Source of the DNA: Thauera sp.
GTDB taxonomy: Bacteria; Pseudomonadota; Gammaproteobacteria; Burkholderiales; Rhodocyclaceae
Direction of reading: 5' to 3'
DNA length: 64,000 nucleotides
NCBI GenBank assembly: GCA_024235615.1
Contig: JACKMB010000003.1
Coordinates: 124,001-188,000 of the forward strand
Under the pieces are notes generated by a model, which did no database searches, had not been told where the DNA came from, and was given only the letters and a program-made list of their open reading frames with translations. This document shows, in pieces, positions 1-64,000 of this stretch. Within the stretch, counting starts at the first letter, position 1. Each line of letters starts with the position of its first letter. Position numbers and translations under genes: made by a program.

Positions 1-287
1 AGTACGGTGCCGGGGATGGTCCACGCGAAGCCGAGCGGCATGTGGTAGCGCCAGCTCATCGCCAGCGTGATCAGCCCGTTGATGAAGAACACGCCGAACA
101 CCCAGGAGGCGAGCTCCGCCTCGCTGAGCCCGCCGCGGGTGCCGACCGAGAGGATGATCGCGACCGGTCCGGTGGCGGAAAAGATGAAGCCGATCAGGCC
201 GTTGGCGAAATAGGTCAGGCCGAAGTCGTCGAGGATGCGGCGCAGCCCCGGGGCGGGGCCGGCGGGGCGTTCGAGGTGGGCGAGCAT
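1..287 (-). CDS. benE: BenE-family benzoate/H+ symporter, N-terminal part (cut by window edge)
   Basis: This gene starts with ATG at 287 and runs off the left edge with no stop, so only about 95 N-terminal residues are visible. They start MLAHLERPAG and contain two hydrophobic segments, including FANGLIGFIFSATGPVAIIL and WVFGVFFINGLITLAM, ending in FAWTIPGTV. This is the conserved N-terminal pattern of BenE-type aromatic-acid permeases of the inner membrane. It diverges from a LysR regulator 116 bp away, the classic arrangement for an inducible aromatic-acid uptake gene. The family call rests on the fragment only. Substrate specificity (benzoate or another carboxylate) cannot be read from it. 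Confidence 0.75.
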   Translation of the reverse strand, partial: MLAHLERPAGPAPGLRRILDDFGLTYFANGLIGFIFSATGPVAIILSVGTRGGLSEAELASWVFGVFFINGLITLAMSWRYHMPLGFAWTIPGTV

Positions 288-375
288 GGCGTTCGAGGGG
301 CTCGGGGCCAGGGTGTCGGGCTACGGATGATCGCTGTTTGCCGGCGACAGATAAAGACGCGCAAAACAACTACAC

Positions 376-394
376 TATTCGGTTTATACGAATA
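376..394. promoter_or_regulatory. LysR-type operator candidate
   Basis: TATTCG-GTTTATA-CGAATA is a perfect 6-bp inverted repeat with a 7-bp spacer, containing the T-N11-A core that LysR regulators bind. It lies in the divergent benE/lysR intergenic region and ends 9 bp before the lysR start codon. That position suggests autoregulation. Whether it also activates the permease gene is inference. Confidence 0.5.
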
Positions 395-403
395 ATCGCC
401 GCC

Positions 404-1309
404 ATGGATCGTCTGCAGGCCATGCGCCTCTTCACCCGCATCGTCGAACTCGGCAGCTTCAGCCGCGCCGCCGAGCAGCTCGGCCTGCCGCGGGCCTCGG
501 CGACGCAGATCATCCAGCAGCTCGAGGCCCACCTCGGCGTGCGCCTGCTCGCGCGCACCACGCGCCAGGTCACCCCCACCGTGGACGGCACGGGCTACTA
601 CCGGCGCTGCCTGCGCATCCTTGCCGACCTCGACGACGCCGAGGCCGAGTTCTCACAGGCCGCGCACCATCCGCAGGGGCGCATCCGCATCGACCTGCCG
701 GATTCCTTCTGCCGGTTGCTGCTGATTCCGGCCCTGCCCGACTTCTACGCGCGCTATCCGCTGGTCCGCATCGAGATCAGCGTCGGCGACCGCCAGATCG
801 ACCTGATCCGCGAGGGCGTGGATTGCGTGCTGCGCATCGGCGAGCTCGGCGACCTGCCGCTGCATGCGCGCCGGCTCGGACGCCTGCGCCAGGTGACGTG
901 TGCGAGCGCAGGCTATCTCGCCGAGCACCCGGCGCCGGCGACCCTCGACGAGCTGGAGGCGCACTGGATGGTGGATTACGTCTCCGCGTCCACCGCGAAG
1001 TCGCTGCCGCTGGAGTTCGAGGTGGAAGGCCGCATCGAGCTGCGCAGCCTGCGTTCGCGGCTGGGGGTGAATAACGGCGGCGCCTACGTGGCCGCCTGCG
1101 CGGCCGGCTTCGGCATCGTCCAGGTTCCCGACTACCACGTGCGCGAGCCGCTGGCGCAGGGGCGCTTCGTCGAGATCCTGCCCGGGTTTCCGCCACCCGG
1201 GCTGCCGGTGCACGCGCTCTACCCGGCGGACCGGCCCTTGTCGGCGCGCGTGCGGGTGTTCATCGACTGGCTGGCGGAGCGCTTCGGCGGGGCGACGGCG
1301 GGCGACTGA
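404..1309 (+). CDS. LysR-family transcriptional regulator
   Basis: The protein has 301 residues, the normal length for the family. ATG at 404 (MDRLQAMRLFTRIVEL) is chosen over the in-frame upstream ATG at 338, which would add 22 residues without homology. The N-terminal winged helix-turn-helix (residues about 1-60) has the typical SFSRAAEQLGLPRASATQIIQQLEAHLG pattern in its recognition region. The rest is the inducer-binding domain. Sequence style is that of the CrgA/DmlR-like branch. It is divergent from a BenE-type permease, which it probably controls in response to an aromatic or related acid. The ligand is unknown. Confidence 0.9.
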   Translation: MDRLQAMRLFTRIVELGSFSRAAEQLGLPRASATQIIQQLEAHLGVRLLARTTRQVTPTVDGTGYYRRCLRILADLDDAEAEFSQAAHHPQGRIRIDLPDSFCRLLLIPALPDFYARYPLVRIEISVGDRQIDLIREGVDCVLRIGELGDLPLHARRLGRLRQVTCASAGYLAEHPAPATLDELEAHWMVDYVSASTAKSLPLEFEVEGRIELRSLRSRLGVNNGGAYVAACAAGFGIVQVPDYHVREPLAQGRFVEILPGFPPPGLPVHALYPADRPLSARVRVFIDWLAERFGGATAGD

Positions 1310-1532
1310 GCGAACTGGCGCGTGGCTCGGCGTGCGCCGTGTGCTCCAATGCCTCCGGGTCCGAGGAGGCGTCGGCGCTCGAGCACGCGGGCGCCCCGGG
1401 AGGGCTTCAAGTCCGCTCGCGAGCGCTTGATCCGGACCCGTTCGGGCCGGCTGCACTGGCACCGAGCGCACAACGCAGCGGTCGAGCTCCCGTGCGGTGA
1501 GGTGATCCGGAGCAGCGCTCCGGCGAGCCGAT

Positions 1533-2294
1533 TCAGCGCTTGCCCTGGCCAGCCTTGTCGAGCTGCGCCTGCAGCGCCGCGGGGATGTTGCGCGCGCCGC
1601 GGAAGTCGCTCTCCTCGACGTCCACATGGGTGAAGTCGGCGCCGGAGAGGTCGGCGTCGGCGAACTTCGCCTCGGGCAGCACCGCGCCCGACAGGCGGGT
1701 GCCGGCGAGCCGGGCCGCGGTGAAGTCCACCGCTTCCAGGTTGGCGCCGGTGAGGTCGGCCTCGGACAGGTCGGCGCCGGCGAGCTTCGAGCCGTCGAGG
1801 ATGAAGCGCAGGCCATACACCTTGCGCAGGCGGGCGCCGCTGAGGTCGGCCTCGGGCATGTGGGTGTCCTTCATGAACGCGCCGTCGAGGTTCGCGCGCG
1901 GGGCGCGGGTGCCGATCAGGAAGGCGCCGAAGAGGTTGGCGCCCTGCAGGTCGGCGTCGCTCAGGTCGGCACCGTCGAAGCGGGCGTGGAACAGGTTGGC
2001 GCCGGCGAAGCGCGCGCCCTCGAGGCGGGCGCCGGTGAAGTTGGTCCACTTCGCCATCGCCTTCTCGAAGCGCGCCCCCTCGAGGCGCGCGCCGTTGAAG
2101 CGCGCGTTCTCGAGCACCGTGCCGGAGAAGTCGCTGCCGGCAAGATCGCGCCCGGAGAAGTCGCAGCCGCTGAGGTCCTGGCGCGGCGCGGGCGCGGCGC
2201 AGTCACCCTTGGGCAGATCCTGCGCGAACGCGGTGGAGGCGGTCAGTGCGGCCGAGGTGGCCAGGAAAAGCGCGGCGGCGGTGGGGAGTTTCAT
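1533..2294 (-). CDS. Secreted pentapeptide-repeat protein (paralogue 1)
   Basis: The protein has 253 residues and begins with a clear signal peptide (MKLPTAAALFLATSAALTAS, cleavage near AFA-Q). Almost all the remainder is built of A(D/N)LXX-type pentapeptides such as ADLSG, ARLEG, ANLFG and ARFDG, which fold as a right-handed quadrilateral beta-helix. The start was chosen at the signal peptide rather than the upstream in-frame ATG. A second, clearly homologous protein is encoded at 4834-5580 on the same strand. Both share the signature after the signal peptide (LPKGDCAAPA or LPRGDCAAPA, then L-GCDFSGRDL). The function is unknown. The fold is usually structural or protein-binding, and an extracytoplasmic location is inferred. 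Confidence 0.85.
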   Translation of the reverse strand: MKLPTAAALFLATSAALTASTAFAQDLPKGDCAAPAPRQDLSGCDFSGRDLAGSDFSGTVLENARFNGARLEGARFEKAMAKWTNFTGARLEGARFAGANLFHARFDGADLSDADLQGANLFGAFLIGTRAPRANLDGAFMKDTHMPEADLSGARLRKVYGLRFILDGSKLAGADLSEADLTGANLEAVDFTAARLAGTRLSGAVLPEAKFADADLSGADFTHVDVEESDFRGARNIPAALQAQLDKAGQGKR

Positions 2295-2387
2295 GTCGGC
2301 GTTCCGGAAGAGACGGCGCAGGCGGGCGCTTCGGCCCGAAAACCCGCATTCTAGCGCCGCCGCACACCCAGGCGCTCCCGCAATCCA

Positions 2388-2614
2388 TTCGCGCCCGCCG
2401 GCGCTCCTACATCGCGCCGGACCGCGGCGGTTCATGTAGGAGCGCCGGCAGGCGCGAATGCGGCGTCCGGGCTCCTTCCGGCGCCGCGGTCGCCGAACCG
2501 CTCCATTCGCAGCTGCCGCAGCTCCTACACGAGGTCCGGGACGCGTGGCGGTTTCTGTAGCGCGAACGCCGCTCCGCCCCCGCCGCCCCTGTAGGAGCGC
2601 CGGCAGGCGCGAAC
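2388..2614. repeat. REP/BIME cluster (four GTAG-type palindromic units)
   Basis: The gap between the pentapeptide gene and the acetyltransferase gene holds four palindromic units beginning with the tetranucleotide GTAG. Forward units GTAGGAGCGCCGGCAGGCGC are at 2436-2458 and 2591-2614. Reverse units are at 2388-2410 and 2505-2528. GTAG followed by an imperfect hairpin is the hallmark of REP sequences mobilised by RAYT (Y1) transposases. No RAYT gene is present in the window. Apart from these units nothing else is seen in the 342-bp gap. Confidence 0.8.
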
Positions 2615-2636
2615 ACGGCCGAGCGTGCGCCGCGCC

Positions 2637-3449
2637 TCAGGCCCGCCGCCGCATCTTCTCGTTGGCTGCCTCGGCGGCCGGATGCAGCAGGCCGAGGCTG
2701 CGCAGTCGGGCGGCGCTCCAGCCGTGGCCGAGCAGGATCATGCGGGTGTCGAGCTCGGCCGCCTGGGCGGACGGGACGCTGGCGCCGAGGTCGTGCATGC
2801 GCTTGGCGCGCAGCGCGACCCAGCGCAGGGGGTGGCGGCGGGCGAGGGCGTGCCAGAGCGCGTGCGCACCGGCGGACTGGCGGGCGCCGCTGACCAGGCA
2901 CAGGCCGCGTCCGAGCGCCCAGGCATACACCGCGCTGGCGATGCCGCGGCCCTGGTAGGCGGGAGCGTATTTGGAGTGCGGCGAGCGCACGTGGCGGTCG
3001 GTGCGGCGGTCAACCTCGATCAGGCGGTTGAACACCGTGTAGCCGGCGAGGCGCCCGTGCGCGGCGTCTTCCACATAGACGTAGTGCTCGCCGTCGGCCT
3101 CGCGGTGGTGGAAGACCAGGCCGGGCAGCAGGGCGGGCAGGCGGGTGCAGGCGTGCAGGGCGTCGCAGGGGCGGTGGAGCCGACCGTGGAGGATGCCGAG
3201 CTCGGCCTCGATGCTGTCGTCGGGCTGATTCACGTCGATGCGCAGTTCCATGCGCGACGGCTGCAGCACGCGGCGCAGGACGGCGGTGAACGCATTGCCG
3301 AGCGCGGCGCGCACGGCCGCGGCCCGCGCGGCGGCGAGCGGCGGTGGCTGCGGGAAGGCCAGCGCCGCGCGCGGCGAGAAGCTGGAGCGGTGCGAGAGCG
3401 GGGTGTTGCGGGCGAGCAGGCCGCGCGGGCGCAGGGCGAGGGTGTTCAT
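2637..3449 (-). CDS. GNAT-like N-acyltransferase
   Basis: The protein has 270 residues. ATG at 3449 follows a GGAGG-like ribosome site (GCGGAGGACGCGCA). The middle contains the acetyl-CoA pyrophosphate-binding motif YQGRGIASAVY (Q/R-x-x-G-x-G/A type), preceded by a beta-strand region (HYVYVEDAAHGRLAGYTVFN), consistent with a GNAT fold. The N-terminal 60 residues are Arg/Ala-rich and unassigned. It follows the bactofilin-like gene by only 14 bp on the same strand, so the two are probably cotranscribed. That suggests the acyltransferase acts with, or modifies something related to, that repeat protein. The substrate is unknown. Confidence 0.6.
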   Translation of the reverse strand: MNTLALRPRGLLARNTPLSHRSSFSPRAALAFPQPPPLAAARAAAVRAALGNAFTAVLRRVLQPSRMELRIDVNQPDDSIEAELGILHGRLHRPCDALHACTRLPALLPGLVFHHREADGEHYVYVEDAAHGRLAGYTVFNRLIEVDRRTDRHVRSPHSKYAPAYQGRGIASAVYAWALGRGLCLVSGARQSAGAHALWHALARRHPLRWVALRAKRMHDLGASVPSAQAAELDTRMILLGHGWSAARLRSLGLLHPAAEAANEKMRRRA

Positions 3450-3463
3450 TGCGCGTCCTCCGC

Positions 3464-4336
3464 TCAGCACGCCGCGGGGCCGGCCCACCAGCCGCTCATC
3501 AGGCCTTCGGGGCGCTGCGGTGCACTCACCCGCGCGCTCGCCTCCCAGGCCTCCATCTGCACGTCGAGCCCCGCGAACACGCCGTAGCCGGCGCCCGCGC
3601 GGATCGCCTCGCCTGCAGCCAGGCTCTCGCCGGCGCGGATCGCGCCCGCGGCGGCGATCACTCCGCCGGCCTTGATGCCCCAGCCGGCCTCGAGGTGCAT
3701 GCCGGCGCGGATCGAGCCGCCCGCGGTGATGCCCTGTGCGGCGCGCAGCGTGTTCTCGACCTGGATGTCGCCGCCCGCCTGCAGGCCCTTGGCGCAACGC
3801 ACGCCCTCGTCGGCCTGCAGGTCGAGTCCGACGTACGCGTTGCCGGCGACGCGCAGGCGGCCGCCGCAGCGCAGGTCCCAGCCGGTGCGCAGCTCGCCGT
3901 CGCAGCGCAGCTCGCCGGCGCAGTCCACTCCCCAGCCCACGCGCAGGTCGCCACCGACCTGCAGGTCGCCCTCGACGCGCACGCTGCCTTCCACGCGCAG
4001 GTCGGTGCCGACCCGGACGTCGCCGCCCGCGCGCACGCCGGCGCCGGCCTGCAGCGAGCGCCCGACACGGAGCACGCCCTCGACGTCCACGCCGCCGCGC
4101 ACCTCCAGGGTGCCGGCAAACACGATGGCGTCGGCCTCGATCGCGTCGACCACGCGCAGCTCGTCGGTGGGGCCGAACTGCTCGAGCAGCCAGCAGGCGT
4201 CGCCGATGCGGCCGGCGGCGACCATCCCGTCGAGCATGGCCTGGTAGTCGCCGCCTTCGCCGAACTGGCGGACGAACCAGCGGAATCCATCGGTGCAGGG
4301 CCGCTTCGCCCTGACGAAACTTCGTGTGAGAACCAT
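3464..4336 (-). CDS. Bactofilin-like beta-helical repeat protein
   Basis: The protein has 290 residues. ATG at 4336 follows GAGGGTGATGCG. After about 70 N-terminal residues (MVLTRSFVRAKRPCTDGFRW...), about 180 residues are made of short alternating hydrophobic/Gly repeats of the style VxVxGDLxVGGDLRVG, GGDIQVENTLRA and AGGSIRAGMHLEAG. Such repeats are characteristic of bactofilins and other polymer-forming right-handed beta-helices. No signal peptide is seen, so it is probably cytoplasmic. It could form filaments or a scaffold, though that is inference from repeat architecture. It forms a two-gene unit with the downstream acyltransferase. Similarity to genuine bactofilins was not tested. Confidence 0.55.
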   Translation of the reverse strand: MVLTRSFVRAKRPCTDGFRWFVRQFGEGGDYQAMLDGMVAAGRIGDACWLLEQFGPTDELRVVDAIEADAIVFAGTLEVRGGVDVEGVLRVGRSLQAGAGVRAGGDVRVGTDLRVEGSVRVEGDLQVGGDLRVGWGVDCAGELRCDGELRTGWDLRCGGRLRVAGNAYVGLDLQADEGVRCAKGLQAGGDIQVENTLRAAQGITAGGSIRAGMHLEAGWGIKAGGVIAAAGAIRAGESLAAGEAIRAGAGYGVFAGLDVQMEAWEASARVSAPQRPEGLMSGWWAGPAAC

Positions 4337-4556
4337 CGCATCACCCTCGTGCATCGCATCGCATCGCCACGCGGCGGGCGTGGCGTTCCGGGTGCAGCCG
4401 CGCGGGGCAATGCCGATGGCCGGGAGGGTCCGGATGGACCGTGGCCGGACCGCCAGGCTTGTCGATGAGCGGTCGATGGGCGGGAAGCTGGAGTGAGAGA
4501 CCCGCGGCGGCTGCACGTTGAACGGGAGGCGCGCCGTGCGCGTCCCGGGCAAGGTG

Positions 4557-4600
4557 CCGTGCGGGGGGTGGGGCTCAGCCCCTGTGGTGGCCCCGCACGG
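4557..4600. other. Long inverted repeat in a 497-bp intergenic gap
   Basis: CCGTGCGGGG (4557-4566) pairs with CCCCGCACGG (4591-4600), and a nested GGGGCTCAGCCCC (4570-4582) lies in the loop. There is no following T-tract, so an intrinsic terminator is not obvious. The surrounding gap (4337-4833) contains no convincing gene. Its only structured element is this cruciform-like sequence. Confidence 0.5.
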
Positions 4601-4833
4601 CTTGGGAAAGCACGGCGGGAGATCCTGTGACCTTGAACGCGAGCTGGGTCGCGAGATCGCGCAGCGGCGACACGATGCCGCGCGCGCGCACACGCACGCC
4701 CGCGCGCAGCGAGGCGCGACGATGGGCGAGGCGGAGGCGGGCGGGCAGGTTCATGCGGCGCACGATCGGTGGAAAGAGACCGTATTGTAGGCCAGGAGGC
4801 GGGCGATTGTCCCGGGCCTGCTCCCCGGCTCGC

Positions 4834-5580
4834 TCACCTGGCCATCCCCATCTGCGGCGCGATGAAGAGCTCGGTGACCTGCGCGGGCAGGTTGCGCGCG
4901 CGCGAGAAGTCGCTGCGGGCGACATCCGCGTGGGTGAAGTCGGCGCGCTCGAGCTCGGCCTCGCGGAACACCGCACCCGCCAGCGAGGCGCCGGCGAGCC
5001 GCGTGCCGCGCAGGGTCGCGCCGCTGAAATCGACGTCCTCCGCCTCGGCGCCGGTGAAGTCGCTGCCCGAGAGGTCCGCGCCCGCCATGCGCGAGCCGCC
5101 GAGCACCGCACGCAGCGCGAAGCAGTCGCGCAGCCGCGCGCCCTCGAGGTCGGCGTCGGGCATCAGTAGGTCCTTGAGGTGGGCGCCGCTGAAGTCGGCA
5201 CGTGGCGCCCGCGTGCCGATCAGGTTGGAGCCGAAGAGGTAGCTGCGCTGCAGGTTGGCGTCGCTGAGGTCGGCGCCGTCGAACTTGGCGTGGAAGAGGT
5301 CGGCGTCGGGAAACTGCGCCGCCTTGAGCTGCGCATTGCGGAAGTTCACCCAGCGCGCCGAGGCCTGGTCGAAGCGCGCGCCGTCGAGCCTTGCGCCGGC
5401 GAAGCTGGCGTTGTCGAGGACGGCACCGCGCAGGTCGATGCCGGTGAGATCCCGCCCGGAGAAGTCGCAGCCGTTGAGGTCATGTGCCGCCGCCGGGGCG
5501 GCACAGTCGCCCCTGGGCAGGGACTGGGCGCAGGCGGTGAAGGAGGCGAGCGCGAGCAGGAGGGCGAGGAGGGGATTCAT
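4834..5580 (-). CDS. Secreted pentapeptide-repeat protein (paralogue 2)
   Basis: The protein has 248 residues, with signal peptide MNPLLALLLALASFTACAQ followed by SLPRGDCAAPA. The mature part consists of pentapeptides (ADLSD, ANLQR, ARLDG, ADFTH) forming a quadrilateral beta-helix. It is collinear with the product of 1533-2294, including the shared block HAKFDGADLSDANLQ / HARFDGADLSDADLQ and the strand GTRAPRA. The two are ancient duplicates that have diverged and now flank the bactofilin-like/acetyltransferase pair. No enzymatic motif is present. The function is unknown and an extracytoplasmic structural or binding role is inferred. A REP array begins about 80 bp upstream. Confidence 0.85.
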   Translation of the reverse strand: MNPLLALLLALASFTACAQSLPRGDCAAPAAAHDLNGCDFSGRDLTGIDLRGAVLDNASFAGARLDGARFDQASARWVNFRNAQLKAAQFPDADLFHAKFDGADLSDANLQRSYLFGSNLIGTRAPRADFSGAHLKDLLMPDADLEGARLRDCFALRAVLGGSRMAGADLSGSDFTGAEAEDVDFSGATLRGTRLAGASLAGAVFREAELERADFTHADVARSDFSRARNLPAQVTELFIAPQMGMAR

Positions 5581-5661
5581 GAGCTTGGCTCCGGTGCGGT
5601 CCGGTGGCGTCGATCGCACCGGTGAGTCTGCTTCATCGTAGCAGCGCAAGCCACCGATCGC

Positions 5662-5842
5662 GACTCGCGCCCGCCGCCGCTCCTACAGAAGCCGCCGCGG
5701 CCCGGGGTGGCATGTAGGAGCGGCGGCAGCCGCGAATGCAGCCGTCCCCGATCGACGCGGCCGCCGCGGCCCGCCGCCCTGTTCGCGCCTGCCGGCGCTC
5801 CTACGGAAGCCGCCGCGGCCCGGGGTGGGATGTAGGAGCGGC
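5662..5842. repeat. REP/BIME array overlapping the 3' end of the LplT-like gene
   Basis: Palindromic GTAG units occur at 5662-5685 (reverse), 5714-5736 (forward), 5782-5804 (reverse), with a degenerate forward unit starting at 5832. The block 5714-5804 is the reverse complement of the linker-containing block in the array at 7283-7592, with only a few mismatches. The two arrays are therefore inverted copies on either side of the transporter gene. The reverse unit at 5782-5804 supplies the last coding residues and stop codon of that gene. Confidence 0.8.
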
Positions 5843-7129
5843 GCTGCGTCGGCGGAAGGCGGGCTCGCTGGCGAACAATCCGGCGGCGGCGACCGCGTTG
5901 AGCACGGCGGTGACGAGGAAGAGTTGCGGCACCGCGAGACGCGCGGCGAGCAGACCGGCGCCCATCGCCGCCGCGCCGACCATGAAGAGCGCGTTGAGGA
6001 TGTTGTTGCCGGCGATCACGCGCGCGCGGTGCGCCGGCGCCGAGCGCTGCTGCACGAGCGCGTACAGCGGCACGATGAAGAAACCTCCGCACGCCCCGAT
6101 CATCACCAGGTCGAACACCACCCGCCACACCTCCGCGCGGGAGAACAGCGCGGCCAGTTCCTGGCCGGGTGCGAAGGCCCCCGCCGCCGGGCTCGCCCAC
6201 CACAGGTCGAGCGCGAACAGGCTCAGCCCGATCGCCCCCGGCAGCACCATGCGCGGCTCCACCCGCCCGCGCGACAGGCGGCCGCACAGCAGCGAGCCCG
6301 CGCCGATGCCGATCGAGAACAGCGCCAGCAGCAACGTCACCGCGCGCTCGTCGCCGCCGAGATGATCCGCGGCGAAGCCGGGAAACTGCGACAGAAACAA
6401 GGCACCGTAGAACCAGAACCACGAGATGCCGACGATGGCGGCGAAGACCGTGCGTGCCTCGAGCATGAAGCGCAGCATCTCGCGCGTCTGCGTCACCGGG
6501 TTCCAATTCACCCGCAGCCCGGGATCGGCCGCCGCTGCGGGCGGGATGGCGCGGCTGGACCACCAGCCGAGCAGCGCGATTCCCAGCACCGCGACCGCCA
6601 CGCGACCGGGCCCGGCCTCCCCCATCACCAGCAGCCCCCCGACGATGGTGCCGGCGAGGATGGCGACGAAGGTCGCCGCCTCCACCAGCGCGTTGCCGCC
6701 CACCAGCTCGTCGTCGGCGAGCTGCTGCGGGATGATCGCGTACTTCACCGGACCGAACAGCGCCGACTGCATGCCCATCAGGAAGAGCACGACGAGCAGC
6801 AGCGGCAGCGACATCCGCGCGAAACCGACGGCTGCCAGCGCCATGACCGCGATCTCGAGCAGCTTGGTGGCGCGGATCAGTCGACTCTTCTCGTACTTGT
6901 CGGCGAGCTGGCCGGCGGTGGCCGAGAACAGGAAGAAGGGCAGGATGAAGACGCCCGCCGCGAGGTTTACCAGCACACCGGGCGAGTCCGCCCCCAGGCG
7001 CGCAGCCTGGAAGGTGATCAGCACCACCAGCGCGTTCTTGTAGACGTTGTCGTTGAAGGCGCCGAGGAACTGGGTCAGGAAGAAGGGCAGGAAGCGGCGC
7101 TCCCGCAGCAGGCGGAACTGGCTGCTCAT
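5801..7129 (-). CDS. LplT-like MFS transporter (lysophospholipid transporter family)
   Basis: The protein has 442 residues and about 12 hydrophobic segments. It starts MSSQFRLLRERRFLPFFLTQ, then LGAFNDNVYKNALVVL, the signature of LplT and of the transporter half of Aas-type fusions, which flip lysophospholipids across the inner membrane for re-acylation. The FGPVKYAIIPQQL motif is also typical of this family. No acyltransferase or acyl-ACP synthetase domain is attached or adjacent. The last dozen codons and the TAG stop are contributed by a REP element (SAAPTSHPGPRRLP), so the C-terminus has been rewritten by repeat insertion. Substrate is inferred from family membership. Confidence 0.8.
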   Translation of the reverse strand: MSSQFRLLRERRFLPFFLTQFLGAFNDNVYKNALVVLITFQAARLGADSPGVLVNLAAGVFILPFFLFSATAGQLADKYEKSRLIRATKLLEIAVMALAAVGFARMSLPLLLVVLFLMGMQSALFGPVKYAIIPQQLADDELVGGNALVEAATFVAILAGTIVGGLLVMGEAGPGRVAVAVLGIALLGWWSSRAIPPAAAADPGLRVNWNPVTQTREMLRFMLEARTVFAAIVGISWFWFYGALFLSQFPGFAADHLGGDERAVTLLLALFSIGIGAGSLLCGRLSRGRVEPRMVLPGAIGLSLFALDLWWASPAAGAFAPGQELAALFSRAEVWRVVFDLVMIGACGGFFIVPLYALVQQRSAPAHRARVIAGNNILNALFMVGAAAMGAGLLAARLAVPQLFLVTAVLNAVAAAGLFASEPAFRRRSAAPTSHPGPRRLP

Positions 7130-7282
7130 CGTGCGGCCTCGCGGCAGGAGCAAAGCGCCGGGTGGCGGTTCATCACGAAGGGCTTGGAAGGGGTCTTCAT
7201 CGCTCCGCAAGGTAATCGGAAAATCGTAGGATCGCCACCGCCACAACGGCGGGCGGCCGCCACGTCGGTCGGGGGCTGCTGC

Positions 7283-7592
7283 ATTCGCGGCTGCCGCCGC
7301 TCCTACATCCCATCCGGAGCCGCGGCGGTTTCTGTAGGAGCGCCGGCAGGCGCGAACAGGGCGGCGGGCCGCGGCAGCCGCGTCGATCGGGGGCTGCTGC
7401 ATTCGCGGCTGCCGCCGCTCCTACATCCCACCCGGAGCCGCGGCGGTTTCTGTAGGAGCGCCGGCAGGCGCGAACGCGGCGGCGGGCCGCGGCGGCCATG
7501 TCGATCGCGGGCAGCTGCATTCGCGGCGGCCGCCGCTCCTACATCCCACCCGGGGTCGCGGCGGTTTCCGTAGGAGCGCCGGCAGGCGCGAA
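7283..7592. repeat. Tandem BIME array, three units of 118 bp
   Basis: The 607-bp gap upstream of ovoA carries three head-to-tail copies of a unit composed of a reverse REP (ATTCGCGGCTGCCGCCGCTC...), a short spacer, and a forward REP (GTAGGAGCGCCGGCAGGCGC). The phrase ATTCGCGG starts at 7283, 7401 and 7519, giving an exact period of 118 bp. Linkers (GGCGGGCCGCGGCAGCCGCG...TCGATCG) are also conserved. The unit is the inverted counterpart of the array at 5662-5842. The remaining sequence (7593-7736) leading to ovoA shows no other feature. Confidence 0.85.
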
Positions 7593-7736
7593 CGGGGCGC
7601 CCGGCAGTCGACGCGCGTGCGGAGCGTCCTCCGCCGCATTCGGGCTCTCGGGGCCCGCGCTCGCGCTCGCGCTACCTTCCCGCGCCGAAACGTGGAAAAT
7701 GCACTCCATCCGTCCCCCACGACCAGGATCCCCGCA

Positions 7737-9920
7737 ATGAACCCAGCATCGCAAGCGACCCCGAGCGCTCGTCCTGCCCAAGTCTCCTCTCCCGCCGGCA
7801 GCCCCGTGTCCCTCTTTCCGCGTACCCCGCTGCTCGCCGGCAGCGACGTCGAGGCCAAGCGCGCCGAGCTGCTGCAGTACTTCCACGCCACCTTCGACCG
7901 CTACGAGTCGCTGTTCGAGGTGCTCGCCTGTGACGAGGCCTACTACAAGAAACCGATCAGCCTGCGCCACCCGCTGATCTTCTACTTCGGCCACACTGCC
8001 ACCTTCTTCATCAACAAGTTCATGCTCGCCGGCCTGATCGAGCAGCGCATCGACCCGCGCCTCGAGTCCATGTTCGCGGTCGGCGTGGACGAGATGAGCT
8101 GGGACGACCTCGACGACGCGCGCTACGACTGGCCCACCGTGGCCGAGGTCGCTGACTACCGGAACAAGGTGCGCGCGGTGGTCGACCGCGTGATCCGCGA
8201 GACGCCCTTCACGTTGCCGATCGGCTGGAAGGATCCGTTCTGGGCGGTGGTGATGGGCATCGAGCACGAGCGTATCCACCTCGAGACCTCGTCGGTGCTG
8301 ATGCGCCAGCACGCGCTGCAGTACGTCAAGCCGCATCCCGCCTGGCCGCCCTGTACCGAGTACGGCGAGCCGCCGGCCAATGCGCTGGTCGACATCCCCG
8401 CCGGCGTCGTGCAGCTCGGACGCAGCTTCGACGAGCCGATCTATGGCTGGGACAACGAGTACGGCACGCACCGCGCCGAGGTGCCGGCCTTCCAGGCGGC
8501 GCGCTACCTGGTGACCAACCGTGAGTACCTCGGCTTCGTCGAGGCTGGCGGCTACGCCGACGATGCCCTGTGGGACGAGGAGGGCCTGGGCTGGAAGCGT
8601 TACGCGCGCGCCGAGCACCCGACCTTCTGGGTCCCCGACACGGCAGGCTGGAAGCTGCGCCTGATGACCGAAGAAGTGCCGATGCGCTGGGACTGGCCGG
8701 TGGAGGTCAATTGCCTGGAGGCGCGCGCCTTCTGCCGCTGGAAGGCGCGCGAGACCGGGCAGCCGGTGCGCCTGCCGACCGAGGACGAGTGGAACCGCAT
8801 CTACGACCACGTGGGCCTCGCCGACGTGCCGCACGACGCACCCGCCAAGGCCAACCTGCACCTCGACCACTGGGCCTCGAGCTGCCCGGTGACGCGCTTC
8901 GCGCATGGCGAGCTCTTCGACGTGGTCGGCAACGTCTGGCAGTGGTGCGAGACGCCGACCTATCCCTTCGACGGCTTCGACGTGCATCCGATCTACGACG
9001 ACTTCACCACGCCGACCTTCGACGACCGCCACGGCATCATCAAGGGCGGCAGCTGGATCTCGGCGGGCAACGAGTCGCGCCACGCCTCGCGCTACGCCTT
9101 CCGCCGTCACTTCTTCCAGCACGCAGGCTTGCGCTACATCGTCAGCGAGGCGCCGGTGCTCAATCCGGCCTCGACCTACGAGACCGACGCGCTGCTGTCG
9201 CAGTACGCCGAGTTCCACTACGGCGACGAGGCCTTCGGTGTGCCCAACTTCCCGAAGGCGCTCGCCGACATTGCGATCAGCGCCCAGCGCCGCTTCGGCA
9301 ACGGCCAGTTCGGCCGCGCGCTGGATCTGGGCTGCGCCACCGGCCGCGCCAGCTTCGAACTCGCGCGCGCCTTCGAACGCGTGGTCGGCATCGACTTCTC
9401 GGCGCGCTTCATCCAGGCCGGGGTCAAGCTCGCCGAGACCGGCGTGCTGCGCTACACCATGCCCGACGAGGGCGAGCTGGTGACCTACCACGAGCGCCGG
9501 CTCGACGCCCTCGGCCTCGCCGAGACCGCCGGGCGCGTCGAGTTCTGGCAGGGCGACGCCTGCAACCTCAAGGACGTGTTCACCGGCTTCGACCTCATCC
9601 TCGCCGCCAACCTGATCGACCGCCTGTACAGCCCGCGCCGCTTCCTCGCCGACGTGACCCGCCGCCTGAATCCGGGCGGCCTGCTGCTGCTCGCCTCGCC
9701 CTACACCTGGCTGGAAGAGCACACCAAGCGCGAGGAGTGGATCGGCGGCTTCAAGAAGGACGGCGAGTCCTACACCACGCTCGACGGGCTGAAGGACCTG
9801 CTCGCCGCCGACTTCGAGCTGGTGCAGGGGCCGCAGGCGGTGCCCTTCGTGATCCGCGAGACGCGGCGCAAGCACCAGCACACGCTGTCGGAACTGACCA
9901 TCTGGAGAAAGCGCGCATGA
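7737..9920 (+). CDS. ovoA: OvoA, 5-histidylcysteine sulfoxide synthase / mercaptohistidine N-methyltransferase
   Basis: The 727-residue protein makes the first C-S bond of ovothiol A, joining Cys to the imidazole C5 of His using O2 and non-haem iron, and carries the methyltransferase for N-methylation. Visible domains are an N-terminal DinB-like iron-binding domain with the HX3HXE motif (H177, H181, E183 in EHERIHLE), a central formylglycine-generating-enzyme-like domain (about 215-475, with GGSWISAGNESRHASRYAFR), and a C-terminal SAM methyltransferase (LDLGCATG at 529-536). The C-terminal RKHQHTLSELTIW is the OvoA family ending, distinguishing it from EgtB. Start ATG 7737 gives the family length; the upstream GTG extension has no similarity. 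It overlaps the next gene by ATGA. Confidence 0.92.
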   Translation: MNPASQATPSARPAQVSSPAGSPVSLFPRTPLLAGSDVEAKRAELLQYFHATFDRYESLFEVLACDEAYYKKPISLRHPLIFYFGHTATFFINKFMLAGLIEQRIDPRLESMFAVGVDEMSWDDLDDARYDWPTVAEVADYRNKVRAVVDRVIRETPFTLPIGWKDPFWAVVMGIEHERIHLETSSVLMRQHALQYVKPHPAWPPCTEYGEPPANALVDIPAGVVQLGRSFDEPIYGWDNEYGTHRAEVPAFQAARYLVTNREYLGFVEAGGYADDALWDEEGLGWKRYARAEHPTFWVPDTAGWKLRLMTEEVPMRWDWPVEVNCLEARAFCRWKARETGQPVRLPTEDEWNRIYDHVGLADVPHDAPAKANLHLDHWASSCPVTRFAHGELFDVVGNVWQWCETPTYPFDGFDVHPIYDDFTTPTFDDRHGIIKGGSWISAGNESRHASRYAFRRHFFQHAGLRYIVSEAPVLNPASTYETDALLSQYAEFHYGDEAFGVPNFPKALADIAISAQRRFGNGQFGRALDLGCATGRASFELARAFERVVGIDFSARFIQAGVKLAETGVLRYTMPDEGELVTYHERRLDALGLAETAGRVEFWQGDACNLKDVFTGFDLILAANLIDRLYSPRRFLADVTRRLNPGGLLLLASPYTWLEEHTKREEWIGGFKKDGESYTTLDGLKDLLAADFELVQGPQAVPFVIRETRRKHQHTLSELTIWRKRA

Positions 9921-10996
9921 CTCCCATCGACCGCGAAGTCGTGATCGACCGCGCTGCCGGCGCGCTGATGGGCGCCTTCATCGGCGATGCGCTGGCCCTC
10001 GGCCCGCACTGGTACTACGACCTCGACGAGCTGCGTGCCCGCTACGGGTCGTGGATCTCGGACTACACCGCGCCGATGCCCGACCACTACCACGCCGGCA
10101 TGAAGGCGGGCGAATCCTCCCAGGCCGGCATCCTGCTGCGCCTGACGCTGGAGTCGCTCGCCGACTGCGGCGGCTACGACGAGGCCGACTTCTGCCGCCG
10201 CCTGGACGAGGAGCTCTTCCCGCAACTGGATGGCCGCCCGATGCAGGGCCCCGGCGGCTACACCAGCCAGTCGATCCGCGAAGCGTGGCGCAAGCGCGTG
10301 CAGCAGCGCCTGCCCTGGGGCCAGGTCGGCGGCAACGCCGACACCACCGAGGCCGCCGAGCGCACGCTGGCGATCGCGGTGCGCTACGCGCTCGACCCCG
10401 CCGCGCTCGCCGACGCCGTCACCCGCAACACCGTGCTGACGCAAACCGACGGTACCGTGGTGGCGATGACGGTCGCCTTCGGCGCCGTGCTCGGCATGCT
10501 GGTCGAGGGCCACAGGCTCGATGCGGCGATCTCGGCGAAGCTGATGGCACGGGTGAAGTCCGGCGCGCTGCCTTTCCACACGGTGACCGTGGGAAACCTG
10601 CAGGCGCCCAGGCCCGGCGCCACCGAGGCCCCGACCGCCGGCCGCTTTCCGTCGCCCGATGCGCTGCTGACGCAATCCTCGATCGCGCGCGCGGCGCGCG
10701 ACCCCGACGTGCGCATCGAGCCGGCGTGGAAGGTGTCGCTGGTGTATGGCATGCCGTGCGCGGTGTATCACCAGTTCCCGGCCGCTTATTACCTGGCGGC
10801 GCGCTTCGCCGACGACTTCGAGTCGGCGGTGCTGCATGCGGTCAATGGCGGCGGGCAGAATCTGGCGCGCGCGATGCTGACGGGGGCGCTGGTGGGGGCG
10901 CAGGTGGGGCTGAAGGGGATCCCGCGCCGCTTCGTCGATGGACTGGCGGATCACGCCGCGCTGCTCGCGCTGGCCGGGCGGGTCGCGCCGCGGTAG
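9917..10996 (+). CDS. ADP-ribosylglycohydrolase-fold protein lacking canonical Mg ligands
   Basis: The 359-residue protein has the all-helical ADP-ribosylglycohydrolase (DraG/ARH) fold: N-terminal AAGALMGAFIGDALALGPHW matches the family G-x-x-x-G-D-A-L-G segment, and the C-terminal AVNGGGQNLARAMLTGALVGAQVGL is collinear with the family's AVNxGGDTDT block. However, the GGDTDT aspartates are replaced by GGQN, and the TDDT site is replaced by GESS (in MKAGESSQAG). The di-magnesium centre is therefore probably absent. The start ATG overlaps the ovoA stop (ATGA), so the two are translationally coupled. A role in ovothiol metabolism or protection is inferred from this coupling only. Ordinary de-ADP-ribosylation activity is doubtful. 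Confidence 0.75.
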   Translation: MTPIDREVVIDRAAGALMGAFIGDALALGPHWYYDLDELRARYGSWISDYTAPMPDHYHAGMKAGESSQAGILLRLTLESLADCGGYDEADFCRRLDEELFPQLDGRPMQGPGGYTSQSIREAWRKRVQQRLPWGQVGGNADTTEAAERTLAIAVRYALDPAALADAVTRNTVLTQTDGTVVAMTVAFGAVLGMLVEGHRLDAAISAKLMARVKSGALPFHTVTVGNLQAPRPGATEAPTAGRFPSPDALLTQSSIARAARDPDVRIEPAWKVSLVYGMPCAVYHQFPAAYYLAARFADDFESAVLHAVNGGGQNLARAMLTGALVGAQVGLKGIPRRFVDGLADHAALLALAGRVAPR

Positions 10997-11150
10997 CGGG
11001 CTGCACGGTCTCGCGCCGTGGCGTCGAAAGATCCGCTCACGATCTTGCCTGGCTGCGATGAGCCGTCTCCGGCGCCTCGCCTGCGATAATGCAGGCTTCG
11101 AAGCCGGGCGCGCCTCTCCGCCCGCTCGCCGCACCACGAGGACCGCCCCG

Positions 11151-11699
11151 ATGACCCCGCTCCGCGCCACCGCGCTCGCACTCGCCCTGGCCTGCACCGC
11201 GCAGGCCGCCCACGCGCTCGACAACCTCCGCCCCGGCCTGTGGGAATTCCGCTCCACGCGCCTGAGCGTGGCCGGGCTGCCGGACATGTCCGCGCAGATG
11301 GGCATGCTGCAGCAGCACATCAAGGGCCTGCCGGCCGACACCCGGCGCATGCTGGAGCAGCAGATGCAGCAGCGCGGGGTGAGCCTGGGCGCGGACGGCA
11401 GCGTACGCAGCTGCATCACGCCCGAGCAGGCGCGCCAGGACAACATCTTCGCCGGCAAGGTCGAGGGCAACTGCACGCTGACCCGGGTCGAGCGCAGCGG
11501 CAACACGATCCGCGGCAGCCTGAGCTGCACTGATCCGGCCGCCGAGGGCGACTTCCATGCCCGCGTCGAAGGCCCGGAGCACTTCGTCACCCGGGTAAGG
11601 CTCGCCTCGGTGCGCGGCGACCTCGATCTCGAGACCGACGCACGCTGGCTTGCCGCGAGCTGCGGCTCGGCGGGTGCCGCCGCAAAGCCGGCGCGCTGA
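11151..11699 (+). CDS. DUF3617-type periplasmic protein
   Basis: The protein has 182 residues with a signal peptide (MTPLRATALALALACTAQAAHA). The mature N-terminus LDNLRPGLWEFRST is the characteristic opening of DUF3617 proteins (pG.We...), and two conserved cysteines follow in SCITPEQA and NCTLTRVER, with a third in SLSCTDPAA. The central region is Met/Gln-rich (MSAQMGMLQQHIKGL, MLEQQMQQRG). ATG at 11151 has GAGG about 10 bp upstream. The function of the family is unknown. It stands alone, 154 bp after the ADP-ribosylglycohydrolase-like gene. Confidence 0.75.
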   Translation: MTPLRATALALALACTAQAAHALDNLRPGLWEFRSTRLSVAGLPDMSAQMGMLQQHIKGLPADTRRMLEQQMQQRGVSLGADGSVRSCITPEQARQDNIFAGKVEGNCTLTRVERSGNTIRGSLSCTDPAAEGDFHARVEGPEHFVTRVRLASVRGDLDLETDARWLAASCGSAGAAAKPAR

Positions 11700-11854
11700 G
11701 CGCGCGCTCAGGCCGAATTGAGGCCGAGCATCGCCGTCTGCGCGCGAGCGTGACGGATTGCAGCCCTGCGAGACTTTCGAGCTACCCGGTGCGGGCTGTA
11801 TGACGGATGATGCAAAGAGAAGGACGGAGACCCATAGCCAGCGAGCCCAAGACC

Positions 11855-12130
11855 ATGAAAAGCCATCTCGCCGAAGACATCCGCATTGCCAGGCCGCGTT
11901 TTCACCTGCAGACCCGCGACGGCCTCTACGCCCCGATCGCCTTCCTGTTCGTGACCGAACGCATGCGCGACGACATCCTGCACGAGCGCGAGCTGCTGGT
12001 CGCGACCTTGCCGCCCGCCCAGCGCGCACGTCAGCAGAAGCTGTTCGAGCGCTACGACCCGGTGGCGGGCGCGCGCGGTTTCACCGAGCTGCTCGAGCTC
12101 TATCGCTACCCCTTCGCCGGCTCGCATTGA
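11855..12130 (+). CDS. Small conserved hypothetical protein, tandem paralogue A
   Basis: The protein has 91 residues with no signal peptide or membrane segment, beginning MKSHLAEDIRIARPRFHL. It aligns without gaps to the equally long product of 12294-12569, with about 51 of 91 residues identical. Invariant blocks are MKSHLAE, DGLY-PI-FLFV, RMRDDIL-ERE, RQ-KLF and YDP, ending LY-YPF. The predicted structure is mostly helical. No family was recognised. A T-tract hairpin terminator lies 20 bp after its stop, so it is transcribed separately from its paralogue. ATG 11855 was chosen because the homology with the paralogue begins there. Confidence 0.8.
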   Translation: MKSHLAEDIRIARPRFHLQTRDGLYAPIAFLFVTERMRDDILHERELLVATLPPAQRARQQKLFERYDPVAGARGFTELLELYRYPFAGSH

Positions 12131-12149
12131 GCGCCACCGCGCCGTCGTC

Positions 12150-12184
12150 GCTGCGTGCGAAACGCATGCGGCGGGATCTTTTTT
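12150..12184 (+). terminator. Intrinsic terminator after small paralogue A
   Basis: GCTGCGTGCG (12150-12159) pairs with CGCATGCGGC (12163-12172) through an AAA loop, including two G-U pairs. It is followed by GGGATCTTTTTT with the T-run at 12179-12184. Confidence 0.7.
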
Positions 12185-12293
12185 GCGCTTCCATGGTCGT
12201 TCAACGGGGCGCGTCGGCCTTTGGCCCGCGCCCATCGCCTTCTGATCCCGCATGGTGCGGGACAGGCGTCCCTTTCGACCGCACGACGGAGCC

Positions 12294-12569
12294 ATGAAGA
12301 GTCATCTCGCCGAGAACGTCCAGATCGCCCACCCGCGTTATCACCTTTCGTCCGACGACGGCCTGTACCGGCCGATCCCCTTCCTGTTCGTGAGCCCGCG
12401 CATGCGCGACGACATCCTCGACGAGCGCGAGATGCTGCTGTCGGCACAAGCCGCGACGCTGCACGAGCGCCAGCACAAGCTCTTCTCCAGCTACGATCCC
12501 GCGCTCAGCGCCGAGGCCTTCCGCCAGCTGCTGCGCCTGTACGGCTACCCCTTCAACAATCGGCGCTGA
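12294..12569 (+). CDS. Small conserved hypothetical protein, tandem paralogue B
   Basis: The protein has 91 residues, starting MKSHLAENVQIAHPRYHL, and is a tandem duplicate of the product of 11855-12130. Both copies keep the same length and the blocks FLFV and RMRDDIL-ERE, while the region around residues 48-60 has diverged. No domain was recognised. Upstream there is a small hairpin CCCGCA-TGG-TGCGGG (12247-12261) that could affect expression. Retention of two intact copies, each its own unit, suggests that dosage or differential regulation matters. The function is unknown. Confidence 0.8.
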   Translation: MKSHLAENVQIAHPRYHLSSDDGLYRPIPFLFVSPRMRDDILDEREMLLSAQAATLHERQHKLFSSYDPALSAEAFRQLLRLYGYPFNNRR

Positions 12570-12599
12570 AGCCGCCCCGAAAAGCCGCAGGCCGTCCGC

Positions 12600-13460
12600 T
12601 CAGCGCGCGAGCCGCCAGGCATGGCCCTGGCGCTCGCCGGCCTCGAGCGCGCCGGCGAGATTCGGAAAGTCCAGCCCGGTGCGCGCCTGCAGGGCGAGCG
12701 CCTGGCTGCGCATCCAGTTCCAGCGCGGCGCGAAGGCGGGGTCGCGGAAGGCGAGCAGGATGTGGTTGCCGTCCTCGCGCACCGGCATCGCGATCACGCG
12801 CTCGTCGAACACCTCGAGCAGGCGGGCGACGTGGGGCGCGAAGGACTCGCGCGTTCCAGCGAGGTTCATGACCAGCACGCCGCGCCCGCCCAGGTGGCGG
12901 AAGGCATTGGCGTGGAAGTCGGTGTCGAGCAGGGTCTCGGCGACGCCCTCGGCGCCGAAGGCGTCGATCAGCAGCACGTCGCTGCGCGTCTCGGTCTCGC
13001 CCAGCCAGCGCACGCCGTCGGCGTGGAGCACGCGAAAGCGGGCGTCGTCCGCGGGCACGCCGAAATGCCGGCGCAGCGCGATCACGTCGGCGTCGATCTC
13101 CACTACGGTCAGCTCGGCCGCCGGCAGGTGGCGGTGGCAGAAGTTCGCCAGCGAGCCGCCGCCGAGGCCGATCATGCCGATCCGGCGCGGGCGCGGATTG
13201 AACAGCAGGAAGGCCATCATCGCGCGCGCGTAGGCGAGCACGAGCGCGGCCGGGTTGGCGATGTCCATCACGCTCTGCACGTAGCCGAGGCTGAAGTGCA
13301 GCGCACGCAGGCCGCCGTTCTCGAGCACGAAGGGCTTGCCGTAGTCGCCCGCGACCAGGCGGGCGGCGAGCGCGGCGGGGTCGCTGCCGGGCGGCTCGAG
13401 CAGGCGCACCAGGCCGGGCTCGGCGGGGAAGGGGCTGGGGAACTCGAGGAGGCTGTGCAT
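12600..13460 (-). CDS. Spermidine synthase-like methyltransferase-fold protein
   Basis: The protein has 286 residues, starting MHSLLEFPSPFPAEPGL. It has the spermidine-synthase fold: the nucleotide-binding motif IGMIGLGGGSLANF, the acidic end of strand 2 (LTVVEIDADVIALRRHFG), and the D-x-F motif in SDVLLIDAFGAEGVAETLLD. The N-terminal beta-domain is partly degenerate, and the catalytic Asp/Tyr pair of true SpeE could not be confirmed, so an aminopropyl-transfer function is uncertain. It is convergent with small paralogue B (30 bp between the stops) and follows the AgcS symporter gene by 83 bp on the same strand. Confidence 0.7.
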   Translation of the reverse strand: MHSLLEFPSPFPAEPGLVRLLEPPGSDPAALAARLVAGDYGKPFVLENGGLRALHFSLGYVQSVMDIANPAALVLAYARAMMAFLLFNPRPRRIGMIGLGGGSLANFCHRHLPAAELTVVEIDADVIALRRHFGVPADDARFRVLHADGVRWLGETETRSDVLLIDAFGAEGVAETLLDTDFHANAFRHLGGRGVLVMNLAGTRESFAPHVARLLEVFDERVIAMPVREDGNHILLAFRDPAFAPRWNWMRSQALALQARTGLDFPNLAGALEAGERQGHAWRLAR

Positions 13461-13543
13461 CGGATCGGCGGTGGTGCGGCGGGCCCGGTCCGGGACGCTC
13501 GTGGCGTCCGGCCCGGGTGGCGTCGCTGCGGGCGTCTCCAGCC

Positions 13544-14989
<1,446 letters not shown>

Positions 14990-15198
14990 GTTTGGTCTCC
15001 AGCCGCGGGTGGCGGCGTTTCGTCATGAAGCCCGGATCGCGGGCGGGTAAGCGAGGGCGCGATTCTAGCGCGCCGATCGGCGACCGCCGGGTTTTTCGCC
15101 GGTATCATCGCGGCATCGGTCGCCACCACGACACCGCCCGCGGCGTCATGCCAGGGGCGTGACGCCGCGCCGGCGCCGCTCCCGAGTCCAGGATCCGA

Positions 15199-16068
15199 AT
15201 GATGTGCGCTTCCTCTGCATGCGGCTGGCAGGCATGCCTCGCCCGCGGCCTGGCCGCCTTCGCGGTCGTCGTCGCGGCCACTTTCTCCCTGCCCGCCGTG
15301 GCGCTGGAGTTGCCGCGCGAGCGCGCGGTGGCGGGCGGCGTCGCCCTGGTCGAGCTCGGGCCTGCGCTGGTCGCGCCGCAGGCCAGCCTGGATGGCGTGC
15401 CGGTGCTGGTGGCCGGCCGCCCGGGCGGATGGACCGCGGTGGTGGGCATCCCGCTCGAGGCCGCGCCCGGCAGCCTGGAGCTGGAACTGCGCGCAGAAGG
15501 CGAGCCGCCGCGCCGGCTGCCCGTCGCGGTGGGGCCCGTGCGCTACGCCGAGCAGCGCCTGAAGGTGGCGCCGGGCAAGGTGGACCTGTCGCCCGTCGAC
15601 CTCGCCCGCCACGAGCGCGAGCGCCTGCGCTCGGCCGAGATCGTCGCCACCTGGAGCGCCCTCGACCCGGGCAGCCTGCGCATGCTGCAGCCTGTGCCGG
15701 GGCGGCGCTCGGGCTCCTTCGGCCTGCGCCGGGTGTTCAACGATCAGCCGCGCAAGCCGCACGGCGGCATGGACATCGCCGCGCCCACCGGCACCCCGGT
15801 GGTGGCTGCCGCGGCGGGCCGGGTGATCGACACCGGCGACTACTTCTTCAACGGTAACACGGTGTGGATCGACCACGGTCGCGGCCTGCTCACCATGTAC
15901 TGCCATCTCTCCTCGATCGCGGTGAAGGCGGGCGACACCGTGGAGGCGGGCGCGCGCATCGGCGCGGTGGGCGCCACCGGGCGCGTCACCGGCCCGCACC
16001 TGCACTGGTCGGTGATGCTCAATCGCACCATGGTCGATCCGGCGCTCTTCCTCGCCGGTGGAGGCTGA
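15199..16068 (+). CDS. M23-family metallopeptidase (LytM/peptidoglycan endopeptidase type)
   Basis: The protein has 289 residues. The N-terminal hydrophobic segment (LARGLAAFAVVVAATFSLPAVA) is a signal sequence or anchor, so it is exported to the periplasm. The C-terminal half is the peptidase: zinc ligands H188 and D192 in HGGMDIAAPTG, catalytic H236 in CHLSS, and H267/H269 in GPHLHW. All are intact, so activity against peptidoglycan cross-links is expected. The middle region includes a linker and beta domain. A histidine-kinase gene follows 100 bp downstream on the same strand with its own start. Confidence 0.88.
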   Translation: MMCASSACGWQACLARGLAAFAVVVAATFSLPAVALELPRERAVAGGVALVELGPALVAPQASLDGVPVLVAGRPGGWTAVVGIPLEAAPGSLELELRAEGEPPRRLPVAVGPVRYAEQRLKVAPGKVDLSPVDLARHERERLRSAEIVATWSALDPGSLRMLQPVPGRRSGSFGLRRVFNDQPRKPHGGMDIAAPTGTPVVAAAAGRVIDTGDYFFNGNTVWIDHGRGLLTMYCHLSSIAVKAGDTVEAGARIGAVGATGRVTGPHLHWSVMLNRTMVDPALFLAGGG

Positions 16069-16168
16069 ACGGCCCGGTGCGGGTTGCAGCGCGCCTGCCG
16101 CGGCGCAACAATGCCGGCATCCTCTCGCCTGCGCACACCGCCCCGGCTGCGGTCGCGCGCTCCACGCC

Positions 16169-19100
16169 ATGAAACTCGTCTCCGCCGCCGATGCCGCCGA
16201 CCCTGGCCGCCGCCATGCCGGTTGGCGCCTCGCCTTCCCGCTCATCGCCCTCACCGTGCTGGTCGCCGGCGTCGGCGCCTTCGGCTACCGCTCGCTGAGC
16301 GAGGAGATCCGCCGCGAGACGCAGCGCACGCTGGCGGTCATCGCCGAGCAGAAGCGCCAGCACATCGAGGGCTGGCTCGCCGAGGCGCGGGTGGATGCGC
16401 AGATGGTGTTCTCCGGCCATTCGCAGCTCGAGGCCTTGTTCGCCGGCTGGGTGGACGGCGGTCGGCGCGACGAGGTGGCGTACGCGCGCATGCAGGCGCT
16501 CGTCGAGGAACTCGTCCGCCTGCGCGGCTGGCAGGGGCTGGCCCTGATCGATGCGGAGGGCGCGCCCGCGCTCGTGGTCGGCAGCCCGGACCTGTCCACC
16601 CATGCGGAGCGGATCGCCGACGTGCTGCGGCGGCCGCGCGTGGAGTTTGTCGACCTGCACGAGGATGCCCAAGGGCGCACGCACTACGGCGTGCTCGCGC
16701 CGGTGGGCGTGCCGGCGCGCGGCGTGGCCTACCTGAGCTGGGAGGCCGAGGCCGCGCTGTATCCGATGGTCGAGGCCTGGCCGGTGCCGACGCGCAGCGC
16801 CGAGACCTATCTGGTGCGGCGAGATGGCGAGGGGGTGCGCTTCCTGACCCCGCTGCGCCATCAGGCCGGCGCGGCGCTCGCGCTCGAGCGCCCGCTCGCC
16901 ACCCCCGACCTGCCGGCCGCGCGCGCGGCGCTCGGCGAGCGCGGCATCCTCTCCGGCGGGCGCGACTACCGCGGCGTGCCGGTGCTGGCCTACGCCGCTG
17001 CGGTCGAGGGCACGCCCTGGCTGATGCTCGCCGAGATCGACGAGCGCGAGGCCTATGCCGGCATCCGCACGCTGACCTGGGGCATGGGCGTGGTGATGGC
17101 GCTCGGCCTCATGCTGGTGTACTCCGCCGGCTACCTGGTGTGGCGGCGCGACCGCGAGCAGCGCGAGCGCGCCGCGCTGCAGGCGCGCCAGGCCGCCGAG
17201 GCGCGCTTCCGGGTGATCTTCGAGCAGGCGCCGCTGGGGGTGGTGCTGCTCGACCCGCGCACGCGCCGGATCACCGAGGCCAACCCGCGCTTCGCCGAGA
17301 TCGTCGGCCGCGGCGTCGGCGAGCTGGTCGGGGCCGACCCGATGGCGCTCACCCACCCGGACGACGTCGCCGAGAGCCTGCGCCAGCTCGGCCGCCTGGA
17401 CGCCAGGCGCATCGACGGCTACCGCCTGAACAAGCGCTACCTGCGTCCGGACGGCACGCCGGTGTGGGTAAGCCTGGCCTTCGCGCCGGTGCAGGTGGCC
17501 TCGGAGGACGCGCCGCGCTACCTGGGCATCGTCGAGGACATCTCCGCGCGCATCGAGATGGAGGAGCGCCTGCGCCAGGCCTCGGCCGCAGCCGCCGCGG
17601 CCAACGCCGCCAAGAGCGAGTTCCTCGCCCACATGAGCCACGAGATCCGCACGCCGATGAACGCGGTGCTCGGTCTCGCCCAGGTGCTCGAGCGCGAGCC
17701 GCTCGCGCCCGCGCAGCGCGACATGGTCGGGCGCATCCGCGGCGCCGGGCAGTCGCTGCTGGCGATCCTCAACGACGTGCTCGACCTCTCCAAGATCGAG
17801 GCCGGCCAGCTGCGCATCGAGCCGCGGCCCTTCGACCTGCGCGCGCTGCTCGCCAATCTCGACAGCCTGATGGGCCAGGCCGCGCGCGCGAAGGGGCTCG
17901 CGCTGCGCATCGAGCCGCCAGCGCTGCCGCCCGGGCAGCTGCGCGGCGACGGCCTGCGCATCGAGCAGATCCTGATCAACCTGGTCAGCAACGCGATCAA
18001 GTTCACCGAGCGCGGCGAGGTCTCCGTGCGCGTGCGCACGGACGAGGTGGAGGAGGCGCAGCTGCGCGTGCACGCGGAGGTGCGGGACACCGGCATCGGC
18101 ATCGCGCCCGAGGCACAGGCGCGCCTGTTCGCGCCTTTCACCCAGGCCGACGCCGGCATCGCGCGCCGCTTCGGCGGCACCGGGCTCGGCTTGTCGATCT
18201 GCAAGCGCCTGGTCGAGCTCATGGGTGGGGCGATCGGCGTGCGCAGCCAGCCCGGGCTGGGCAGCACCTTCTGGTTCGAGCTGCCGCTCGAGCGGGTCGC
18301 CGGCAGCGAGCCGGCCAGCGCCGCCATCCCGGCGCCCGCAGCAGCGTCCGCGTCCGGGTCGCGCCTGGCCGGCATGCACGTGCTGGTGGTGGACGACAGC
18401 GCGATGAACCGCGACCTGGTGCAGCGCGCGCTGGCGCTCGAGGGCGCCGAGGCCACCCTCGCCGCCGACGGCCAGCAGGCGATCGAGCTGCTGCGCAGCC
18501 GGCCGCGGGCCTTCGACGCGGTGTTGATGGACGTGCAGATGCCGGTGCTGGACGGCCTCTCCGCCACTCGCCGCATCCGCGACGAGCTCGGCCTCGCCGC
18601 GCTGCCGGTGATCGCCTTCACCGCCGGCGTGGGCGCGGACCAGCAGGCCGCCGCGCGCGCCGCCGGCGCCGACGACGTGCTGCCCAAGCCGATGGACCTG
18701 GAGCAGATGACGCTGCTGCTGCTGCGCTGGGTGGAGCCGACGGGCTTGCGCGAGGCGACGCCCGCATCCGGCGCGGATGCCGTCCGCGCGATTGCCGCCG
18801 CGGCCATGCCGGTTTTTGCACCCGAGACTGCTCTGCCGGTGCAGGCCGCCGCGGCGGCGTCCGCCACGGCCGGCGACGAGTTTCCCGTGCTGCCCGGCAT
18901 CGAGCGCGAACGCGCGATGCAGCGCCTCGGCAAGGACCGCGACATGTTCCTCGGTCTGCTCGGGCTCTTCATCGAGGACAACGCCGGGGTCGTCGCAGCG
19001 ACCCGCGCCGATCTGGCGTGCGACGAGCGCGAGGCGGCGGCCCGCCGCATGCACACCCTGCGCAGCAACGCCGGCTTCATCTGCGCGCTCGCCATCATGG

Positions 19101-19219
19101 AGGCGGCCGAAGCGCTGGAGAAGGCGATCGCACAGGACGAGCCCGGCGTGGCGGCGCGCCTGGATGCGCTCGAGGCGGACATCGCCGGGCTGGTCGCGGC
19201 CGGTCGCGCGCTGTTGTGA
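16169..19219 (+). CDS. Hybrid sensor histidine kinase with PAS, receiver and Hpt domains
   Basis: The protein has 1016 residues. The order is transmembrane helix 1 (about 20-42, LAFPLIALTVLVAGVGAFGY), a periplasmic sensor region of about 260 residues, helix 2 (near 310-328, MGVVMALGLMLVYSAGYLVW), a PAS domain (FRVIFEQAPLGVVLLDPRTR), and HisKA with phospho-acceptor H491 in HMSHEIRTPMN. An ATPase domain follows (N-box LVSNAIKF, DTGIGI, FGGTGLGLSI), then a receiver with D788 (VLMDVQMPVLDG) and an Hpt domain with H962 (RMHTLRSNAGF). All phosphorelay residues are present. No cognate response regulator is adjacent. The signal is unknown. ATG 16169 places helix 1 near the N-terminus; the longer frame adds an unlikely 37 residues. 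Confidence 0.92.
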   Translation: MKLVSAADAADPGRRHAGWRLAFPLIALTVLVAGVGAFGYRSLSEEIRRETQRTLAVIAEQKRQHIEGWLAEARVDAQMVFSGHSQLEALFAGWVDGGRRDEVAYARMQALVEELVRLRGWQGLALIDAEGAPALVVGSPDLSTHAERIADVLRRPRVEFVDLHEDAQGRTHYGVLAPVGVPARGVAYLSWEAEAALYPMVEAWPVPTRSAETYLVRRDGEGVRFLTPLRHQAGAALALERPLATPDLPAARAALGERGILSGGRDYRGVPVLAYAAAVEGTPWLMLAEIDEREAYAGIRTLTWGMGVVMALGLMLVYSAGYLVWRRDREQRERAALQARQAAEARFRVIFEQAPLGVVLLDPRTRRITEANPRFAEIVGRGVGELVGADPMALTHPDDVAESLRQLGRLDARRIDGYRLNKRYLRPDGTPVWVSLAFAPVQVASEDAPRYLGIVEDISARIEMEERLRQASAAAAAANAAKSEFLAHMSHEIRTPMNAVLGLAQVLEREPLAPAQRDMVGRIRGAGQSLLAILNDVLDLSKIEAGQLRIEPRPFDLRALLANLDSLMGQAARAKGLALRIEPPALPPGQLRGDGLRIEQILINLVSNAIKFTERGEVSVRVRTDEVEEAQLRVHAEVRDTGIGIAPEAQARLFAPFTQADAGIARRFGGTGLGLSICKRLVELMGGAIGVRSQPGLGSTFWFELPLERVAGSEPASAAIPAPAAASASGSRLAGMHVLVVDDSAMNRDLVQRALALEGAEATLAADGQQAIELLRSRPRAFDAVLMDVQMPVLDGLSATRRIRDELGLAALPVIAFTAGVGADQQAAARAAGADDVLPKPMDLEQMTLLLLRWVEPTGLREATPASGADAVRAIAAAAMPVFAPETALPVQAAAAASATAGDEFPVLPGIERERAMQRLGKDRDMFLGLLGLFIEDNAGVVAATRADLACDEREAAARRMHTLRSNAGFICALAIMEAAEALEKAIAQDEPGVAARLDALEADIAGLVAAGRALL

Positions 19220-19232
19220 ACGCCGTCCGCGC

Positions 19233-20411
19233 TCAGCGCGCGGGCGAGCGGCTCCACGCGGCGAGCGCGAACAGCATGCCGCCGGCGACGGTGAGCCCGA
19301 GCGCCGCGGTGCCATGCTGCACGCCGTGCCCGACCAGCATGCCGGCCCCGGCGCCCAGGCCCATCTGCACGAAGCCCATCAGCGAGGCCGCGGCGCCGGC
19401 CATCTTCGGATAGCCGGCCAGGCCGAGCGCGGTGGCGTTGGGCAGGATCAGCCCGATCGCCGCGGTGACGCCCCACATCGGCAGCATCACCGCCGCCGGG
19501 TGTTGCGGGCCGGCAACGGCGAGCGCCGCGAGCAGCACGCCGCAGGCCGCGCCGATCCACACGCCGTGGCGGATCAGCCGGGCCGGCCCGAGGCGGCGCG
19601 AGTGCCGCGCCGACAGCGTGGTGCCGATCATGAAGCCGGTGACGTTGAGCCCGAAGGCGAGGCCCATCTGCTGCGGCGACAGGCCGAAGTGCTCGATGAA
19701 CACGAAGGGCGAGCCGGAGATGAAGGCGAACAGCGCAGCGAAGGCGCCGCAGCCGATCAGCAGCGCGCCGCGGTAGGCGGGGTCGGCGAGCAGGGTCCGG
19801 TAGTTCGCCAGCATCCGCCCCGGGCGCATCGCGTCGGCGTCGGGGTGGCGGTTGGTCTCCCGCAGCAGCATCGCCACCGCGAGCATCAGCAGCACGGCGT
19901 ACACCGCGAGCGCGACGAAGGTTGCGCGCCAGCCCCACGCCGCGGTGAGCCAGCCGCCGAGCAGCGGCGCCAGCAGCGGCGCGAGCGCGGTGGCGGTGGA
20001 CACGTGGGAGAGCATGCGCGCCGACTCGGCCGGGCCGTAGAGGTCGCGCACCACCGCGCGGCCGAGTACCGGGCCGGCGCAGGCGCCGAACGCCTGCAGC
20101 AGGCGCGCGCCGACCAGCACGGCGAGCGACTCGGCGAACACGCACGCGAGCGTGGACAGCAGGAAGACCAGCATGCCCCACAGCATTACCGGCCGCCGCC
20201 CGAAGCGGTCCGACAGCGGTCCCACGAGCAGCTGCCCGGCGCCGAAGCCGAGCAGATAGACCGACAGGGTGAGTTGCACGCCGGCGCTGTCGGTGTGCAG
20301 GGCGCGCGCGATTGCCGGCAGGGCGGGGAGGTAGAAGTCGGTGGAGAGCGGCCCGAGCGAGGTCAGCGCCACCACCAGCACGGCCAGCGCCGCCGAGGGG
20401 ATCCCCACCAT
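19233..20411 (-). CDS. Bcr/CflA-family multidrug efflux MFS transporter
   Basis: The protein has 392 residues and 12 predicted transmembrane segments. The family signature TSLGPLSTDFYLPALPAIA is at the N-terminus, followed by motif A QLLVGPLSDRFGRRPVMLWG and motif C-like ARLLQAFGACAGPVLGRAVVRDLY. Members export bicyclomycin, chloramphenicol, sulfonamides or small peptides by proton antiport. The substrate here is not predictable. It is convergent with the histidine kinase gene (13 bp between the stops). The ankyrin gene starts about 1 kb upstream on the same strand and ends 19 bp before it, so cotranscription is possible. Confidence 0.88.
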   Translation of the reverse strand: MVGIPSAALAVLVVALTSLGPLSTDFYLPALPAIARALHTDSAGVQLTLSVYLLGFGAGQLLVGPLSDRFGRRPVMLWGMLVFLLSTLACVFAESLAVLVGARLLQAFGACAGPVLGRAVVRDLYGPAESARMLSHVSTATALAPLLAPLLGGWLTAAWGWRATFVALAVYAVLLMLAVAMLLRETNRHPDADAMRPGRMLANYRTLLADPAYRGALLIGCGAFAALFAFISGSPFVFIEHFGLSPQQMGLAFGLNVTGFMIGTTLSARHSRRLGPARLIRHGVWIGAACGVLLAALAVAGPQHPAAVMLPMWGVTAAIGLILPNATALGLAGYPKMAGAAASLMGFVQMGLGAGAGMLVGHGVQHGTAALGLTVAGGMLFALAAWSRSPAR

Positions 20412-20429
20412 GCGTTTACCGTGCGGCCT

Positions 20430-21425
20430 TCAGTAGATCGTGCCGGTGAGCGGCGGCGGCTCGTCGCGCTGGATCGGGGCGTCACCGCGGGCCTCCATGC
20501 GTGCGGCGATGGCGATGCGCTCGCGGATGCGCTCGTCCTTGGAGCGCGCGGCGATGTCGACCAGGGTGGTGCCGTTCTTCATCGTCGCCTGCGTGGAGGC
20601 GCCGGCGTCGAGCAGGGTGTTGACGATCTCCCAATGGCCGTTGGCGACCGCCTTGAGCAGCGCCGTCGAGCCGTCCGTGGCGGCGAGGTTGAGCTTGGCC
20701 TTGCGCTCGATCAGCAGCCGCACCACGCCGAGGTGGCCGCGTGCCGCGGCCTGCAGCAGGGGCGTGATCCCCGCCTTGCTGACTGCGTTGACCTCGGCCT
20801 GGCGGCGCACCAGCACTTCGCCGACCTTCTGGTAGCCGTTCACGGAGGCCCAGTGCAGCGGCGTGTAGCCGTCCGCGTCCTGCGCGTCAACGCTGGCGCC
20901 GAGCCGGATCAGCTCGAGCGCGAGCGCCTCGCGGCCGTGGAAGCAGGCGATCATCAGCGGGGTCCACTGGCGCGCGTCGCGGCTGTCGACGTCGAAGCCG
21001 GCATGCAGGAAGAGCGAGCACAGCGGCTGGTCGCCGGCCTCGAGCGCTCGCACGAACTGCGCCATCGTGACCGGGATGTCGAGGCGCTCGAGCTCGGTGA
21101 CCGCGCGCTCGTGGTCCCAGGCGTCCTCGCGTGGACTGGTGGTGGCCTCGGGGGCCGCCTGTGCGGTAGGGCGTACCGGACCGTGGAGGTCGTAGGCCAT
21201 GCTCAGGTACACGATCTCCGCGCCGACCTCGGGCGGGAAGCCGCGGCGGTTCGGGCGATTCGACACCATGAGCTCGGTGAAGTATTCGCCGAGCTTGTCC
21301 TTGTCGTCCCAGAGCTCGGCGATGCGCCGAGCGACATGGGGGAAGCCTTCGACCAGCTTGCGCGGGTAGCGGTTCGCGTACGGGGTGGTCAGCAGGAAGG
21401 CCAGCGGGGATTCGGTTTCGGCCAT
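20430..21425 (-). CDS. Ankyrin-repeat protein
   Basis: The protein has 331 residues. Residues 1-125 are an unassigned N-terminal domain (MAETESPLAFLLTTPYANRYP... with DKLGEYFTELMVSNRPNRRGFPPEV). Residues about 130-300 hold five ankyrin repeats, for example DARQWTPLMIACFHGREALALELIRLGASV, DGYTPLHWASVNGYQKVGEVLV and DGSTALLKAVANGHWEIVNTLLDAGA. No signal peptide is present. Ankyrin repeats mediate protein binding, and the partner is unknown. It ends 19 bp before the Bcr/CflA-type transporter gene. Confidence 0.88.
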   Translation of the reverse strand: MAETESPLAFLLTTPYANRYPRKLVEGFPHVARRIAELWDDKDKLGEYFTELMVSNRPNRRGFPPEVGAEIVYLSMAYDLHGPVRPTAQAAPEATTSPREDAWDHERAVTELERLDIPVTMAQFVRALEAGDQPLCSLFLHAGFDVDSRDARQWTPLMIACFHGREALALELIRLGASVDAQDADGYTPLHWASVNGYQKVGEVLVRRQAEVNAVSKAGITPLLQAAARGHLGVVRLLIERKAKLNLAATDGSTALLKAVANGHWEIVNTLLDAGASTQATMKNGTTLVDIAARSKDERIRERIAIAARMEARGDAPIQRDEPPPLTGTIY

Positions 21426-21643
21426 GTGTGGTCCGGATGCGCCCGCACCCGTCCTCCTCGATGTTCCGGTTCATTGTGGGCGCGGCGGACCGCATGCCCT
21501 GTCTCCTGTCCCCCGAATGCGGCGGACCCACCGATTCTAGCAGCACGGTCGTGACAGGATTTTCGAGCGCAGCACAAACGCATGGTTCCCGCGTGCTCGC
21601 GTCGAGCGTGTCGAGCCGTGGCCGCAGCGGCGCAGGCGGGCGG

Positions 21644-22477
21644 TCAGCCGGTGAAGAAACGCTCGGAGAGCTCTTCCAGGCCGAGCATCCCGAGCAGCGC
21701 GGCGAGGCGTTCGGCGGCGCGCTGGCGCGGTCGGTCGGGCTGGCGGCGGGCGACGATGAGCTCGTTCTTCATCGAGTGCTCCCAGCCCACGAGCTCGGTC
21801 ACCGTCACCTCGTAGCCGTGGGCCTCGAGCTGCAGGCAGCGCAGCACGTTGGTGACGTGGCTGCCGAACTCGCGGGTGTGGATCGGGTGGCGCCACAGTT
21901 CGGCGATCGGGTCGCGTAGCGCCTGCTGCTTGTTCCTGCGCAGCACCGCGGCGACCTCGGCCTGGCAGCAGGGCACCAGCACGATCGCGCGCGCGCCCTT
22001 CTTCAGCGCGAAGCGGATGGCGTCGTCGGTGGCGGTGTTGCAGGCGTGCAGCGCGGTGACGATGTCGATGCGTGCGGGCAGGCGGTCCGAGCTGATCGAA
22101 TCCGCCACGCTGAGGTTCTGGAAGCGCATGCCGGCCGAGAAGCCGAGCTTGTCGGCGAGCCGGCGCGAGCTCATCACCAGCTCGTCGCGGGTCTCGATGC
22201 CGTGGATGCGGCCGTCCGGGGCTTGCGCCTTGAAAAAGAGGTCGTAGAGGATGAAGCCGAGGTAGCTCTTGCCGGCGCCGTGGTCGACCAGCTCGATGTC
22301 GGGGCGCTCGGCCAGCGCCTCGGCGAGCAGCGGCTCGATGAACTGGTAGAGGTGGTAGACCTGCTTGAGCTTGCGCCGGCTGTCCTGGTTGAGCTTGCCG
22401 TCGCGGGTCAGGATGTGCAACTGCTTGAGCAGCTCGACCGACTGGCCGGGGCGGATTTCGGGGTGCGGGGAGGTCAT
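21644..22477 (-). CDS. SAM-dependent methyltransferase (Methyltransf_32-like)
   Basis: The protein has 277 residues. ATG 22477 was chosen because the sequence MTSPHPEIRPGQSVELLKQ starts the conserved part; the longer frame adds unrelated residues. The SAM-binding motif I is VDHGAGKSYLGFILYDLFF, with the acidic motif II in HGIETRDELV. Later motifs are VTALHACNTATDDAIRFAL and VLVPCCQAE. The His-Ala-Cys and Pro-Cys-Cys-Gln elements are typical of the METTL25/Trm13-like group of predicted RNA methyltransferases. The substrate is unknown. It is divergent from the MFS gene at 22640. Confidence 0.75.
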   Translation of the reverse strand: MTSPHPEIRPGQSVELLKQLHILTRDGKLNQDSRRKLKQVYHLYQFIEPLLAEALAERPDIELVDHGAGKSYLGFILYDLFFKAQAPDGRIHGIETRDELVMSSRRLADKLGFSAGMRFQNLSVADSISSDRLPARIDIVTALHACNTATDDAIRFALKKGARAIVLVPCCQAEVAAVLRRNKQQALRDPIAELWRHPIHTREFGSHVTNVLRCLQLEAHGYEVTVTELVGWEHSMKNELIVARRQPDRPRQRAAERLAALLGMLGLEELSERFFTG

Positions 22478-22639
22478 GGCGGGCGGGGCGCGGACGCGCG
22501 GAGGCGGCAGTGGTCGCCAATGTACACGGCCGGAGGGCCGGCGACCAAGCCGGCCGCGCATGCGGCCGGTCGCCGCGCGAGCGTACGCAGGCGATCGCGG
22601 CTATGCTCTCGTGGCCCGTCCAGAGGCAGAGAGGAGATC

Positions 22640-23893
22640 ATGAGCAGCACAGACGCATCCCCGCGCTTGGGCGGGCACGCGCCGTCCGCGGCGGCGGGCA
22701 TCCCGCCCGCCTTCGTCGTCATCATCGCCGGCATGGTCGCCGCGCTGCACATCGGCAAGATCCCGCCGGCGATCCCGGTGCTGCGCGACGCGCTCGGCCT
22801 GAGCCTGGTCGAGGCCGGCTTCCTGCTCTCCATGGTGCAGATGGCAGGCATGCTCGGCGGCGTCTTCATCGGCCTGGCCGCCGACGGCTTCGGCCTGCGC
22901 CGCAGCGTGCTGCTCGGCCAGGCCGTGCTCGTGGCCGCCAGCCTCGCCGGCGCGTGGGCGACCCAGCCGGGCGAGCTGCTCGCGCTGCGCGCGATCGAGG
23001 GCTTCGGCTTCCTGCTCTGCGTACTGCCCGTGCCCAGCCTGATCCGCCAGCTCGTGCCGCCCAGCCGGCTGGCACTGCACCTCGGCCTGTGGGGCACCTA
23101 CATGGCCACCGGCACCTCGCTGGTGCTCGCCGCCGGACCGCTGCTGATGGGGGCGATCGGCTGGCAGGGACTCTGGGTGGCGTTGGCGATGGCGTCGGCG
23201 GCGGTGGCCGGCTGGCTGTTCCTGCGCGTGCCTTCCGACCGGGTGCGCCGTGCGATGGCGGCGATGCCGGCGGGGGCCGCCGTCCCGGCGCGCGCGCAAT
23301 GGCGGGCGCGCCTGCGTGCCACGCTCGGCAGCGTGGGGCCGTGGCGGGTCGCGATCACCTTCTCGGTGTATTCGAGCCAGTGGCTGGCGGTGATCGGCTT
23401 CCTGCCGGCGATCTACGCCCAGGCCGGGCTGTCGGGGCAGCTCGCCGGGCTGCTCACCGCCTTGGCCTGCCTCTCCAACGTTACCGGCAACGTCGCCGCC
23501 GGCCGCCTGCTGCATCGCGGCGTGTGTGCGCGCCACCTGCTCTACGCCGGCTTCCTCGCGATGGCGGCGACCGCCTTCGTCGCCTTCTCCCCGCTCACGG
23601 CCGAGGCGCCGGTGGCGCGCTACCTCGCGGTGGTGCTGTTCTCGGCGATCGGCGGCCTGATTCCGGCGACCCTGTTCGCGCTCGCGGTGCATGTGGCGCC
23701 CGACGAGCATACGGTGTCGACCACCGTGGGCTGGATGCAGCAGTGCTCCTCGGCCGGCCAGTTCCTCGGGCCGCCGCTGGTGGCCTGGGTGGCCGGCATG
23801 GTCGGCGGCTGGCAGTGGACCTGGGTGATCACCGGGCTCGCGTCCCTGGTCGGCCTCGTGCTGTCGAGCCGGATGCGCTACCAGCGCGCCTGA
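22640..23893 (+). CDS. MFS transporter (CynX/NimT-like)
   Basis: The protein has 417 residues and 12 hydrophobic segments. ATG 22640 follows a strong GAGGAG site. Motif A is present in degenerate form (GVFIGLAADGFGLRRSVLLGQ). The general style, including IPPAIPVLRDALGLSLVEAGFLLSMVQ at the N-terminus, resembles CynX/NimT-type carriers. No substrate is indicated by sequence or by its neighbours: a divergent methyltransferase gene, and the arsenosugar-linked flavoprotein convergent 13 bp after its stop. Confidence 0.8.
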   Translation: MSSTDASPRLGGHAPSAAAGIPPAFVVIIAGMVAALHIGKIPPAIPVLRDALGLSLVEAGFLLSMVQMAGMLGGVFIGLAADGFGLRRSVLLGQAVLVAASLAGAWATQPGELLALRAIEGFGFLLCVLPVPSLIRQLVPPSRLALHLGLWGTYMATGTSLVLAAGPLLMGAIGWQGLWVALAMASAAVAGWLFLRVPSDRVRRAMAAMPAGAAVPARAQWRARLRATLGSVGPWRVAITFSVYSSQWLAVIGFLPAIYAQAGLSGQLAGLLTALACLSNVTGNVAAGRLLHRGVCARHLLYAGFLAMAATAFVAFSPLTAEAPVARYLAVVLFSAIGGLIPATLFALAVHVAPDEHTVSTTVGWMQQCSSAGQFLGPPLVAWVAGMVGGWQWTWVITGLASLVGLVLSSRMRYQRA

Positions 23894-23906
23894 GGCGCGC
23901 GCCGCG

Positions 23907-26075
23907 TCAGCCGCGCAGCCAGGCGTGGTGGCGTTCAAGCCAGCGCAGCACGCGCTGCGGTGCGTGCGCGCGCTTCCATTCGCCGGCGGCGGCCTTGTTG
24001 GCTTCGGCGAAGGTCGGATAGGCGTGGATGGTGCCGAGGAGCTTGTTCAGGCCCAGGTCGTGCTTCATCGCCAGCACGAACTCGGCGAGCAGCTCGCCGG
24101 CGTGCTCGCCGACGATGGTGGCGCCGAGGATGCGGTCCTTGCCGGGCGCGGTCAGCACCTTGACGAAGCCGTGGTCGGCGCCGTCCGCGATCGCGCGGTC
24201 GAGTTCGTCCAGCCCGTAGCGGGTGACTTCGAAGGCGATGCCGCGCGCGCGCGCCTCGGCCTCGTTCAGCCCCACGCGTGCCACCTCGGGGTCGATGAAG
24301 GTGGTGTGGGGCACGCAGCGGTAGTCGACGCGGAAGCGGCGCAGGTGGCCGAACAGCGCATTGACCGCGGCGTGCCAGGCCTGGTGCGCGGCGACGTGGG
24401 TGAACTGGAAGGGGCCGGCGACGTCGCCGGCGGCGAGGATGTTGGGGTAGCGCGTCTGCAGGAAGTCGTTGGTCTCCACCGTCGCGCCGGTCGGGATGCC
24501 GAGCGCCTCGAGGCCGAAGCCCTCGAGGCGCGCGCTGCGGCCGACCGCGCACAGCAGGAAGTCGAAGCCGATGCGGCGCTCGCTGCCGCTCGCGGGGTCG
24601 GCGACGACGAGGAACTTGCGCGCGCCGTCATCCGCCTGCTCCAGCTCGCAGCGCAGCGCCACGACCCCGGTCAGCACCTCGACGCCGTCGGCCTCCAGCG
24701 CGGCGCGGGCGAAGGCGGCGACGTCGGCGTCCTCGCGCGGCAGCAGCTGCGGCGCGCGACCCACCAGCACCACCTGCGATCCCAGCCGCGCGCAGGCCTG
24801 CGCCAGCTCGCAGCCGATCGGCCCGCCGCCCAGCACCAGCAGCCGGCGCGGCGGGGCGTCGAGTTCGGCGAGGGCGTCCCACAGCGTGTCGCTGGTGAGG
24901 TAGCCCACCGCCTCCAGCCCGGGCAGCGCCGGCACCGTCGGCCGCGCGCCGGTGGCGATGACGATGTTGCGGGTGCTGAGCCGGTGCGTGCCACCCTCGT
25001 TGAGTGCCACCTCGACCGTCCACGGGTCGACGATGCGCGCGCGGCCCTGCAGCACCTCGACGCCGAGTGCGGTGTAGCGCTCCACGCTGTCGTGCGGCTC
25101 GATCTTGCGGATCACCGCGCGCACCCGCGCCATCAGCCTGCGGAAGTCGATCGTCGGTTCGCCGGCCGTCAGGCCGTAGCGCTCGGCGTGGCGGATGTGG
25201 TGGGCGAGCCGCGCGCTGCGGATCAGCGCCTTGCTCGGCACGCAGCCGGTGTTGAGGCAGTCGCCGCCCATGCGCCCGGCCTCCACCAGGCTGACCCTGG
25301 CCTTCACCGCCGCGGCGATGTAGGAGGTCACCAGCCCGGCGGCGCCGGCGCCGATCACCACCAGGTTGCGCTCGAAGCGTTTCGGCCGTGTCCACCCCGC
25401 ATACACCCTGCGCGCCTGCACGCGTGCGAGCAGCCAGCGCGCGAGCAGCGGGAAGAGGCCGAGCAGCACGAAGGAGGCGACGAGGCCGGGCGAGAGCACG
25501 CCGGCGAGGCTGTCCACCGCGCCGAGCTCGGTGCCCGCGTTCACGTAGACCAGCGTGCCGGGCAGCATGCCGAGCTGGCTCACCCAGTAGAAGGTGCGCG
25601 TGCGGATCGGCGTCAGCCCCATCAGCAGGTTGATCAGGAAAAAGGGGAAGGCCGGCACCAGACGCAGCGAGAACAGGTAGAAGGCGCCGTCGCGCGCGAT
25701 GCCGTCGTTGATCGCCTTCAGGCGCTCGCCAAAGCGCGCCTGCACGCTGTCGCGCAGCAGGTGGCGCGAGACCAGGAAGGCCAGCGTGGCGCCGATCGTG
25801 GACGCGAAGGACACGATCAGCAGGCCCCAGCCCAGCCCGAACAGCGCGCCGCCGGCCAGCGTCATCACCGCCGCGCCGGGCAGCGACAGCGCGGTCACCG
25901 CCACATAGGCGGCGAAGTAGAGCGCGGCGACGAGCAGCGGCGAGGCCTCGCGCCAGGCGGCGAAGCTGCCCATGCCGGCCTTGAGGGCGTCGAGATCGAG
26001 CTGGCGGTGCAGCCCGCTGGCGAAGAAGGCGGCGGCGAGCGCTAGCACGAGCAGCAGCAGGAGGGCTTTCTTCAT
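23907..26075 (-). CDS. TVP38/DedA membrane domain fused to mercuric-reductase-like flavoprotein
   Basis: The protein has 722 residues. Residues 1-230 form a TVP38/TMEM64-type membrane domain (LSLPGAAVMTLAGGALFGLGWGLLIV, VSRHLLRD, RLVPAFPFFLINLLMGLTPI). Residues about 240-722 are a class I pyridine-nucleotide disulfide oxidoreductase, with FAD motif VVIGAGAAGLVTSYIAAAVKA, redox pair C273-L-N-T-G-C278 followed by VPSKALI, and dimerisation domain VPHTTFIDPEVARVGLNEAEA. The fusion places a thiol-disulfide flavoenzyme at the inner membrane. It is the last gene of a three-gene unit behind the arsM and FAD-oxidoreductase genes, so a role in metalloid thiol chemistry or transport is inferred. The mercury-binding C-terminal cysteine pair of MerA is absent. 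Confidence 0.85.
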   Translation of the reverse strand: MKKALLLLLVLALAAAFFASGLHRQLDLDALKAGMGSFAAWREASPLLVAALYFAAYVAVTALSLPGAAVMTLAGGALFGLGWGLLIVSFASTIGATLAFLVSRHLLRDSVQARFGERLKAINDGIARDGAFYLFSLRLVPAFPFFLINLLMGLTPIRTRTFYWVSQLGMLPGTLVYVNAGTELGAVDSLAGVLSPGLVASFVLLGLFPLLARWLLARVQARRVYAGWTRPKRFERNLVVIGAGAAGLVTSYIAAAVKARVSLVEAGRMGGDCLNTGCVPSKALIRSARLAHHIRHAERYGLTAGEPTIDFRRLMARVRAVIRKIEPHDSVERYTALGVEVLQGRARIVDPWTVEVALNEGGTHRLSTRNIVIATGARPTVPALPGLEAVGYLTSDTLWDALAELDAPPRRLLVLGGGPIGCELAQACARLGSQVVLVGRAPQLLPREDADVAAFARAALEADGVEVLTGVVALRCELEQADDGARKFLVVADPASGSERRIGFDFLLCAVGRSARLEGFGLEALGIPTGATVETNDFLQTRYPNILAAGDVAGPFQFTHVAAHQAWHAAVNALFGHLRRFRVDYRCVPHTTFIDPEVARVGLNEAEARARGIAFEVTRYGLDELDRAIADGADHGFVKVLTAPGKDRILGATIVGEHAGELLAEFVLAMKHDLGLNKLLGTIHAYPTFAEANKAAAGEWKRAHAPQRVLRWLERHHAWLRG

Positions 26076-26100
26076 GAGGGGGCTCGGGGAGGGGGGCTGT

Positions 26101-27231
26101 TCAGCAGCAGGACTTGCGCGTCGCGCTGCCGAGGGTCGCGGGGGCCGGAGTGGGTGACGGTGTGGGTGACGGTGTGGGCGCCGGCGTCGCCGGGCTATCG
26201 CCGCCCGCGGCGGGCGACGCGGTGTCGAAGGGCATGGCCAGCCCCTCGCCGGCGAAGAGGCCGTAGTGGCGTTCGAAGCTGCCGACGAAGTCGAAGTGCG
26301 GCCGCAGCCGGCTGTCGTGCAGCATGCGCCAGGTGTTGCCGCTCACCGGCTCGACGCGGCCCGCATCGAAGGCGTGCCGCTTGTCGAGCGCGAGGCGCTC
26401 GGGCTGCCCGGTCAGGGTGCCGCGATACACCACCGCCTGGCCGTAGTCCTCCCCGGCGCTGTCGAGGCCGTCGATCCGGAACAGGCGCCAGGTTGCCGAG
26501 AAGAAGCGGATGTTCCCCAGCCTGGCGGCGAGCGCCGGGTCGGTCACCGCGAGCGCGCGATCCTCGACCAGACGCGGGTCGGCGAAGCCGGCGGCGCGGG
26601 CCAGCGCGAGGAAGTCGTTCCAGTACAGCGCGCCGCCCAGGCATTCGCCGTACAGCACAGGGTCGTCGCGCACCGCGGCGGGCACGCGGCGGTCGGCATA
26701 CACGTCGGAGAAGTAGAACTCGCCACCCGCCTTGAGCAGGCGGAAGACCTCGCGCAGCACCGCGGCCTTGTCCGGGCACAGGTTGATCACGCAGTTCGAT
26801 ACGATCACGTCGAAGCTCGCGTCCTCCAGCCCGAGCTCGCCGAGGCGCTCGATGTAGCCCTCGAGGAAGCGCACGTTGCTGCGCGCGAAGCCGAAGGCCT
26901 CGCGGTGGTAGTCCTCGTGGCGGCGCGCGACCGCGAGCTGCTCGGGGGTCATGTCTACGCCCACCACCTCGCCACGCTCGCCGACGAGCTGCGCGAGCGC
27001 ATACACGTCGCGCCCCGAGCCGCAGCCGAGGTCGAGCACGCGGCAGCCCTCGAGCAGGGGCGGGCTCACCAGGCCGCAGCCGTAGTAGCGCGCCAGCACC
27101 TCGGGGTGGATGCGGCCGAGCACGGGCTTGAGCGCCGCCGGCAGCGCGCTGGCGTCGCAGCAGGCCGAGGTCTTGAGGTCAGCGGAGGACTGCAGGGTGC
27201 GGCCGTAGTAGTCCTGGACGAGTTCGTGCAT
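26101..27231 (-). CDS. arsM: Arsenite S-adenosylmethionine methyltransferase (ArsM)
   Basis: The 376-residue protein methylates trivalent arsenic using SAM. Conserved As(III)-binding cysteines are in TSACCDAS (C24/C25) and in the block SNCVINLCPDKAAVLREVFRLL, with another in LYGECLGGALYW. SAM motif I is VLDLGCGSGRDVYALAQLVG. Start ATG 27231 gives the usual N-terminus MHELVQDYYG. The C-terminus carries an unusual Pro/Thr-Ser tail (TPAPTPSPTPSPTPAP) encoded by a 12-bp repeat, ending in KSCC, which may add a thiol pair. It lies between the FAD oxidoreductase (72 bp upstream) and the TVP38-flavoprotein gene (25 bp downstream). The neighbouring arsS indicates arsenosugar synthesis rather than simple volatilisation. 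Confidence 0.92.
   Translation of the reverse strand: MHELVQDYYGRTLQSSADLKTSACCDASALPAALKPVLGRIHPEVLARYYGCGLVSPPLLEGCRVLDLGCGSGRDVYALAQLVGERGEVVGVDMTPEQLAVARRHEDYHREAFGFARSNVRFLEGYIERLGELGLEDASFDVIVSNCVINLCPDKAAVLREVFRLLKAGGEFYFSDVYADRRVPAAVRDDPVLYGECLGGALYWNDFLALARAAGFADPRLVEDRALAVTDPALAARLGNIRFFSATWRLFRIDGLDSAGEDYGQAVVYRGTLTGQPERLALDKRHAFDAGRVEPVSGNTWRMLHDSRLRPHFDFVGSFERHYGLFAGEGLAMPFDTASPAAGGDSPATPAPTPSPTPSPTPAPATLGSATRKSCC
26151..26186. repeat. 12-bp coding minisatellite in the arsM tail
   Basis: TGGGTGACGGTG is repeated at 26151-26162 and 26163-26174, with a third degenerate copy TGGGCGCCGGCG at 26175-26186. It encodes the Pro-Thr-Pro-Ser linker of ArsM on the minus strand. Repeat number could vary between strains without shifting the frame. 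Confidence 0.7.
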
Positions 27232-27303
27232 GGCGGGGCTCCGGGAAAAGGGGGGATGAGAAGGACAGGGTTTCGGGCTTTGTCGCATGGGCTTCGCGGA
27301 TTC

Positions 27304-28452
27304 TTACACCGGCACGATGGCTGCGCGCCGGTGGCGCGCGATGAAGCCGCGGTCCAGGTAGGCTTTCCAGTGCCAGACCCAGCGGCCCTCGGCCGACCAG
27401 CACCCCCACGACGCGATCGCGTGGCGCGGGCCGCTCGCGATCAGGTAGAGCGAACGCGGGCGTGGCCGGTAGGTGTGTGGCGGCGTGCTCGCCGGGCCGC
27501 TCTCCAGGGCGGCGAGCAGGTTGGCGGCGAGCACTGGGCCTGCATGCACCGCATGCACGCCCGAGCGCGCGAAGCCGGGCACGGCGCGGGTGCACACGTC
27601 GCCGGCGGCGTGGATGGCCGGGTGCGAGAGGCTGCGATGACCCGCGTCGACGGCGACCCAGCCGTCCGCATCGCAGGCCAGGCCGCTCTCGCGCAACCAG
27701 GGCAGGGCGCGCGCGCCGGTGGCGGCGATCACGCAGTCTGCGGGCAGGGCGGCGGGGGCGTCCCCCGCGCCGTGGTCGAGCACCAGCCCTGCCGCAGTGC
27801 CCCCGGCGCGAGCCAGGTGGAGCGCGATGCCCGCCTGCGCCAGCCGACGCTCGACGCGCCGGCGCACGCCCTCGGCATGGCCGGCGAGCAGTCCGCCAGG
27901 AGGCGCCACGAGCGCGAGCGCCACCGTGCAGCTGGCGCCGCGAAAGGCCTGCGCGGCTGCGAGTACCAGCTCCACCCCCGCCGCACCGCCGCCCACGACC
28001 GCGAGCCGGTGCAGTTGGCCGGCGCGTGCCGCGGCGAGCCGCTGCGGCCAGGCGGCGAAGAAGGCCTGCAGCGGCTTTACCGGCAGCAGGGTGCCCGCCG
28101 GCAGGGCCTCGAGCGCGCGGGTGTCGGTGAGGCTGCCGACGTCGAGCGACAGCAGGTCGAAGTCGTGAATCGCGCCCGAGTCGTCCTGCAGCCTGCGCCG
28201 GTCAGCGTCGAGCGCCACCGCGGCAGCGAGACAGAGCCGTACACCGGCTGCGGCGGCGAGCGGGTGCAGGTCGATGCGGCAATCCTCGGCGCGGTAGTGG
28301 CCGGCCATCCAGCCGGGGAGCATCCCCGAGTACCATTGCCAGGGCGAGGGCGTCAGCAGCACCGCCTCCACCGCGCGCGGGCGTTGGCGGGCGAGGGCCT
28401 GCAGGACCGCGAGCTGGGCGTGGCCGCCGCCGACGAGGAGGAGTCGCTTCAT
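27304..28452 (-). CDS. FAD-dependent pyridine-nucleotide oxidoreductase (NDH-2/SelD-N-terminal-like)
   Basis: The protein has 382 residues. The N-terminal FAD motif is RLLLVGGGHAQLAVLQALA and a second Rossmann motif is LAVVGGGAAGVELVLAAA, with the FAD-closing sequence HPAIHAAGDVCTRAVPGFARSGVHAVHAGPVLAANLLAAL. The GGGHAHLAVL-type start and PSPWQWYSGMLPGWMAGHY are typical of the oxidoreductases that occur alone or fused to SelD. It is the promoter-proximal gene of the minus-strand unit with arsM. A role in supplying reducing equivalents for arsenic or thiol redox steps is inferred from context. It diverges from arsS across a 174-bp region that should contain both promoters. Confidence 0.8.
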   Translation of the reverse strand: MKRLLLVGGGHAQLAVLQALARQRPRAVEAVLLTPSPWQWYSGMLPGWMAGHYRAEDCRIDLHPLAAAAGVRLCLAAAVALDADRRRLQDDSGAIHDFDLLSLDVGSLTDTRALEALPAGTLLPVKPLQAFFAAWPQRLAAARAGQLHRLAVVGGGAAGVELVLAAAQAFRGASCTVALALVAPPGGLLAGHAEGVRRRVERRLAQAGIALHLARAGGTAAGLVLDHGAGDAPAALPADCVIAATGARALPWLRESGLACDADGWVAVDAGHRSLSHPAIHAAGDVCTRAVPGFARSGVHAVHAGPVLAANLLAALESGPASTPPHTYRPRPRSLYLIASGPRHAIASWGCWSAEGRWVWHWKAYLDRGFIARHRRAAIVPV

Positions 28453-28626
28453 GGGGTCGAATGGGCAGGAGGCCGGGGGAGGGGCAGGATGGGATGCAGG
28501 ATGATGCGACGGGATCGAACTTCCCGAGCGTAAGGTTTTCCGAGACAGGTACGACAGAAGACCGTACCGGCCGCTGCGGATTCCGCAGCCGCTGCAAGAA
28601 TCGATTTCCCGATGGAGACTCTCCGC

Positions 28627-29616
28627 ATGCATGCCACCCTCCCGCTGCTCGAATCGCGCCGCTTTCCGGCGCTGCGCCGCGAGGCGACGACCACGTTGCA
28701 GGTTAACCTGGGCTATCGCTGCAACCAGAGCTGCGTGCATTGCCACGTCAACGCCGGCCCCAACCGCAGCGAGATGATGGACGCCGACACGATGGCGCTG
28801 ATCCCGCAGGTGCTCGCCGCGCGCGCGATCGGCACGCTCGACCTCACCGGCGGCGCCCCCGAGCTGCACCCGGGCTTCCGCGCCCTGGTGCGGGAGGCAC
28901 GGGCGCTCGGGGTGCGTGTGATCGACCGCTGCAACCTCACCATCCTGTCCGAGCCGGGGCAGGAGGATCTGGCCGAGTTCCTCGCCGGGCAGGATGTCGA
29001 GGTCGTGGCCTCGCTGCCCTGCTACTCGGCGGACAACGTCGACCGCCAGCGCGGCAAGGGCGTGTTCGAGCGCAGCATCGCCGGACTGCTGCACCTTAAC
29101 GCGCTCGGCTACGGCCAGCCCGGCAGCGGGCGGGTGCTGAACCTGGTGTACAACCCGCAGGGTCCGGTGCTGCCGCCCGACCAGGCCCGGCTCGAGGCCG
29201 ATTACCGGCGCGAACTCGCGGCGCACTTCGGCATCGTCTTCAACCAGCTGTTCGCGCTCGCCAACATGCCGATCCAGCGCTTCGGCTCGATGCTGATCTC
29301 GAAGGGACAGTTCAACGCCTACATGGAACTGCTGCAGGCCGCCCACCGCGACGAGAACCTGGCCGCGGTGATGTGCCGCAGCCTCGTCAGCGTGGACTGG
29401 CGGGGGCGGCTGTACGACTGCGACTTCAACCAGCAGCTCGGCCTGCCGGCGGGCGATGGCGATGCCGACGCCGCCGGTGCGGCCCGGCCCGGCGCGCTAC
29501 ACCTGCGCGACCTGCTCGCGGCCGACCTCGCTGGCGCGTCGATCCGCGTCGCCGACCACTGCTTCGGCTGCACGGCGGGCAGCGGGTCGAGCTGCGGCGG
29601 GGCGCTGAAGGGCTGA
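28627..29616 (+). CDS. arsS: Arsenosugar biosynthesis radical SAM protein ArsS
   Basis: The 329-residue protein is a radical SAM enzyme proposed to transfer the 5'-deoxyadenosyl group to dimethylarsenite in arsenosugar synthesis. The [4Fe-4S] motif is C32-NQS-C36-VH-C39 in LGYRCNQSCVHCHVNAGP. Further conserved blocks are LTGGAPELHPGFR, VYNPQGP, LFALANMPIQRFGSML and the C-terminal DHCFGCTAGSGSSCGGAL, which holds auxiliary-cluster cysteines. ATG 28627 is preferred to ATG 28612 because GGAGA sits 8 bp before it. It leads a plus-strand unit with two glycosyltransferases and diverges from the arsM unit, giving a complete arsM-arsS module. Confidence 0.92.
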   Translation: MHATLPLLESRRFPALRREATTTLQVNLGYRCNQSCVHCHVNAGPNRSEMMDADTMALIPQVLAARAIGTLDLTGGAPELHPGFRALVREARALGVRVIDRCNLTILSEPGQEDLAEFLAGQDVEVVASLPCYSADNVDRQRGKGVFERSIAGLLHLNALGYGQPGSGRVLNLVYNPQGPVLPPDQARLEADYRRELAAHFGIVFNQLFALANMPIQRFGSMLISKGQFNAYMELLQAAHRDENLAAVMCRSLVSVDWRGRLYDCDFNQQLGLPAGDGDADAAGAARPGALHLRDLLAADLAGASIRVADHCFGCTAGSGSSCGGALKG

Positions 29617-29618
29617 GC

Positions 29619-30317
29619 ATGGCGGCGCCGCAGGTCGAGGAGCGCGCGGAGGCGCTCGCCATCGTGGTGCCGATGCTGGACGAGGCGGCCACGCTGCCCG
29701 CGCTGCTCGTCCACCTCGCCGGCTGGCGTGCCCGCGGCTGCGAGGTCGTGCTGGTCGATGGCGGCAGCCGCGACGACTCGGTGGAGATGGCCCGCGCGGC
29801 GGGTTTCCGCGTGCTGATCGCCGAGCGCGGCCGTGCCCGCCAGATGAACGCGGGCGCGCAGGCGTGCGGCAGGGCCCTGCTGTTGTTCCTGCACGCGGAC
29901 ACGCGCCTGCCCGAGGCGGCGGACGCGGTGGTGTGCGCGGCGCTTGCCGTCCAGGCCTGGGGCCGCTTCGACGTGCACATCGACGGCCGCCCGCGCATGC
30001 TGCGCGTAGTGGCTGCGCTGATGAACCTGCGCTCGCGGCTGAGCGGCATCGCCACCGGCGACCAGGCGATCTTCGTGCGCCGGGACGTGTTCGAGGCGGT
30101 GGGCGGCTTCCCGGACCAGCCCCTGATGGAGGACATCGAGCTCTCGTGCCGGCTGCTGCGCGTGTCGCGCCCGGCCTGCCTGCGCGCGCGGGTGCGGACC
30201 TCGGGGCGGCGCTGGGAGCAGCGCGGCGTGTGGCGCACCATCGCGCTGATGTGGCGACTGCGCTGGGCCTACTGGCGCGGCGTGCCGGCCGAGCGCCTCG
30301 CCGAGGCCTACCGGTGA
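29619..30317 (+). CDS. TIGR04283-type family 2 glycosyltransferase (arsenosugar-associated)
   Basis: The protein has 232 residues. It is a GT-A fold glycosyltransferase with IVVPMLDEAATLPALLVHL at the nucleotide site, VDGGSRDDSVEMARAAG, GRARQMNAGA and the DxD-like LFLHADTRLP. The remainder includes GDQAIFVRRDVFEAVGGFPDQPLMEDIELSCRL, all typical of the TIGR04283 subfamily that repeatedly neighbours arsS. It begins 2 bp after the arsS stop. It probably glycosylates, or modifies the sugar part of, the arsenic-containing product; the exact reaction is unknown. Confidence 0.88.
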   Translation: MAAPQVEERAEALAIVVPMLDEAATLPALLVHLAGWRARGCEVVLVDGGSRDDSVEMARAAGFRVLIAERGRARQMNAGAQACGRALLLFLHADTRLPEAADAVVCAALAVQAWGRFDVHIDGRPRMLRVVAALMNLRSRLSGIATGDQAIFVRRDVFEAVGGFPDQPLMEDIELSCRLLRVSRPACLRARVRTSGRRWEQRGVWRTIALMWRLRWAYWRGVPAERLAEAYR

Positions 30318-30919
30318 GCGCGACCCGCATCGTGGTGTTCGCCAAGGCGCCGCAGCCGGGGCGGGTGAAGACGCGGCTGATCCCCGCGCTCGGCGCCGAC
30401 GGTGCGGCGGCGCTCGCCGCGCGCATGCTGGCGCGCACGCTGGCGGCGGCCGCGGAAGCATTGCCCGGCGGATTGGAGCTGTGCGCCAGCCCCGCCCCGG
30501 GAGACCCGGCCTGGCGGGGCCTCACGGTGCCCGCGGGCCTACGCTGGTCCGCGCAGGGCGAGGGCGACCTGGGCGCGCGCATGGCGGGCGCGGCGCGCCG
30601 GGTGCTCGCCGGCGGCGAGCGCGTGCTGCTGATCGGCACCGACTGCCCGGCGCTCGATGCCGCCTGCCTGCGCGCCGCGGCCGAGGCGCTCGACGAGGTC
30701 GAGGCGGTGATCGTGCCGAGCTTCGACGGCGGCTACGTGCTGCTCGGCCTGCGCCGCTTCGACCCGCGGCTCTTCGAGGGCATCGCCTGGAGCACGCCGA
30801 CCGTGGCAGCGGAGACCCGGGCGCGCATCGCGGCGCTGGCATGGTCCTGCCGCGAGCTGCCCGCGCTGCACGACATCGACGTCCCGGCCGACCTCGTCCA
30901 TCTGCCATCCGGCGCATGA
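30314..30919 (+). CDS. TIGR04282/DUF2064-type glycosyltransferase (arsenosugar-associated)
   Basis: The protein has 201 residues and starts with GTG at 30314, overlapping the previous stop (GTGA). The opening VFAKAPQPGRVKTRLIPALG is the family signature, followed by LIGTDCPALDAACL and VPSFDGGYVLLGLRRFDPRLFEGIAWSTPTV. It is a nucleotide-sugar-transferase-like fold related to CofC/MobA. Family members are regularly coupled to TIGR04283 glycosyltransferases in arsS loci. It is the last gene of this unit. Confidence 0.88.
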   Translation: MSATRIVVFAKAPQPGRVKTRLIPALGADGAAALAARMLARTLAAAAEALPGGLELCASPAPGDPAWRGLTVPAGLRWSAQGEGDLGARMAGAARRVLAGGERVLLIGTDCPALDAACLRAAAEALDEVEAVIVPSFDGGYVLLGLRRFDPRLFEGIAWSTPTVAAETRARIAALAWSCRELPALHDIDVPADLVHLPSGA

Positions 30920-31001
30920 GGGCCGGACATGTCGCGATCTGCCGGCGCAGGCCGGCTTTTGCGGCACAATCGGGCTTCCGATCCCACGAAGGAGAATCCC
31001 C

Positions 31002-31463
31002 ATGGACCTGCATCCGCTGCTGCTTTTCCTGCACGTCGCCGGTGTCGTCGTCTGGGTGGGCGGGATGTTCTTCGCCTACGTCTGCCTGCGCCCCGAGGCC
31101 GCCAGCCAGCTCGAGCCGCCGCCGCGGCTGCGCCTCTGGCGCGGTGTGCTGGCGCGCTTCTTCACCTGGGTGTGGGTGGCGGTCGCCGCGGTGCTGGTGA
31201 GCGGGCTGGCGCTGATCCTGCGCTATGGCTTCGCGGCGGCGCCGCTGTACCAGCACATCATGTTCCTGATGGGGCTGGTGATGATCGCCATCTACGCCTT
31301 CGTGTTCTTCACGCCCTACGCCGCGCTCACGCGCGCGGTCGTGGCCGAGGACTGGAAGGCGGGCGGCGCGGCGCTCGGGCGCATCCGCCAGCTCGTCGGT
31401 ACCAACCTGACGCTCGGCTTCCTCACCATCGCCATGGGGACGATCGGACGCTGGCTGGGCTGA
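31002..31463 (+). CDS. CopD-like four-helix inner-membrane protein
   Basis: The protein has 153 residues with four hydrophobic segments. The N-terminal MDLHPLLLFLHVAGVVVWVGG is the H-x10-GG pattern of CopD-type membrane proteins, with His residues in H4, H11 and QHIMFLMG that could bind copper or haem. A strong GAAGGAGAA site precedes ATG 31002. It stands 82 bp after the arsenosugar glycosyltransferase gene, so cotranscription is possible but not shown. The function is unknown. Confidence 0.7.
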   Translation: MDLHPLLLFLHVAGVVVWVGGMFFAYVCLRPEAASQLEPPPRLRLWRGVLARFFTWVWVAVAAVLVSGLALILRYGFAAAPLYQHIMFLMGLVMIAIYAFVFFTPYAALTRAVVAEDWKAGGAALGRIRQLVGTNLTLGFLTIAMGTIGRWLG

Positions 31464-31630
31464 GGGCGTACGCACCCCGGATCGGGGAGAACCCTGATCC
31501 GGAGACGGTGCGCTTGGCCCGCCGGCCCGGCCGGTGCAACAATCGGCCGGCATGCTCGCTGCCGGGCCTTCCGGCAGCCCGCCGGCCCACCCGCCTTTCA
31601 GCCCCAGCAGCACCCGACGGAGATCGAAGA

Positions 31631-33226
31631 ATGAACAAGACCCGACTCGCCCTCGCCCTGCCCTTTGCCCTCGCGACCCTCGCCGGCATGGCCGCCACGC
31701 CCGCTTCCGCGCAGACCGTGCGCTGGGCGGCCGCGGGTGACGCGCTGACCATGGACCCGCACGCGCAGAACGAGGGTCCGACCCACGTCATGAACCATCA
31801 GGTGTACGACTCGCTGGTGTTCCGCGACCAGGCCATGAAGCTGGCGCCGCGGCTGGCGACCTCGTGGAAGATCACCGACGACCCCAACGTCTGGGAATTC
31901 AAGCTGCGCGAGGGGGTGAAGTACCACAACGGCAACCCCTTCACCGCCGACGACGTGGTGTTCTCGATCCTGCGCGCCAAGCACGAGAACTCGGACATGA
32001 AGGGCCTGCTGACCTCGGTGGTCGAAGTGACCAAGGTTGACGAGCACACCGTGCGCATGCGCACCGACGGCCCCAACCCGCTGCTGCCCAACAACCTCAC
32101 CAACCTCTTCATCATGGACCGCGAGTGGTCCGAGGCGAACAAGGTCACCTTGCCGCAGAACTACAAGGCCGGCGACGAGACCTACGCGGTGCGCAACACC
32201 AACGGCACGGGTCCCTTCCGGCTGGTGAAGCGCGAGCCCGACGTGCGCACCGAGCTCGAGCGCAACGAGGACTACTGGGGCAAGGGCAGCTACCCGATGG
32301 AGGTGGCCAAGGTCGTGTTCACCCCGGTGCGCTCGGCCGCCACCCGGGTCGCGGCGCTGCTCTCGGGCGAGATCGACTTCCTGCTCGATCCGCCGGTGCA
32401 GGACCTCGAGCGCCTGTCGGCGGCCAAGGGCATCGTGGTGCGCTCCGGCCCCGAGAACCGCACCATCTTCTTCGGCATGAACCAGGGCGCGACCGAGTTG
32501 CGCAGCTCGGACGTCAAGGGCAGGAACCCCTTCGCCGACAAGCGCGTGCGCGAGGCGATGAACATCGCGATCAACCGCGAGGCGGTCAGGCGCGTGGTGA
32601 TGCGCGGCCAGTCGGTGCCCGCCGGCATCGTCGCGCCGCCCTTCATCGACGGCTACGACAAGGCGATGGACGTGGTGCCGGCGCCCGACGTGGCGCGCGC
32701 CAAGGCGCTGCTCGCCGAGGCCGGCTACCCCGACGGCTTCGCGGTCACGCTGTCCTGCCCCAACGACCGCTATGTGAACGACGAGGCGATCTGCCAGGCG
32801 GCAACCGGCATGTTCGGCCAGATCGGCGTCAAGGCGCGGCTGGACGCGCGGCCCAAGAGCATCCACTTCGCCGAGCTGCCCAAGGGCGAGCTCGACCTCT
32901 ACATGCTCGGCTGGGGCGTGCCGACCATGGACTCGCACTATGTCTTCCACTACCTCTACGAGACCAGGACCGACAAGGGCGGCTCGTGGAACGTGACCGG
33001 CTATTCCAGCCCCAGGGTCGATGAGCTGACCAAGGCGATGAACCGCGAGATCGACCTCGGCAAGCGCGCCGGCATGGTCGCGGAGACCTGGAAGACGGTG
33101 CAGGACGACATCGTCTACCTGCCGATCCACCACCAGATGCTGAACTGGGCGATGAAGGACGACATCGACTTCCCGGTGCAGTCGGAGAACTATCCCTACT
33201 TCAAGCTGTTGAAGTACAGGAAGTGA
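31631..33226 (+). CDS. Dipeptide/oligopeptide-type ABC transporter substrate-binding protein
   Basis: The protein has 531 residues and a signal peptide (MNKTRLALALPFALATLAGM, then AATPASA-Q). It is a family 5 solute-binding protein: MDPHAQNEGPTHVMNHQVYDSLV, the signature LREGVKYHNGNPFTADDVVFSILR, and C-terminal LGWGVPTMDSHYVFHYLYETR. It is the periplasmic receptor of a complete ABC system whose two permeases and two ATPases follow immediately. The ligand could be peptides, nickel chelates, glutathione or other small solutes and is not determinable here. Confidence 0.9.
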   Translation: MNKTRLALALPFALATLAGMAATPASAQTVRWAAAGDALTMDPHAQNEGPTHVMNHQVYDSLVFRDQAMKLAPRLATSWKITDDPNVWEFKLREGVKYHNGNPFTADDVVFSILRAKHENSDMKGLLTSVVEVTKVDEHTVRMRTDGPNPLLPNNLTNLFIMDREWSEANKVTLPQNYKAGDETYAVRNTNGTGPFRLVKREPDVRTELERNEDYWGKGSYPMEVAKVVFTPVRSAATRVAALLSGEIDFLLDPPVQDLERLSAAKGIVVRSGPENRTIFFGMNQGATELRSSDVKGRNPFADKRVREAMNIAINREAVRRVVMRGQSVPAGIVAPPFIDGYDKAMDVVPAPDVARAKALLAEAGYPDGFAVTLSCPNDRYVNDEAICQAATGMFGQIGVKARLDARPKSIHFAELPKGELDLYMLGWGVPTMDSHYVFHYLYETRTDKGGSWNVTGYSSPRVDELTKAMNREIDLGKRAGMVAETWKTVQDDIVYLPIHHQMLNWAMKDDIDFPVQSENYPYFKLLKYRK

Positions 33227-33295
33227 CGGGCGGGCGCGGCCACCCGGCCGCGCCCAACCCGCGCCTCACGCCTCGCTCCCGCCGCCTCACATCCC

Positions 33296-34279
33296 ATGCC
33301 CGCCTTCATCCTGCGCCGCCTGTTGCAGTCCGTCCTCGTCATGCTGACGGTGGCGCTGGTCGCGTTCGGCCTGTTCCGCTACATCGGCGACCCGGTGAAC
33401 AACATGGTCGGGCAGGAGGCGACCATGGCCGAGCGCGAGGCGCTGCGCGAATCGCTGGGCTTGAACGATGCGGTGCCGCTGCAGTTCCTGCGCTTCGTGG
33501 CCAACGCGGCGCAGGGCGAGTTCGGCGTGTCCTACCGCATGGCGCGGCCGGTGGCGGACGTGATCGCCGAGCGTCTGCCGGCCACGCTGGAGCTGGCGCT
33601 GATCTCTGGTTTCGGCGCGCTCGCGCTGGGCATCGCGCTCGGCGTGTACACCGCGCTGCGCCGCGACGGCTGGCTGAGCCACGCGATCATGGGGCTGTCG
33701 CTGGTGGGCGTGTCGCTGCCCACCTTCCTGATCGGCATCCTGCTGATCTACGTGTTCGCGGTGGAACTCAAGGTGCTGCCCGCCTTCGGCCGCGGCGAGG
33801 TGGTGGACCTGGGGTGGTGGACCACCGGGCTGCTGACCCCCTCCGGGCTGAAGTCGCTGGTGATGCCGGCGATCACGCTGGGCCTGTACCAGCTCACGCT
33901 GATCATGCGCCTGGTGCGCGCCGAGATGCTCGAGGTGCTGCGCACCGACTACATCAAGTTCGCGCGCGCCCGCGGGCTCAGCGATCGCGCGGTGCATTTC
34001 GGCCATGCACTCCGCAACACCCTGCTGCCGGTGATCACCATCACCGGGCTTCAGATCGGCTCGATCATCGCATTCGCCATCATCACCGAGACGGTGTTCC
34101 AGTGGCCGGGCGTGGGCCTGCTCTTCATCACCGCGGTGCAGTTCGTCGACATCCCGGTGATGGCGGCCTACCTGGTGCTGATCGCGCTGATCTTCGTCGT
34201 CATCAACCTGATCGTCGACCTGCTCTACTTCGTCGTCGACCCGCGCCTGCGCGTGCAGCGCAGCGGGCGCGGGCAGTGA
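33296..34279 (+). CDS. ABC transporter permease (DppB/OppB type)
   Basis: The protein has 327 residues and six membrane segments. The N-terminal FILRRLLQSVLVMLTVALVAFGLFRYIGDPV is typical of DppB. The EAA loop is present near residues 215-235 (TDYIKFARARGLSDRAVHFGHALRNTLLPVI), which contacts the ATPases. The start lies 69 bp after the binding-protein stop. The stop overlaps the alternative GTG of the next permease gene. Confidence 0.92.
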   Translation: MPAFILRRLLQSVLVMLTVALVAFGLFRYIGDPVNNMVGQEATMAEREALRESLGLNDAVPLQFLRFVANAAQGEFGVSYRMARPVADVIAERLPATLELALISGFGALALGIALGVYTALRRDGWLSHAIMGLSLVGVSLPTFLIGILLIYVFAVELKVLPAFGRGEVVDLGWWTTGLLTPSGLKSLVMPAITLGLYQLTLIMRLVRAEMLEVLRTDYIKFARARGLSDRAVHFGHALRNTLLPVITITGLQIGSIIAFAIITETVFQWPGVGLLFITAVQFVDIPVMAAYLVLIALIFVVINLIVDLLYFVVDPRLRVQRSGRGQ

Positions 34280-34305
34280 GCGCCCCCGGCACCCCGGAGC
34301 CCGCC

Positions 34306-35274
34306 ATGCGCACCGAACCCCCCACGTCCGCCCCGGCCGCCGCGCCGCCCGTCCCGCGCGGTGCGCTCGCGCGCCTGCTCGACGGCGACCTCTTCCACAG
34401 CTTCATCCGCTCGCCGATCACCGTGCTCTCGGCGCTGGTCGTGCTGGCGATCCTGGTCGCCGCGCTGCTCGCGCCGGTGATCGCGCCGCAGAACCCCTTC
34501 GACCCCGCCACGCTCAACCTGATGGACGGCTTCACCCGGCCGATGCAGGCCAACGAATTCACCGGCAACGTGTACTGGCTGGGCACCGACGCGCAGGGGC
34601 GCGACCTGTTCTCGGCCATCCTCTACGGCTCGCGGGTGTCGATCCTGGTGGGCTTCGCGGCGGTGGCCTTCGCCGCGGTGCTGGGCATCACGCTCGGGCT
34701 CGTCGCCGGCTACCGCGGCGGCTGGGTGGACAGCCTGATCATGCGTGTCGCCGACGTGCAGCTGAGCTTCCCGGCGATCCTGGTGGCGCTGCTGATCTTC
34801 GGCGTGTTCAAGGGCGTGGTGCCGCCGGCGCTGCACGACAAGGCGGCGATCTACGTGCTGATCCTGGCGATCGGCCTTTCGGACTGGGTGCAGTACGCGC
34901 GCACGGTGCGCAGTTCCACGCTGGCCGAGCGCAACAAGGAGTACGTGCAGGCCGCGCGCGTGATCGGCGTGCCGGCGCCCACCATCCTGCTGCGCCACAT
35001 CCTGCCCAACGTGATGGGGCCGGTGCTGGTGATCGCCACCATCGGCCTGGCGCTGGCGATCATCCTGGAGTCGACGCTGTCCTTCCTGGGCGTCGGCGTA
35101 CCGCCCACCCAGCCCAGCCTCGGCACGCTGATCCGCGTCGGCCAGGACTACCTGTTCTCGGGCGAGTGGTGGATCGTGCTCTTCCCCGGCCTCACCCTGC
35201 TGCTGCTCGCGCTGTCGGTGAACCTGCTCGGCGACTGGCTGCGCGACGCGCTCAACCCGAGGCTGCGCCGATGA
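34306..35274 (+). CDS. ABC transporter permease (DppC/OppC type)
   Basis: The protein has 322 residues. ATG 34306 has GGAG six bases upstream and is preferred; a GTG at 34276 overlapping the previous stop would add ten residues. After a short cytoplasmic tail there is the DppC-like FIRSPITVLSALVVLAILVAALL, then WLGTDAQGRDLFSAILYGSR, and the EAA loop NKEYVQAARVIGVPAPTILLRHILPN. It pairs with the previous gene to form the membrane channel. Confidence 0.92.
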   Translation: MRTEPPTSAPAAAPPVPRGALARLLDGDLFHSFIRSPITVLSALVVLAILVAALLAPVIAPQNPFDPATLNLMDGFTRPMQANEFTGNVYWLGTDAQGRDLFSAILYGSRVSILVGFAAVAFAAVLGITLGLVAGYRGGWVDSLIMRVADVQLSFPAILVALLIFGVFKGVVPPALHDKAAIYVLILAIGLSDWVQYARTVRSSTLAERNKEYVQAARVIGVPAPTILLRHILPNVMGPVLVIATIGLALAIILESTLSFLGVGVPPTQPSLGTLIRVGQDYLFSGEWWIVLFPGLTLLLLALSVNLLGDWLRDALNPRLRR

Positions 35275-36299
35275 ACGTGCCGCACATCGACCAGATGAAC
35301 GCCGGTGGCGGCCTGCCGCTGCTGTCGGTGCGCCGCCTGCGGGTGGAGTTCCCCTCGCGGCGCGGCACCCTGCTGGCGCTCGACGACGTCTCCTTCGACA
35401 TCGCGCGCGGCGAGGTGCTCGGCGTGGTGGGCGAGTCGGGCGCGGGCAAGTCGCTCACCGGCGCGGCCATCATCGGCCTGCTGGAGCCGCCCGGGCGCAT
35501 CGCCGGCGGCGAGATCCTGCTCGACGGCGAGGCCATCCACGAGCTGAGCGGCGAAGCCATGCGGCGCCTGCGCGGGCGCCGCATCGCGATGATCTTCCAG
35601 GACCCGCTCACCAGCCTGAACCCGCTGTACACGGTGGGCGAGCAGCTGGTCGAGACCATGCTGACCCACCTCGAGCTCACCCCCGCCGCCGCCCGCGAGC
35701 GCGCGCTCGCACTCCTCGACGAGGTCGGCATCCCGGCGCCGGCGCAGCGCATCGACCATTATCCCCACCAGTTTTCCGGCGGCATGCGTCAGCGCGTGGT
35801 GATCGCGCTCGCGCTCTGTGCCGAGCCCGAGCTGATCATCGCCGACGAGCCCACCACCGCGCTCGACGTTTCGGTGCAGGCGCAGATCATCGCGCTGCTG
35901 CGCCGATTGTGCCGCCAGCACCACACCGCGGTGATGCTGGTCACGCACGACATGGGCGTGATCGCCGAGACCGCCGACCGCGTCGCGGTGATGTACGCCG
36001 GCCGGGTGGTGGAGATCGGGCCGGTGGACGAGGTGGTGCGCGCGCCGGCGCATCCCTACACCCGCGGCCTGATGGGCGCCATCCCGGTGCTCGGTGACGA
36101 GGTCGAGCGCCTGGTGCAGATCGACGGCGCGATGCCGCGCCTGGACGCGATCCCGCCGGGCTGCGCCTTCCATCCGCGCTGCGCCGCGGCCTTCGCGCGC
36201 TGCCGCATCGAGTGCCCCGAGCTGCAGCCGGCGGGCGCCACGCGCGCGGCGTGCTGGCTGTACGCGCCGGCGGAGATGGCTGAAGGAGGGGGGCGATGA
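35271..36299 (+). CDS. ABC transporter ATPase (DppD/OppD type)
   Basis: The protein has 342 residues, overlapping the permease stop by ATGA. Walker A is GESGAGKSLTG, the signature is FSGGMRQRVVIALAL, Walker B is LIIADEPTTALDVSVQAQ, and the switch His is in LVTHDMGVIAE. The C-terminal oligopeptide-type extension carries clustered cysteines (CAFHPRCAAAFARCRIECPEL) that bind an iron-sulfur cluster in homologues. It works with the next gene as the ATPase pair. Confidence 0.93.
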   Translation: MNVPHIDQMNAGGGLPLLSVRRLRVEFPSRRGTLLALDDVSFDIARGEVLGVVGESGAGKSLTGAAIIGLLEPPGRIAGGEILLDGEAIHELSGEAMRRLRGRRIAMIFQDPLTSLNPLYTVGEQLVETMLTHLELTPAAARERALALLDEVGIPAPAQRIDHYPHQFSGGMRQRVVIALALCAEPELIIADEPTTALDVSVQAQIIALLRRLCRQHHTAVMLVTHDMGVIAETADRVAVMYAGRVVEIGPVDEVVRAPAHPYTRGLMGAIPVLGDEVERLVQIDGAMPRLDAIPPGCAFHPRCAAAFARCRIECPELQPAGATRAACWLYAPAEMAEGGGR

Positions 36300-37681
36300 G
36301 CATCATCGAGCGGGCGCTCGCCAAGGCGAAGCAACAGGACCGCGCCGCGGTCGAGGACGCCGAGGGGCTGGTGCACCGGGCACAGGCCGACCCAGGCGCG
36401 GACGTCGGTCCCGCGCGTGGCCCGGGCGATGCGCCGGACGTCGGCGAAGGGACCGCGCTGCCGGCGACCGCGACCGCGACCGCGCCCGGCGCGCGGGACG
36501 AGACCCCGCGCGATGTCGGCCCGGCGGGCGAGCCGCAAGGCAGGGAGCTTGCGCCGGCGCAGCTGCCCGCGCCCAGGCTGGCGCCGACCGGTGCGGAGGA
36601 CGCGATGGCGTCTGCGCCGGCAGCGCCGGCCGCGGCCGCAGCGCGCCGGGTGCGCGACCCGGGCGCCGCGGCGCCGCTGCTTCGCGTCGAGGACCTGCGC
36701 TGCGCCTTCGATGTCTCCAGGCCGTGGCTCGAGCGCCTGCTCGCGCGCGAGCCGCGGCGCTGGCTGCGCGCGGTCGATGGGGTCTCGTTCGCGATCCCGC
36801 GCGGCCGCACCTTCGCGCTGGTGGGCGAGTCGGGCTGCGGAAAATCCACCGTGGCGCGCCTGATCGTGGGCCTGCACGAGCCCTCGGCCGGGCGCGTCGT
36901 GTTCGACGGCCGCGACCTCGCCGAGGTGCGCGGCAGTGCCGAGCGCCAGAAGCTGCGCCGCCGCTTCCAGATGATCTTCCAGGACCCCTACGCCAGCCTC
37001 AACCCGCGCTGGCGCGTGGAGCGCATCATCGCCGAGCCGATCCGCGTGTTCGGTCTGGAGAAGGACGACGCGGCGATCCGCGCGCGCGTCGCCGGACTGC
37101 TGGGCCAGGTCGGCCTGTCGCCGGCCGACGGCGCGAAGTATCCGCACGAGTTCTCCGGCGGCCAGCGCCAGCGCATCTGCATCGCGCGCGCGCTCGCCAA
37201 CCGGCCCGAGTTCCTCGTCTGCGACGAGCCGACCTCGGCGCTCGACGTGTCGGTGCAGGCGCAGATCCTCAACCTGATGCGCGACCTGCAGGACGCGCTC
37301 GGGCTCACCTTCCTGTTCATCAGCCACGACCTCGCGGTGGTGCGCCACATGGCCGACGAGATCGGCGTGATGTACCTCGGCCGCATCGTCGAGATCGCCA
37401 CCAGCCGCAGGCTGTTCGAGCGCCCGCGCCACCCCTACACGCGCATGCTGCTGGCGACCATCCCCGACTTCTCCCGTCGCGGCCGGGCCGACGACGCCGT
37501 GCGCGGCGAGGTACCCAACCCGATCACCCCGCCCACCGGCTGCACCTTCCACCCGCGCTGCCCGCTCGCGGACGCGCGCTGCCGGCAGGAGGTGCCGGCC
37601 TTGCGCGAACTCGACGACGGCGGTCGCGTGGCCTGCCATGCGGTGGAGGAGGGGCGCGACAACCTGGAGGCCGGATCATGA
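36296..37681 (+). CDS. ABC transporter ATPase (DppF/OppF type) with long disordered N-terminus
   Basis: The protein has 461 residues. Residues about 128-461 are a normal OppF-type ATPase (Walker A GESGCGKSTVARLI, signature FSGGQRQRICIARAL, Walker B FLVCDEPTSALD, switch FISHDLAVVRH, C-terminal CTFHPRCPLADARC). The first 120 residues are extra: a short amphipathic start MSIIERALAKAKQQ followed by Pro/Ala/Gly-rich low-complexity sequence (TATATAPGARDE..., APAAPAAAAARR). The start is fixed by ATGA overlap with the upstream gene; no internal ATG with a good ribosome site was found near residue 120. The role of the extension is unknown. Confidence 0.9.
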   Translation: MSIIERALAKAKQQDRAAVEDAEGLVHRAQADPGADVGPARGPGDAPDVGEGTALPATATATAPGARDETPRDVGPAGEPQGRELAPAQLPAPRLAPTGAEDAMASAPAAPAAAAARRVRDPGAAAPLLRVEDLRCAFDVSRPWLERLLAREPRRWLRAVDGVSFAIPRGRTFALVGESGCGKSTVARLIVGLHEPSAGRVVFDGRDLAEVRGSAERQKLRRRFQMIFQDPYASLNPRWRVERIIAEPIRVFGLEKDDAAIRARVAGLLGQVGLSPADGAKYPHEFSGGQRQRICIARALANRPEFLVCDEPTSALDVSVQAQILNLMRDLQDALGLTFLFISHDLAVVRHMADEIGVMYLGRIVEIATSRRLFERPRHPYTRMLLATIPDFSRRGRADDAVRGEVPNPITPPTGCTFHPRCPLADARCRQEVPALRELDDGGRVACHAVEEGRDNLEAGS

Positions 37682-38421
37682 GCAGCAGCGTAGGCGAGGC
37701 GGCGCGAGCCGGGGGGCGAGCGCAGGATGCCGATGGCAGGTCGCTCGCCGTGGTCGTGGGCAGCGGCGGCGGCGTGGGTGCGGCTGTCGTCGCCGCGCTG
37801 CGCGAGGCGGGAGACTACGACGAGGTGCTCGCGCTCGGCCGCCGGGGCAGCCCGGCGCTCGACCTGCTCGACGAGGCCTCGATCGCCGCGGCCGCCGCCG
37901 CGGTGCGCGCGCGCGGCGTGCCCACCCTGGTCTTCGACGCCACCGGCTTCCTCCACGGCGGGGGCATGGAGCCGGAGAAGAGCTGGCGCGAGCTCGATCC
38001 CGCCCATCTGGCGCACGCCTTCGCGATCAACGCGATCGGGCCAGCGCTGCTGATGAAGCATTTCCTGCCGCTGCTGCCGCGCGAGCGCCGCGCGGTGTTC
38101 GCCACGCTGTCGGCGCGTGTGGGCAGCATCGGCGACAACCGCCTCGGCGGCTGGTACGCCTACCGCGCCTCGAAGGCGGCGCTCAACCAGCTCGTGCGCA
38201 CCGCCGCGGTCGAGCTGCGCCGCAGCCGGCCGCAGGCGATCTGCGTGGCGCTGCATCCGGGGACGGTCGACACCGGCCTGTCGGCGCCCTTCGCCAAGTC
38301 CGGGCTGCAGGTGCAGGCCCCCGCCGAGGCGGCCGCGCGCCTGCTCGCGGTGATCGGGCGCCTCGGGCCGAACGACTCGGGCGAATTCTTCGACCACCGC
38401 GGCGAGCCCGTGCCGTGGTGA
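37678..38421 (+). CDS. Short-chain dehydrogenase/reductase
   Basis: The protein has 247 residues, overlapping the ATPase stop by ATGA. The cofactor motif is LAVVVGSGGGVGAAVVAAL, and the catalytic Ser and Y-x3-K are seen in FATLSARVGSIGD and WYAYRASKAAL. The AINAIGPALLMKHFLPLL segment resembles the C-factor/CsgA-like branch. Substrate is unknown. Overlap with the ABC transporter operon suggests it is cotranscribed and could act on the imported solute, which is inference. Confidence 0.85.
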   Translation: MSSSVGEAARAGGRAQDADGRSLAVVVGSGGGVGAAVVAALREAGDYDEVLALGRRGSPALDLLDEASIAAAAAAVRARGVPTLVFDATGFLHGGGMEPEKSWRELDPAHLAHAFAINAIGPALLMKHFLPLLPRERRAVFATLSARVGSIGDNRLGGWYAYRASKAALNQLVRTAAVELRRSRPQAICVALHPGTVDTGLSAPFAKSGLQVQAPAEAAARLLAVIGRLGPNDSGEFFDHRGEPVPW

Positions 38422-38461
38422 TTGCCGCGGCCCGCCGCCGCGGCTCTTTCCAGGAACACCG

Positions 38462-39112
38462 ATGAACGCACACGAACAGGAACACATGTGGTCCACGCGC
38501 TATCGCAGCGCGGGCGAGGACTACGTCTTCGGCACCACCCCCAACCGCTTCCTCGCCGCGCAGGCGGCGCTGCTCGCCTCTGGCGCCGATGCGCTCTCGG
38601 TGGCCGACGGCGAGGGGCGCAACGCGGTGTGGCTGGCCGAGCAGGGGCTCGCGGTGACCGCCACCGAGATCTCGCCGGTGGCGCTGGAGAAAGCGCGCAA
38701 GCTCGCCGCTGGCCGCCACGTCGAGGTCGACTTCGTGCTCGCCGACGCCGTGGCGTGGGACTATCCGGAGGCCGCCTTCGACTTCGTCGTGGCGATCTTC
38801 ATCCAGTTCGCCGACTCGGCGCAGCGCGCGCACATCTTCGCCGGCATGGCACGCGCGTTGAGGCCTGGCGGCCATCTGATCCTGCAGGGCTACACCCCGA
38901 AGCAGCTCGAATACCGCACCGGCGGGCCATCGGCGGTGGAGAACCTATACACCGCCGAGCTGCTGCGCGAGGCCTTCGCCGGGCTGGAGATCGTGCACCT
39001 GCAGGAGTACGAGGACGTGCTGGAGGAGGGCGTCGGCCACAAGGGGCGCTCGGCCCTGGTCGGCCTGGTCGCGCGCCGTCCGGCCGATGCTGCGGCGGAG
39101 CCTGGGCGATGA
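38462..39112 (+). CDS. SAM-dependent class I methyltransferase (TehB-like)
   Basis: The protein has 216 residues. Motif I is degenerate but recognisable (ALSVADGEGRNAVWLAEQGLAVTATEIS), followed by FVLADAVAWDYPEAAFDFVVAIFIQF, LRPGGHLILQGYTPKQLEYRTGGPS and ENLYTAELLREAF. This order matches the small tellurite/thiopurine-type methyltransferase group with the ADGEGRNAVWLA loop. The exact substrate is unknown. It lies 40 bp after the first SDR gene and overlaps the second SDR gene by ATGA. Confidence 0.82.
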   Translation: MNAHEQEHMWSTRYRSAGEDYVFGTTPNRFLAAQAALLASGADALSVADGEGRNAVWLAEQGLAVTATEISPVALEKARKLAAGRHVEVDFVLADAVAWDYPEAAFDFVVAIFIQFADSAQRAHIFAGMARALRPGGHLILQGYTPKQLEYRTGGPSAVENLYTAELLREAFAGLEIVHLQEYEDVLEEGVGHKGRSALVGLVARRPADAAAEPGR

Positions 39113-39849
39113 GGGGCATGCGTGCCGTCCTCACCGGTCACAGCCGCGGCCTCGGCGAGGCGATCGCCGAGGAGCTCCTCGATCGCGGCATCGCGGTGCT
39201 CGCGCTCGCGCGCCGCGGCAACCCGGCGCTCGCCGCCCGTCATGGCGAGCGCCTGTGCGAGGTCGCGGTCGACCTCGCCGACAGCGCGGCGCTCGCCGCC
39301 TGGCTCGGCTCGGGTGCGCTGCAGGCCTGGCTCGCCGAGGCCGACGAGGCGCTGCTGATCAACAACGCCGGCACCCTGCAGCCGATGGGACCGCTGGCGC
39401 TGCAGGACCCCATGGCGGTGGCGCGCGCCGTGGCTGCCAACGTCGGTGCGCCGCTGGCGCTGGCCGCGGCCTTCGCGGCCGCCGCCGGGCCGCAGGCGCG
39501 CCGCGTGCTGCATGTCTCCAGCGGCGCCGCGCGCAAGCCCTACGCGGGCTGGAGCGTGTATTGCGCCACCAAGGCCGCGCTCGACCACCACGCCCGCGCG
39601 GTGCAGCTCGACGCCGTGCCCGGGCTGCGTATCTGCGCGCTCGCGCCGGGCGTGATCGACACCGGCATGCAGGCCGAGATCCGCGCCAGCACGCCGGAGC
39701 GCTTCCCGCTGCGCGACCGCTTCGCCGAGATGCAGGCGAGCGGCGGCCTGGTCGCCCCTGCCGAGTGCGCGATGCACCTGGTCGACTTCGTGCTCGACGA
39801 GGACTTCGGCCGCGAGCCGGTGGCCGACCTGCGCGACCTCGGACGATGA
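39109..39849 (+). CDS. Short-chain dehydrogenase/reductase (sepiapterin-reductase-like)
   Basis: The protein has 246 residues. The cofactor motif is AVLTGHSRGLGEAIAEELL, NNAG is present in LLINNAGTLQPMG, catalytic Ser in VSSGAARKPYAGWSVY and Y-x3-K in YCATKAALDHHARAV. The overall pattern (NAGTLQPMG, ALAPGVIDTGMQ) resembles sepiapterin/benzil reductases. It is translationally coupled on both sides (ATGA overlaps) to the methyltransferase and the membrane protein. The substrate is unknown. Confidence 0.85.
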   Translation: MRGMRAVLTGHSRGLGEAIAEELLDRGIAVLALARRGNPALAARHGERLCEVAVDLADSAALAAWLGSGALQAWLAEADEALLINNAGTLQPMGPLALQDPMAVARAVAANVGAPLALAAAFAAAAGPQARRVLHVSSGAARKPYAGWSVYCATKAALDHHARAVQLDAVPGLRICALAPGVIDTGMQAEIRASTPERFPLRDRFAEMQASGGLVAPAECAMHLVDFVLDEDFGREPVADLRDLGR

Positions 39850-40937
39850 AGGACGAGTCCTACCCATCCACCGAGTCCCTGGTCGCCTCGTTGCAGGAGA
39901 CCGACTCCGCCACGAGCGGCAGCCGCCTCGCCCGCCTGAAGGAGGGTGGCCTGCGCCTCGTGGTGTGGCTGCGCCGCCATCCCTGGCTGATCGCCACCTT
40001 CGGCTTCGTCTCCGGGGTGCTGAGCTTCTTCCTGGTCGAGCGCCACGAGGGTGTGGCGCGCGCGATGGCGGTGGCGATGCTGGCCGGCTGGTTGTTGCTG
40101 GTGCTCGAGCGCGTGCTCGACCGCGCGGTGAAGCGCCGCTTCGGCTTCGGCCTGCCACCGGTGCTGGTGCGCTACCTGACCCAGTTCACCCACCAGGAGA
40201 GCCTGTTCTTCGCGCTGCCTTTCTTCTTCGCCAGCACGTCGTGGAACAGCGGGCAGGCGGTGTTTACCGGCGCGCTCGGGCTGATGGCGCTGGTCGCCAT
40301 CCTCGACCCGGTCTACTTCGGCCGCCTGGCCACGCGGCGCTGGCTCTTCCTCGGCTACCACACGCTGACCCTGTTCGCGCTGCTGCTCGTGGTGTTCCCG
40401 CTGGTACTGCAGGTGCCGGCGATGGCGAGCTACCAGCTCGCGCTTGCGGTGGCCGTGGTGCTGTCCTTTCCGACGCTCGCCGGGGCGATCAGCGTGCCGC
40501 GCTGGTGGCGCGGCCTGCTGGTGCTGGCGCTGCTCGCCGCGCTTGGCGCGGCGGGCTGGCTGGCGCGGCTGTGGGTACCGCCGGCCACGCTGCGCCTGAC
40601 CCAGGTCGCGGTGACCAGCGTGGTGGACGAGGCGCAGCGTGCGCCCGCCGAGAGCCTGCGCAGCATCGAGGCGGGCCGTCTGCTCGCCGAGGGACTCTAT
40701 GCCTACACCGCGATCCATGCGCCGCTGGGACTTTCCGAGAAGGTCGTCCATGTGTGGCGCCACGAGGGGCAGGTGGTGGACCGCATCGAACTCGAGGTGA
40801 GCGGCGGCCGCGCCGAGGGCTACCGGGCATGGACGCGCAAGCGCAACTTCCCGGAGGATCCGCGCGGGCGCTGGCAGGTGCAGGTGCTCGCCGCCGACGA
40901 CCGCATGATCGGCACGTTGCGCTTCGGGGTGGAGTGA
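39846..40937 (+). CDS. DUF5924/DUF2914-like integral membrane protein
   Basis: The protein has 363 residues. A hydrophilic 45-residue N-terminus is followed by about seven membrane helices (LIATFGFVSGVLSFFLV, FALPFFFASTSWNSGQAVFTGALGLMALVAIL, LFLGYHTLTLFALLLVVFPLVLQV). The soluble C-terminal domain (about 260-363) has HVWRHEGQVVDRIELEVSGGRAEGYRAWTRKRNFP, the typical DUF2914 pattern. The family is of unknown function and is presumably an envelope protein. It is the last gene of the overlapping train that begins with the ABC transporter. Confidence 0.75.
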   Translation: MKDESYPSTESLVASLQETDSATSGSRLARLKEGGLRLVVWLRRHPWLIATFGFVSGVLSFFLVERHEGVARAMAVAMLAGWLLLVLERVLDRAVKRRFGFGLPPVLVRYLTQFTHQESLFFALPFFFASTSWNSGQAVFTGALGLMALVAILDPVYFGRLATRRWLFLGYHTLTLFALLLVVFPLVLQVPAMASYQLALAVAVVLSFPTLAGAISVPRWWRGLLVLALLAALGAAGWLARLWVPPATLRLTQVAVTSVVDEAQRAPAESLRSIEAGRLLAEGLYAYTAIHAPLGLSEKVVHVWRHEGQVVDRIELEVSGGRAEGYRAWTRKRNFPEDPRGRWQVQVLAADDRMIGTLRFGVE

Positions 40938-40976
40938 AAACAAAGGACCCGCATGCACCTCCGGGCGCTGTGCGGG
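40938..40976 (-). terminator. Intrinsic terminator for the CBS-domain gene
   Basis: Read on the minus strand, CCCGCA...TGCGGG (40976-40948) forms a stem and is followed by TCCTTTGTTTT (40947-40937). It lies about 30 bp after the CBS gene stop. It also separates that gene from the convergent membrane-protein gene. Confidence 0.6.
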
Positions 40977-41004
40977 CCTCGCAGCGTAGCGCGTGCCTCG
41001 GTTG

Positions 41005-41427
41005 TCAGCAGATGCGTTCCCAGAGGCTCTGCTCGTCTTCGAACTGGTCGAGTTCGAGGCCCTTGAAGTCGCTGCGCGAGACGATGCCGACGACCTTGCC
41101 ATCGACCACCACCGGCAGGTGGCGGTAGCCGCCGTCGCACATCATGTGCAGCGCGTCGATCGCCTTGCGCTCGGGCTCGATGGTGTCGGGCTTCGCCGTC
41201 ATGACCTCGGACAGATGGACCTTGGCCGGATCGCCGCCGTTGGCGATCACCTGCACCGCGTCGCGGCCGGTGAAGATGCCCTTGAGATGGGCGCGCGCGT
41301 CGGTCACCAGCACCGCGCCCACGCTGCGCTCGCACATGCTGCGGCAGGCGGCCTGAACGGTGTCGGAGGGGCGCAGCATCAGCGGGTTCTGGTCCTTGAC
41401 GATGAAGGAGATGTTGCGGTTGGTCAT
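41005..41427 (-). CDS. Tandem CBS-domain protein
   Basis: The protein has 140 residues consisting of two CBS motifs: LMLRPSDTVQAACRSMCERSVGAVLVTDARAHLKGIFTGRD and PDTIEPERKAIDALHMMCDGGYRHLPVVVDGKVVGIVSRSD. Such pairs bind adenine nucleotides (AMP, ATP, SAM). It has a strong AGGAGG site before ATG 41427. It is divergent from AMP phosphorylase and PRPP synthetase genes, so sensing adenylates for that module is a reasonable but unproven idea. The intergenic region contains a Crp-like palindrome. Confidence 0.9.
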   Translation of the reverse strand: MTNRNISFIVKDQNPLMLRPSDTVQAACRSMCERSVGAVLVTDARAHLKGIFTGRDAVQVIANGGDPAKVHLSEVMTAKPDTIEPERKAIDALHMMCDGGYRHLPVVVDGKVVGIVSRSDFKGLELDQFEDEQSLWERIC

Positions 41428-41452
41428 GGCGGCCTCCTATTTTTTCGTTGGC

Positions 41453-41466
41453 GTGACTTTTGTCAC
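41453..41466. promoter_or_regulatory. Crp/Vfr-like palindrome
   Basis: GTGACTTTTGTCAC is a perfect GTGA-N6-TCAC inverted repeat, the core of Crp-family sites. It lies 26 bp upstream of the CBS gene start codon and about 195 bp before the AMP phosphorylase gene. A related GTGA-N6-TCAC site precedes pilA. The binding protein is not known. Confidence 0.45.
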
Positions 41467-41660
41467 ACCATATGACGAATCAGGCGGCGAGGTCTTGACA
41501 TTGCTTAAGCTTCTGGAGGTCTGTGATTGGCTCGAGTCGGCAGTGCGGCCCTGCGCCGAGCTCGCTCGAACCCACTCTCGCAGGAGCCTCGCCCTGCAGG
41601 CAGGCGTGACACGTGAACTCCGTCCTTTCTCCCGCGTCCGCGACGGTCTAGATTCAACTC

Positions 41661-43241
41661 ATGGACGCACAAGCCGGAATCCCTGCCGTCGCGGCCGAGT
41701 CGGCCTCTCCCTTGCGCCTGCGCAGGGTGGCGATCGATACGTGGCGCGAGAACGTCGTGTACCTTCATCGCGATTGCGCGATCTATCGTGCCGAGGGCTT
41801 CCAGGCTCTCTCCAAGGTGGAGGTGCGTGCCAATGGCCGCCGCATCCTCGCCAGCCTCAACGTCGTCGACGACGGCTGCATCGTCCAGCCCGACGAGCTC
41901 GGGGTGTCGATCGATGCCTTCATCCAGCTCGGTGTCGACGACGGCCACCCGGCGATGATCGCGCAGGCCGAGCCGCCGTCCTCGATCCCGGCGCTGCGCC
42001 GCAAGATCGCCGGCGAGCGGCTCGCTCGCGACGATTTCCGCGCCATCGTCCGCGACATCGCCGAGCACCGCTATTCCAAGATCGAGCTCACCGCCTTCGT
42101 GGTCGCCACCAACCAGGGCGAGCTCGACCGCGAGGAGGTGGCTTTCCTCACCGAGGCGATGGCGGCGGTGGGCGACCGCATCGACTGGCGTGAGCACCCG
42201 GTGGTGGACAAGCATTGCATCGGCGGCATCCCCGGCAACCGCACCTCGATGCTGGTGGTGCCGATCGTCGCCGCGCACGGCATGCTGTGCCCCAAGACCT
42301 CCTCGCGCGCGATCACCTCGCCGGCGGGTACGGCCGACACCATGGAGGTCCTTGCCTGCGTCGAGCTGCCCACCGAGGTGCTCTCGGGCATCGTGCGCGA
42401 GCACCGCGGCTGCCTGGCCTGGGGTGGCACCGCCAACCTGTCGCCGGCCGACGACGTGCTGATCTCGGTCGAGCGCCCGCTGTCGATCGACTCCCCCGGG
42501 CAGATGGTGGCCTCCATCCTGTCCAAGAAGCTCGCCGCGGGCTCGACCCACCTGGTGCTCGACATCCCGGTGGGGCCGACCGCCAAGGTGCGCTCGATGG
42601 CCGAGGCGCAGCGGCTGCGCAAGCTCTTCGAGTTCGTCGCCGCGCGCATGAACCTGACCATCGACGTGGTCATCACCGACGGCCGCCAGCCCATCGGCAA
42701 CGGCATCGGCCCGGTGCTCGAGGCGCGCGACGTGATGCGCGTGCTCGAGAACGACCCGCGCGCGCCCAACGACCTGCGCCAGAAGGCCCTGCGCCTGGCC
42801 GGGCGCATGCTCGAGTTCGACCCCGACGTGCGCGGTGGCGACGGCTTCGCGATCGCGCGCGACATCCTCGACTCGGGCCGCGCGCTGGCGAAGATGGACG
42901 CGATCATCCGCGCCCAGGGTGCGCGCCCGTTCGATCACAACGCGCCGCCGCTCGCCCGCCTGAACTTCGAGGTGTGTGCCGAGGGCGATGGCGTGGTGGT
43001 CGCGATCGACAACCACCAGCTCGCGCGCATCGCCCGCCTGGCGGGGGCGCCCAAGATGCAGGCCTCGGGTGTGGACCTGCTCAGGAAGCTCGGCGAGCCG
43101 GTGGAAAAGGGTGAGCCCCTGTATCGTATCCACGCCGACTATCCGGCCGATCTCGAGTTCGCCCGCCAGGCCAGCGCGCGCGCCAGCGGCTACGCGCTGG
43201 GTGTGGCGGACGAGGTGCCGCACCTGTTCGTCGAGTTCTGA
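41661..43241 (+). CDS. AMP phosphorylase / thymidine phosphorylase-family enzyme
   Basis: The 526-residue length matches the archaeal-type nucleotide phosphorylases (AMP phosphorylase), which are longer than DeoA. The family motif [19 protein letters not shown] is intact, as are [24 protein letters not shown] (phosphate loop) and [13 protein letters not shown]. The N-terminal 90-residue barrel-like domain ([23 protein letters not shown]) is typical of the long form. The expected reaction is AMP plus phosphate to adenine plus ribose-1,5-bisphosphate. It is followed by a PRPP synthetase gene 112 bp downstream, suggesting a nucleotide-salvage or ribose-phosphate recycling module. Confidence 0.85.
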
Positions 43242-43353
43242 GCGGGGTGGCGGGCGGGGTCTTCCCGACGGGCGTTCACTAGCTTTCGTTTCGTGGCCGG
43301 GGCGTGAATTCCTGCGCGGCGATGACCGCCATTCGGCGTGTAACCTTGCGTCA

Positions 43354-44253
43354 ATGAGTACCGAAGACACCCTGCTGCTGCATTTCGACGATGAGCGCGA
43401 GGAAGCCTCGCGTCTCGCGCGTGCGGCAGGACTGGAGGTGGCGGAGATCGAGCGCCACCGCTTCCCCGACGACGAGCTGCGCCTGCGCCTGCCGGCCGAG
43501 CTGCCGGCCAATATGGTGCTGTTCCGCAGCCTGCATCGTCCCAACGAAAAGCTGCTCGAGCTGCTGCTGGTCGCGCGCAGCGCCGGGCGTGGCGGCGCGC
43601 GCCATCTCACCCTGGTGGCGCCTTACCTGGCCTACATGCGCCAGGACAAGGCCTTCCACCCGGGCGAGGTGGTCAGCCAGCGCATCGTCGGCGAGTTCCT
43701 CGCCGGACTGTTCGACGGCGTGATCACCGTCGACCCCCACCTGCACCGCATCTCCAGCCTCGCCGAGGCGATTCCGGTGCCGCATGCGCTCGCGCTCTCG
43801 GGTGCCGGCCTGCTCGCCGACGTGGCGGTCGCGCAGCGCGAGCGCCCGCTGCTGGTGGGGCCGGATGCCGAGTCGGCGCAGTGGATCGAGACCGCCGCGC
43901 AGCGCCATGGGCTGGGCGCCGTCGTGTGCACCAAGATTCGCCATGGTGATCGCGAGGTCGACATCGCCCTGCCCGAGGACGCGCGGGTCGCGGGACGTGC
44001 GGTGGTGCTGCTCGACGACGTCGCCAGCTCGGGCCGCACGCTCGCGCGTGCCGCCGAGCGCCTGCTCGCGGCGGGTGCGGCCTCGGTCGATGTCGCCGTC
44101 ACCCACGCGCTCTTCGCTGGCGACGCGCTCGAGGTGATCCGTGCCGCCGGCGTGGGCGAAGTCTGGAGCACCGACTGCATCGCCCACCCCAGCAATGCGG
44201 TGCAGATCGCGCCGATGCTGGCCGAGGCGCTGCGGGAAGTCCTCGCCGACTAG
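43354..44253 (+). CDS. Ribose-phosphate diphosphokinase (PRPP synthetase)-like
   Basis: The protein has 299 residues, starting MSTEDTLLLHFDDER. It has VAPYLAYMRQDKAFHPGE (ATP-binding flexible loop region), the metal motif ITVDPHLHRISSL, and the PRPP loop VVLLDDVASSGRTLARAAE. It makes PRPP from ribose-5-phosphate and ATP, or acts in the reverse direction. This short form, lacking parts of the canonical regulatory flag, commonly accompanies AMP phosphorylase. The housekeeping Prs is presumably elsewhere. Confidence 0.85.
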   Translation: MSTEDTLLLHFDDEREEASRLARAAGLEVAEIERHRFPDDELRLRLPAELPANMVLFRSLHRPNEKLLELLLVARSAGRGGARHLTLVAPYLAYMRQDKAFHPGEVVSQRIVGEFLAGLFDGVITVDPHLHRISSLAEAIPVPHALALSGAGLLADVAVAQRERPLLVGPDAESAQWIETAAQRHGLGAVVCTKIRHGDREVDIALPEDARVAGRAVVLLDDVASSGRTLARAAERLLAAGAASVDVAVTHALFAGDALEVIRAAGVGEVWSTDCIAHPSNAVQIAPMLAEALREVLAD

Positions 44254-44425
44254 CGCTGCCCTGCGCGCCCTCCGCCCCGCGCGCGCGTTGCCGTGGGCGT
44301 ATTGCCATGTGCGCGGCGATGACGATTACCGTCCTTAATGCTAGGATTCTTGCTTGCGCACTGCAGCGAGCCCCGGTTTTCGGGGTCGCGGGCGGTGCCC
44401 GCACATCCCTCGGGGCAGGAATTCA

Positions 44426-45340
44426 GTGGAGCAAGCGGTCAGGACCGTGATCTTCGCCGATCTGACAGGCAGTACAGGCCTGTTCGAGTCGGCAGGCAAC
44501 GTGGCGGCGACGCAGATCGTCACGCGGTGCACGCACGCCCTCGGCCGCCACCTCGCCTGTGCCGGCGGGCGCATCGTCAAGTATCTCGGCGATGGCGTGC
44601 TGGTGCTGTTCGACGATCCGGTCGCCGCGGTGCAGGCGGCCTCCCGCCTTCAGGACGTGCTCGAGGAACTGGCCAGCGCCGAGCTGCGGAGGGCGCCGAT
44701 CGGGGTCAAGACCGGCGTCGCGCTCGGGCCGATCGTCGAGCACGACGGCGACTGCTACGGTGACCCGGTCAACGTTGCCGCGCGCCTCAGCGATCGCGCC
44801 CAGACCGGTGAGACGCTCATCGGCGAGGCGGTGTTCACCGAGCTCCCCGACGGGTTGCGCCTGGCGTGTCACAGCCTCGATCGCATCACCATCAAGGGCA
44901 AGGCCGAGCCGATGCGGGTGTGGCGGGTCGATTTCGCCCGCACCGCGGAGACCACGCTCACCACGCTGCTCGGCTTCGACGACCTGGTCGCGGGGGCGCG
45001 CCCGGTGCGCCGGGTCGATCTCGAGCGCCTCGACCAGCGCATCGGGCTGCACGCCGACGATCCACCGCTGATCCTCGGTCGCGGCGATGGCGCCGGCTTC
45101 CCGGTCGAGGACGCGCGCGTGTCGCGTCGTCATGCGCGCCTCGAATGGACGGCGGGCCAGTGCGTGCTCACCGATTTCAGCAGCAACGGCAGCTGGGTGC
45201 GCTTCCGCGGCATCTCCGCGCCGGTGGTGCTGCGCCGCGACAGCTGCACGCTCTACGGCGAGGGCGAGATCGGCCTCGGCGCCGCCCCCGACGACTTCAC
45301 CGCGCCCACGCTCACCTTCCGCGTCATCGACGAGGGCTGA
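44426..45340 (+). CDS. Class III adenylate/guanylate cyclase with C-terminal FHA domain
   Basis: The protein has 304 residues. Start GTG 44426 has AGGA at optimal spacing and opens directly into MEQAVRTVIFADLTGSTGLF; upstream in-frame codons lack similarity. Cyclase metal-binding aspartates are D12 (FADLTGST) and D56 (KYLGDGVLVLF), with the transition-state Arg in DPVNVAARLSDRA, so it should be active. Residues about 205-304 form an FHA domain (LILGRGDGAGFPVEDARVSRRHARLEW, FSSNGSWVRF) that binds phosphothreonine. This architecture links cyclic-nucleotide output to Ser/Thr kinase signalling. No kinase is visible nearby. Confidence 0.88.
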   Translation: MEQAVRTVIFADLTGSTGLFESAGNVAATQIVTRCTHALGRHLACAGGRIVKYLGDGVLVLFDDPVAAVQAASRLQDVLEELASAELRRAPIGVKTGVALGPIVEHDGDCYGDPVNVAARLSDRAQTGETLIGEAVFTELPDGLRLACHSLDRITIKGKAEPMRVWRVDFARTAETTLTTLLGFDDLVAGARPVRRVDLERLDQRIGLHADDPPLILGRGDGAGFPVEDARVSRRHARLEWTAGQCVLTDFSSNGSWVRFRGISAPVVLRRDSCTLYGEGEIGLGAAPDDFTAPTLTFRVIDEG

Positions 45341-45412
45341 GGGCCCATGTGCCACGGGGCTGCGGATGCGTCCGCCCGCTGCGGTCTTGCCCATGCCCTG
45401 CTTCGTGTTGCG

Positions 45413-46408
45413 ATGCGAATCCCGAGTCTTCTCCTGTTCCTGCTTCCGTTCTGCGCAACCGCGCAGGACTGGAGCGCACGCACGCTCGGCGAGATCGCGG
45501 TGTACCCCGAGTACCGCGCCCCGGCGCGCGTGGTCGCTGGCGAAGAGGCGCGCATCGCCGCCGAGGTCGGCGCGCGCATCGTCGCGATGCCGGCGCGTAC
45601 CGGGGCCGAGGTGGTGCGCGGCACCGAGCTGGTGCGCCTGGACGACGCCGCCTTCCGCATCGAGCTCGAGCGCGCGCGTGCCCAGGTGGCGCTGATCGAC
45701 AGCCGCATCGGGCTGGCGCGCGTCCAGCTCGACCAGGCGCGCACGCTCGCCGGGCGCGGTTTCATCAGCGCCGACGGCCTGCGCATCCGCGAGACCGAGC
45801 TCGGCGTGCTGCAACGCGAGCGCGACGCGGCACGTGCCGCCCAGGCCGCGGCCGAGCTCGCGCTCGCGCGTACCGTGATCCGCGCGCCCTTCGCCGGCGT
45901 GGTGCGCGAACGCCTCGCCGCGGTGGGCGACCTCGCCGCGCCCGGCACGCCGCTGCTGGGCCTCGCGGCGAGCGCCGACGCCGAGGTGCACGCGCGCGTG
46001 CCCGCCGCCCAGGTCGACGGGCTGCTCGCCGCCGCGCCGCCGACGCTGGTCGCGGGCGGCGCGGAGCACGCGCTGCGTATCGTGCGCGTGTCGCCGGTGC
46101 TCGACGCCGCCGGCCAGGCGCGCGACGTGATCCTCGCCGCCGCGTCGGCGCTACCGCCGGGGCTGGCGGGCGAGCTGCGCTGGCGCAGCCGGGTGCCGCA
46201 CCTGCCGCCGGGCTATGTGCAGCAGCGCGAGGGCCGCCTCGGCGCCTGGCTGGTGCGCGACGCCGAGCCCCGGTTCGTGGTGCTGCCCGAGGCCCAGGCC
46301 GGCCGCCCCGCCGCGGTCGACTGGCCGGCCGACCTGCAGGTGGTGGACGAGGGGCGCTTCGCGATCGGCCTGCAGGCGCCGGCCGCCGCGGCCGGGGGGA
46401 CGCATTGA
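45413..46408 (+). CDS. RND efflux periplasmic adaptor (membrane fusion protein)
   Basis: The protein has 331 residues and a signal peptide (MRIPSLLLFLLPFCATA-Q). The order is lipoyl half (RIAAEVGARIVAMPARTGAEVVRGTELVRLDD), alpha-hairpin (ELERARAQVALIDSRIGLARVQLDQARTLAGRGFISADGL), second lipoyl half (LARTVIRAPFAGVVRERLAAVGDLAAPGTPLLGL), then beta-barrel. It is short for the family, lacking much of the membrane-proximal domain. It overlaps the RND pump gene, and the two form an exporter. No TolC-type gene is adjacent. Confidence 0.88.
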   Translation: MRIPSLLLFLLPFCATAQDWSARTLGEIAVYPEYRAPARVVAGEEARIAAEVGARIVAMPARTGAEVVRGTELVRLDDAAFRIELERARAQVALIDSRIGLARVQLDQARTLAGRGFISADGLRIRETELGVLQRERDAARAAQAAAELALARTVIRAPFAGVVRERLAAVGDLAAPGTPLLGLAASADAEVHARVPAAQVDGLLAAAPPTLVAGGAEHALRIVRVSPVLDAAGQARDVILAAASALPPGLAGELRWRSRVPHLPPGYVQQREGRLGAWLVRDAEPRFVVLPEAQAGRPAAVDWPADLQVVDEGRFAIGLQAPAAAAGGTH

Positions 46409-49400
46409 GCGGCTTCTACCGGCGGCTGATCGACAATCATCCGCTCGCCAACATCGCCTTCCTGATGGTGCTGCTGGGCGGGCTGTTCAGCTACCTCTCC
46501 ATGCCGCGGGCGCAGGACCCGGAGATCAACTTCAACTGGGTCAGCATCGTCACCGCGCTGCCCGGCGCCTCGGCGGAGGACGTCGAGCGCGACCTCACCG
46601 GGCCGCTCGAGGACGCGATCAAGCAGGTCAAGGACATCCGCTTCAGCTCCTCGTCCAGCCGCGAGGGCGTGTCCTCCATCCTGGTGCGCTTCGAGGAGCT
46701 GCCCGAGCGGGTCTTCGACAAGCGCGTGAATGACCTGCGCCGCGAGATCCAGAACAAGGCCTCCGCCGAGCTGCCGCCGGACGCGACCGATCCCGTGGTG
46801 ATCGAATTCACCAGCTCGAACGGCTTCCCGACCGCGATCCTGGTGCTGCATGGCGCCGGCGGCGAGACGCTGCGGCGTGCCGGCTTCGTGATGAAGAAGG
46901 ATCTCGAGGGCCTGGACGGCGTGGACCAGGTGATCGCCGCCGGCCTGGAGGATCCTCAGCTGCACGTCGATTTCGACCCCGCCCGGGTGGCGGCCGCCGG
47001 GCTGTCGCCAGTGCAGGTCGCCGACGGGGTGGCGGCCTGGTTCCGCAACACCCTCGCCGGCCGCGTGCGGGTGCAGGACCGCGAGTGGCTGGTGCGCATG
47101 GAGGGCAAGACGCCCGACCCCGAGGCGCTCGCGCAGGCCGCGGTGGTGACGCCGGCGGGCCGGGTGGCGCTCGATGAGTTCGCCAGCGTGGCGCGCGGCC
47201 AGGAGCGCCCGGGCCAGCTCGTGAGCTACAACGGCGCGCCGGCGCTGATGCTGTCGATCACCAAGGATGCCGACGCCAACACGCTCGAGCTGGTCGAGCG
47301 CCTGCAGGCCTTCACTGCGCAGCGCAACCCGCTGCTCGCCGGCCAGGGCGTGCAGCTGCGCCTGATCGACGACCAGACCCATGCCACCCGCCACGCCATC
47401 GGGGTGATGGAGTCGAACGCGGTGTTCGGCTTGTTCGCGGTGCTGGCGATGTGCTGGATCTTCCTCGGCTCGCGCCTGGCGCTGCTGGTCGGGCTCGGGG
47501 TGCCGTTCGCGCTTGCCGGTACCTTCATCGCGGTCGACCTGATCGACTCCACGCTCAACCTCACCGTGCTGCTCGGCGTGGTGATCGCGCTCGGCATGCT
47601 GGTCGACGACGCGGTGGTGATCGTCGAGGCGATCTACTACCGCCTGCAGCGCGGCGATCCGCCGCACGAGGCGGTGGTGGGCGGGGTGGAGGAGGTCGGC
47701 CTGCCGGTGCTGTCCTCGGTGCTGACCACGATCGCGGCCTTCCTGCCGCTCATGCTGCTGCCCGGTATCCTCGGCAAGTTCATGTTCGTGGTGCCCTTCG
47801 TGGTCACCGTCGGCCTGCTCGTGAGCCTGGTCGAGGCCTACTGGATCCTGCCCACGCACATCCTCGCGCTGCGCCCGCAGCCCTCGCAGCGGCGCACGCG
47901 CGCGCAGGAACTGCGCGAGCGCTTCACCTTGCGCATCCGCATCGCCTATGCGCGCGCCCTGGTGGCGGTGATGCGCCGCCGCCGCCTCGCCACCGCGGTC
48001 CTGCTGCTGCTGATGGCGGGTGCGGGCGCGGCGGTGGCGACCGGGCTGGTGCGCGTGCAGTTCTTCGCCTTCGACTCGATGCGGCTCTTCTATGTGAACG
48101 TCGACATGCCCGCGGGCGTGGTGCCGGAGCGCACGCTGGCCGAGGCCGAGCGCGCGGTGAAGGTGCTGGGCGAGACGATCGGCGCCGACGAGCTGCGCTC
48201 GGTCGCGGTGTATGCGGGGCTGAAGTTCACCGAGACGGAGCCGGTGTACGGGGACCAGTACGCCCAGGTGCTGGTCTCGCTGCTGCCGCGCGCGGCCGAC
48301 GGGCGCGACGCCGCCGAGGTCATCGCCGCGGTGCGTCCGGGCATCGAGGCGCTCGCCGGCGAGGCGAAGTTCTCCTTCATGGAGATGAAGGGCGGACCGC
48401 CGACCGCGAAGCCGATCTCGGTGAAGATGAAGTCCGACGACTACCCGCAATTGCGCGCCGCCGCCGACGCGCTGCTCGTCGAGGTGGCGAAGCTGCCCGG
48501 GGTGCGCGACCTCACCGATGACGACGTGCCGGGGCGCGGCGAGATGCGCCTCGCGCTCGATCGCGAGAAGCTCGCGCGCGCCGGGGTGCAGCCGGCGGAG
48601 GTGGCGCGCCTGCTGCGCCTCTACGGCGAGGGCGAGATCGTCGCCACCACGCGCGATGGCGGCGAGAAGCTGGAGGTGGTGGTGCGTGCCCGCCAGGAGA
48701 GCCTGGATGACGTGACCGGCCTGCTGCAGCGTCCGGTGCCGCTCGCCGACGGGCGCAGCGTGCAGCTCGGCGAGCTGGTGAGCCACCAGCTGCTGCTGTC
48801 CAAGGGCTATATCCGCCACTACCAGCTCACGCGCGCGATCACCGTCGAGGCGGAGCTCGACCGCGAGCGCCTCGACACGGTCGAGGCCAACGATCGCCTC
48901 AAGGCGGCGTGGGCGCAGCTGCAGCCGCGCTTCCCGGGCGTGGAGCTGGATTTCTCCGGCGAGCTGGAGGACATCCAGGAGAGTCTGGACGCGATGGGCA
49001 AGCTGTTCGCGCTCGGCGTCGGGCTGATCTACCTGATCCTTGCCACGCAGTTCCGCAGCTACTGGCAGCCGCTGATCATCCTGCTCACCGTGCCGCTCGC
49101 CTTCACCGGGGTGGTGCTCGGCCTGCTGGTGTCGGGCAATCCGCTGTCGCTGTACACGCTGTACGGCGTGATCGCGCTCACCGGCATCGCGGTCAATTCC
49201 GCGATCGTGCTGATCGACGCCGCCAACGAGCGCCGCGCCGCCGGCATGAGCGTGCAGCACGCCGCGATCTACGCCGCGCGCCGGCGCGTGGTGCCGATCC
49301 TGATCACCACCACCACCACCATCGGCGGGCTGCTCTCGCTCGCCATCGGCCTGGGCGGCAAGTCGCTGATGTGGGGGCCGGTGGCGGCGAGCATCGTGTG

Positions 49401-49479
49401 GGGGCTGGGCTTCTCCACCGTGCTGACCCTGTTTGCGGTGCCGCTGGTGTATCGGATGGCGATGCAGCGCAGTCGATAG
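46405..49479 (+). CDS. RND-family efflux permease (AcrB/CusA-like)
   Basis: The protein has 1024 residues, the usual size, with 12 membrane helices and two large periplasmic loops. Start is TTG 46405 overlapping the adaptor stop, with GGGGGGA just upstream; the next ATG would remove the first helix. The proton-relay acidic pair is in LLGVVIALGMLVDDAVVIVEAI, and a second helix set is at LYGVIALTGIAVNSAIVLIDAANERR. The first loop begins FSYLSMPRAQDPEINFNWVSI, typical of the hydrophobe/multidrug branch rather than the metal branch. The substrate is unknown. Confidence 0.92.
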   Translation: MSGFYRRLIDNHPLANIAFLMVLLGGLFSYLSMPRAQDPEINFNWVSIVTALPGASAEDVERDLTGPLEDAIKQVKDIRFSSSSSREGVSSILVRFEELPERVFDKRVNDLRREIQNKASAELPPDATDPVVIEFTSSNGFPTAILVLHGAGGETLRRAGFVMKKDLEGLDGVDQVIAAGLEDPQLHVDFDPARVAAAGLSPVQVADGVAAWFRNTLAGRVRVQDREWLVRMEGKTPDPEALAQAAVVTPAGRVALDEFASVARGQERPGQLVSYNGAPALMLSITKDADANTLELVERLQAFTAQRNPLLAGQGVQLRLIDDQTHATRHAIGVMESNAVFGLFAVLAMCWIFLGSRLALLVGLGVPFALAGTFIAVDLIDSTLNLTVLLGVVIALGMLVDDAVVIVEAIYYRLQRGDPPHEAVVGGVEEVGLPVLSSVLTTIAAFLPLMLLPGILGKFMFVVPFVVTVGLLVSLVEAYWILPTHILALRPQPSQRRTRAQELRERFTLRIRIAYARALVAVMRRRRLATAVLLLLMAGAGAAVATGLVRVQFFAFDSMRLFYVNVDMPAGVVPERTLAEAERAVKVLGETIGADELRSVAVYAGLKFTETEPVYGDQYAQVLVSLLPRAADGRDAAEVIAAVRPGIEALAGEAKFSFMEMKGGPPTAKPISVKMKSDDYPQLRAAADALLVEVAKLPGVRDLTDDDVPGRGEMRLALDREKLARAGVQPAEVARLLRLYGEGEIVATTRDGGEKLEVVVRARQESLDDVTGLLQRPVPLADGRSVQLGELVSHQLLLSKGYIRHYQLTRAITVEAELDRERLDTVEANDRLKAAWAQLQPRFPGVELDFSGELEDIQESLDAMGKLFALGVGLIYLILATQFRSYWQPLIILLTVPLAFTGVVLGLLVSGNPLSLYTLYGVIALTGIAVNSAIVLIDAANERRAAGMSVQHAAIYAARRRVVPILITTTTTIGGLLSLAIGLGGKSLMWGPVAASIVWGLGFSTVLTLFAVPLVYRMAMQRSR

Positions 49480-49518
49480 ACAACGAGTTCGGGCTTGCCC
49501 CCTGTGCCAAGCGGTCGC

Positions 49519-50086
49519 TCAGTTGCCGTCCGCGGTCTCGCGCAGCACCGCCATCACCTGTTCGCGCTCGATGGCATCCAGCCGGGCTTCCAGGGCAGCC
49601 GCGTCTAGTCGCGGTCGGCCCGGGTCCATCAGATAGCGCGCCATCGGTCGTGCGGTGCGGTGGCCCAGAGCGGCTGCGCGCGAAATCCACTCGACGCCGA
49701 AGACTTCACTCGCTTCCAGACCGCGGCCCGCGATGTAGCAGCGCCCGAGCTGGTGCATGGCCTCGGGGTAGGTCTGGTTGGCCGCCCGGGTGAGCCAGGC
49801 CACCGCTTCGCTCGGGTGGTTCTGCGTGAGCAGTAGCAAGCCCAGGTCGCACTGCGCCTCGACGCTGCCGGCGTCGGCCTCTGCGATCAGCGCGCAATCG
49901 TCGTCGTCCAGCCGCAGCGGCGACAGGGCAATGACGTCATCGAGCAGCACGCGCGTGTGCTCACTCCTCCCCCCCCCCCGAGGATGCGTCGTGTACACGG
50001 AGCTGGCCGTCGGCAATGCGGCGCCACAGCGTGCGCTTACTCAGCCCGGTGAGGGACATGGCGGTGTTCAGCGTGATGGAGACCAT
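49519..50086 (-). pseudogene. HTH plus Sel1-repeat protein gene, frame broken at a poly-G tract (phase-variable candidate)
   Basis: Reading from ATG 50086, the first 39 codons encode an AlpA/MerR-style helix-turn-helix (TLNTAMSLTGLSKRTLWRRI, then ADGQLRVHDASS) and run into 11 consecutive G residues, after which the frame stops (GGGEE-stop). In the frame shifted by one base, the sequence continues as RSEHTRVLLDDVIALSPLRL and about 130 residues of Sel1-type repeats (AQCDLGLLLL, EAMHQLGRCYIAGRGL, GVEWISRAAALGH). With 10 or 13 G residues one uninterrupted protein of about 188 residues would result. This is either slipped-strand phase variation or a sequencing length error. It is divergent from pilA, with 298 bp between the start codons. 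Confidence 0.75.
49969..49979. repeat. Homopolymer of 11 C (poly-G on the coding strand)
   Basis: Eleven C residues occur inside the coding region of the HTH/Sel1 gene. The tract length (11) puts the two halves of the gene out of frame; 10 would join them. Confidence 0.95.
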
Positions 50087-50264
50087 CGGAGCGTCCGGGT
50101 TTGGTGAAAGCCGACAGTTTAGCGCCGGGCCGGGCCGGGGTGGCGGGCACGGCCTTGGGGCGCAGGGTGTGACAGCGGGAGGGCGTGGCATGACCGGGGG
50201 TGTGCCAGCGTCGGCGCGTTAGCGGACGGGAAGAGGTGTTTGGCACAGCCGCGGGCGCGCACGC

Positions 50265-50278
50265 GTGACCTCGGTCAC
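50265..50278. promoter_or_regulatory. Perfect palindrome upstream of pilA (GTGA-N6-TCAC)
   Basis: GTGACCTCGGTCAC is a perfect 14-bp inverted repeat centred about 20 bp upstream of the sigma54-like promoter of pilA. It matches the Crp/Vfr half-site core, as does the site at 41453-41466. It could bind a Crp-family factor that modulates pilin expression. Binding is not demonstrated. Confidence 0.45.
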
Positions 50279-50290
50279 GAAAAAACGCCT

Positions 50291-50305
50291 GGCATGGGGG
50301 TTGCG
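50291..50305 (+). promoter_or_regulatory. Sigma54 (-24/-12) promoter of pilA
   Basis: TGGCATGGGGGTTGC has the GG and GC dinucleotides 12 bp apart, as in the sigma54 consensus TGGCAC-N5-TTGC. It lies 80 bp before the pilA start codon, giving a leader of about 65 nt. Type IV pilin genes of many proteobacteria use sigma54 with PilR, which supports the call. Confidence 0.75.
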
Positions 50306-50384
50306 TTAGGAGAAGCGGAAGGCGCTGGTCAATGAGTCGAAGCGGCGCCGGACGCGAACTCCAACTTCCTCAAAGGGGATGATC

Positions 50385-50807
50385 ATGAAAAAGATGCAAC
50401 AAGGCTTCACCCTTATCGAACTGATGATCGTGGTGGCGATCATCGGCATTCTGGCGGCGGTGGCGCTGCCGGCGTATCAGGATTACACGAAGCGCGCGGC
50501 ATACTCCGAAGTTATTGCTCAGATTAATCCCATCAAGACCGCTATCGCCGAATGCGTTCAGACCAATGGCGGCCTAGCGAACTGCGACACATACGCGAAG
50601 ATTGGCATGACTAGCCCTGCGGCGACTGGGGTTTTTGCCTCGGCTGCGATTACGGCGACCACCGGCGCCATCACGGCAACACCGAATGCCGTGAGAGGTA
50701 TTCTTGCCGCAGATACTTGCGTCTTGACGCCTACCGCAAATGCCACGAATGCGCTCACTTGGGCGTATAGCGGGGAATGCGTGACCAAGGGCTATGTGAA
50801 GAATTGA
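50385..50807 (+). CDS. pilA: Type IV major pilin PilA
   Basis: The 140-residue prepilin has the short leader MKKMQQG cut before F8, then [20 protein letters not shown] with Glu at position +5, required for assembly. Start ATG 50385 is six bases after AGGGG; ATG 50379 is less well placed. The globular part has four cysteines ([26 protein letters not shown]) that can form two disulfides, including a C-terminal D-loop. Codon use is clearly less GC-rich than in neighbouring genes, as is common for diversifying pilin heads. A sigma54-type promoter precedes it and a strong terminator follows. Confidence 0.95.
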
Positions 50808-50865
50808 TGGGAAAGCGGGAGTAGGGGACAGTCCTCGATTTCCCGCCTAGCCTGATCTGCAACCG

Positions 50866-50900
50866 AAAAGCCCGCCGCGGTTCTCCCCGGCGGGCTTTTT
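50866..50900 (+). terminator. Intrinsic terminator of pilA
   Basis: AAAAGCCCGCCG (50866-50877) pairs with CGGCGGGCTTTTT (ending at 50900) across a loop of about 11 bases. A GC-rich 8-bp stem is flanked by A and T runs. It is about 60 bp after the pilA stop. Confidence 0.92.
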
Positions 50901-50935
50901 GACGTCCCGCCCTTGCGCACAACTCCGCCGGTGAC

Positions 50936-51292
50936 GCGCGGGGCATTCCCTCCGGGGCTGCGGAACTCGCCCTTCGGGCTCGGACAGTCCTCGCCCCTTC
51001 ACGAATACCCCGCACATCCCCGGCTACCGTGGTCGCTGCTCGAAGGCGATGAGCCCATCGCGCCTCAACTTTCTGTTCTCGCGAGCTGGTGCCCGGCGTC
51101 AATTACCTTGGCCGGCGTCAGGTAAATTGTCGCCGGCCACGAGCTGGGGACGTCCGCGCGGGCTTCACCTGCCGCATTGTCTTTGCGTCGGGCTGAGCCC
51201 ACGATTCCCGGATGCGTGCGGGGTGTTCCTGAAGGGGCGAGGACTGTCTGAGCGAAGCGAGTTCCGCAGCCCCGGAAGGAACACCCCGTGCG
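50936..51292. repeat. Foldback element with roughly 80-bp imperfect inverted arms
   Basis: The left arm (about 50936-51018) contains CCGGGGCTGCGGAACTCGC, and its reverse complement recurs in the right arm (about 51206-51292). Both arms also carry ACAGTCCTCGCCCCTTCA and its complement. Roughly 80 percent of arm positions match. The inner about 190 bp holds a smaller hairpin (AATTACCT...AGGTAAATT, near 51100-51128). No gene or transposase is inside, so it looks like a non-autonomous foldback or MITE-like repeat. The rest of the 641-bp gap between pilA and the next gene holds only the pilA terminator. Confidence 0.65.
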
Positions 51293-51448
51293 CGTCCCCG
51301 CAGCGAGCCGTGAAGTCGAGACGGGTCGGCAATGGCGTAGAGCTCCCTTTAAAAGGGCAGCGGGTCGTCGGTCCACAAAAAAGACACAGCGGTAGAATGC
51401 TGCGCCGCGGCAATCTCGCCGCCCCAGCCCTCACCGACTCCGCCCGCC

Positions 51449-52024
51449 ATGGACGCCTTCCTCGTCTCCACCGCCATCGTCGCCCTCGCCGAAATCGGCG
51501 ACAAGACGCAACTGCTCGCCTTCATCCTCGCCGCCAAGTTCCGCCGCCCGTGGCCGATCGTGCTCGGTATCCTGGTCGCGACCCTGGCCAACCACGCCTT
51601 CGCTGCCGCGGTCGGCACCTGGCTGACCACGCTGATGGGGCCGCAGACGCTGCGCTGGGTGCTCGGCCTGTCCTTCATCGCGATGGCAGTGTGGACGCTG
51701 ATCCCCGACAAGCTCGACGAAGACGACGCCAAACTGCCGCGCTTCGGCGTGTTCGGGGCGACGCTGATCGCCTTCTTCCTCGCCGAGATGGGCGACAAGA
51801 CCCAGGTCGCCACGGTCGCGCTGGCCGCCCAGTACCAGATGCTGGTGGCGGTGGTGGCTGGCACCACGCTCGGCATGATGATCGCCAACGTGCCGGCGGT
51901 GCTGCTCGGCGACCGCATTGCAGCGCGCATGCCGGTGAAGCTGGTGCATGGCATCGCGGCGGCGATCTTCCTCGGCCTGGGCATCGCCACGCTGGCCGGT
52001 GCCGGCGAGTCGCTCGGCTTCTGA
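51449..52024 (+). CDS. GDT1/TMEM165 (UPF0016)-family Mn2+ exporter-like protein
   Basis: The protein has 191 residues and six helices in two inverted halves, each with the metal-binding ExGDKT motif (E15-I-G-D-K-T and E113-M-G-D-K-T). Bacterial members export or exchange manganese. ATG 51449 starts the first helix directly. No riboswitch of the yybP-ykoY type was recognised upstream; the upstream region is instead the foldback element. It appears monocistronic. Confidence 0.88.
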   Translation: MDAFLVSTAIVALAEIGDKTQLLAFILAAKFRRPWPIVLGILVATLANHAFAAAVGTWLTTLMGPQTLRWVLGLSFIAMAVWTLIPDKLDEDDAKLPRFGVFGATLIAFFLAEMGDKTQVATVALAAQYQMLVAVVAGTTLGMMIANVPAVLLGDRIAARMPVKLVHGIAAAIFLGLGIATLAGAGESLGF

Positions 52025-52160
52025 GTATCCCGACCCGCAAGCGCCGGAAAGCGTTCGCAAAGAAAACAACAGCTTGCACAAGGTTTTCTTGAAAGGTGGC
52101 GTCGCCGGCCCGCACTGCGGTGCCGGCTGCTATCCTTGACCGCTTTTTCCCGGAGCGCTG

Positions 52161-52865
52161 ATGGAATCCGCATTTCGCCGCGGGGCCCGCGAGGGCCTGC
52201 GCGACTTCCTGCCGATCTCGGTCGGCCTGCTGCCGTGGGCGATGGTCACCGGCATCGCGATGCGCTCGATCGGTTTGTCCGAGATCGAGTCGCTCGGCAT
52301 GAACCTGCTCGTCTATGCGGGTACTGCACAACTCGGCGCGCTGCCGCTGATCGCAGCCGGCGCGCCGCTGTGGCTGATCATGCTCACCGCGCTCGCGCTC
52401 AACCTGCGCTTCGTGATCTTCAGCGCGGCGATCGCGCCGGTGTTCCATGACAGCTCCTTCGCGCGCCGGCTGGCGTCGAGCTACCTGCTGGTCGATGGCG
52501 TGTTCGCGGTCGGCGCCGACAAGTTGCTGCAGGCCGACGATCCGCATTGGCGCTGGGGCTACTACATCGCGCCCTCGGCGTTCAACTGGTGCGTGTGGCA
52601 GGTGTTTACCGCGCTCGGCATCTTCGGTGCCGAGTTCATGCCGCGCGACTGGTCGCTGGAGTTCATGGTGACGATCGCGCTGATGGTGATGGTGCTGCCG
52701 ATGGTGCGCACCCGGCCGATGCTGGTGGCCGCGCTTGCCGGTGGCCTGGGCGCGGTGCTGCTGCGCGGGCTGCCGCTGCGCCTGGGCGTGGTGGCCGGGA
52801 TCGCGGTCGGCATTGCGGCCGGCTTTGCCGCCGAGCACTGGCAGCAGCGTGGAGCGCGATCGTGA
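52161..52865 (+). CDS. azlC: AzlC-family branched-chain amino acid exporter subunit
   Basis: The protein has 234 residues. The family opening GAREGLRDFLPISVGLLPWAMVTGIAM is present, with LVYAGTAQLGALPLIAAGAPLWLIMLTALALNLRFVIFSAAIAP, the conserved AzlC core. Together with the downstream AzlD-type gene it forms an exporter of branched-chain or related amino acids in the inner membrane. The next gene starts within its stop codon (GTGA overlap). Confidence 0.9.
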   Translation: MESAFRRGAREGLRDFLPISVGLLPWAMVTGIAMRSIGLSEIESLGMNLLVYAGTAQLGALPLIAAGAPLWLIMLTALALNLRFVIFSAAIAPVFHDSSFARRLASSYLLVDGVFAVGADKLLQADDPHWRWGYYIAPSAFNWCVWQVFTALGIFGAEFMPRDWSLEFMVTIALMVMVLPMVRTRPMLVAALAGGLGAVLLRGLPLRLGVVAGIAVGIAAGFAAEHWQQRGARS

Positions 52866-53188
52866 CCGAGGGCGTGTGGTTGTGGGTGGCGTTCGCGCTG
52901 ATGGCGATGACCACGGTGGGCACGCGCGGCAGCTTCATCCTGCTCGGCGAGAAGGGGCGCCTGCCACCGGCCCTGCAGCGCGCACTGCGCTATGCGCCGG
53001 CGGCGGCGCTGTCGGCGCTGGTGATGCCCGATCTGCTGCTCGACGGCGGCGAGTTCACGCCATTGAACCCCAAGTTCGCCGCTGGCCTCGTCGTGCTCGC
53101 GGTGGCGCTGCGCTGGCGCAATCCCTGGCTGCCCTTCATCCTCGGCATGGGCGTGCTGCTGGTGATGAGAAAGGGGCTGGGCTGGTAG
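52862..53188 (+). CDS. azlD: AzlD-family transporter subunit
   Basis: The protein has 108 residues with four hydrophobic helices. It starts with GTG 52862 overlapping the azlC stop. ALRYAPAAALSALVMPDLLL is typical for AzlD, the small partner of AzlC. Translational coupling supports a stoichiometric complex. Confidence 0.88.
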   Translation: MTEGVWLWVAFALMAMTTVGTRGSFILLGEKGRLPPALQRALRYAPAAALSALVMPDLLLDGGEFTPLNPKFAAGLVVLAVALRWRNPWLPFILGMGVLLVMRKGLGW

Positions 53189-53266
53189 CGTCCGCTACCG
53201 ACACCAGCCCCTCGGGTGGCCCATCCGGCGGCGAAGCGTTCGGCCTCGCCGCAAGGGGTTTCGGGA

Positions 53267-54685
53267 TCAGGACTTCTGCGCGACGCCGTGCTCGTCGCCG
53301 GCCTCGATGTCGGCGGTGTTGTCACCGATGATCGAGAGGTCCCGCTTGGCGCGCTGGGCGGCGTTGGGGCGCTCGATCAGCCAGTACAGCACCAGGCCGA
53401 TGACCACCGCGTACACCGTCGCCTTGGGGTCGGGCATCGCCAGCGTCACCGCGACGATGCCGGCGACGCCGCGCTCGGTCGAGTTCTTCAGCTCTTCCAT
53501 GCCCACCATGATGCAGATGTAGGCGGTCAGCACCAGGGTCAGCGACAGCGCGATCGGCAGCACCGGCTTGAAGATGGTGACCAGCGGCAGGATGAAGACC
53601 GCGATCAGGCCGGTGATCCAGAAGGTGCCGCCACCGGAGTAGATCGAGTCCATGGCCTTGCGGCCGAGCGCGTAGCGTTCGGCCACCGTGGCATGGGCGG
53701 CGGTCCACAGCGGGCCGGCGAGGCCGGGCCAGGGCGCGAGCAGGGCGTGCAGGCCGTTGCGCAGCGCGGTGACCATATGCACCCGGGTGACGTCGAGCTC
53801 GATCTTCTCGTCCTGGCGCAGGTGGTCGACGCGCTTGCACAGCGTGAAGCCGACCAGGATGTCGCCGAAGGCGATGACGTAGGCGATGATCGCGGTCGGG
53901 ATCGCGAGCAGGAACATGTCCATCGTGGGCATGCCGACGTTGAACACCAGGTAGTTCATCATCAGGCCGAAGTCGGGCTGGGTGATGCCCCACTGGATGT
54001 CGGGCAGCGGGTACTCGCCGACCGCCCAGCCCACGATCATGGCGATGAATAGGCCGGGGATCATGCCGAAGTTCGAGATCATCTTGGCGAACCTGCTGGT
54101 CTCGACCACGTGCTTGAAGGATAGCGAGAACAGGATGTAGGCCGAGACGATCGAGCCGATCAGCAGCGAGATCGGCGTGGCGTCGATGCGGCCGCCGGTC
54201 TTGAGCTCGCCCATCATGGCCGCGATGCCGGCGCCGATGATGATGCCGCTCTTGAGCGAGTTGGGGATGAAGGTCACCAGCTTGTCGCCCAGGCCGGTGA
54301 GGCCGAGGAAGAGGAAGATGATGAAGACCTCGACCTGCAGCGCGAACATGGCCTTGACCGCCTCCGGCCCGGGCTCGAAGCCCTGCAGGAAGAGCAGCAC
54401 CACCGGGATCGCCGGGGTGATCCAGCCCGGCACCAGGGGCACGCCGAGCAGGGCCGGCAGCAGGTAGCCGATGCCGGCGACCACGCAGAAGGCGAGCGCG
54501 GCCTCGTAGGGCATGCCGAGGTACTTCATCAGCAGCGGGATCATGCCCAGGCTGACCACGAACATGAACAGGCCCTGCACCATCTCGGGGAATTCCCAGC
54601 GATAGTGGATGAAGGGCAGGCGCAGCTTGAAGGGTCCGAGCGGCCAGTAGGGGTGCTCGGCGCCGTGTTGGCGCTGGATAGCCAT
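53267..54685 (-). CDS. NCS2/SLC26-like permease
   Basis: The protein has 472 residues and about 12-14 helices. ATG 54685 follows AGGTG; the longer frame adds 18 doubtful residues. It contains VPLVPGWITPAIPVVLLFLQG and FIPNSLKSGIIIGAGIAAMMGELKTGG, a repeat pattern typical of the UraA/SulP-type 7+7 fold. It lies 180 bp downstream of the acyl-CoA ligase gene on the same strand, suggesting it could import the carboxylic acid activated by that ligase. The substrate class is not certain. Confidence 0.6.
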   Translation of the reverse strand: MAIQRQHGAEHPYWPLGPFKLRLPFIHYRWEFPEMVQGLFMFVVSLGMIPLLMKYLGMPYEAALAFCVVAGIGYLLPALLGVPLVPGWITPAIPVVLLFLQGFEPGPEAVKAMFALQVEVFIIFLFLGLTGLGDKLVTFIPNSLKSGIIIGAGIAAMMGELKTGGRIDATPISLLIGSIVSAYILFSLSFKHVVETSRFAKMISNFGMIPGLFIAMIVGWAVGEYPLPDIQWGITQPDFGLMMNYLVFNVGMPTMDMFLLAIPTAIIAYVIAFGDILVGFTLCKRVDHLRQDEKIELDVTRVHMVTALRNGLHALLAPWPGLAGPLWTAAHATVAERYALGRKAMDSIYSGGGTFWITGLIAVFILPLVTIFKPVLPIALSLTLVLTAYICIMVGMEELKNSTERGVAGIVAVTLAMPDPKATVYAVVIGLVLYWLIERPNAAQRAKRDLSIIGDNTADIEAGDEHGVAQKS

Positions 54686-54865
54686 TTGAATCACCTGTGT
54701 TGTTGTTTTGAAAGCAAAAGGGAACCCGCCGACCCGCATCTTGCGATGGGGCCGGTGCGTCGTGCGAAGCGACCGGGATAAGGCGGGCGGCGGCGTGGCA
54801 GCCCGGATGCGTCCGGTGCGACCGGCCCGCAGCTGGCAGGCCGATCGCGTCCGGAGCCTAGGCGA

Positions 54866-56506
54866 TCACTCGATCGCGGAGGCCGACTTGGCCATCTCGC
54901 GCAGGGCGAACTTCTGGATCTTGCCGGTCGAGGTCTTGGGTAGCACGCAGAACTCGATGAACTTGGGCACCTTGTAGCGCGCCAGGTGTTCGCGGCAGTG
55001 CGCGATGATGTCGTCGGCGGTCACGCCAGCGCCTTCCTTGACCTCGATGTAGGCCGCCGGCACCTCGCCCCACTTCTCGTCGGGCTTGGCGACCACCGCC
55101 GCGGTCAGCACCGCCGGGTGGCGGTACAGCACCTCTTCCACCTCGAGCGAGGAGATGTTCTCGCCGCCGGAGATGATCACGTCCTTGGAGCGGTCCTTGA
55201 TCTTGACGTAGCCGTCCGGGTGCATGACCGCGAGGTCGCCGGTGTGGAACCAGCCGCCGGCGAAGGACTCCTGGGTGGCCTTCTCGTTCTTGAGGTAGCC
55301 CTTCATCACCAGGTTGCCGCGGAACATGATCTCGCCCATGGTCTCGCCGTCGGCGGGCACCGGCTCCATCGTCACCGGGTCGAGCACGGTGATCGCTTCC
55401 TGCATGTGGTAGCGCACGCCCTGGCGGCCGTTGCGCTCGGCGCGGCGGTCGATCGGCAGCGCGTCCCACTCGGGGTGCTTGGCGCACACCGAGGCCGGGC
55501 CGTAGGTTTCGGTCAGGCCATAGACGTGGGTGATGTCGAAGCCGATGCGTTCGGCGCCCTCGATGATCGCGGCCGGGGGCGCGGCGCCGGCGATGAGGCC
55601 GGCCACACTGTGCTCGATGCCGGCGCGCAGGCCGTCGGGCGCGTTGATGAGCATGCCGTAGACGATCGGCGCGCCGCACATGTGGGTGACCTTGTGGCGG
55701 CGGATCAGCTCGTAGATCAGCGCCGGGTCGACCTTGCGCAGGCAGACGTTGATGCCGGCGTTGGCCGCCATGGTCCACGGGAAGCACCAGCCGTTGCAGT
55801 GGAACATCGGCAGCGTCCACAGGTAGGACGAATGCTGCGGCATGCCCCAGCTGATGATGTTGGAGGCGGCATTGAGATACGCGCCGCGATGGTGGTAGAC
55901 CACGCCCTTCGGGTTGCCGGTGGTGCCGGAGGTGTAGTTGAGCGCGATCGCGTCCCACTCGTCCGCGGGCAGCTTCCACTGGAAGTCGGGGTTGCCGCCG
56001 GCGAGGAAGTCCTCGTACAGCAGCGTACCGACGCGCTCCTCGCCCGGATACTCGGGGTCGAGCGCGTCGATCACCAGGGGCTTGTCGCCCGGCAGCAGTT
56101 CGAGCGCGGCACGGACCACGCCGGCGAACTCGGGGTCGGTGATCAGCACCTTGGCTTCGCCGTGCTGCAGCATGAAGGCGATGGCGTCGGCGTCGAGGCG
56201 CGTGTTGAGCGTGTTGAGGACCGCGCCGGTCATCGGCACGCCGAAATGCGCCTCGAACATCGGCGGCACGTTGGGCAGCATGCACGCGACCGTGTCGCCC
56301 TTCTTCACGCCGTGCGCGACCAGGGCGCTCGCCAGCCGGCGGCAGCGCTCGTAGGTCTGGCTCCAGGTGTAGGCGAGCGTGCCATGGACGACGCTGGTGC
56401 GCGTCGGATAGACCATGGCGGTGCGCTCGATGAAGCTCAGCGGCGACAGCGGCACGTAGTTGGCCGCGTTCTTGTCGAGACCTTGCTGGTATGCGTTTTG
56501 CGACAT
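54866..56506 (-). CDS. AMP-forming acyl-CoA synthetase (medium-chain/DmdB-like)
   Basis: The protein has 546 residues. AMP-binding motif I is LNYTSGTTGNPKGVVYHHRGA, motif II YGLTETYGP and motif III GWFHTGDLAVMHPDGYVKIKDRSKDVIISGGENISS, with the C-terminal catalytic Lys in PKTSTGKIQKFALR. The pattern LPMFHCNGWCFPWTMAANAG is that of DmdB/medium-chain fatty acyl ligases. A strong AGGAAAAGG precedes ATG 56506. A palindrome about 65 bp upstream may be its operator, and the permease gene follows it. Confidence 0.92.
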   Translation of the reverse strand: MSQNAYQQGLDKNAANYVPLSPLSFIERTAMVYPTRTSVVHGTLAYTWSQTYERCRRLASALVAHGVKKGDTVACMLPNVPPMFEAHFGVPMTGAVLNTLNTRLDADAIAFMLQHGEAKVLITDPEFAGVVRAALELLPGDKPLVIDALDPEYPGEERVGTLLYEDFLAGGNPDFQWKLPADEWDAIALNYTSGTTGNPKGVVYHHRGAYLNAASNIISWGMPQHSSYLWTLPMFHCNGWCFPWTMAANAGINVCLRKVDPALIYELIRRHKVTHMCGAPIVYGMLINAPDGLRAGIEHSVAGLIAGAAPPAAIIEGAERIGFDITHVYGLTETYGPASVCAKHPEWDALPIDRRAERNGRQGVRYHMQEAITVLDPVTMEPVPADGETMGEIMFRGNLVMKGYLKNEKATQESFAGGWFHTGDLAVMHPDGYVKIKDRSKDVIISGGENISSLEVEEVLYRHPAVLTAAVVAKPDEKWGEVPAAYIEVKEGAGVTADDIIAHCREHLARYKVPKFIEFCVLPKTSTGKIQKFALREMAKSASAIE

Positions 56507-56570
56507 CCTTTTCCTCTCCCGTTCGTTCGAAAACAGACTGGTCGGGCCGGCGTCCCGCGCGGGGTTCGGT

Positions 56571-56588
56571 CCATACCGTATAGTATGG
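56571..56588. promoter_or_regulatory. Operator-like inverted repeat upstream of the acyl-CoA ligase
   Basis: CCATACCGTATAGTATGG has 6-bp arms (CCATAC/GTATGG) and a palindromic style expected for TetR-family repressors such as FadR/PsrA-like regulators. It lies 65 bp before the ligase start codon and overlaps a possible -10 element (TATACG or TACTAT on the minus strand). The regulator is not in the window. Confidence 0.5.
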
Positions 56589-56653
56589 AGGATGGCGTCG
56601 ATCTTGTCTGCAGTTCCCCTGTGCGCAAGGCCTGCGAAGGCAGGGTGAAGCGC

Positions 56654-56920
56654 TCAGGCGGGCTGCACCCAGATGTGGCGCGACACCGCGTGCTCGATCG
56701 CGAGCTCGACGTGCTCGCACAATAGCACCGTCATCGGCTGCTGTTGCAGCACCTTCACCGCGTGCGCGGCGGACAGCCCGTAGGCATGGAGCTGCTCGCG
56801 CTGCAGTGGGTCGATCTCGTCGCCGAAGTCGTCGATCCGCACCATGCGCCCGACCGGGGTGCCGATCAGGCGGATGCGCTCGTGGGGTTGCGGGATGGGC
56901 TTGGAGTGGGTGGCGTTCAT
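56654..56920 (-). CDS. feoA: FeoA-like ferrous iron transport regulator
   Basis: The protein has 88 residues, an SH3-like fold with RIRLIGTPVGRMVRIDDFGDEIDPLQREQLHAYGL and VELAIEHAVSRHIWV. FeoA assists the FeoB ferrous iron channel. It starts 12 bp after the feoB stop. In most bacteria feoA precedes feoB; here the order is reversed. FeoB-feoA cotranscription is likely. Confidence 0.8.
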   Translation of the reverse strand: MNATHSKPIPQPHERIRLIGTPVGRMVRIDDFGDEIDPLQREQLHAYGLSAAHAVKVLQQQPMTVLLCEHVELAIEHAVSRHIWVQPA

Positions 56921-56932
56921 GGCGCGGACTCC

Positions 56933-58897
56933 TCAGAAGATCAGGCGCAGGCCGTGGTTGAGCAGGCCGCCGATCAGGAAGGCGGTGGGGATGATCATCG
57001 CCAGCATCAGTGCGGCGACCTTCATGCCCTGCTCCTTGATGATCATCATCAGGCTGGCGATGCAGGGCACGAAGAGCGTGATCGTGACCATGCCGACCAC
57101 GGCCTGGATCATCGACAGCTCGCTCTGCAGCGCGAACAGGCCGCTGGCGCCGAAGTCGCGGCGCAGGAAGCCCATCACGAAGGCGGCGCTCGCCTCCGGC
57201 GGCAGGCCGAGCCAGCCCACCACCAGCGGCTCGCCCGCCTCGATGATCCACGGCAAGGCGCCGCTGCGGTCGAGGCCGAACATGATCAGGGTGCCGATCA
57301 GGAACAGCGGGATGACCTCGATCAGGTACCACTTCAGCCGCCCGCCGGTCTTCTTGAGCACGTTGCCCAGTACAGGCATGCGCATCGGCGGCAACTCGGT
57401 GACGAGCGGCACGCGCCGGCCGGGCACGACCTTGCTCGCCAGCCAGCCGGTGAACAGCAGCACGCCGACGATCGCCAGCACCCAGATCACCGTAGCACCG
57501 AACGAGATGCCGCCGAGCAGGCCGAGCACCACGCCGAGCTGCGCCGAGCACGGAATCGCCAGCGCCATCAGGTAGATCGTGATCAGGCGCTCGCGCGGGG
57601 TGTGCAGGATGCGGGTGGTGAGCGTGGCCATGGTCACGCAGCCCAGCCCGAGCACCATCGGCAGCACCGCGCGGCCGTTGAGGCCGATGGCGGCGAACAT
57701 GCGGTTGGCGATCACCGACAGGCGGGAGAAGTAGCCGGAGTCTTCCAGCACGCCGAAGGCGAGGAAGAAGGTGGTGACGATGGGCAGGATCAGCGCCAGC
57801 GCGTAGGTCATGCCCATGGTCCACAGGCCGTATTCGCCGACGATGAGGTCGGCCAGCCAGGGCGTGGAGACGTGGCGGGTGACGAAGTCGGTGACCGCCG
57901 GGTTGAGCACCTCGCCGAAGAAGTCTTCTTCGAGCAGCCCGACCAGGGTGCTGGCGCCGAAGTCGCCCACGAAGAGATACACCAGATAGAGCACGCCGAG
58001 CAGCATCGGCCAGCCCCACAGCCGGTGCACCGCGACGCGGCCGAGCAGCATCGACAGCGTACGGTCCTTGCCGGCGGCCTGGCGGGTGACGGTGCGCGCG
58101 AGCGCCTCGGCCGCGCCGCCGCGCTCGCGCGCGAGGCGGGCCGGCAGCGAGTCGCGGCCGATGGTGGCGGTGAGCTCGGCGAGCACGCTGCGCACGGGGC
58201 CGCTGCCGGGCTGCGTGGCGAGCCAGGCGTCGACCTCCGGGTCGCGTCCGATGGCGAGCACCGCCAGGCCGCGCGCAGCCAGCCGCGGGTGCGGGCAATG
58301 GGTGGAGATCAGCTCTTCCACACGGGCGATGTCGCGCTCGAGCACCGCGTCGTAGCGCAGCAGCGGCGCCGGTACGGCCGCCCTGCCGATCGCTTCGGTC
58401 AGCGCCGCGACGCCCTCGCCGCCGGTCGCCACCGTCGCCACCACCGGCACGCCGAGCGCTTCCGCGAGGGCCTCGGCATCCACCGTGACCCCGCGCGCCT
58501 TGGCCTCGTCGGTCATGTTGAGCGCCATCACCATGGGCACGCCGAGTTCGGCCAGCAGCGCGGTGAGGTTGAGTGTGCGGCGCAGGTTCTTGGCGTCGCC
58601 GACCTGGATCAGCGTGCGCATGTCCTCATGGAGCAGCGCGCGCATGGTGGCGCGCTCGTCGTCGCTGCGCGAGGGCAGGGCGAGCACGCCCGGGGTGTCG
58701 AGCAGCGAGGCCTCGCGGTCGAAGCGCGGCGTCGCACGCGAGACCTCGACCGTGGTTCCGGGGTAGTTGGACACCGTGACGTAGGTGCCGGTGAGGCGGT
58801 GGAACAGCACCGACTTGCCGACGTTGGGGTGGCCGACGAGGGCCAGGGTGCGCAGCACGGCGGCGGTGGCGGGGGCGGGCGAAGTGGCGCAGTCCAT
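56933..58897 (-). CDS. feoB: FeoB ferrous iron transporter
   Basis: The protein has 654 residues, shorter than the E. coli protein. The N-terminal G domain has G1 GHPNVGKS (22-29), G3 DTPG (67-70) and G4 NMTD. Then come the helical spacer and the membrane core with two Gate motifs (MVLGLGCVTMATLTTRIL, FVMGFLRRDFGASGLFAL). It imports Fe2+ across the inner membrane. An Fnr-like box lies 64-77 bp upstream, consistent with induction at low oxygen. It opens the iron island of this window. Confidence 0.93.
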   Translation of the reverse strand: MDCATSPAPATAAVLRTLALVGHPNVGKSVLFHRLTGTYVTVSNYPGTTVEVSRATPRFDREASLLDTPGVLALPSRSDDERATMRALLHEDMRTLIQVGDAKNLRRTLNLTALLAELGVPMVMALNMTDEAKARGVTVDAEALAEALGVPVVATVATGGEGVAALTEAIGRAAVPAPLLRYDAVLERDIARVEELISTHCPHPRLAARGLAVLAIGRDPEVDAWLATQPGSGPVRSVLAELTATIGRDSLPARLARERGGAAEALARTVTRQAAGKDRTLSMLLGRVAVHRLWGWPMLLGVLYLVYLFVGDFGASTLVGLLEEDFFGEVLNPAVTDFVTRHVSTPWLADLIVGEYGLWTMGMTYALALILPIVTTFFLAFGVLEDSGYFSRLSVIANRMFAAIGLNGRAVLPMVLGLGCVTMATLTTRILHTPRERLITIYLMALAIPCSAQLGVVLGLLGGISFGATVIWVLAIVGVLLFTGWLASKVVPGRRVPLVTELPPMRMPVLGNVLKKTGGRLKWYLIEVIPLFLIGTLIMFGLDRSGALPWIIEAGEPLVVGWLGLPPEASAAFVMGFLRRDFGASGLFALQSELSMIQAVVGMVTITLFVPCIASLMMIIKEQGMKVAALMLAMIIPTAFLIGGLLNHGLRLIF

Positions 58898-58960
58898 GAA
58901 CGCGGGTGTCCGGAGGGCGGGGTAAGCCTAGAACGGTAATGGGTCGCATTATGACTTTTA

Positions 58961-58974
58961 CTGATCTAGCTCAA
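58961..58974 (-). promoter_or_regulatory. Fnr/Anr-like box upstream of feoB
   Basis: On the minus strand TTGAGCTAGATCAG matches the Fnr consensus TTGAT-N4-ATCAA at 8 of 10 positions. Distance to the feoB start (about 70 bp) fits a class II activator site. Induction of Feo under anoxia is common in proteobacteria, so this agrees with expectation. Confidence 0.55.
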
Positions 58975-59041
58975 ATGTCCTGCGAAGGGCGCGCATTTCA
59001 TGGCCTCGGTGCGCTTGACAGGCGCCGGGATTTTAACGAAA

Positions 59042-59058
59042 TTGCGAATCATTCGCAA
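59042..59058. promoter_or_regulatory. Fur/Zur-like palindrome upstream of the S4 paralogue
   Basis: TTGCGAATCATTCGCAA is a perfect 7-3-7 inverted repeat resembling Fur-family operators (GATAATCATTATC-like, with GCGAATCATTCGC). It lies near the probable -10 region of a promoter whose -35 TTGACA is at 59015-59020, 80 bp before the start codon of the S4-like gene. This position suits repression by Fur or Zur. The assignment to either metal cannot be made by eye. Confidence 0.55.
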
Positions 59059-59137
59059 AACGAAGAGGACTTGCTCGTGCTTTCTGCTCGCTCGAGCGGG
59101 CAGGGCCTCTTCACCGGACCGACTGAAGGAGAACGAC

Positions 59138-59749
59138 TTGTCCCGTTACACCGGCCCCCGCCTGAAAGTGATGCGCGCCCTCGGCACCGAGTTGCCGGGC
59201 CTCTCGCGCAAGCCGCTGGGCGAGCGCAACTATCCGCCCGGGCAGCACGGCCAGCGCCCGAAGCGCAAGTCCGGCTTCGGCGTGCAGCTGATCGAGAAGC
59301 AGAAGCTGCGCTTCAACTACGGTCTCGGCGAGAAGCAGATCCAGCGCCTGTTCCGCGAGGCCAAGCGCGACCGCGGACCGACCGGCGACAAGTTGCTGGA
59401 GCTGCTCGAACGCCGCCTCGACAACTTCGTGTTCCGCGCCGGCTTTGCGCCGACTGCGGTGGCGGCGCGCCAGCTCGTGCGCCACAAGCACGTGCTGCTC
59501 AACGGGCGGGCGGTGAACATCCCCTCCATCCGCATCCGCCCGGGCGATCGCATCCAGGTCACCGAGCGCGCGCGCAGCATCCCGGTGGTGGTGGAGTCGC
59601 TCGCCGAGCCGGCGCTTGCCCGCCCCGAATGGCTTGTCTTCGACGAGGCGGCTCTGGCGGCGACGGTTACGCGGACTCCTGCGCCCGACGAGGTCCCGTT
59701 CCCGGTCGACGTCCAGCAGGTCGTCGAGTACTACGCGGTGCGGTTGTGA
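59138..59749 (+). CDS. Ribosomal protein S4 paralogue (cysteine-free, cyanobacterial/plastid-like)
   Basis: The protein has 203 residues. Start TTG 59138 is supported by GAAGGAGAA seven bases upstream and begins the S4 consensus SRYTGPRLKVMRALGTELPG, then YPPGQHGQRPKRKSGFGVQL and EKQKLRFNYGL. This is the pattern of cyanobacterial and plastid S4, not the usual betaproteobacterial one. The S4 RNA-binding domain is LDNFVFRAGFAPTAVAARQL... and VNIPSIRIRPGDRIQV. It has no zinc-finger cysteines. It stands alone, outside a ribosomal operon, behind a Fur/Zur-like box. It is probably an alternative or auxiliary S4 acquired by transfer; its assembly into ribosomes is not shown. Confidence 0.85.
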   Translation: MSRYTGPRLKVMRALGTELPGLSRKPLGERNYPPGQHGQRPKRKSGFGVQLIEKQKLRFNYGLGEKQIQRLFREAKRDRGPTGDKLLELLERRLDNFVFRAGFAPTAVAARQLVRHKHVLLNGRAVNIPSIRIRPGDRIQVTERARSIPVVVESLAEPALARPEWLVFDEAALAATVTRTPAPDEVPFPVDVQQVVEYYAVRL

Positions 59750-60042
59750 GCGCGCAGGCGTCGGCCAACTGGCGCAGCGGCGCGGCGACCGAGGGGCCCG
59801 AGTACGACACCGATCCCGAGCTCGCGCTGGCGGCCGTGCTGCAGTTGCTGTCGCGCTTTCCGGCACGGCGATCGCCGGCCCTGGCGCAGGCGATCGCCAG
59901 TCATTTTCGCGTGATCGGCAGCGATCCCCGCCTCTCCGCGTGCTTGCGCGACTGCGCCGCCCGGCTCGTCCGAGACTGGGAGGCCTATGCGGTGCTCGGC
60001 GAGGCCGGTGACCTCAGTCAGGATTCGCGCGTGCTGCACTGA
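59746..60042 (+). CDS. Small hypothetical protein coupled to the S4 paralogue
   Basis: The protein has 98 residues and starts with GTG 59746 overlapping the S4 stop (GTGA). It begins VSAQASANWRSGAATEGPEYD and continues with a helical part, PELALAAVLQLLSRFPARRSPALAQAIASHF, and SDPRLSACLRDCAARLVRDW, with two cysteines. No signal or membrane segment is present. No family was recognised. Translational coupling suggests joint expression with the S4 paralogue under the same metal-responsive site. Confidence 0.7.
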   Translation: MSAQASANWRSGAATEGPEYDTDPELALAAVLQLLSRFPARRSPALAQAIASHFRVIGSDPRLSACLRDCAARLVRDWEAYAVLGEAGDLSQDSRVLH

Positions 60043-60091
60043 ACGGCGCGCTTCGGCGCGGTCCATCTTTTCGTTTTACGAGGAGAAGCTC

Positions 60092-60154
60092 ATGAGCAAG
60101 AAATGCTGCAAGAAGGACAAGCCCTGCAAGGGATGTCCGCGGCGCGCGAAGTAG
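60092..60154 (+). CDS. 20-residue Lys/Cys-rich microprotein
   Basis: The open frame starts with ATG 60092 after a strong GAGGAGAAG site and ends at TAG 60152-60154. It encodes a 20-residue peptide with four cysteines (C5, C6, C12, C15) and nine basic residues, starting MSKKCC and ending with the CKGCPRRAK motif. The C-x2-C and C-C arrangement suggests metal binding, for example iron or copper. It lies 49 bp after the small coupled gene and just upstream of Fnr/Fur-like sites. Translation is inferred from the ribosome site and the composition, and it is too short for normal gene prediction. Confidence 0.6.
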   Translation: MSKKCCKKDKPCKGCPRRAK

Positions 60155-60173
60155 CCCGCAATCGCTGCGGATG

Positions 60174-60203
60174 TTGACGATTATCAAACGAGAACGATTG
60201 TCG
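60174..60203. promoter_or_regulatory. Overlapping Fnr-like and Fur-like sites
   Basis: TTGACGATTATCAA (60174-60187) matches TTGAT-N4-ATCAA at 9 of 10 conserved positions. It is immediately followed by CGAGAACGATTGTCG (60189-60203), a 7-1-7 palindrome resembling a Fur box with 5 of 7 arm pairs. The pair precedes the periplasmic protein gene by about 95 bp and could control this gene and those downstream. Combined oxygen and iron control is inferred. Confidence 0.5.
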
Positions 60204-60297
60204 TTGTTGCTAACATTTGCAAACTGCACCACAGAAGCCCGATGACGGAAATCATCCATTGCACCAGGGCTGCTGCCGGACACAAGGAGAGCCCCCA

Positions 60298-60675
60298 ATG
60301 AAGCGTCTGATCCTCGCCGCCACGCTGGCCCTCGCCCCGCTTGCCTCGCCCGCGTGGGCCTCGGGTGCGGGCGAGCGCAGCGCCCACTTCGAGGGCAAGC
60401 CGTCCGCAACCCTGGCGCAGGCGGTGGCCAACTTCAGCGAGTACAACCTCAAGCTGAACGCCATTCTCGATGGCAAGGTCACCGACGCCGACATGGCCGA
60501 GGTGCACCAACTCACCTACACGCTCGAGAACGCGCTCAAGAAGATCAACGAGGAGATGAGCGCGCTCGCCGGCACGCTCGAAGAGGTGCACCTCGCTTCA
60601 GAGAAGCTGGATCGTGACGCGGTGCTCAAGCATGGCCGCGCCTACCTTTCGGTCTCCGGCCAGGTCGTCAGGTAA
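60298..60675 (+). CDS. Small periplasmic helical protein (DUF6746-like)
   Basis: The protein has 125 residues with signal peptide MKRLILAATLALAPLASPAWA. The mature part is mostly helical, with HFEGKPSATLAQAVANFSEYNLKLNAIL, and a predicted coiled region HQLTYTLENALKKINEEMSALAGTLEEVHLAS. A strong AAGGAGA precedes ATG 60298. It resembles a family of small periplasmic proteins that I know as DUF6746 from memory, which is not verified. Its place behind Fnr/Fur-like sites suggests iron- or oxygen-responsive expression. The function is unknown. Confidence 0.7.
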   Translation: MKRLILAATLALAPLASPAWASGAGERSAHFEGKPSATLAQAVANFSEYNLKLNAILDGKVTDADMAEVHQLTYTLENALKKINEEMSALAGTLEEVHLASEKLDRDAVLKHGRAYLSVSGQVVR

Positions 60676-60802
60676 GAAGTCCGCCGGGCGCATGCCCGGT
60701 GGAGCGAGGCGCGAGCGTCGGCTGTTCCGGTCGCGTCGATGGCGCCGGTTCCGGCCGGCGACCGTCCCGTAGCGCCGGTCGTCCGGGTTCCTCATCCTTT
60801 TC

Positions 60803-60834
60803 GGGCTGCTCCAGCGGGCGGCCCTTCTTTGTCC
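60803..60834 (+). terminator. Possible intrinsic terminator or attenuator
   Basis: GGGCTGC (60803-60809) pairs with GCGGCCC (60818-60824), followed by TTCTTTGT. It lies 25 bp before the next start codon, so it may attenuate rather than fully end transcription. Confidence 0.35.
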
Positions 60835-60858
60835 ACCTCTCCCTGTAAAGGAATCGTC

Positions 60859-61542
60859 ATGTCTCATCGCAAGTCCGGGCTGCGCCCGATCGTGCTGGCT
60901 TCGCTGTTCGCCTTCTGCTCCGCCCCGGCTTTCGCCGAGCGGCCGATGGCGGTCGATGATGCCGGCACGCTCGAGCGCGGCGGTGCCAAGCTCGAGTTCG
61001 GCTGGAGCCGCGACGATGCCGTGCGCGGTTACGAGGGCGCGGCCGGTTTTGGTCCGATCGACGATGTCGAGGTGGAGGTGGGCTTCGGGCGCGCGAAGGA
61101 TCGCGACGCCGACCCCGACGCGAAGATCCGCGCCGTCGGTGCGGCGGTCAAATGGGTGCCGCTGCAGTCCGAGACCGGGCTGTCCGCCGGGCTGAAGTAC
61201 GAATATGGCCGCGAGCGCGTCAGCGGCGAGGGTTCTTCGCGTGTCGACGCGCTCGCCGGCCTGGCAACGTGGGCATTCGAGCAGGGGCCGCGGGTGCATG
61301 TGAACCTCGGCCGCGAGTGGGCACGCGACGACGAAGACCTGAACTTCTGGGGTGTCGGCCTCGACGTGCCGCTCACCGAGCGACTCGACTTCGTGGTCGA
61401 GACCTTCGGTGCGGAACATGCCGGCCCGGATCGCCAGGTCGGCCTGCGCTACACGATCGCCGACGGTGTGAAGATCTCCGGTGCGGTCGGCCGCGGCAAC
61501 GATCGCAACATCGCCAACGTCGGGGTGGCCTGGGAGTTCTGA
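60859..61542 (+). CDS. Outer-membrane beta-barrel protein
   Basis: The protein has 227 residues with signal peptide MSHRKSGLRPIVLASLFAFCSAPAFA. The mature part alternates hydrophobic and polar residues in strand-like segments (AKLEFGWSRDD, DVEVEVGFGRAKD, GLSAGLKYEYGRERV, GVGLDVPLTERLDFVVETFG) and ends in F (VGVAWEF), the usual signal for Bam-mediated insertion. It is probably a small porin-like barrel. AAAGGAA precedes ATG 60859. It lies directly upstream of the six-gene ferrosome-like run (32-bp gap) and may be transcribed with it. Confidence 0.75.
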   Translation: MSHRKSGLRPIVLASLFAFCSAPAFAERPMAVDDAGTLERGGAKLEFGWSRDDAVRGYEGAAGFGPIDDVEVEVGFGRAKDRDADPDAKIRAVGAAVKWVPLQSETGLSAGLKYEYGRERVSGEGSSRVDALAGLATWAFEQGPRVHVNLGREWARDDEDLNFWGVGLDVPLTERLDFVVETFGAEHAGPDRQVGLRYTIADGVKISGAVGRGNDRNIANVGVAWEF

Positions 61543-61574
61543 GCGAGCGGCGCGCTCGACGAGGGGAAAGTTCG

Positions 61575-61916
61575 ATGGTTTCGTTCAAGGAGTTGCGCGG
61601 CTTCCTGCGCGACGTGCGCATCGCCCACCACATCCGCGGGCGGATCCGGCTCAAGCTCGACGGTCGAGGCGGCGCGATCGACTTGCCCAAGGTCGAGGCA
61701 GGCGCCTTTCAATCCCTGCTCGACCGCACGCCGGGCGTGCGCTCGGTGCAGGTGAACCTGCTCGCGCGCTCGTGCACCGTCCATTACGACCCCGAGGTGA
61801 TCCCCGAGCACGCGTGGGGGGATTTTCTCGCTGGTGCAGCCTCCGAGGCTGCGGCCGTCCTCGAGCGCATCCTGCACGACAGCTACCGGGAGATCGGCAA
61901 TGCAGAACTACGATGA
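61575..61916 (+). CDS. HMA_2-like domain protein (first gene of the ferrosome-like operon)
   Basis: The protein has 113 residues with a heavy-metal-associated ferredoxin-like fold: strand 1 contains AHHIRGRIRLKLD, and the second half VRSVQVNLLARSCTVHYDPEVI. The CxxC of classical HMA domains is missing; the loop is H19-I-R-G-R-I-R25, as in the HMA_2 group. GAGGGGAAAG precedes ATG 61575. It overlaps the next gene by 17 bp. The same R-G-R-x-R signature recurs at the start of the P-type ATPase that ends this run. Confidence 0.8.
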   Translation: MVSFKELRGFLRDVRIAHHIRGRIRLKLDGRGGAIDLPKVEAGAFQSLLDRTPGVRSVQVNLLARSCTVHYDPEVIPEHAWGDFLAGAASEAAAVLERILHDSYREIGNAELR

Positions 61917-62595
61917 GTTCATCCTGCGCGCGCAACGCATCGACCCGCGCGCGCCTTATCCGGTGGTGCACCAGGCGGTGCGGATCGCGCTGTACGACGA
62001 GTACGCCGCGCGCAGCTTCTATGCGCGCGTGGCCGAAGCCTTCGGCGCACGTCCTCCCTTCGCCAACATCGTCCGTTCCGAGGAACAACACATCGCGGTC
62101 TTGCTCGGGCTGTGCGAGCGCTTCGGCATCCCGCGCCCGCTCGATCCCTTCCCGCAGGAAACCACCGTCGCACCGACCTGGCTAGCCAATTGCCAGCGTG
62201 CGGTCAATGGCGAAATCGCCAACGTCCGCTTGTACGCGTACCTGCTGACCCAGGTGGCGGAGCCGGAAATCCGTCAGGTGTTCCAGCGCCTGCAGGCGGC
62301 CTCGCTGCAGAACCACCTGCCCGCATTCCGTCAGGCCGCCGCCGCTGCGCAGGCGCAGGAGAACTACCACGCTGCCCACGGCATCCCGCCGCAGCAGGCC
62401 TACGTGAGGCATGGGCCGCTGTCCGACTTTCTCGAGACGGCCTTCTCGCAACTCGGGCCCTACGCCGGGCCGCTCGGCCTCTTCAGTCCGCTTCTGCGCC
62501 GTGCTCACCCCGCCATGCTGGCCGGCATGGTCACAGGGGGCGCAGGAGTCTATCTGTTGAAAGACAGGATCGGCCGTCATCGCAAGGAGAACTGA
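61900..62595 (+). CDS. Ferritin-like (diiron four-helix) protein with C-terminal hydrophobic segment
   Basis: The protein has 231 residues. The N-terminal 150 residues form a ferritin-like helical bundle with acidic/His iron-ligand pattern: ALYDEYAARSFYARV, IVRSEEQHIAVLLGL and NGEIANVRLYAYLL, a DUF2202-like arrangement. The C-terminal part has a Gly-rich hydrophobic stretch (HPAMLAGMVTGGAGVYLL) that may attach it to a membrane. It overlaps the previous gene by 17 bp; the next gene starts 1 bp after its stop. A role in handling or oxidising iron at the compartment membrane is inferred. Confidence 0.8.
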   Translation: MQNYDEFILRAQRIDPRAPYPVVHQAVRIALYDEYAARSFYARVAEAFGARPPFANIVRSEEQHIAVLLGLCERFGIPRPLDPFPQETTVAPTWLANCQRAVNGEIANVRLYAYLLTQVAEPEIRQVFQRLQAASLQNHLPAFRQAAAAAQAQENYHAAHGIPPQQAYVRHGPLSDFLETAFSQLGPYAGPLGLFSPLLRRAHPAMLAGMVTGGAGVYLLKDRIGRHRKEN

Positions 62596-62596
62596 C

Positions 62597-62923
62597 ATGT
62601 TCCCGCTCTTTCCCTTCGTCGCAGGGGTGCTGACCGGCGCCGTCGCCCTCCGCCTCATCAAGACCGACAAGACCAAGGCCGGGCTGGACAAGGCGCAGGA
62701 CAAGCTGCGTGACGCCACGGTGTCCAGCCTGGAGGCCATCGAACACGCTTCGGCCCGCGCCCGCAAGCGCCTGACCGCTGCCGAGGCGGACGAAGATGGC
62801 GAGTCGATGCCAGCGGAGGCCGCCGAGCCATCCGCACCCGCGGCGCGCAAGCGTGCGCCGCGTGCCGCCAAGGCCGCGCCCAAGGTGGACGCTGCCGCAG
62901 GCAAGGAGGACGCCGAGTCATGA
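62597..62923 (+). CDS. Single-pass membrane protein with charged Ala/Lys tail
   Basis: The protein has 108 residues. One hydrophobic helix at the N-terminus (FPLFPFVAGVLTGAVALRLI) is followed by a helical charged region (TKAGLDKAQDKLRDATVSSLEAIEHASARARKRL) and a low-complexity tail (PAARKRAPRAAKAAPKVDA). AAGGAGAA precedes ATG 62597. It resembles small DUF5132/YtxH-type anchors that neighbour HMA_2 and P-type ATPase genes. It probably organises or decorates an intracellular membrane; no enzymatic motif is present. Confidence 0.7.
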   Translation: MFPLFPFVAGVLTGAVALRLIKTDKTKAGLDKAQDKLRDATVSSLEAIEHASARARKRLTAAEADEDGESMPAEAAEPSAPAARKRAPRAAKAAPKVDAAAGKEDAES

Positions 62924-63204
62924 GAACCCCGATCCTGCCCCATCTGCCCTCCGCGCCGCTTGTCACGGTGAGCCGCGCCGCGGGCGGCGGCTTCGTCCAG
63001 GGTTTCGTCGCCGCAGGCTGCGTGTCCGCTTTCCAGGATCACCCCGCGCCGGCGTGCGCAGTCGATCTGAAGCGGGTGCTGCGCCACGCCCTGCAGGGTG
63101 GCGCCGCGCTGGTCGCGACCGCGGCCGGTGCAGCCGGCGTGCTGCTGATCGAACGACTGCTGCGCGATTCCGCGAAAGCCGTACAGGAGAGGAAGGATGT
63201 CTAA
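62920..63204 (+). CDS. Small membrane protein with one hydrophobic helix pair
   Basis: The protein has 94 residues. Hydrophobic parts are GGGFVQGFVAAGCVSAF and LRHALQGGAALVATAAGAAGVLLIERLL. Glycine-rich small membrane proteins of this kind are frequent in organelle-forming operons. It overlaps the previous stop by ATGA and the next gene by 8 bp. No family was recognised with certainty. Confidence 0.7.
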   Translation: MRTPILPHLPSAPLVTVSRAAGGGFVQGFVAAGCVSAFQDHPAPACAVDLKRVLRHALQGGAALVATAAGAAGVLLIERLLRDSAKAVQERKDV

Positions 63205-63706
63205 GAAGCACAAGAAAGCCCATCGCCGTGGCGACCGCGGGATGCAGGGCGGGCAGGGCGCCGGCGGGCCGATGTACCAGGGCCAGTACGGGCAATATGG
63301 ACAATACGGCATGGGCGGCATGGGCGCGGACCCGGCTGCCGGCCCGTACGCGGCGGAGACTGCGTTCGCTCAGGGAGCCGGCGCGGGCTACGGTCCGGGC
63401 GCCGGGGCCTGGCCGGGCGGCGTTCAGGCCGGTCTTCAGGCCGGCCTCGGCGCGGCCGGCCTCGATGGTGGCCTGTTGCAGGGCATGCCGGCCTTCCTGC
63501 GCACGCGCAACAGCGAGCAGTTCCTGCTCGGCGCCCTGATCGGCGCTGCCGCGGCCTGGGTGCTGAGCGACGAGGAACTGCGCGGCAAGATCGTCAAGTC
63601 GGCGATGAAGCTTTATGCCGGCGTCGCCGGCGGCTTCGAGGAGATGAAGGAGCAGATGGCCGACATCCGCGCCGAGGTCGAAGCGGAGCAGCACGGAGAC
63701 GCATGA
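63197..63706 (+). CDS. Gly/Tyr/Gln-rich membrane-associated protein (YtxH-like C-terminus)
   Basis: The protein has 169 residues. A basic start (MSKKHKKAHRRGDRG) is followed by a low-complexity region with QYGQYGQYG repeats and Gly/Ala-rich sequence (about 15-90), a hydrophobic helix near 109-125 (FLLGALIGAAAAWVLSD), and a charged helical tail (GKIVKSAMKLYAGVAGGFEEMKEQMADIRAEVEAEQ). The low-complexity part could phase-separate or bind a mineral surface. Start and end overlap both neighbours. The function is unknown. Confidence 0.75.
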   Translation: MSKKHKKAHRRGDRGMQGGQGAGGPMYQGQYGQYGQYGMGGMGADPAAGPYAAETAFAQGAGAGYGPGAGAWPGGVQAGLQAGLGAAGLDGGLLQGMPAFLRTRNSEQFLLGALIGAAAAWVLSDEELRGKIVKSAMKLYAGVAGGFEEMKEQMADIRAEVEAEQHGDA

Positions 63707-64000
63707 TGAGCGGCGGCTGGGTGTCCGCGCTGGAGCCGGTTCATGCGACGCGTGGTCGCGTGCGCTGGCGCTACGCCTGCCGCCCGGGGGCGCCGGCCGA
63801 CCCACATGCGCTGGAGCGCGCGGTGGCGACGGTGGCCGGTGTGCGCAAGGCGCGGACCAATGCTGCCGCACGCGCGCTGGTGGTCGAGTTCGACGCCGCA
63901 CAAACCTCCGCGGAGCGCATCGCCCTCGACATCCTGCGCATGGTGCCCGCGCAAGCCCGCAAGGCGGGGGCACGCAACGGCGAGCCCAGCGTCGCGCCGG
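63703..64000 (+). CDS. Probable heavy-metal P-type ATPase, N-terminal HMA_2-like domain only (cut by window edge)
   Basis: About 99 residues are visible. Two in-frame ATG codons (63703 and 63706) follow GGAG; the first overlaps the previous stop. The visible part is an HMA-like domain without CxxC: H14-ATRGRVRWR (residues 14-23), then LERAVATVAGVRKARTNAAARALVVEFDAA. This is the N-terminal pattern of P1B ATPases found with HMA_2 partners, including ferrosome FezB-like proteins. The transmembrane and catalytic parts lie beyond the window, so ATPase identity is inferred from context and domain type. Confidence 0.6.
   Translation, partial: MMSGGWVSALEPVHATRGRVRWRYACRPGAPADPHALERAVATVAGVRKARTNAAARALVVEFDAAQTSAERIALDILRMVPAQARKAGARNGEPSVAP

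Follow-up and report, generated by a model that had tools for sequence, protein, structure and literature searches.

The fez genes stand in the order fezABC in Desulfovibrio magneticus and fezAB in Clostridioides difficile, and FezB is a P1B-6 ATPase. In C. difficile, FezA is described as a membrane protein and FezB as a transporter (PMC12574912), and FezC of D. magneticus is described as a heme-binding, DUF4405-like protein (PMC11334425). Ferrosomes of Rhodopseudomonas palustris are reported to be made from six fez genes (PMC12016538), and one study has linked RPA2333–2338 of this bacterium to metal-ion transport and found that low light lowers these genes along with iron genes (PMC6879726). 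The P1B-6 class is listed with Fe(II) (PMC7558416), and HN in TM6 is given as its mark (PMC9374683).

The Thauera sp. locus considered here probably represents a ferrosome operon of the fez type that includes a ferritin-like protein as an extra component and is likely to be co-transcribed with feoAABC. Gene content and order, P1B-6 motifs, relatedness and co-occurrence are shown by the sequence comparisons. A locus for a ferrosome-like compartment in a Rhodocyclales-type betaproteobacterium, identified here as a Thauera, had been proposed in an earlier, sequence-only reading, which is supported by the P1B-6 motifs in 73/73 related ATPases and by the FezA-like gene 5; the membrane-bounded compartment itself is one that we infer from these genes.

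Organization and conservation of the gene cluster

The window, that is, the whole 64,000-nucleotide stretch that was analysed, holds six overlapping genes on the forward strand from position 61575 on. Gene 1 (61575–61916) encodes a small HMA_2-type protein of 113 aa with the arginine motif IRGRIRLK and no CxxC, and gene 2 (61900–62595) a ferritin-like four-helix protein of 231 aa that carries ExxH...HG in its C-terminal part and ends in a segment rich in Gly and Ala. These are followed by two genes for small membrane proteins, gene 3 (62597–62923; 108 aa) and gene 4 (62920–63204; 94 aa), by gene 5 (63197–63706; 169 aa), in which a Gly/Tyr-rich N-terminus precedes a FezA-like/YtxH-like membrane and helical part, and by the start of gene 6 (63703–64000 within the window), a FezB-like, P1B-6-type ATPase gene. 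These open reading frames confirm the six genes and the gaps of −17, +1, −4, −8 and −4 recorded earlier. An outer-membrane beta-barrel-like gene (60859–61542, +), with Pfam matches below cut-off, lies 32 bp upstream of gene 1; such a gene precedes the cluster in several other Thauera too.

The gene order including gene 2 is kept in other Thauera, Azotobacter vinelandii, Rhodocyclus, Dechloromonas and Lautropia, and the order without gene 2 in Aeromonas, Azospirillum and Rubrivivax. Because the order recurs in these other genera, the six-gene arrangement is not a product of chance. Many of the loci to which the profiles were applied had also contributed to building them, and a first pass with the window proteins alone gave the same gene order; gene starts in the relatives were placed automatically and are not correct in every case.

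Within the genus Thauera, a close ATPase occurs in 10 of 29 genomes and is absent from 19, some of which are incomplete; gene 2 is present in eight of the ten clusters and missing from two. An ATPase match was found in 12 of 295 genomes of the order of Aeromonas, and MtrB-type proteins in two of the nine of these that match at about 40%; Shewanella or Ferrimonas, which we take to have MtrB-type traits, may be among these nine. Among 385 genomes sampled from the class to which a Rhodospirillum belongs, three had a match, this Rhodospirillum itself counted. R. palustris and Shewanella putrefaciens were absent among the matches listed in one scan of genome contigs. One of the three matching genomes from the Rhodospirillum class (G363) was considered as a Rhodopseudomonas and rejected: it has no PioB/MtrB match, its own family consists of G363 alone, and it has no LHC match, a weak point in that the LHC search matched nowhere. 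Patchy presence, with the close ATPase in about a third of the genus genomes, is what a decayed or silent fez remnant would show, but the frames are all open, the overlaps are kept, the ATPase motifs are intact and the gene order is kept across families, and such a remnant is barely credible.

The P1B-6-type ATPase

Gene 6 had been judged probably a P1B ATPase. Extended to the right in the genome, it is complete (L005:7704–9842, corresponding to window position 63703 to about 65841) and encodes 712 aa that match E1-E2_ATPase (1.1e-35) and NCBIfam ATPase-IB (3.3e-140), which bears out that judgement. HN in TM6, together with D[YFH][SA]C in place of CPC in TM4, is found in 73/73 fez-like tree rows and in 0/17 other P1B rows. 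The TM4 motif of gene 6 is DYSCA, which we take to be the TM4 motif of FezB. A copper, zinc or cobalt P1B subclass was rejected for gene 6 on these motif counts.

In the tree, the 73 fez-like ATPase rows stand on one side of a branch with a support of 100, and this side also includes ATPases of Geobacter, Clostridia and Sutterellaceae, which are 36–42% identical to that of gene 6; the rows hold no proven Fez protein of D. magneticus, R. palustris, S. putrefaciens or C. difficile. The tree, motif counts and upstream counts leave out L036–L040, which are copies of named loci, and L041 (G001), a Thauera locus with gene 2 that is not a copy. The tree was also built without the cut sequences of L085 and L067, L134 (G706), with a stop inside the ATPase, was unused, and the second ATPase of L066 served as an outgroup row.

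Small proteins and the FezC-like protein

The protein of gene 1, described earlier as HMA_2-like, exceeds the cut-off for HMA (26 bits against 24.8) and matches HMA_2 weakly, short of the cut-off (26 bits against 30). Among the 62 members of its profile, the arginine motif was found by regex in 60 and CxxC in none. A simple scan gave one, two and one hydrophobic stretches for genes 3, 4 and 5, in line with the three small membrane proteins previously proposed, and none for genes 1 and 2. The Pfam search gave no match for gene 3 or gene 4, and matches to YtxH and DUF5132, both below cut-off, for gene 5.

Gene 3 matches gene 5 by profile (E 8.9e-8), and gene 5 matches a FezA-like profile with a probability of 95.6 and E 1.1e-8, that profile being composed of small proteins picked by position before FezB-like genes in Geobacter, Clostridia and Sutterellaceae, with no proven FezA among them. 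By these comparisons, gene 5 encodes a predicted FezA-like small membrane protein before the ATPase, and gene 3 is a predicted kin of FezA-like proteins through gene 5. Thirty loci from the Geobacter phylum sample, including the Geobacter that is in the profile, were counted by eye: a FezA-like gene stands at the ATPase in 24, a gene-5-type match in five more and neither in one, and the succession of FezA-like gene, ATPase and FezC/HMA_2-type gene occurs in 17. The FezA–FezB–FezC layout is seen in genomes of this sample, and also in Sutterellaceae.

Outside the operon, 3.7 kb further downstream, the opposite strand carries a FezC-like gene. Its protein scores 35.3 bits with HMA_2, over the cut-off, and 19.8 bits with DUF4405, below the cut-off of 26.7, and it carries His117 and His131. 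In 23 FezC-like rows that were selected because their C-terminus is intact, HMA_2 matched 22 and DUF4405 eight at E<=0.01, and the two His are invariant; in a wider set, each of the two His columns is kept in 42/51. A FezC-like protein, DUF4405-like and bis-His as judged from these matches, is therefore predicted to be encoded near the cluster. Profile searches of the kind suggested earlier as a check have in this way returned both a FezA-like and a FezC-like protein. The outcomes named as speaking against a fez locus were the lack of a P-type ATPase, a Cu/Zn/Co P1B subclass and small genes of an unrelated system; what was found instead is an ATPase with P1B-6 features and small proteins of which gene 5, and via it gene 3, appear to be FezA-like/DUF6110 kin.

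The same ATPase would be needed for efflux as for vesicle loading, and the cluster could be read as a plasma-membrane metal-efflux platform like mycobacterial PacL–CtpC, in which small TM proteins draw the P1B ATPase together into inner-membrane clusters, and Fe2+ is expelled from the cell with no organelle involved. Four of the six FezA-like proteins match DUF6110 (best E 2.2e-7) and two match DUF1490, the PacL family (best E 0.0013); DUF6110 genes are described as typically lying beside P1B6 transporters, with platform assembly suggested (PMC9374683). However, CtpC keeps CPC in TM4 according to the same source, whereas CPC is absent in 73/73 fez-like rows, and the Pfam search gave no DUF1490 match in genes 3–5. 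The operon moreover continues into the importer genes feoAABC and has FezC-like and ferritin-like companions, with which storage would fit better than expulsion. We consider such a platform unlikely and favour the ferrosome operon. The kinship of FezA-like proteins with DUF6110 and PacL, although weak, suggests that a common mechanism gathers P1B ATPases in membranes.

The ferritin-like protein

The Pfam matches of gene 2, DUF2202 and rubrerythrin, are both below cut-offs, and 12 of 18 gene-2 proteins give a DUF2202 match at E<=0.1. The best Foldseek match of its predicted model is MJ0754 (E 3.4e-4), followed by Rv2844, FtnA and Bfr (4e-3 or weaker), and the model indicates a ferritin-like four-helix bundle. 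Full-length gene 2 was found in six of 300 genomes of the order, each with an ATPase match of at least 62%; the other six ATPase-match genomes among these 300 are at 35–42% and have no full-length gene 2. The predicted fold and this 6/6 association uphold the earlier claim of a ferritin-like protein second in the operon. As an encapsulin cargo protein (EncB), gene 2 was rejected, since its NF058679 score of 12.5 bits does not reach the cut-off of 90.

With positions assigned from the helices of the predicted model, the diiron site (E, ExxH, E, ExxH) is incomplete: all 18 rows have L, R or I at position 136, while E34 is kept in 17, H64 in 12, E105 in 15, H139 in 16 and, by eye, E61 in 12. A ferroxidase role is doubtful because one expected ligand is missing from all 18 and H64 from six, and the non-ligand at position 136 likewise led to the rejection of a plain ferritin or bacterioferritin. 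A ferritin-centred system, with gene 2 as the store and the ATPase merely feeding or draining a periplasmic or membrane-bound ferritin cage, would account for the ferritin-like fold and for the tie between the full-length form and a close ATPase. Yet gene 2 is absent from like clusters in 48 of the 71 tree rows with the upstream side read, including the two Thauera-genus clusters noted above, its diiron ligands are incomplete, and the genome encodes two ordinary ferritin-family proteins elsewhere. This alternative is very unlikely, and in the preferred ferrosome operon gene 2 would be an added component.

The protein has a C-terminal extension of about 75 residues with an invariant ExxH...HG; the C-terminus is modelled at a pLDDT under 50 and was not called a membrane stretch in the hydropathy scan. 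Its last 36 residues score 29.7 with the gene 3 profile, 24.3 with gene 5 and 19.9 with the FezA-like profile, against column-shuffle maxima (60 each) of 16.0 (gene 3) and 14.9 (gene 5). With other profiles the scores were 32.8 and 26.1 for genes 3 and 5 and at most 14.0 for seven other locus families, including gene 4. In single-sequence comparison, genes 3 and 5 score 18.9 and 16.9, within the range of other frames of the window, which reach 18.9. A resemblance of the gene-2 C-terminus to a segment in genes 3 and 5 is thus suggested by the profiles.

In the available parts of the literature on ferrosomes with ferritin-like or DUF2202 proteins, nothing was found on a ferritin-like gene in a fez cluster, and we make no claim that such a gene is undescribed; among the matches listed for Thauera, Azospirillum, Azotobacter vinelandii and Rhodocyclus, there was no mention of ferrosomes. 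The natural Thauera clusters with (8/10) and without (2/10) gene 2 make its role directly testable. Thauera and A. vinelandii, with the ferritin-like gene, and Rubrivivax gelatinosus, without it, are workable in the laboratory.

Adjacent feo genes and putative regulatory sites

Gene 6 is followed in the same orientation by feoA, feoA, feoB and feoC, with 4-nt overlaps between gene 6 and feoA and between feoA and feoB, and a second feoB (56933–58897, −) is an upstream neighbour outside the operon; the reported location next to feoAB is therefore correct. At the other end, the beta-barrel-like gene is possibly the first gene of the transcript. The Fnr-like site TTGACGATTATCAA (60174–60187; 9/10 match) and the Fur-like site beside it (60190–60208; 13/19 match), neither assigned to a strand, are present as claimed earlier, but the gene that they precede is a different one, and their distance upstream from gene 1 is about 1.4 kb. 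An Fnr-like site at a like place in T. phenylacetica (L052) matches 10/10. Within 2 kb upstream, Fnr-like sites occur in only 8/26 loci, as against 2/520 mononucleotide shuffles, and Fur-like sites (at least 14 of 19) in only 3/26 loci.

A proposed model for iron storage

Under iron limitation and with little oxygen, the cell would make the small FezA-like membrane proteins of genes 3–5, which may gather the FezB-like P1B-6 ATPase of gene 6 into a vesicle membrane. Fe2+ would enter the cytoplasm via FeoB and, to judge from family and gene order, would then be pumped by FezB into the vesicle lumen. The Fe2+/Fe3+ step across the vesicle membrane may be handled by the FezC-like bis-His protein, heme binding being reported for the FezC of another bacterium (PMC11334425). 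In the least certain step, the ferritin-like protein, held by its C-terminal segment like the one in genes 3 and 5, might serve to bind iron or to oxidise it, either on the surface of the vesicle or within its lumen.

With the ferritin-like subunit and the run-on into feoAABC, a single likely transcript would combine iron import with the loading of vesicles and the handling of mineral, and this variant of the cluster may join two iron-storage systems that are usually regarded as separate. It is possible, though on balance doubtful, that the result is a hybrid store, a ferrosome membrane with its own ferritin-like protein anchored by a FezA-like type of segment, in which a protein template serves for binding or oxidising the iron pumped in by FezB and the degenerate diiron site and ExxH...HG form a new, organelle-specific iron site.

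Comparison with known systems

The PacL1–CtpC zinc-efflux platform of Mycobacterium likewise pairs a small TM protein with a P1B6-like ATPase having HN in TM6, but differs from the Thauera cluster in the CPC of CtpC, and the part of the source that was consulted mentions neither FezC-like and HMA_2 genes nor ferritin-like and feo genes alongside it (PMC9374683). With the DUF2202/ferritin-like superfamily (MJ0754, FtnA, Bfr), gene 2 probably has the four-helix bundle in common, whereas its C-terminal extension with ExxH...HG and the diiron ligand missing in 18/18 set it apart. The Thauera cluster shares the FezA-like and FezB-like pair with fezABC of D. magneticus and fezAB of C. difficile, and differs from them in having three small proteins, not one, as well as HMA_2 and ferritin-like proteins. 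The sequence-only reading had likened it to the six-gene fez form, and the gene count does agree; the six genes are not the same, however, as those of Aeromonas and Azospirillum, which comprise FezC-like, HMA_2, three small and ATPase genes. R. palustris RPA2333–2338, known here by description and not by sequence comparison, is likewise a six-gene cluster, whereas Thauera has a ferritin-like gene within the operon, the FezC-like gene outside it and feoAABC following.

Structure of the cluster and of its ATPase

The six overlapping plus-strand frames at the right end of the window (C3:124001-188000 of a 4.0-Mb genome), genes 1-6, are separated by gaps of -17, +1, -4, -8 and -4, exactly as the sequence-only reading had stated. 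The truncated gene 6, which that reading had taken for a probable P1B ATPase, is completed by rightward extension within L005, an 18-kb stretch spanning the right end of the window (window coordinate = L005 coordinate + 55999). The resulting 712-aa protein (L005:7704-9842) carries DKTGT and intact E1-E2_ATPase and hydrolase domains, and its N-terminus matches HMA and HMA_2, both under the Pfam cut-off. The genome belongs to the genus Thauera, and the ATPase shares 97% identity with that of Thauera phenylacetica B4P (L052).

The expected P1B-6 features are also found: TM6 carries HN, a mark of P1B6 ATPases according to PMC9374683, and TM4 reads DYSCALKLSTP at the position where copper and zinc pumps carry CPC. 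In a 90-row tree, HN occurs in 73/73 fez-like rows versus 0/17 other P1B rows; D[YFH][SA]C is present in TM4 of all 73, whereas the 17 others have CPC (14), SPC (2) or neither (1). A single branch, supported at 100, has all 73 fez-like rows on the same side, in a tree built, after some rows had been dropped, by a quick method with a midpoint root and a warning on some long branches. The fez-like branch splits into a Thauera/Aeromonas/Azospirillum type, a second group with Vibrio sp. THAF190c, Cereibacter (L119), genome G363 and other genomes of the Aeromonas order, and a third with Geobacter, Sutterellaceae and Clostridia. Within the phylum of Geobacter, 46 genomes in a draw of 395 match the ATPase at E 1e-100, part of them only partially and at 34-37% identity. 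Two genomes of the Geobacter-phylum sample (L159, L160) have FezB-like ATPase genes doubled in tandem.

The proximity of feoAB had been pointed out, and the feo genes indeed follow gene 6 directly: feoA (L005:9839-10090) overlaps it by 4 nt, a second feoA (L005:10157-10384) overlaps feoB (L005:10381-12726) by 4 nt, and feoC (L005:12737-12973) comes next. The FeoA and FeoC matches exceed the Pfam cut-offs. The predicted unit is likely gene1-gene2-gene3-gene4-gene5-fezB-feoA-feoA-feoB-feoC, perhaps with an outer-membrane beta-barrel-like gene (60859-61542) in front. In a number of genera, similar barrel genes lie close to feoB or to the cluster (L056, L101 and, weakly, L089), so this gene may belong to iron handling. 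A 230-aa frame (L005:12867-13559, +) overlaps feoC and runs past it; it matched no Pfam family at E 0.05.

The ferritin-like protein

A ferritin-like protein had been proposed for gene 2. Its predicted structure (mean pLDDT 80) has helices at 22-48, 54-75, 94-118 and 122-159, and segments 186-203 and 205-231 with pLDDT < 50. Foldseek matched the model to MJ0754 (E 3.4e-4), then, with E values of 4e-3 or higher, to Rv2844, FtnA and Bfr; against PDB sequences there was no match at E 1. Among 18 aligned rows, the expected diiron ligands are kept at E34 (17), E61 (12, by eye), H64 (12), E105 (15) and H139 (16), and the Glu expected at position 136 is absent in 18/18; the window's protein retains 5/6. 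Because of these Foldseek matches and ligand counts, gene 2 is assigned a ferritin-like fold with an incomplete diiron site.

Judged from the alignment, the strictest conservation lies in a C-terminal motif outside the expected site of the bundle; invariant residues in the 18 rows include E154, H157, H171, G172 and E179. Profile comparison shows a likeness between the final 36 residues and the membrane segment found in genes 3 and 5; between single sequences the likeness was not convincing, and a hydropathy scan at 1.2 did not call these 36 residues a membrane stretch.

Upstream region

Fnr- and Fur-like sites had been read as agreeing with anaerobic iron handling. Both are present, but some 1.4 kb 5' of gene 1, before a DUF6746 gene (60217-60675, +; match 1e-42). 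The Fnr-like site at 60174, which the Fur-like site adjoins, scores 9/10 (10/10 in T. phenylacetica). Within 2 kb upstream, Fnr-like sites (>=9/10) occur at 8/26 loci versus 2/520 mononucleotide shuffles, and Fur-like sites (>=14/19) at 3/26 versus 2/520. Since near relatives were counted apart among the 26 loci, these counts support regulation but do not prove it.

Several other Thauera likewise have a DUF6746 match close to the cluster. Immediately before the Fnr-like site lies the tiny Cys-rich end of a frame, MSKKCCKKDKPCKGCPRRAK (about 60092-60154, +); a similar-looking Cys-rich tail ends the gene adjoining the FezC-like gene of locus L126 (3300-3713). A ribosomal protein S4-like gene (59000-59749, +; by eye), possibly a paralogue, separates the upstream feoB from the iron genes.

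Distribution

Among 55 named loci, some cut by contig ends, gene 2 is found in 19, gene 5 in 44 and the FezC-like gene in 38. Where present, gene 2 lies between genes 1 and 3; in Oligella it precedes gene 4, and gene 3 was not detected there. On the ATPase tree (gene 2 in 23/71 rows, two cut rows excluded), its presence and absence require a minimum of 6 changes, of which starred branches force 4; shuffling gives a mean of 19.8. This suggests that gains were few and losses several, or a similar history.

When the best few candidates per genome were scored in 300 genomes of the order, 9 matched gene 2 at E 1e-6, 6 of them over its full length. These 6 all have an ATPase at least 62% identical; the others (G802, G996, G041) match over residues 23-154 only and are without an ATPase match. 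The ATPase was found at E 1e-100 in 12/300, the remaining 6 being 35-42% identical and giving no gene-2 match. In Thauera, 10/29 genomes, some incomplete, carry a close ATPase, 8 of these 10 with gene 2.

Fez-type clusters also occur on plasmid-collection records from Azospirillum brasilense (p3, L117), Arcobacter sp. (p133, L118), Cereibacter azotoformans (pORIO2, typed conjugative, L119) and Vibrio sp. THAF190c (L120), and horizontal spread is therefore possible. On the Arcobacter plasmid, six annotated genes form a row resembling the Thauera one, gene 2 being labelled DUF2202. Sinirhodobacter populi (L077, L099) has two separate cluster copies, both without the ferritin-like gene.

FezA-like and FezC-like proteins

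Gene 1 and the FezC-like protein, encoded on the minus strand at L005:13582-14007, share the arginine motif GRxR close to the N-terminus (by regex, 60/62 and 48/53; ATPases 52/75, where trimmed ends or variants like RVRFR account for several of the misses). CxxC within the first 100 residues occurs in 0/62, 0/53 and 1/76, respectively. The FezC-like model shows a predicted HMA-type fold with a helical hairpin (mean pLDDT 88, pTM 0.59); its best Foldseek hits are HMA domains, none reaching E 0.001. G10, R11, R13, H117, H131 and R136 are invariant in 23 selected rows, and the two His columns are each kept in 42/51 of a wider set (L126, L133 and L119 among the exceptions). PMC11334425 describes the FezC of Desulfurispirillum indicum as a heme-b protein that has conserved His.

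The profile of gene 5 (18 rows) matches, with probability 95.6 and E 1.1e-8, a FezA-like profile of six small proteins preceding the ATPase in Parasutterella, Anaerotignum, Gracilibacteraceae, Duodenibacillus, genome G055 and Geobacter, of which 4/6 match DUF6110 and 2/6 DUF1490 (PacL). By profile similarity, gene 5 is classed as FezA-like, a set defined by position before the ATPase. Gene 3 matches gene 5 (profiles, E 8.9e-8) and, weakly, the FezA-like set (probability 56); gene 4 matched no Pfam family. Among 30 Geobacter-phylum loci with short flanks, Geobacter itself included and counted by eye, 24 have a FezA-like match at the ATPase, 5 more a gene-5-type match and 1 neither, and 17/30 show the order FezA-like, ATPase, FezC/HMA_2-type. 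We infer a ferrosome compartment in this Thauera, whose cluster is fez-type by gene content, motif and order, in a variant form that includes a ferritin-like component and ends in feo genes.
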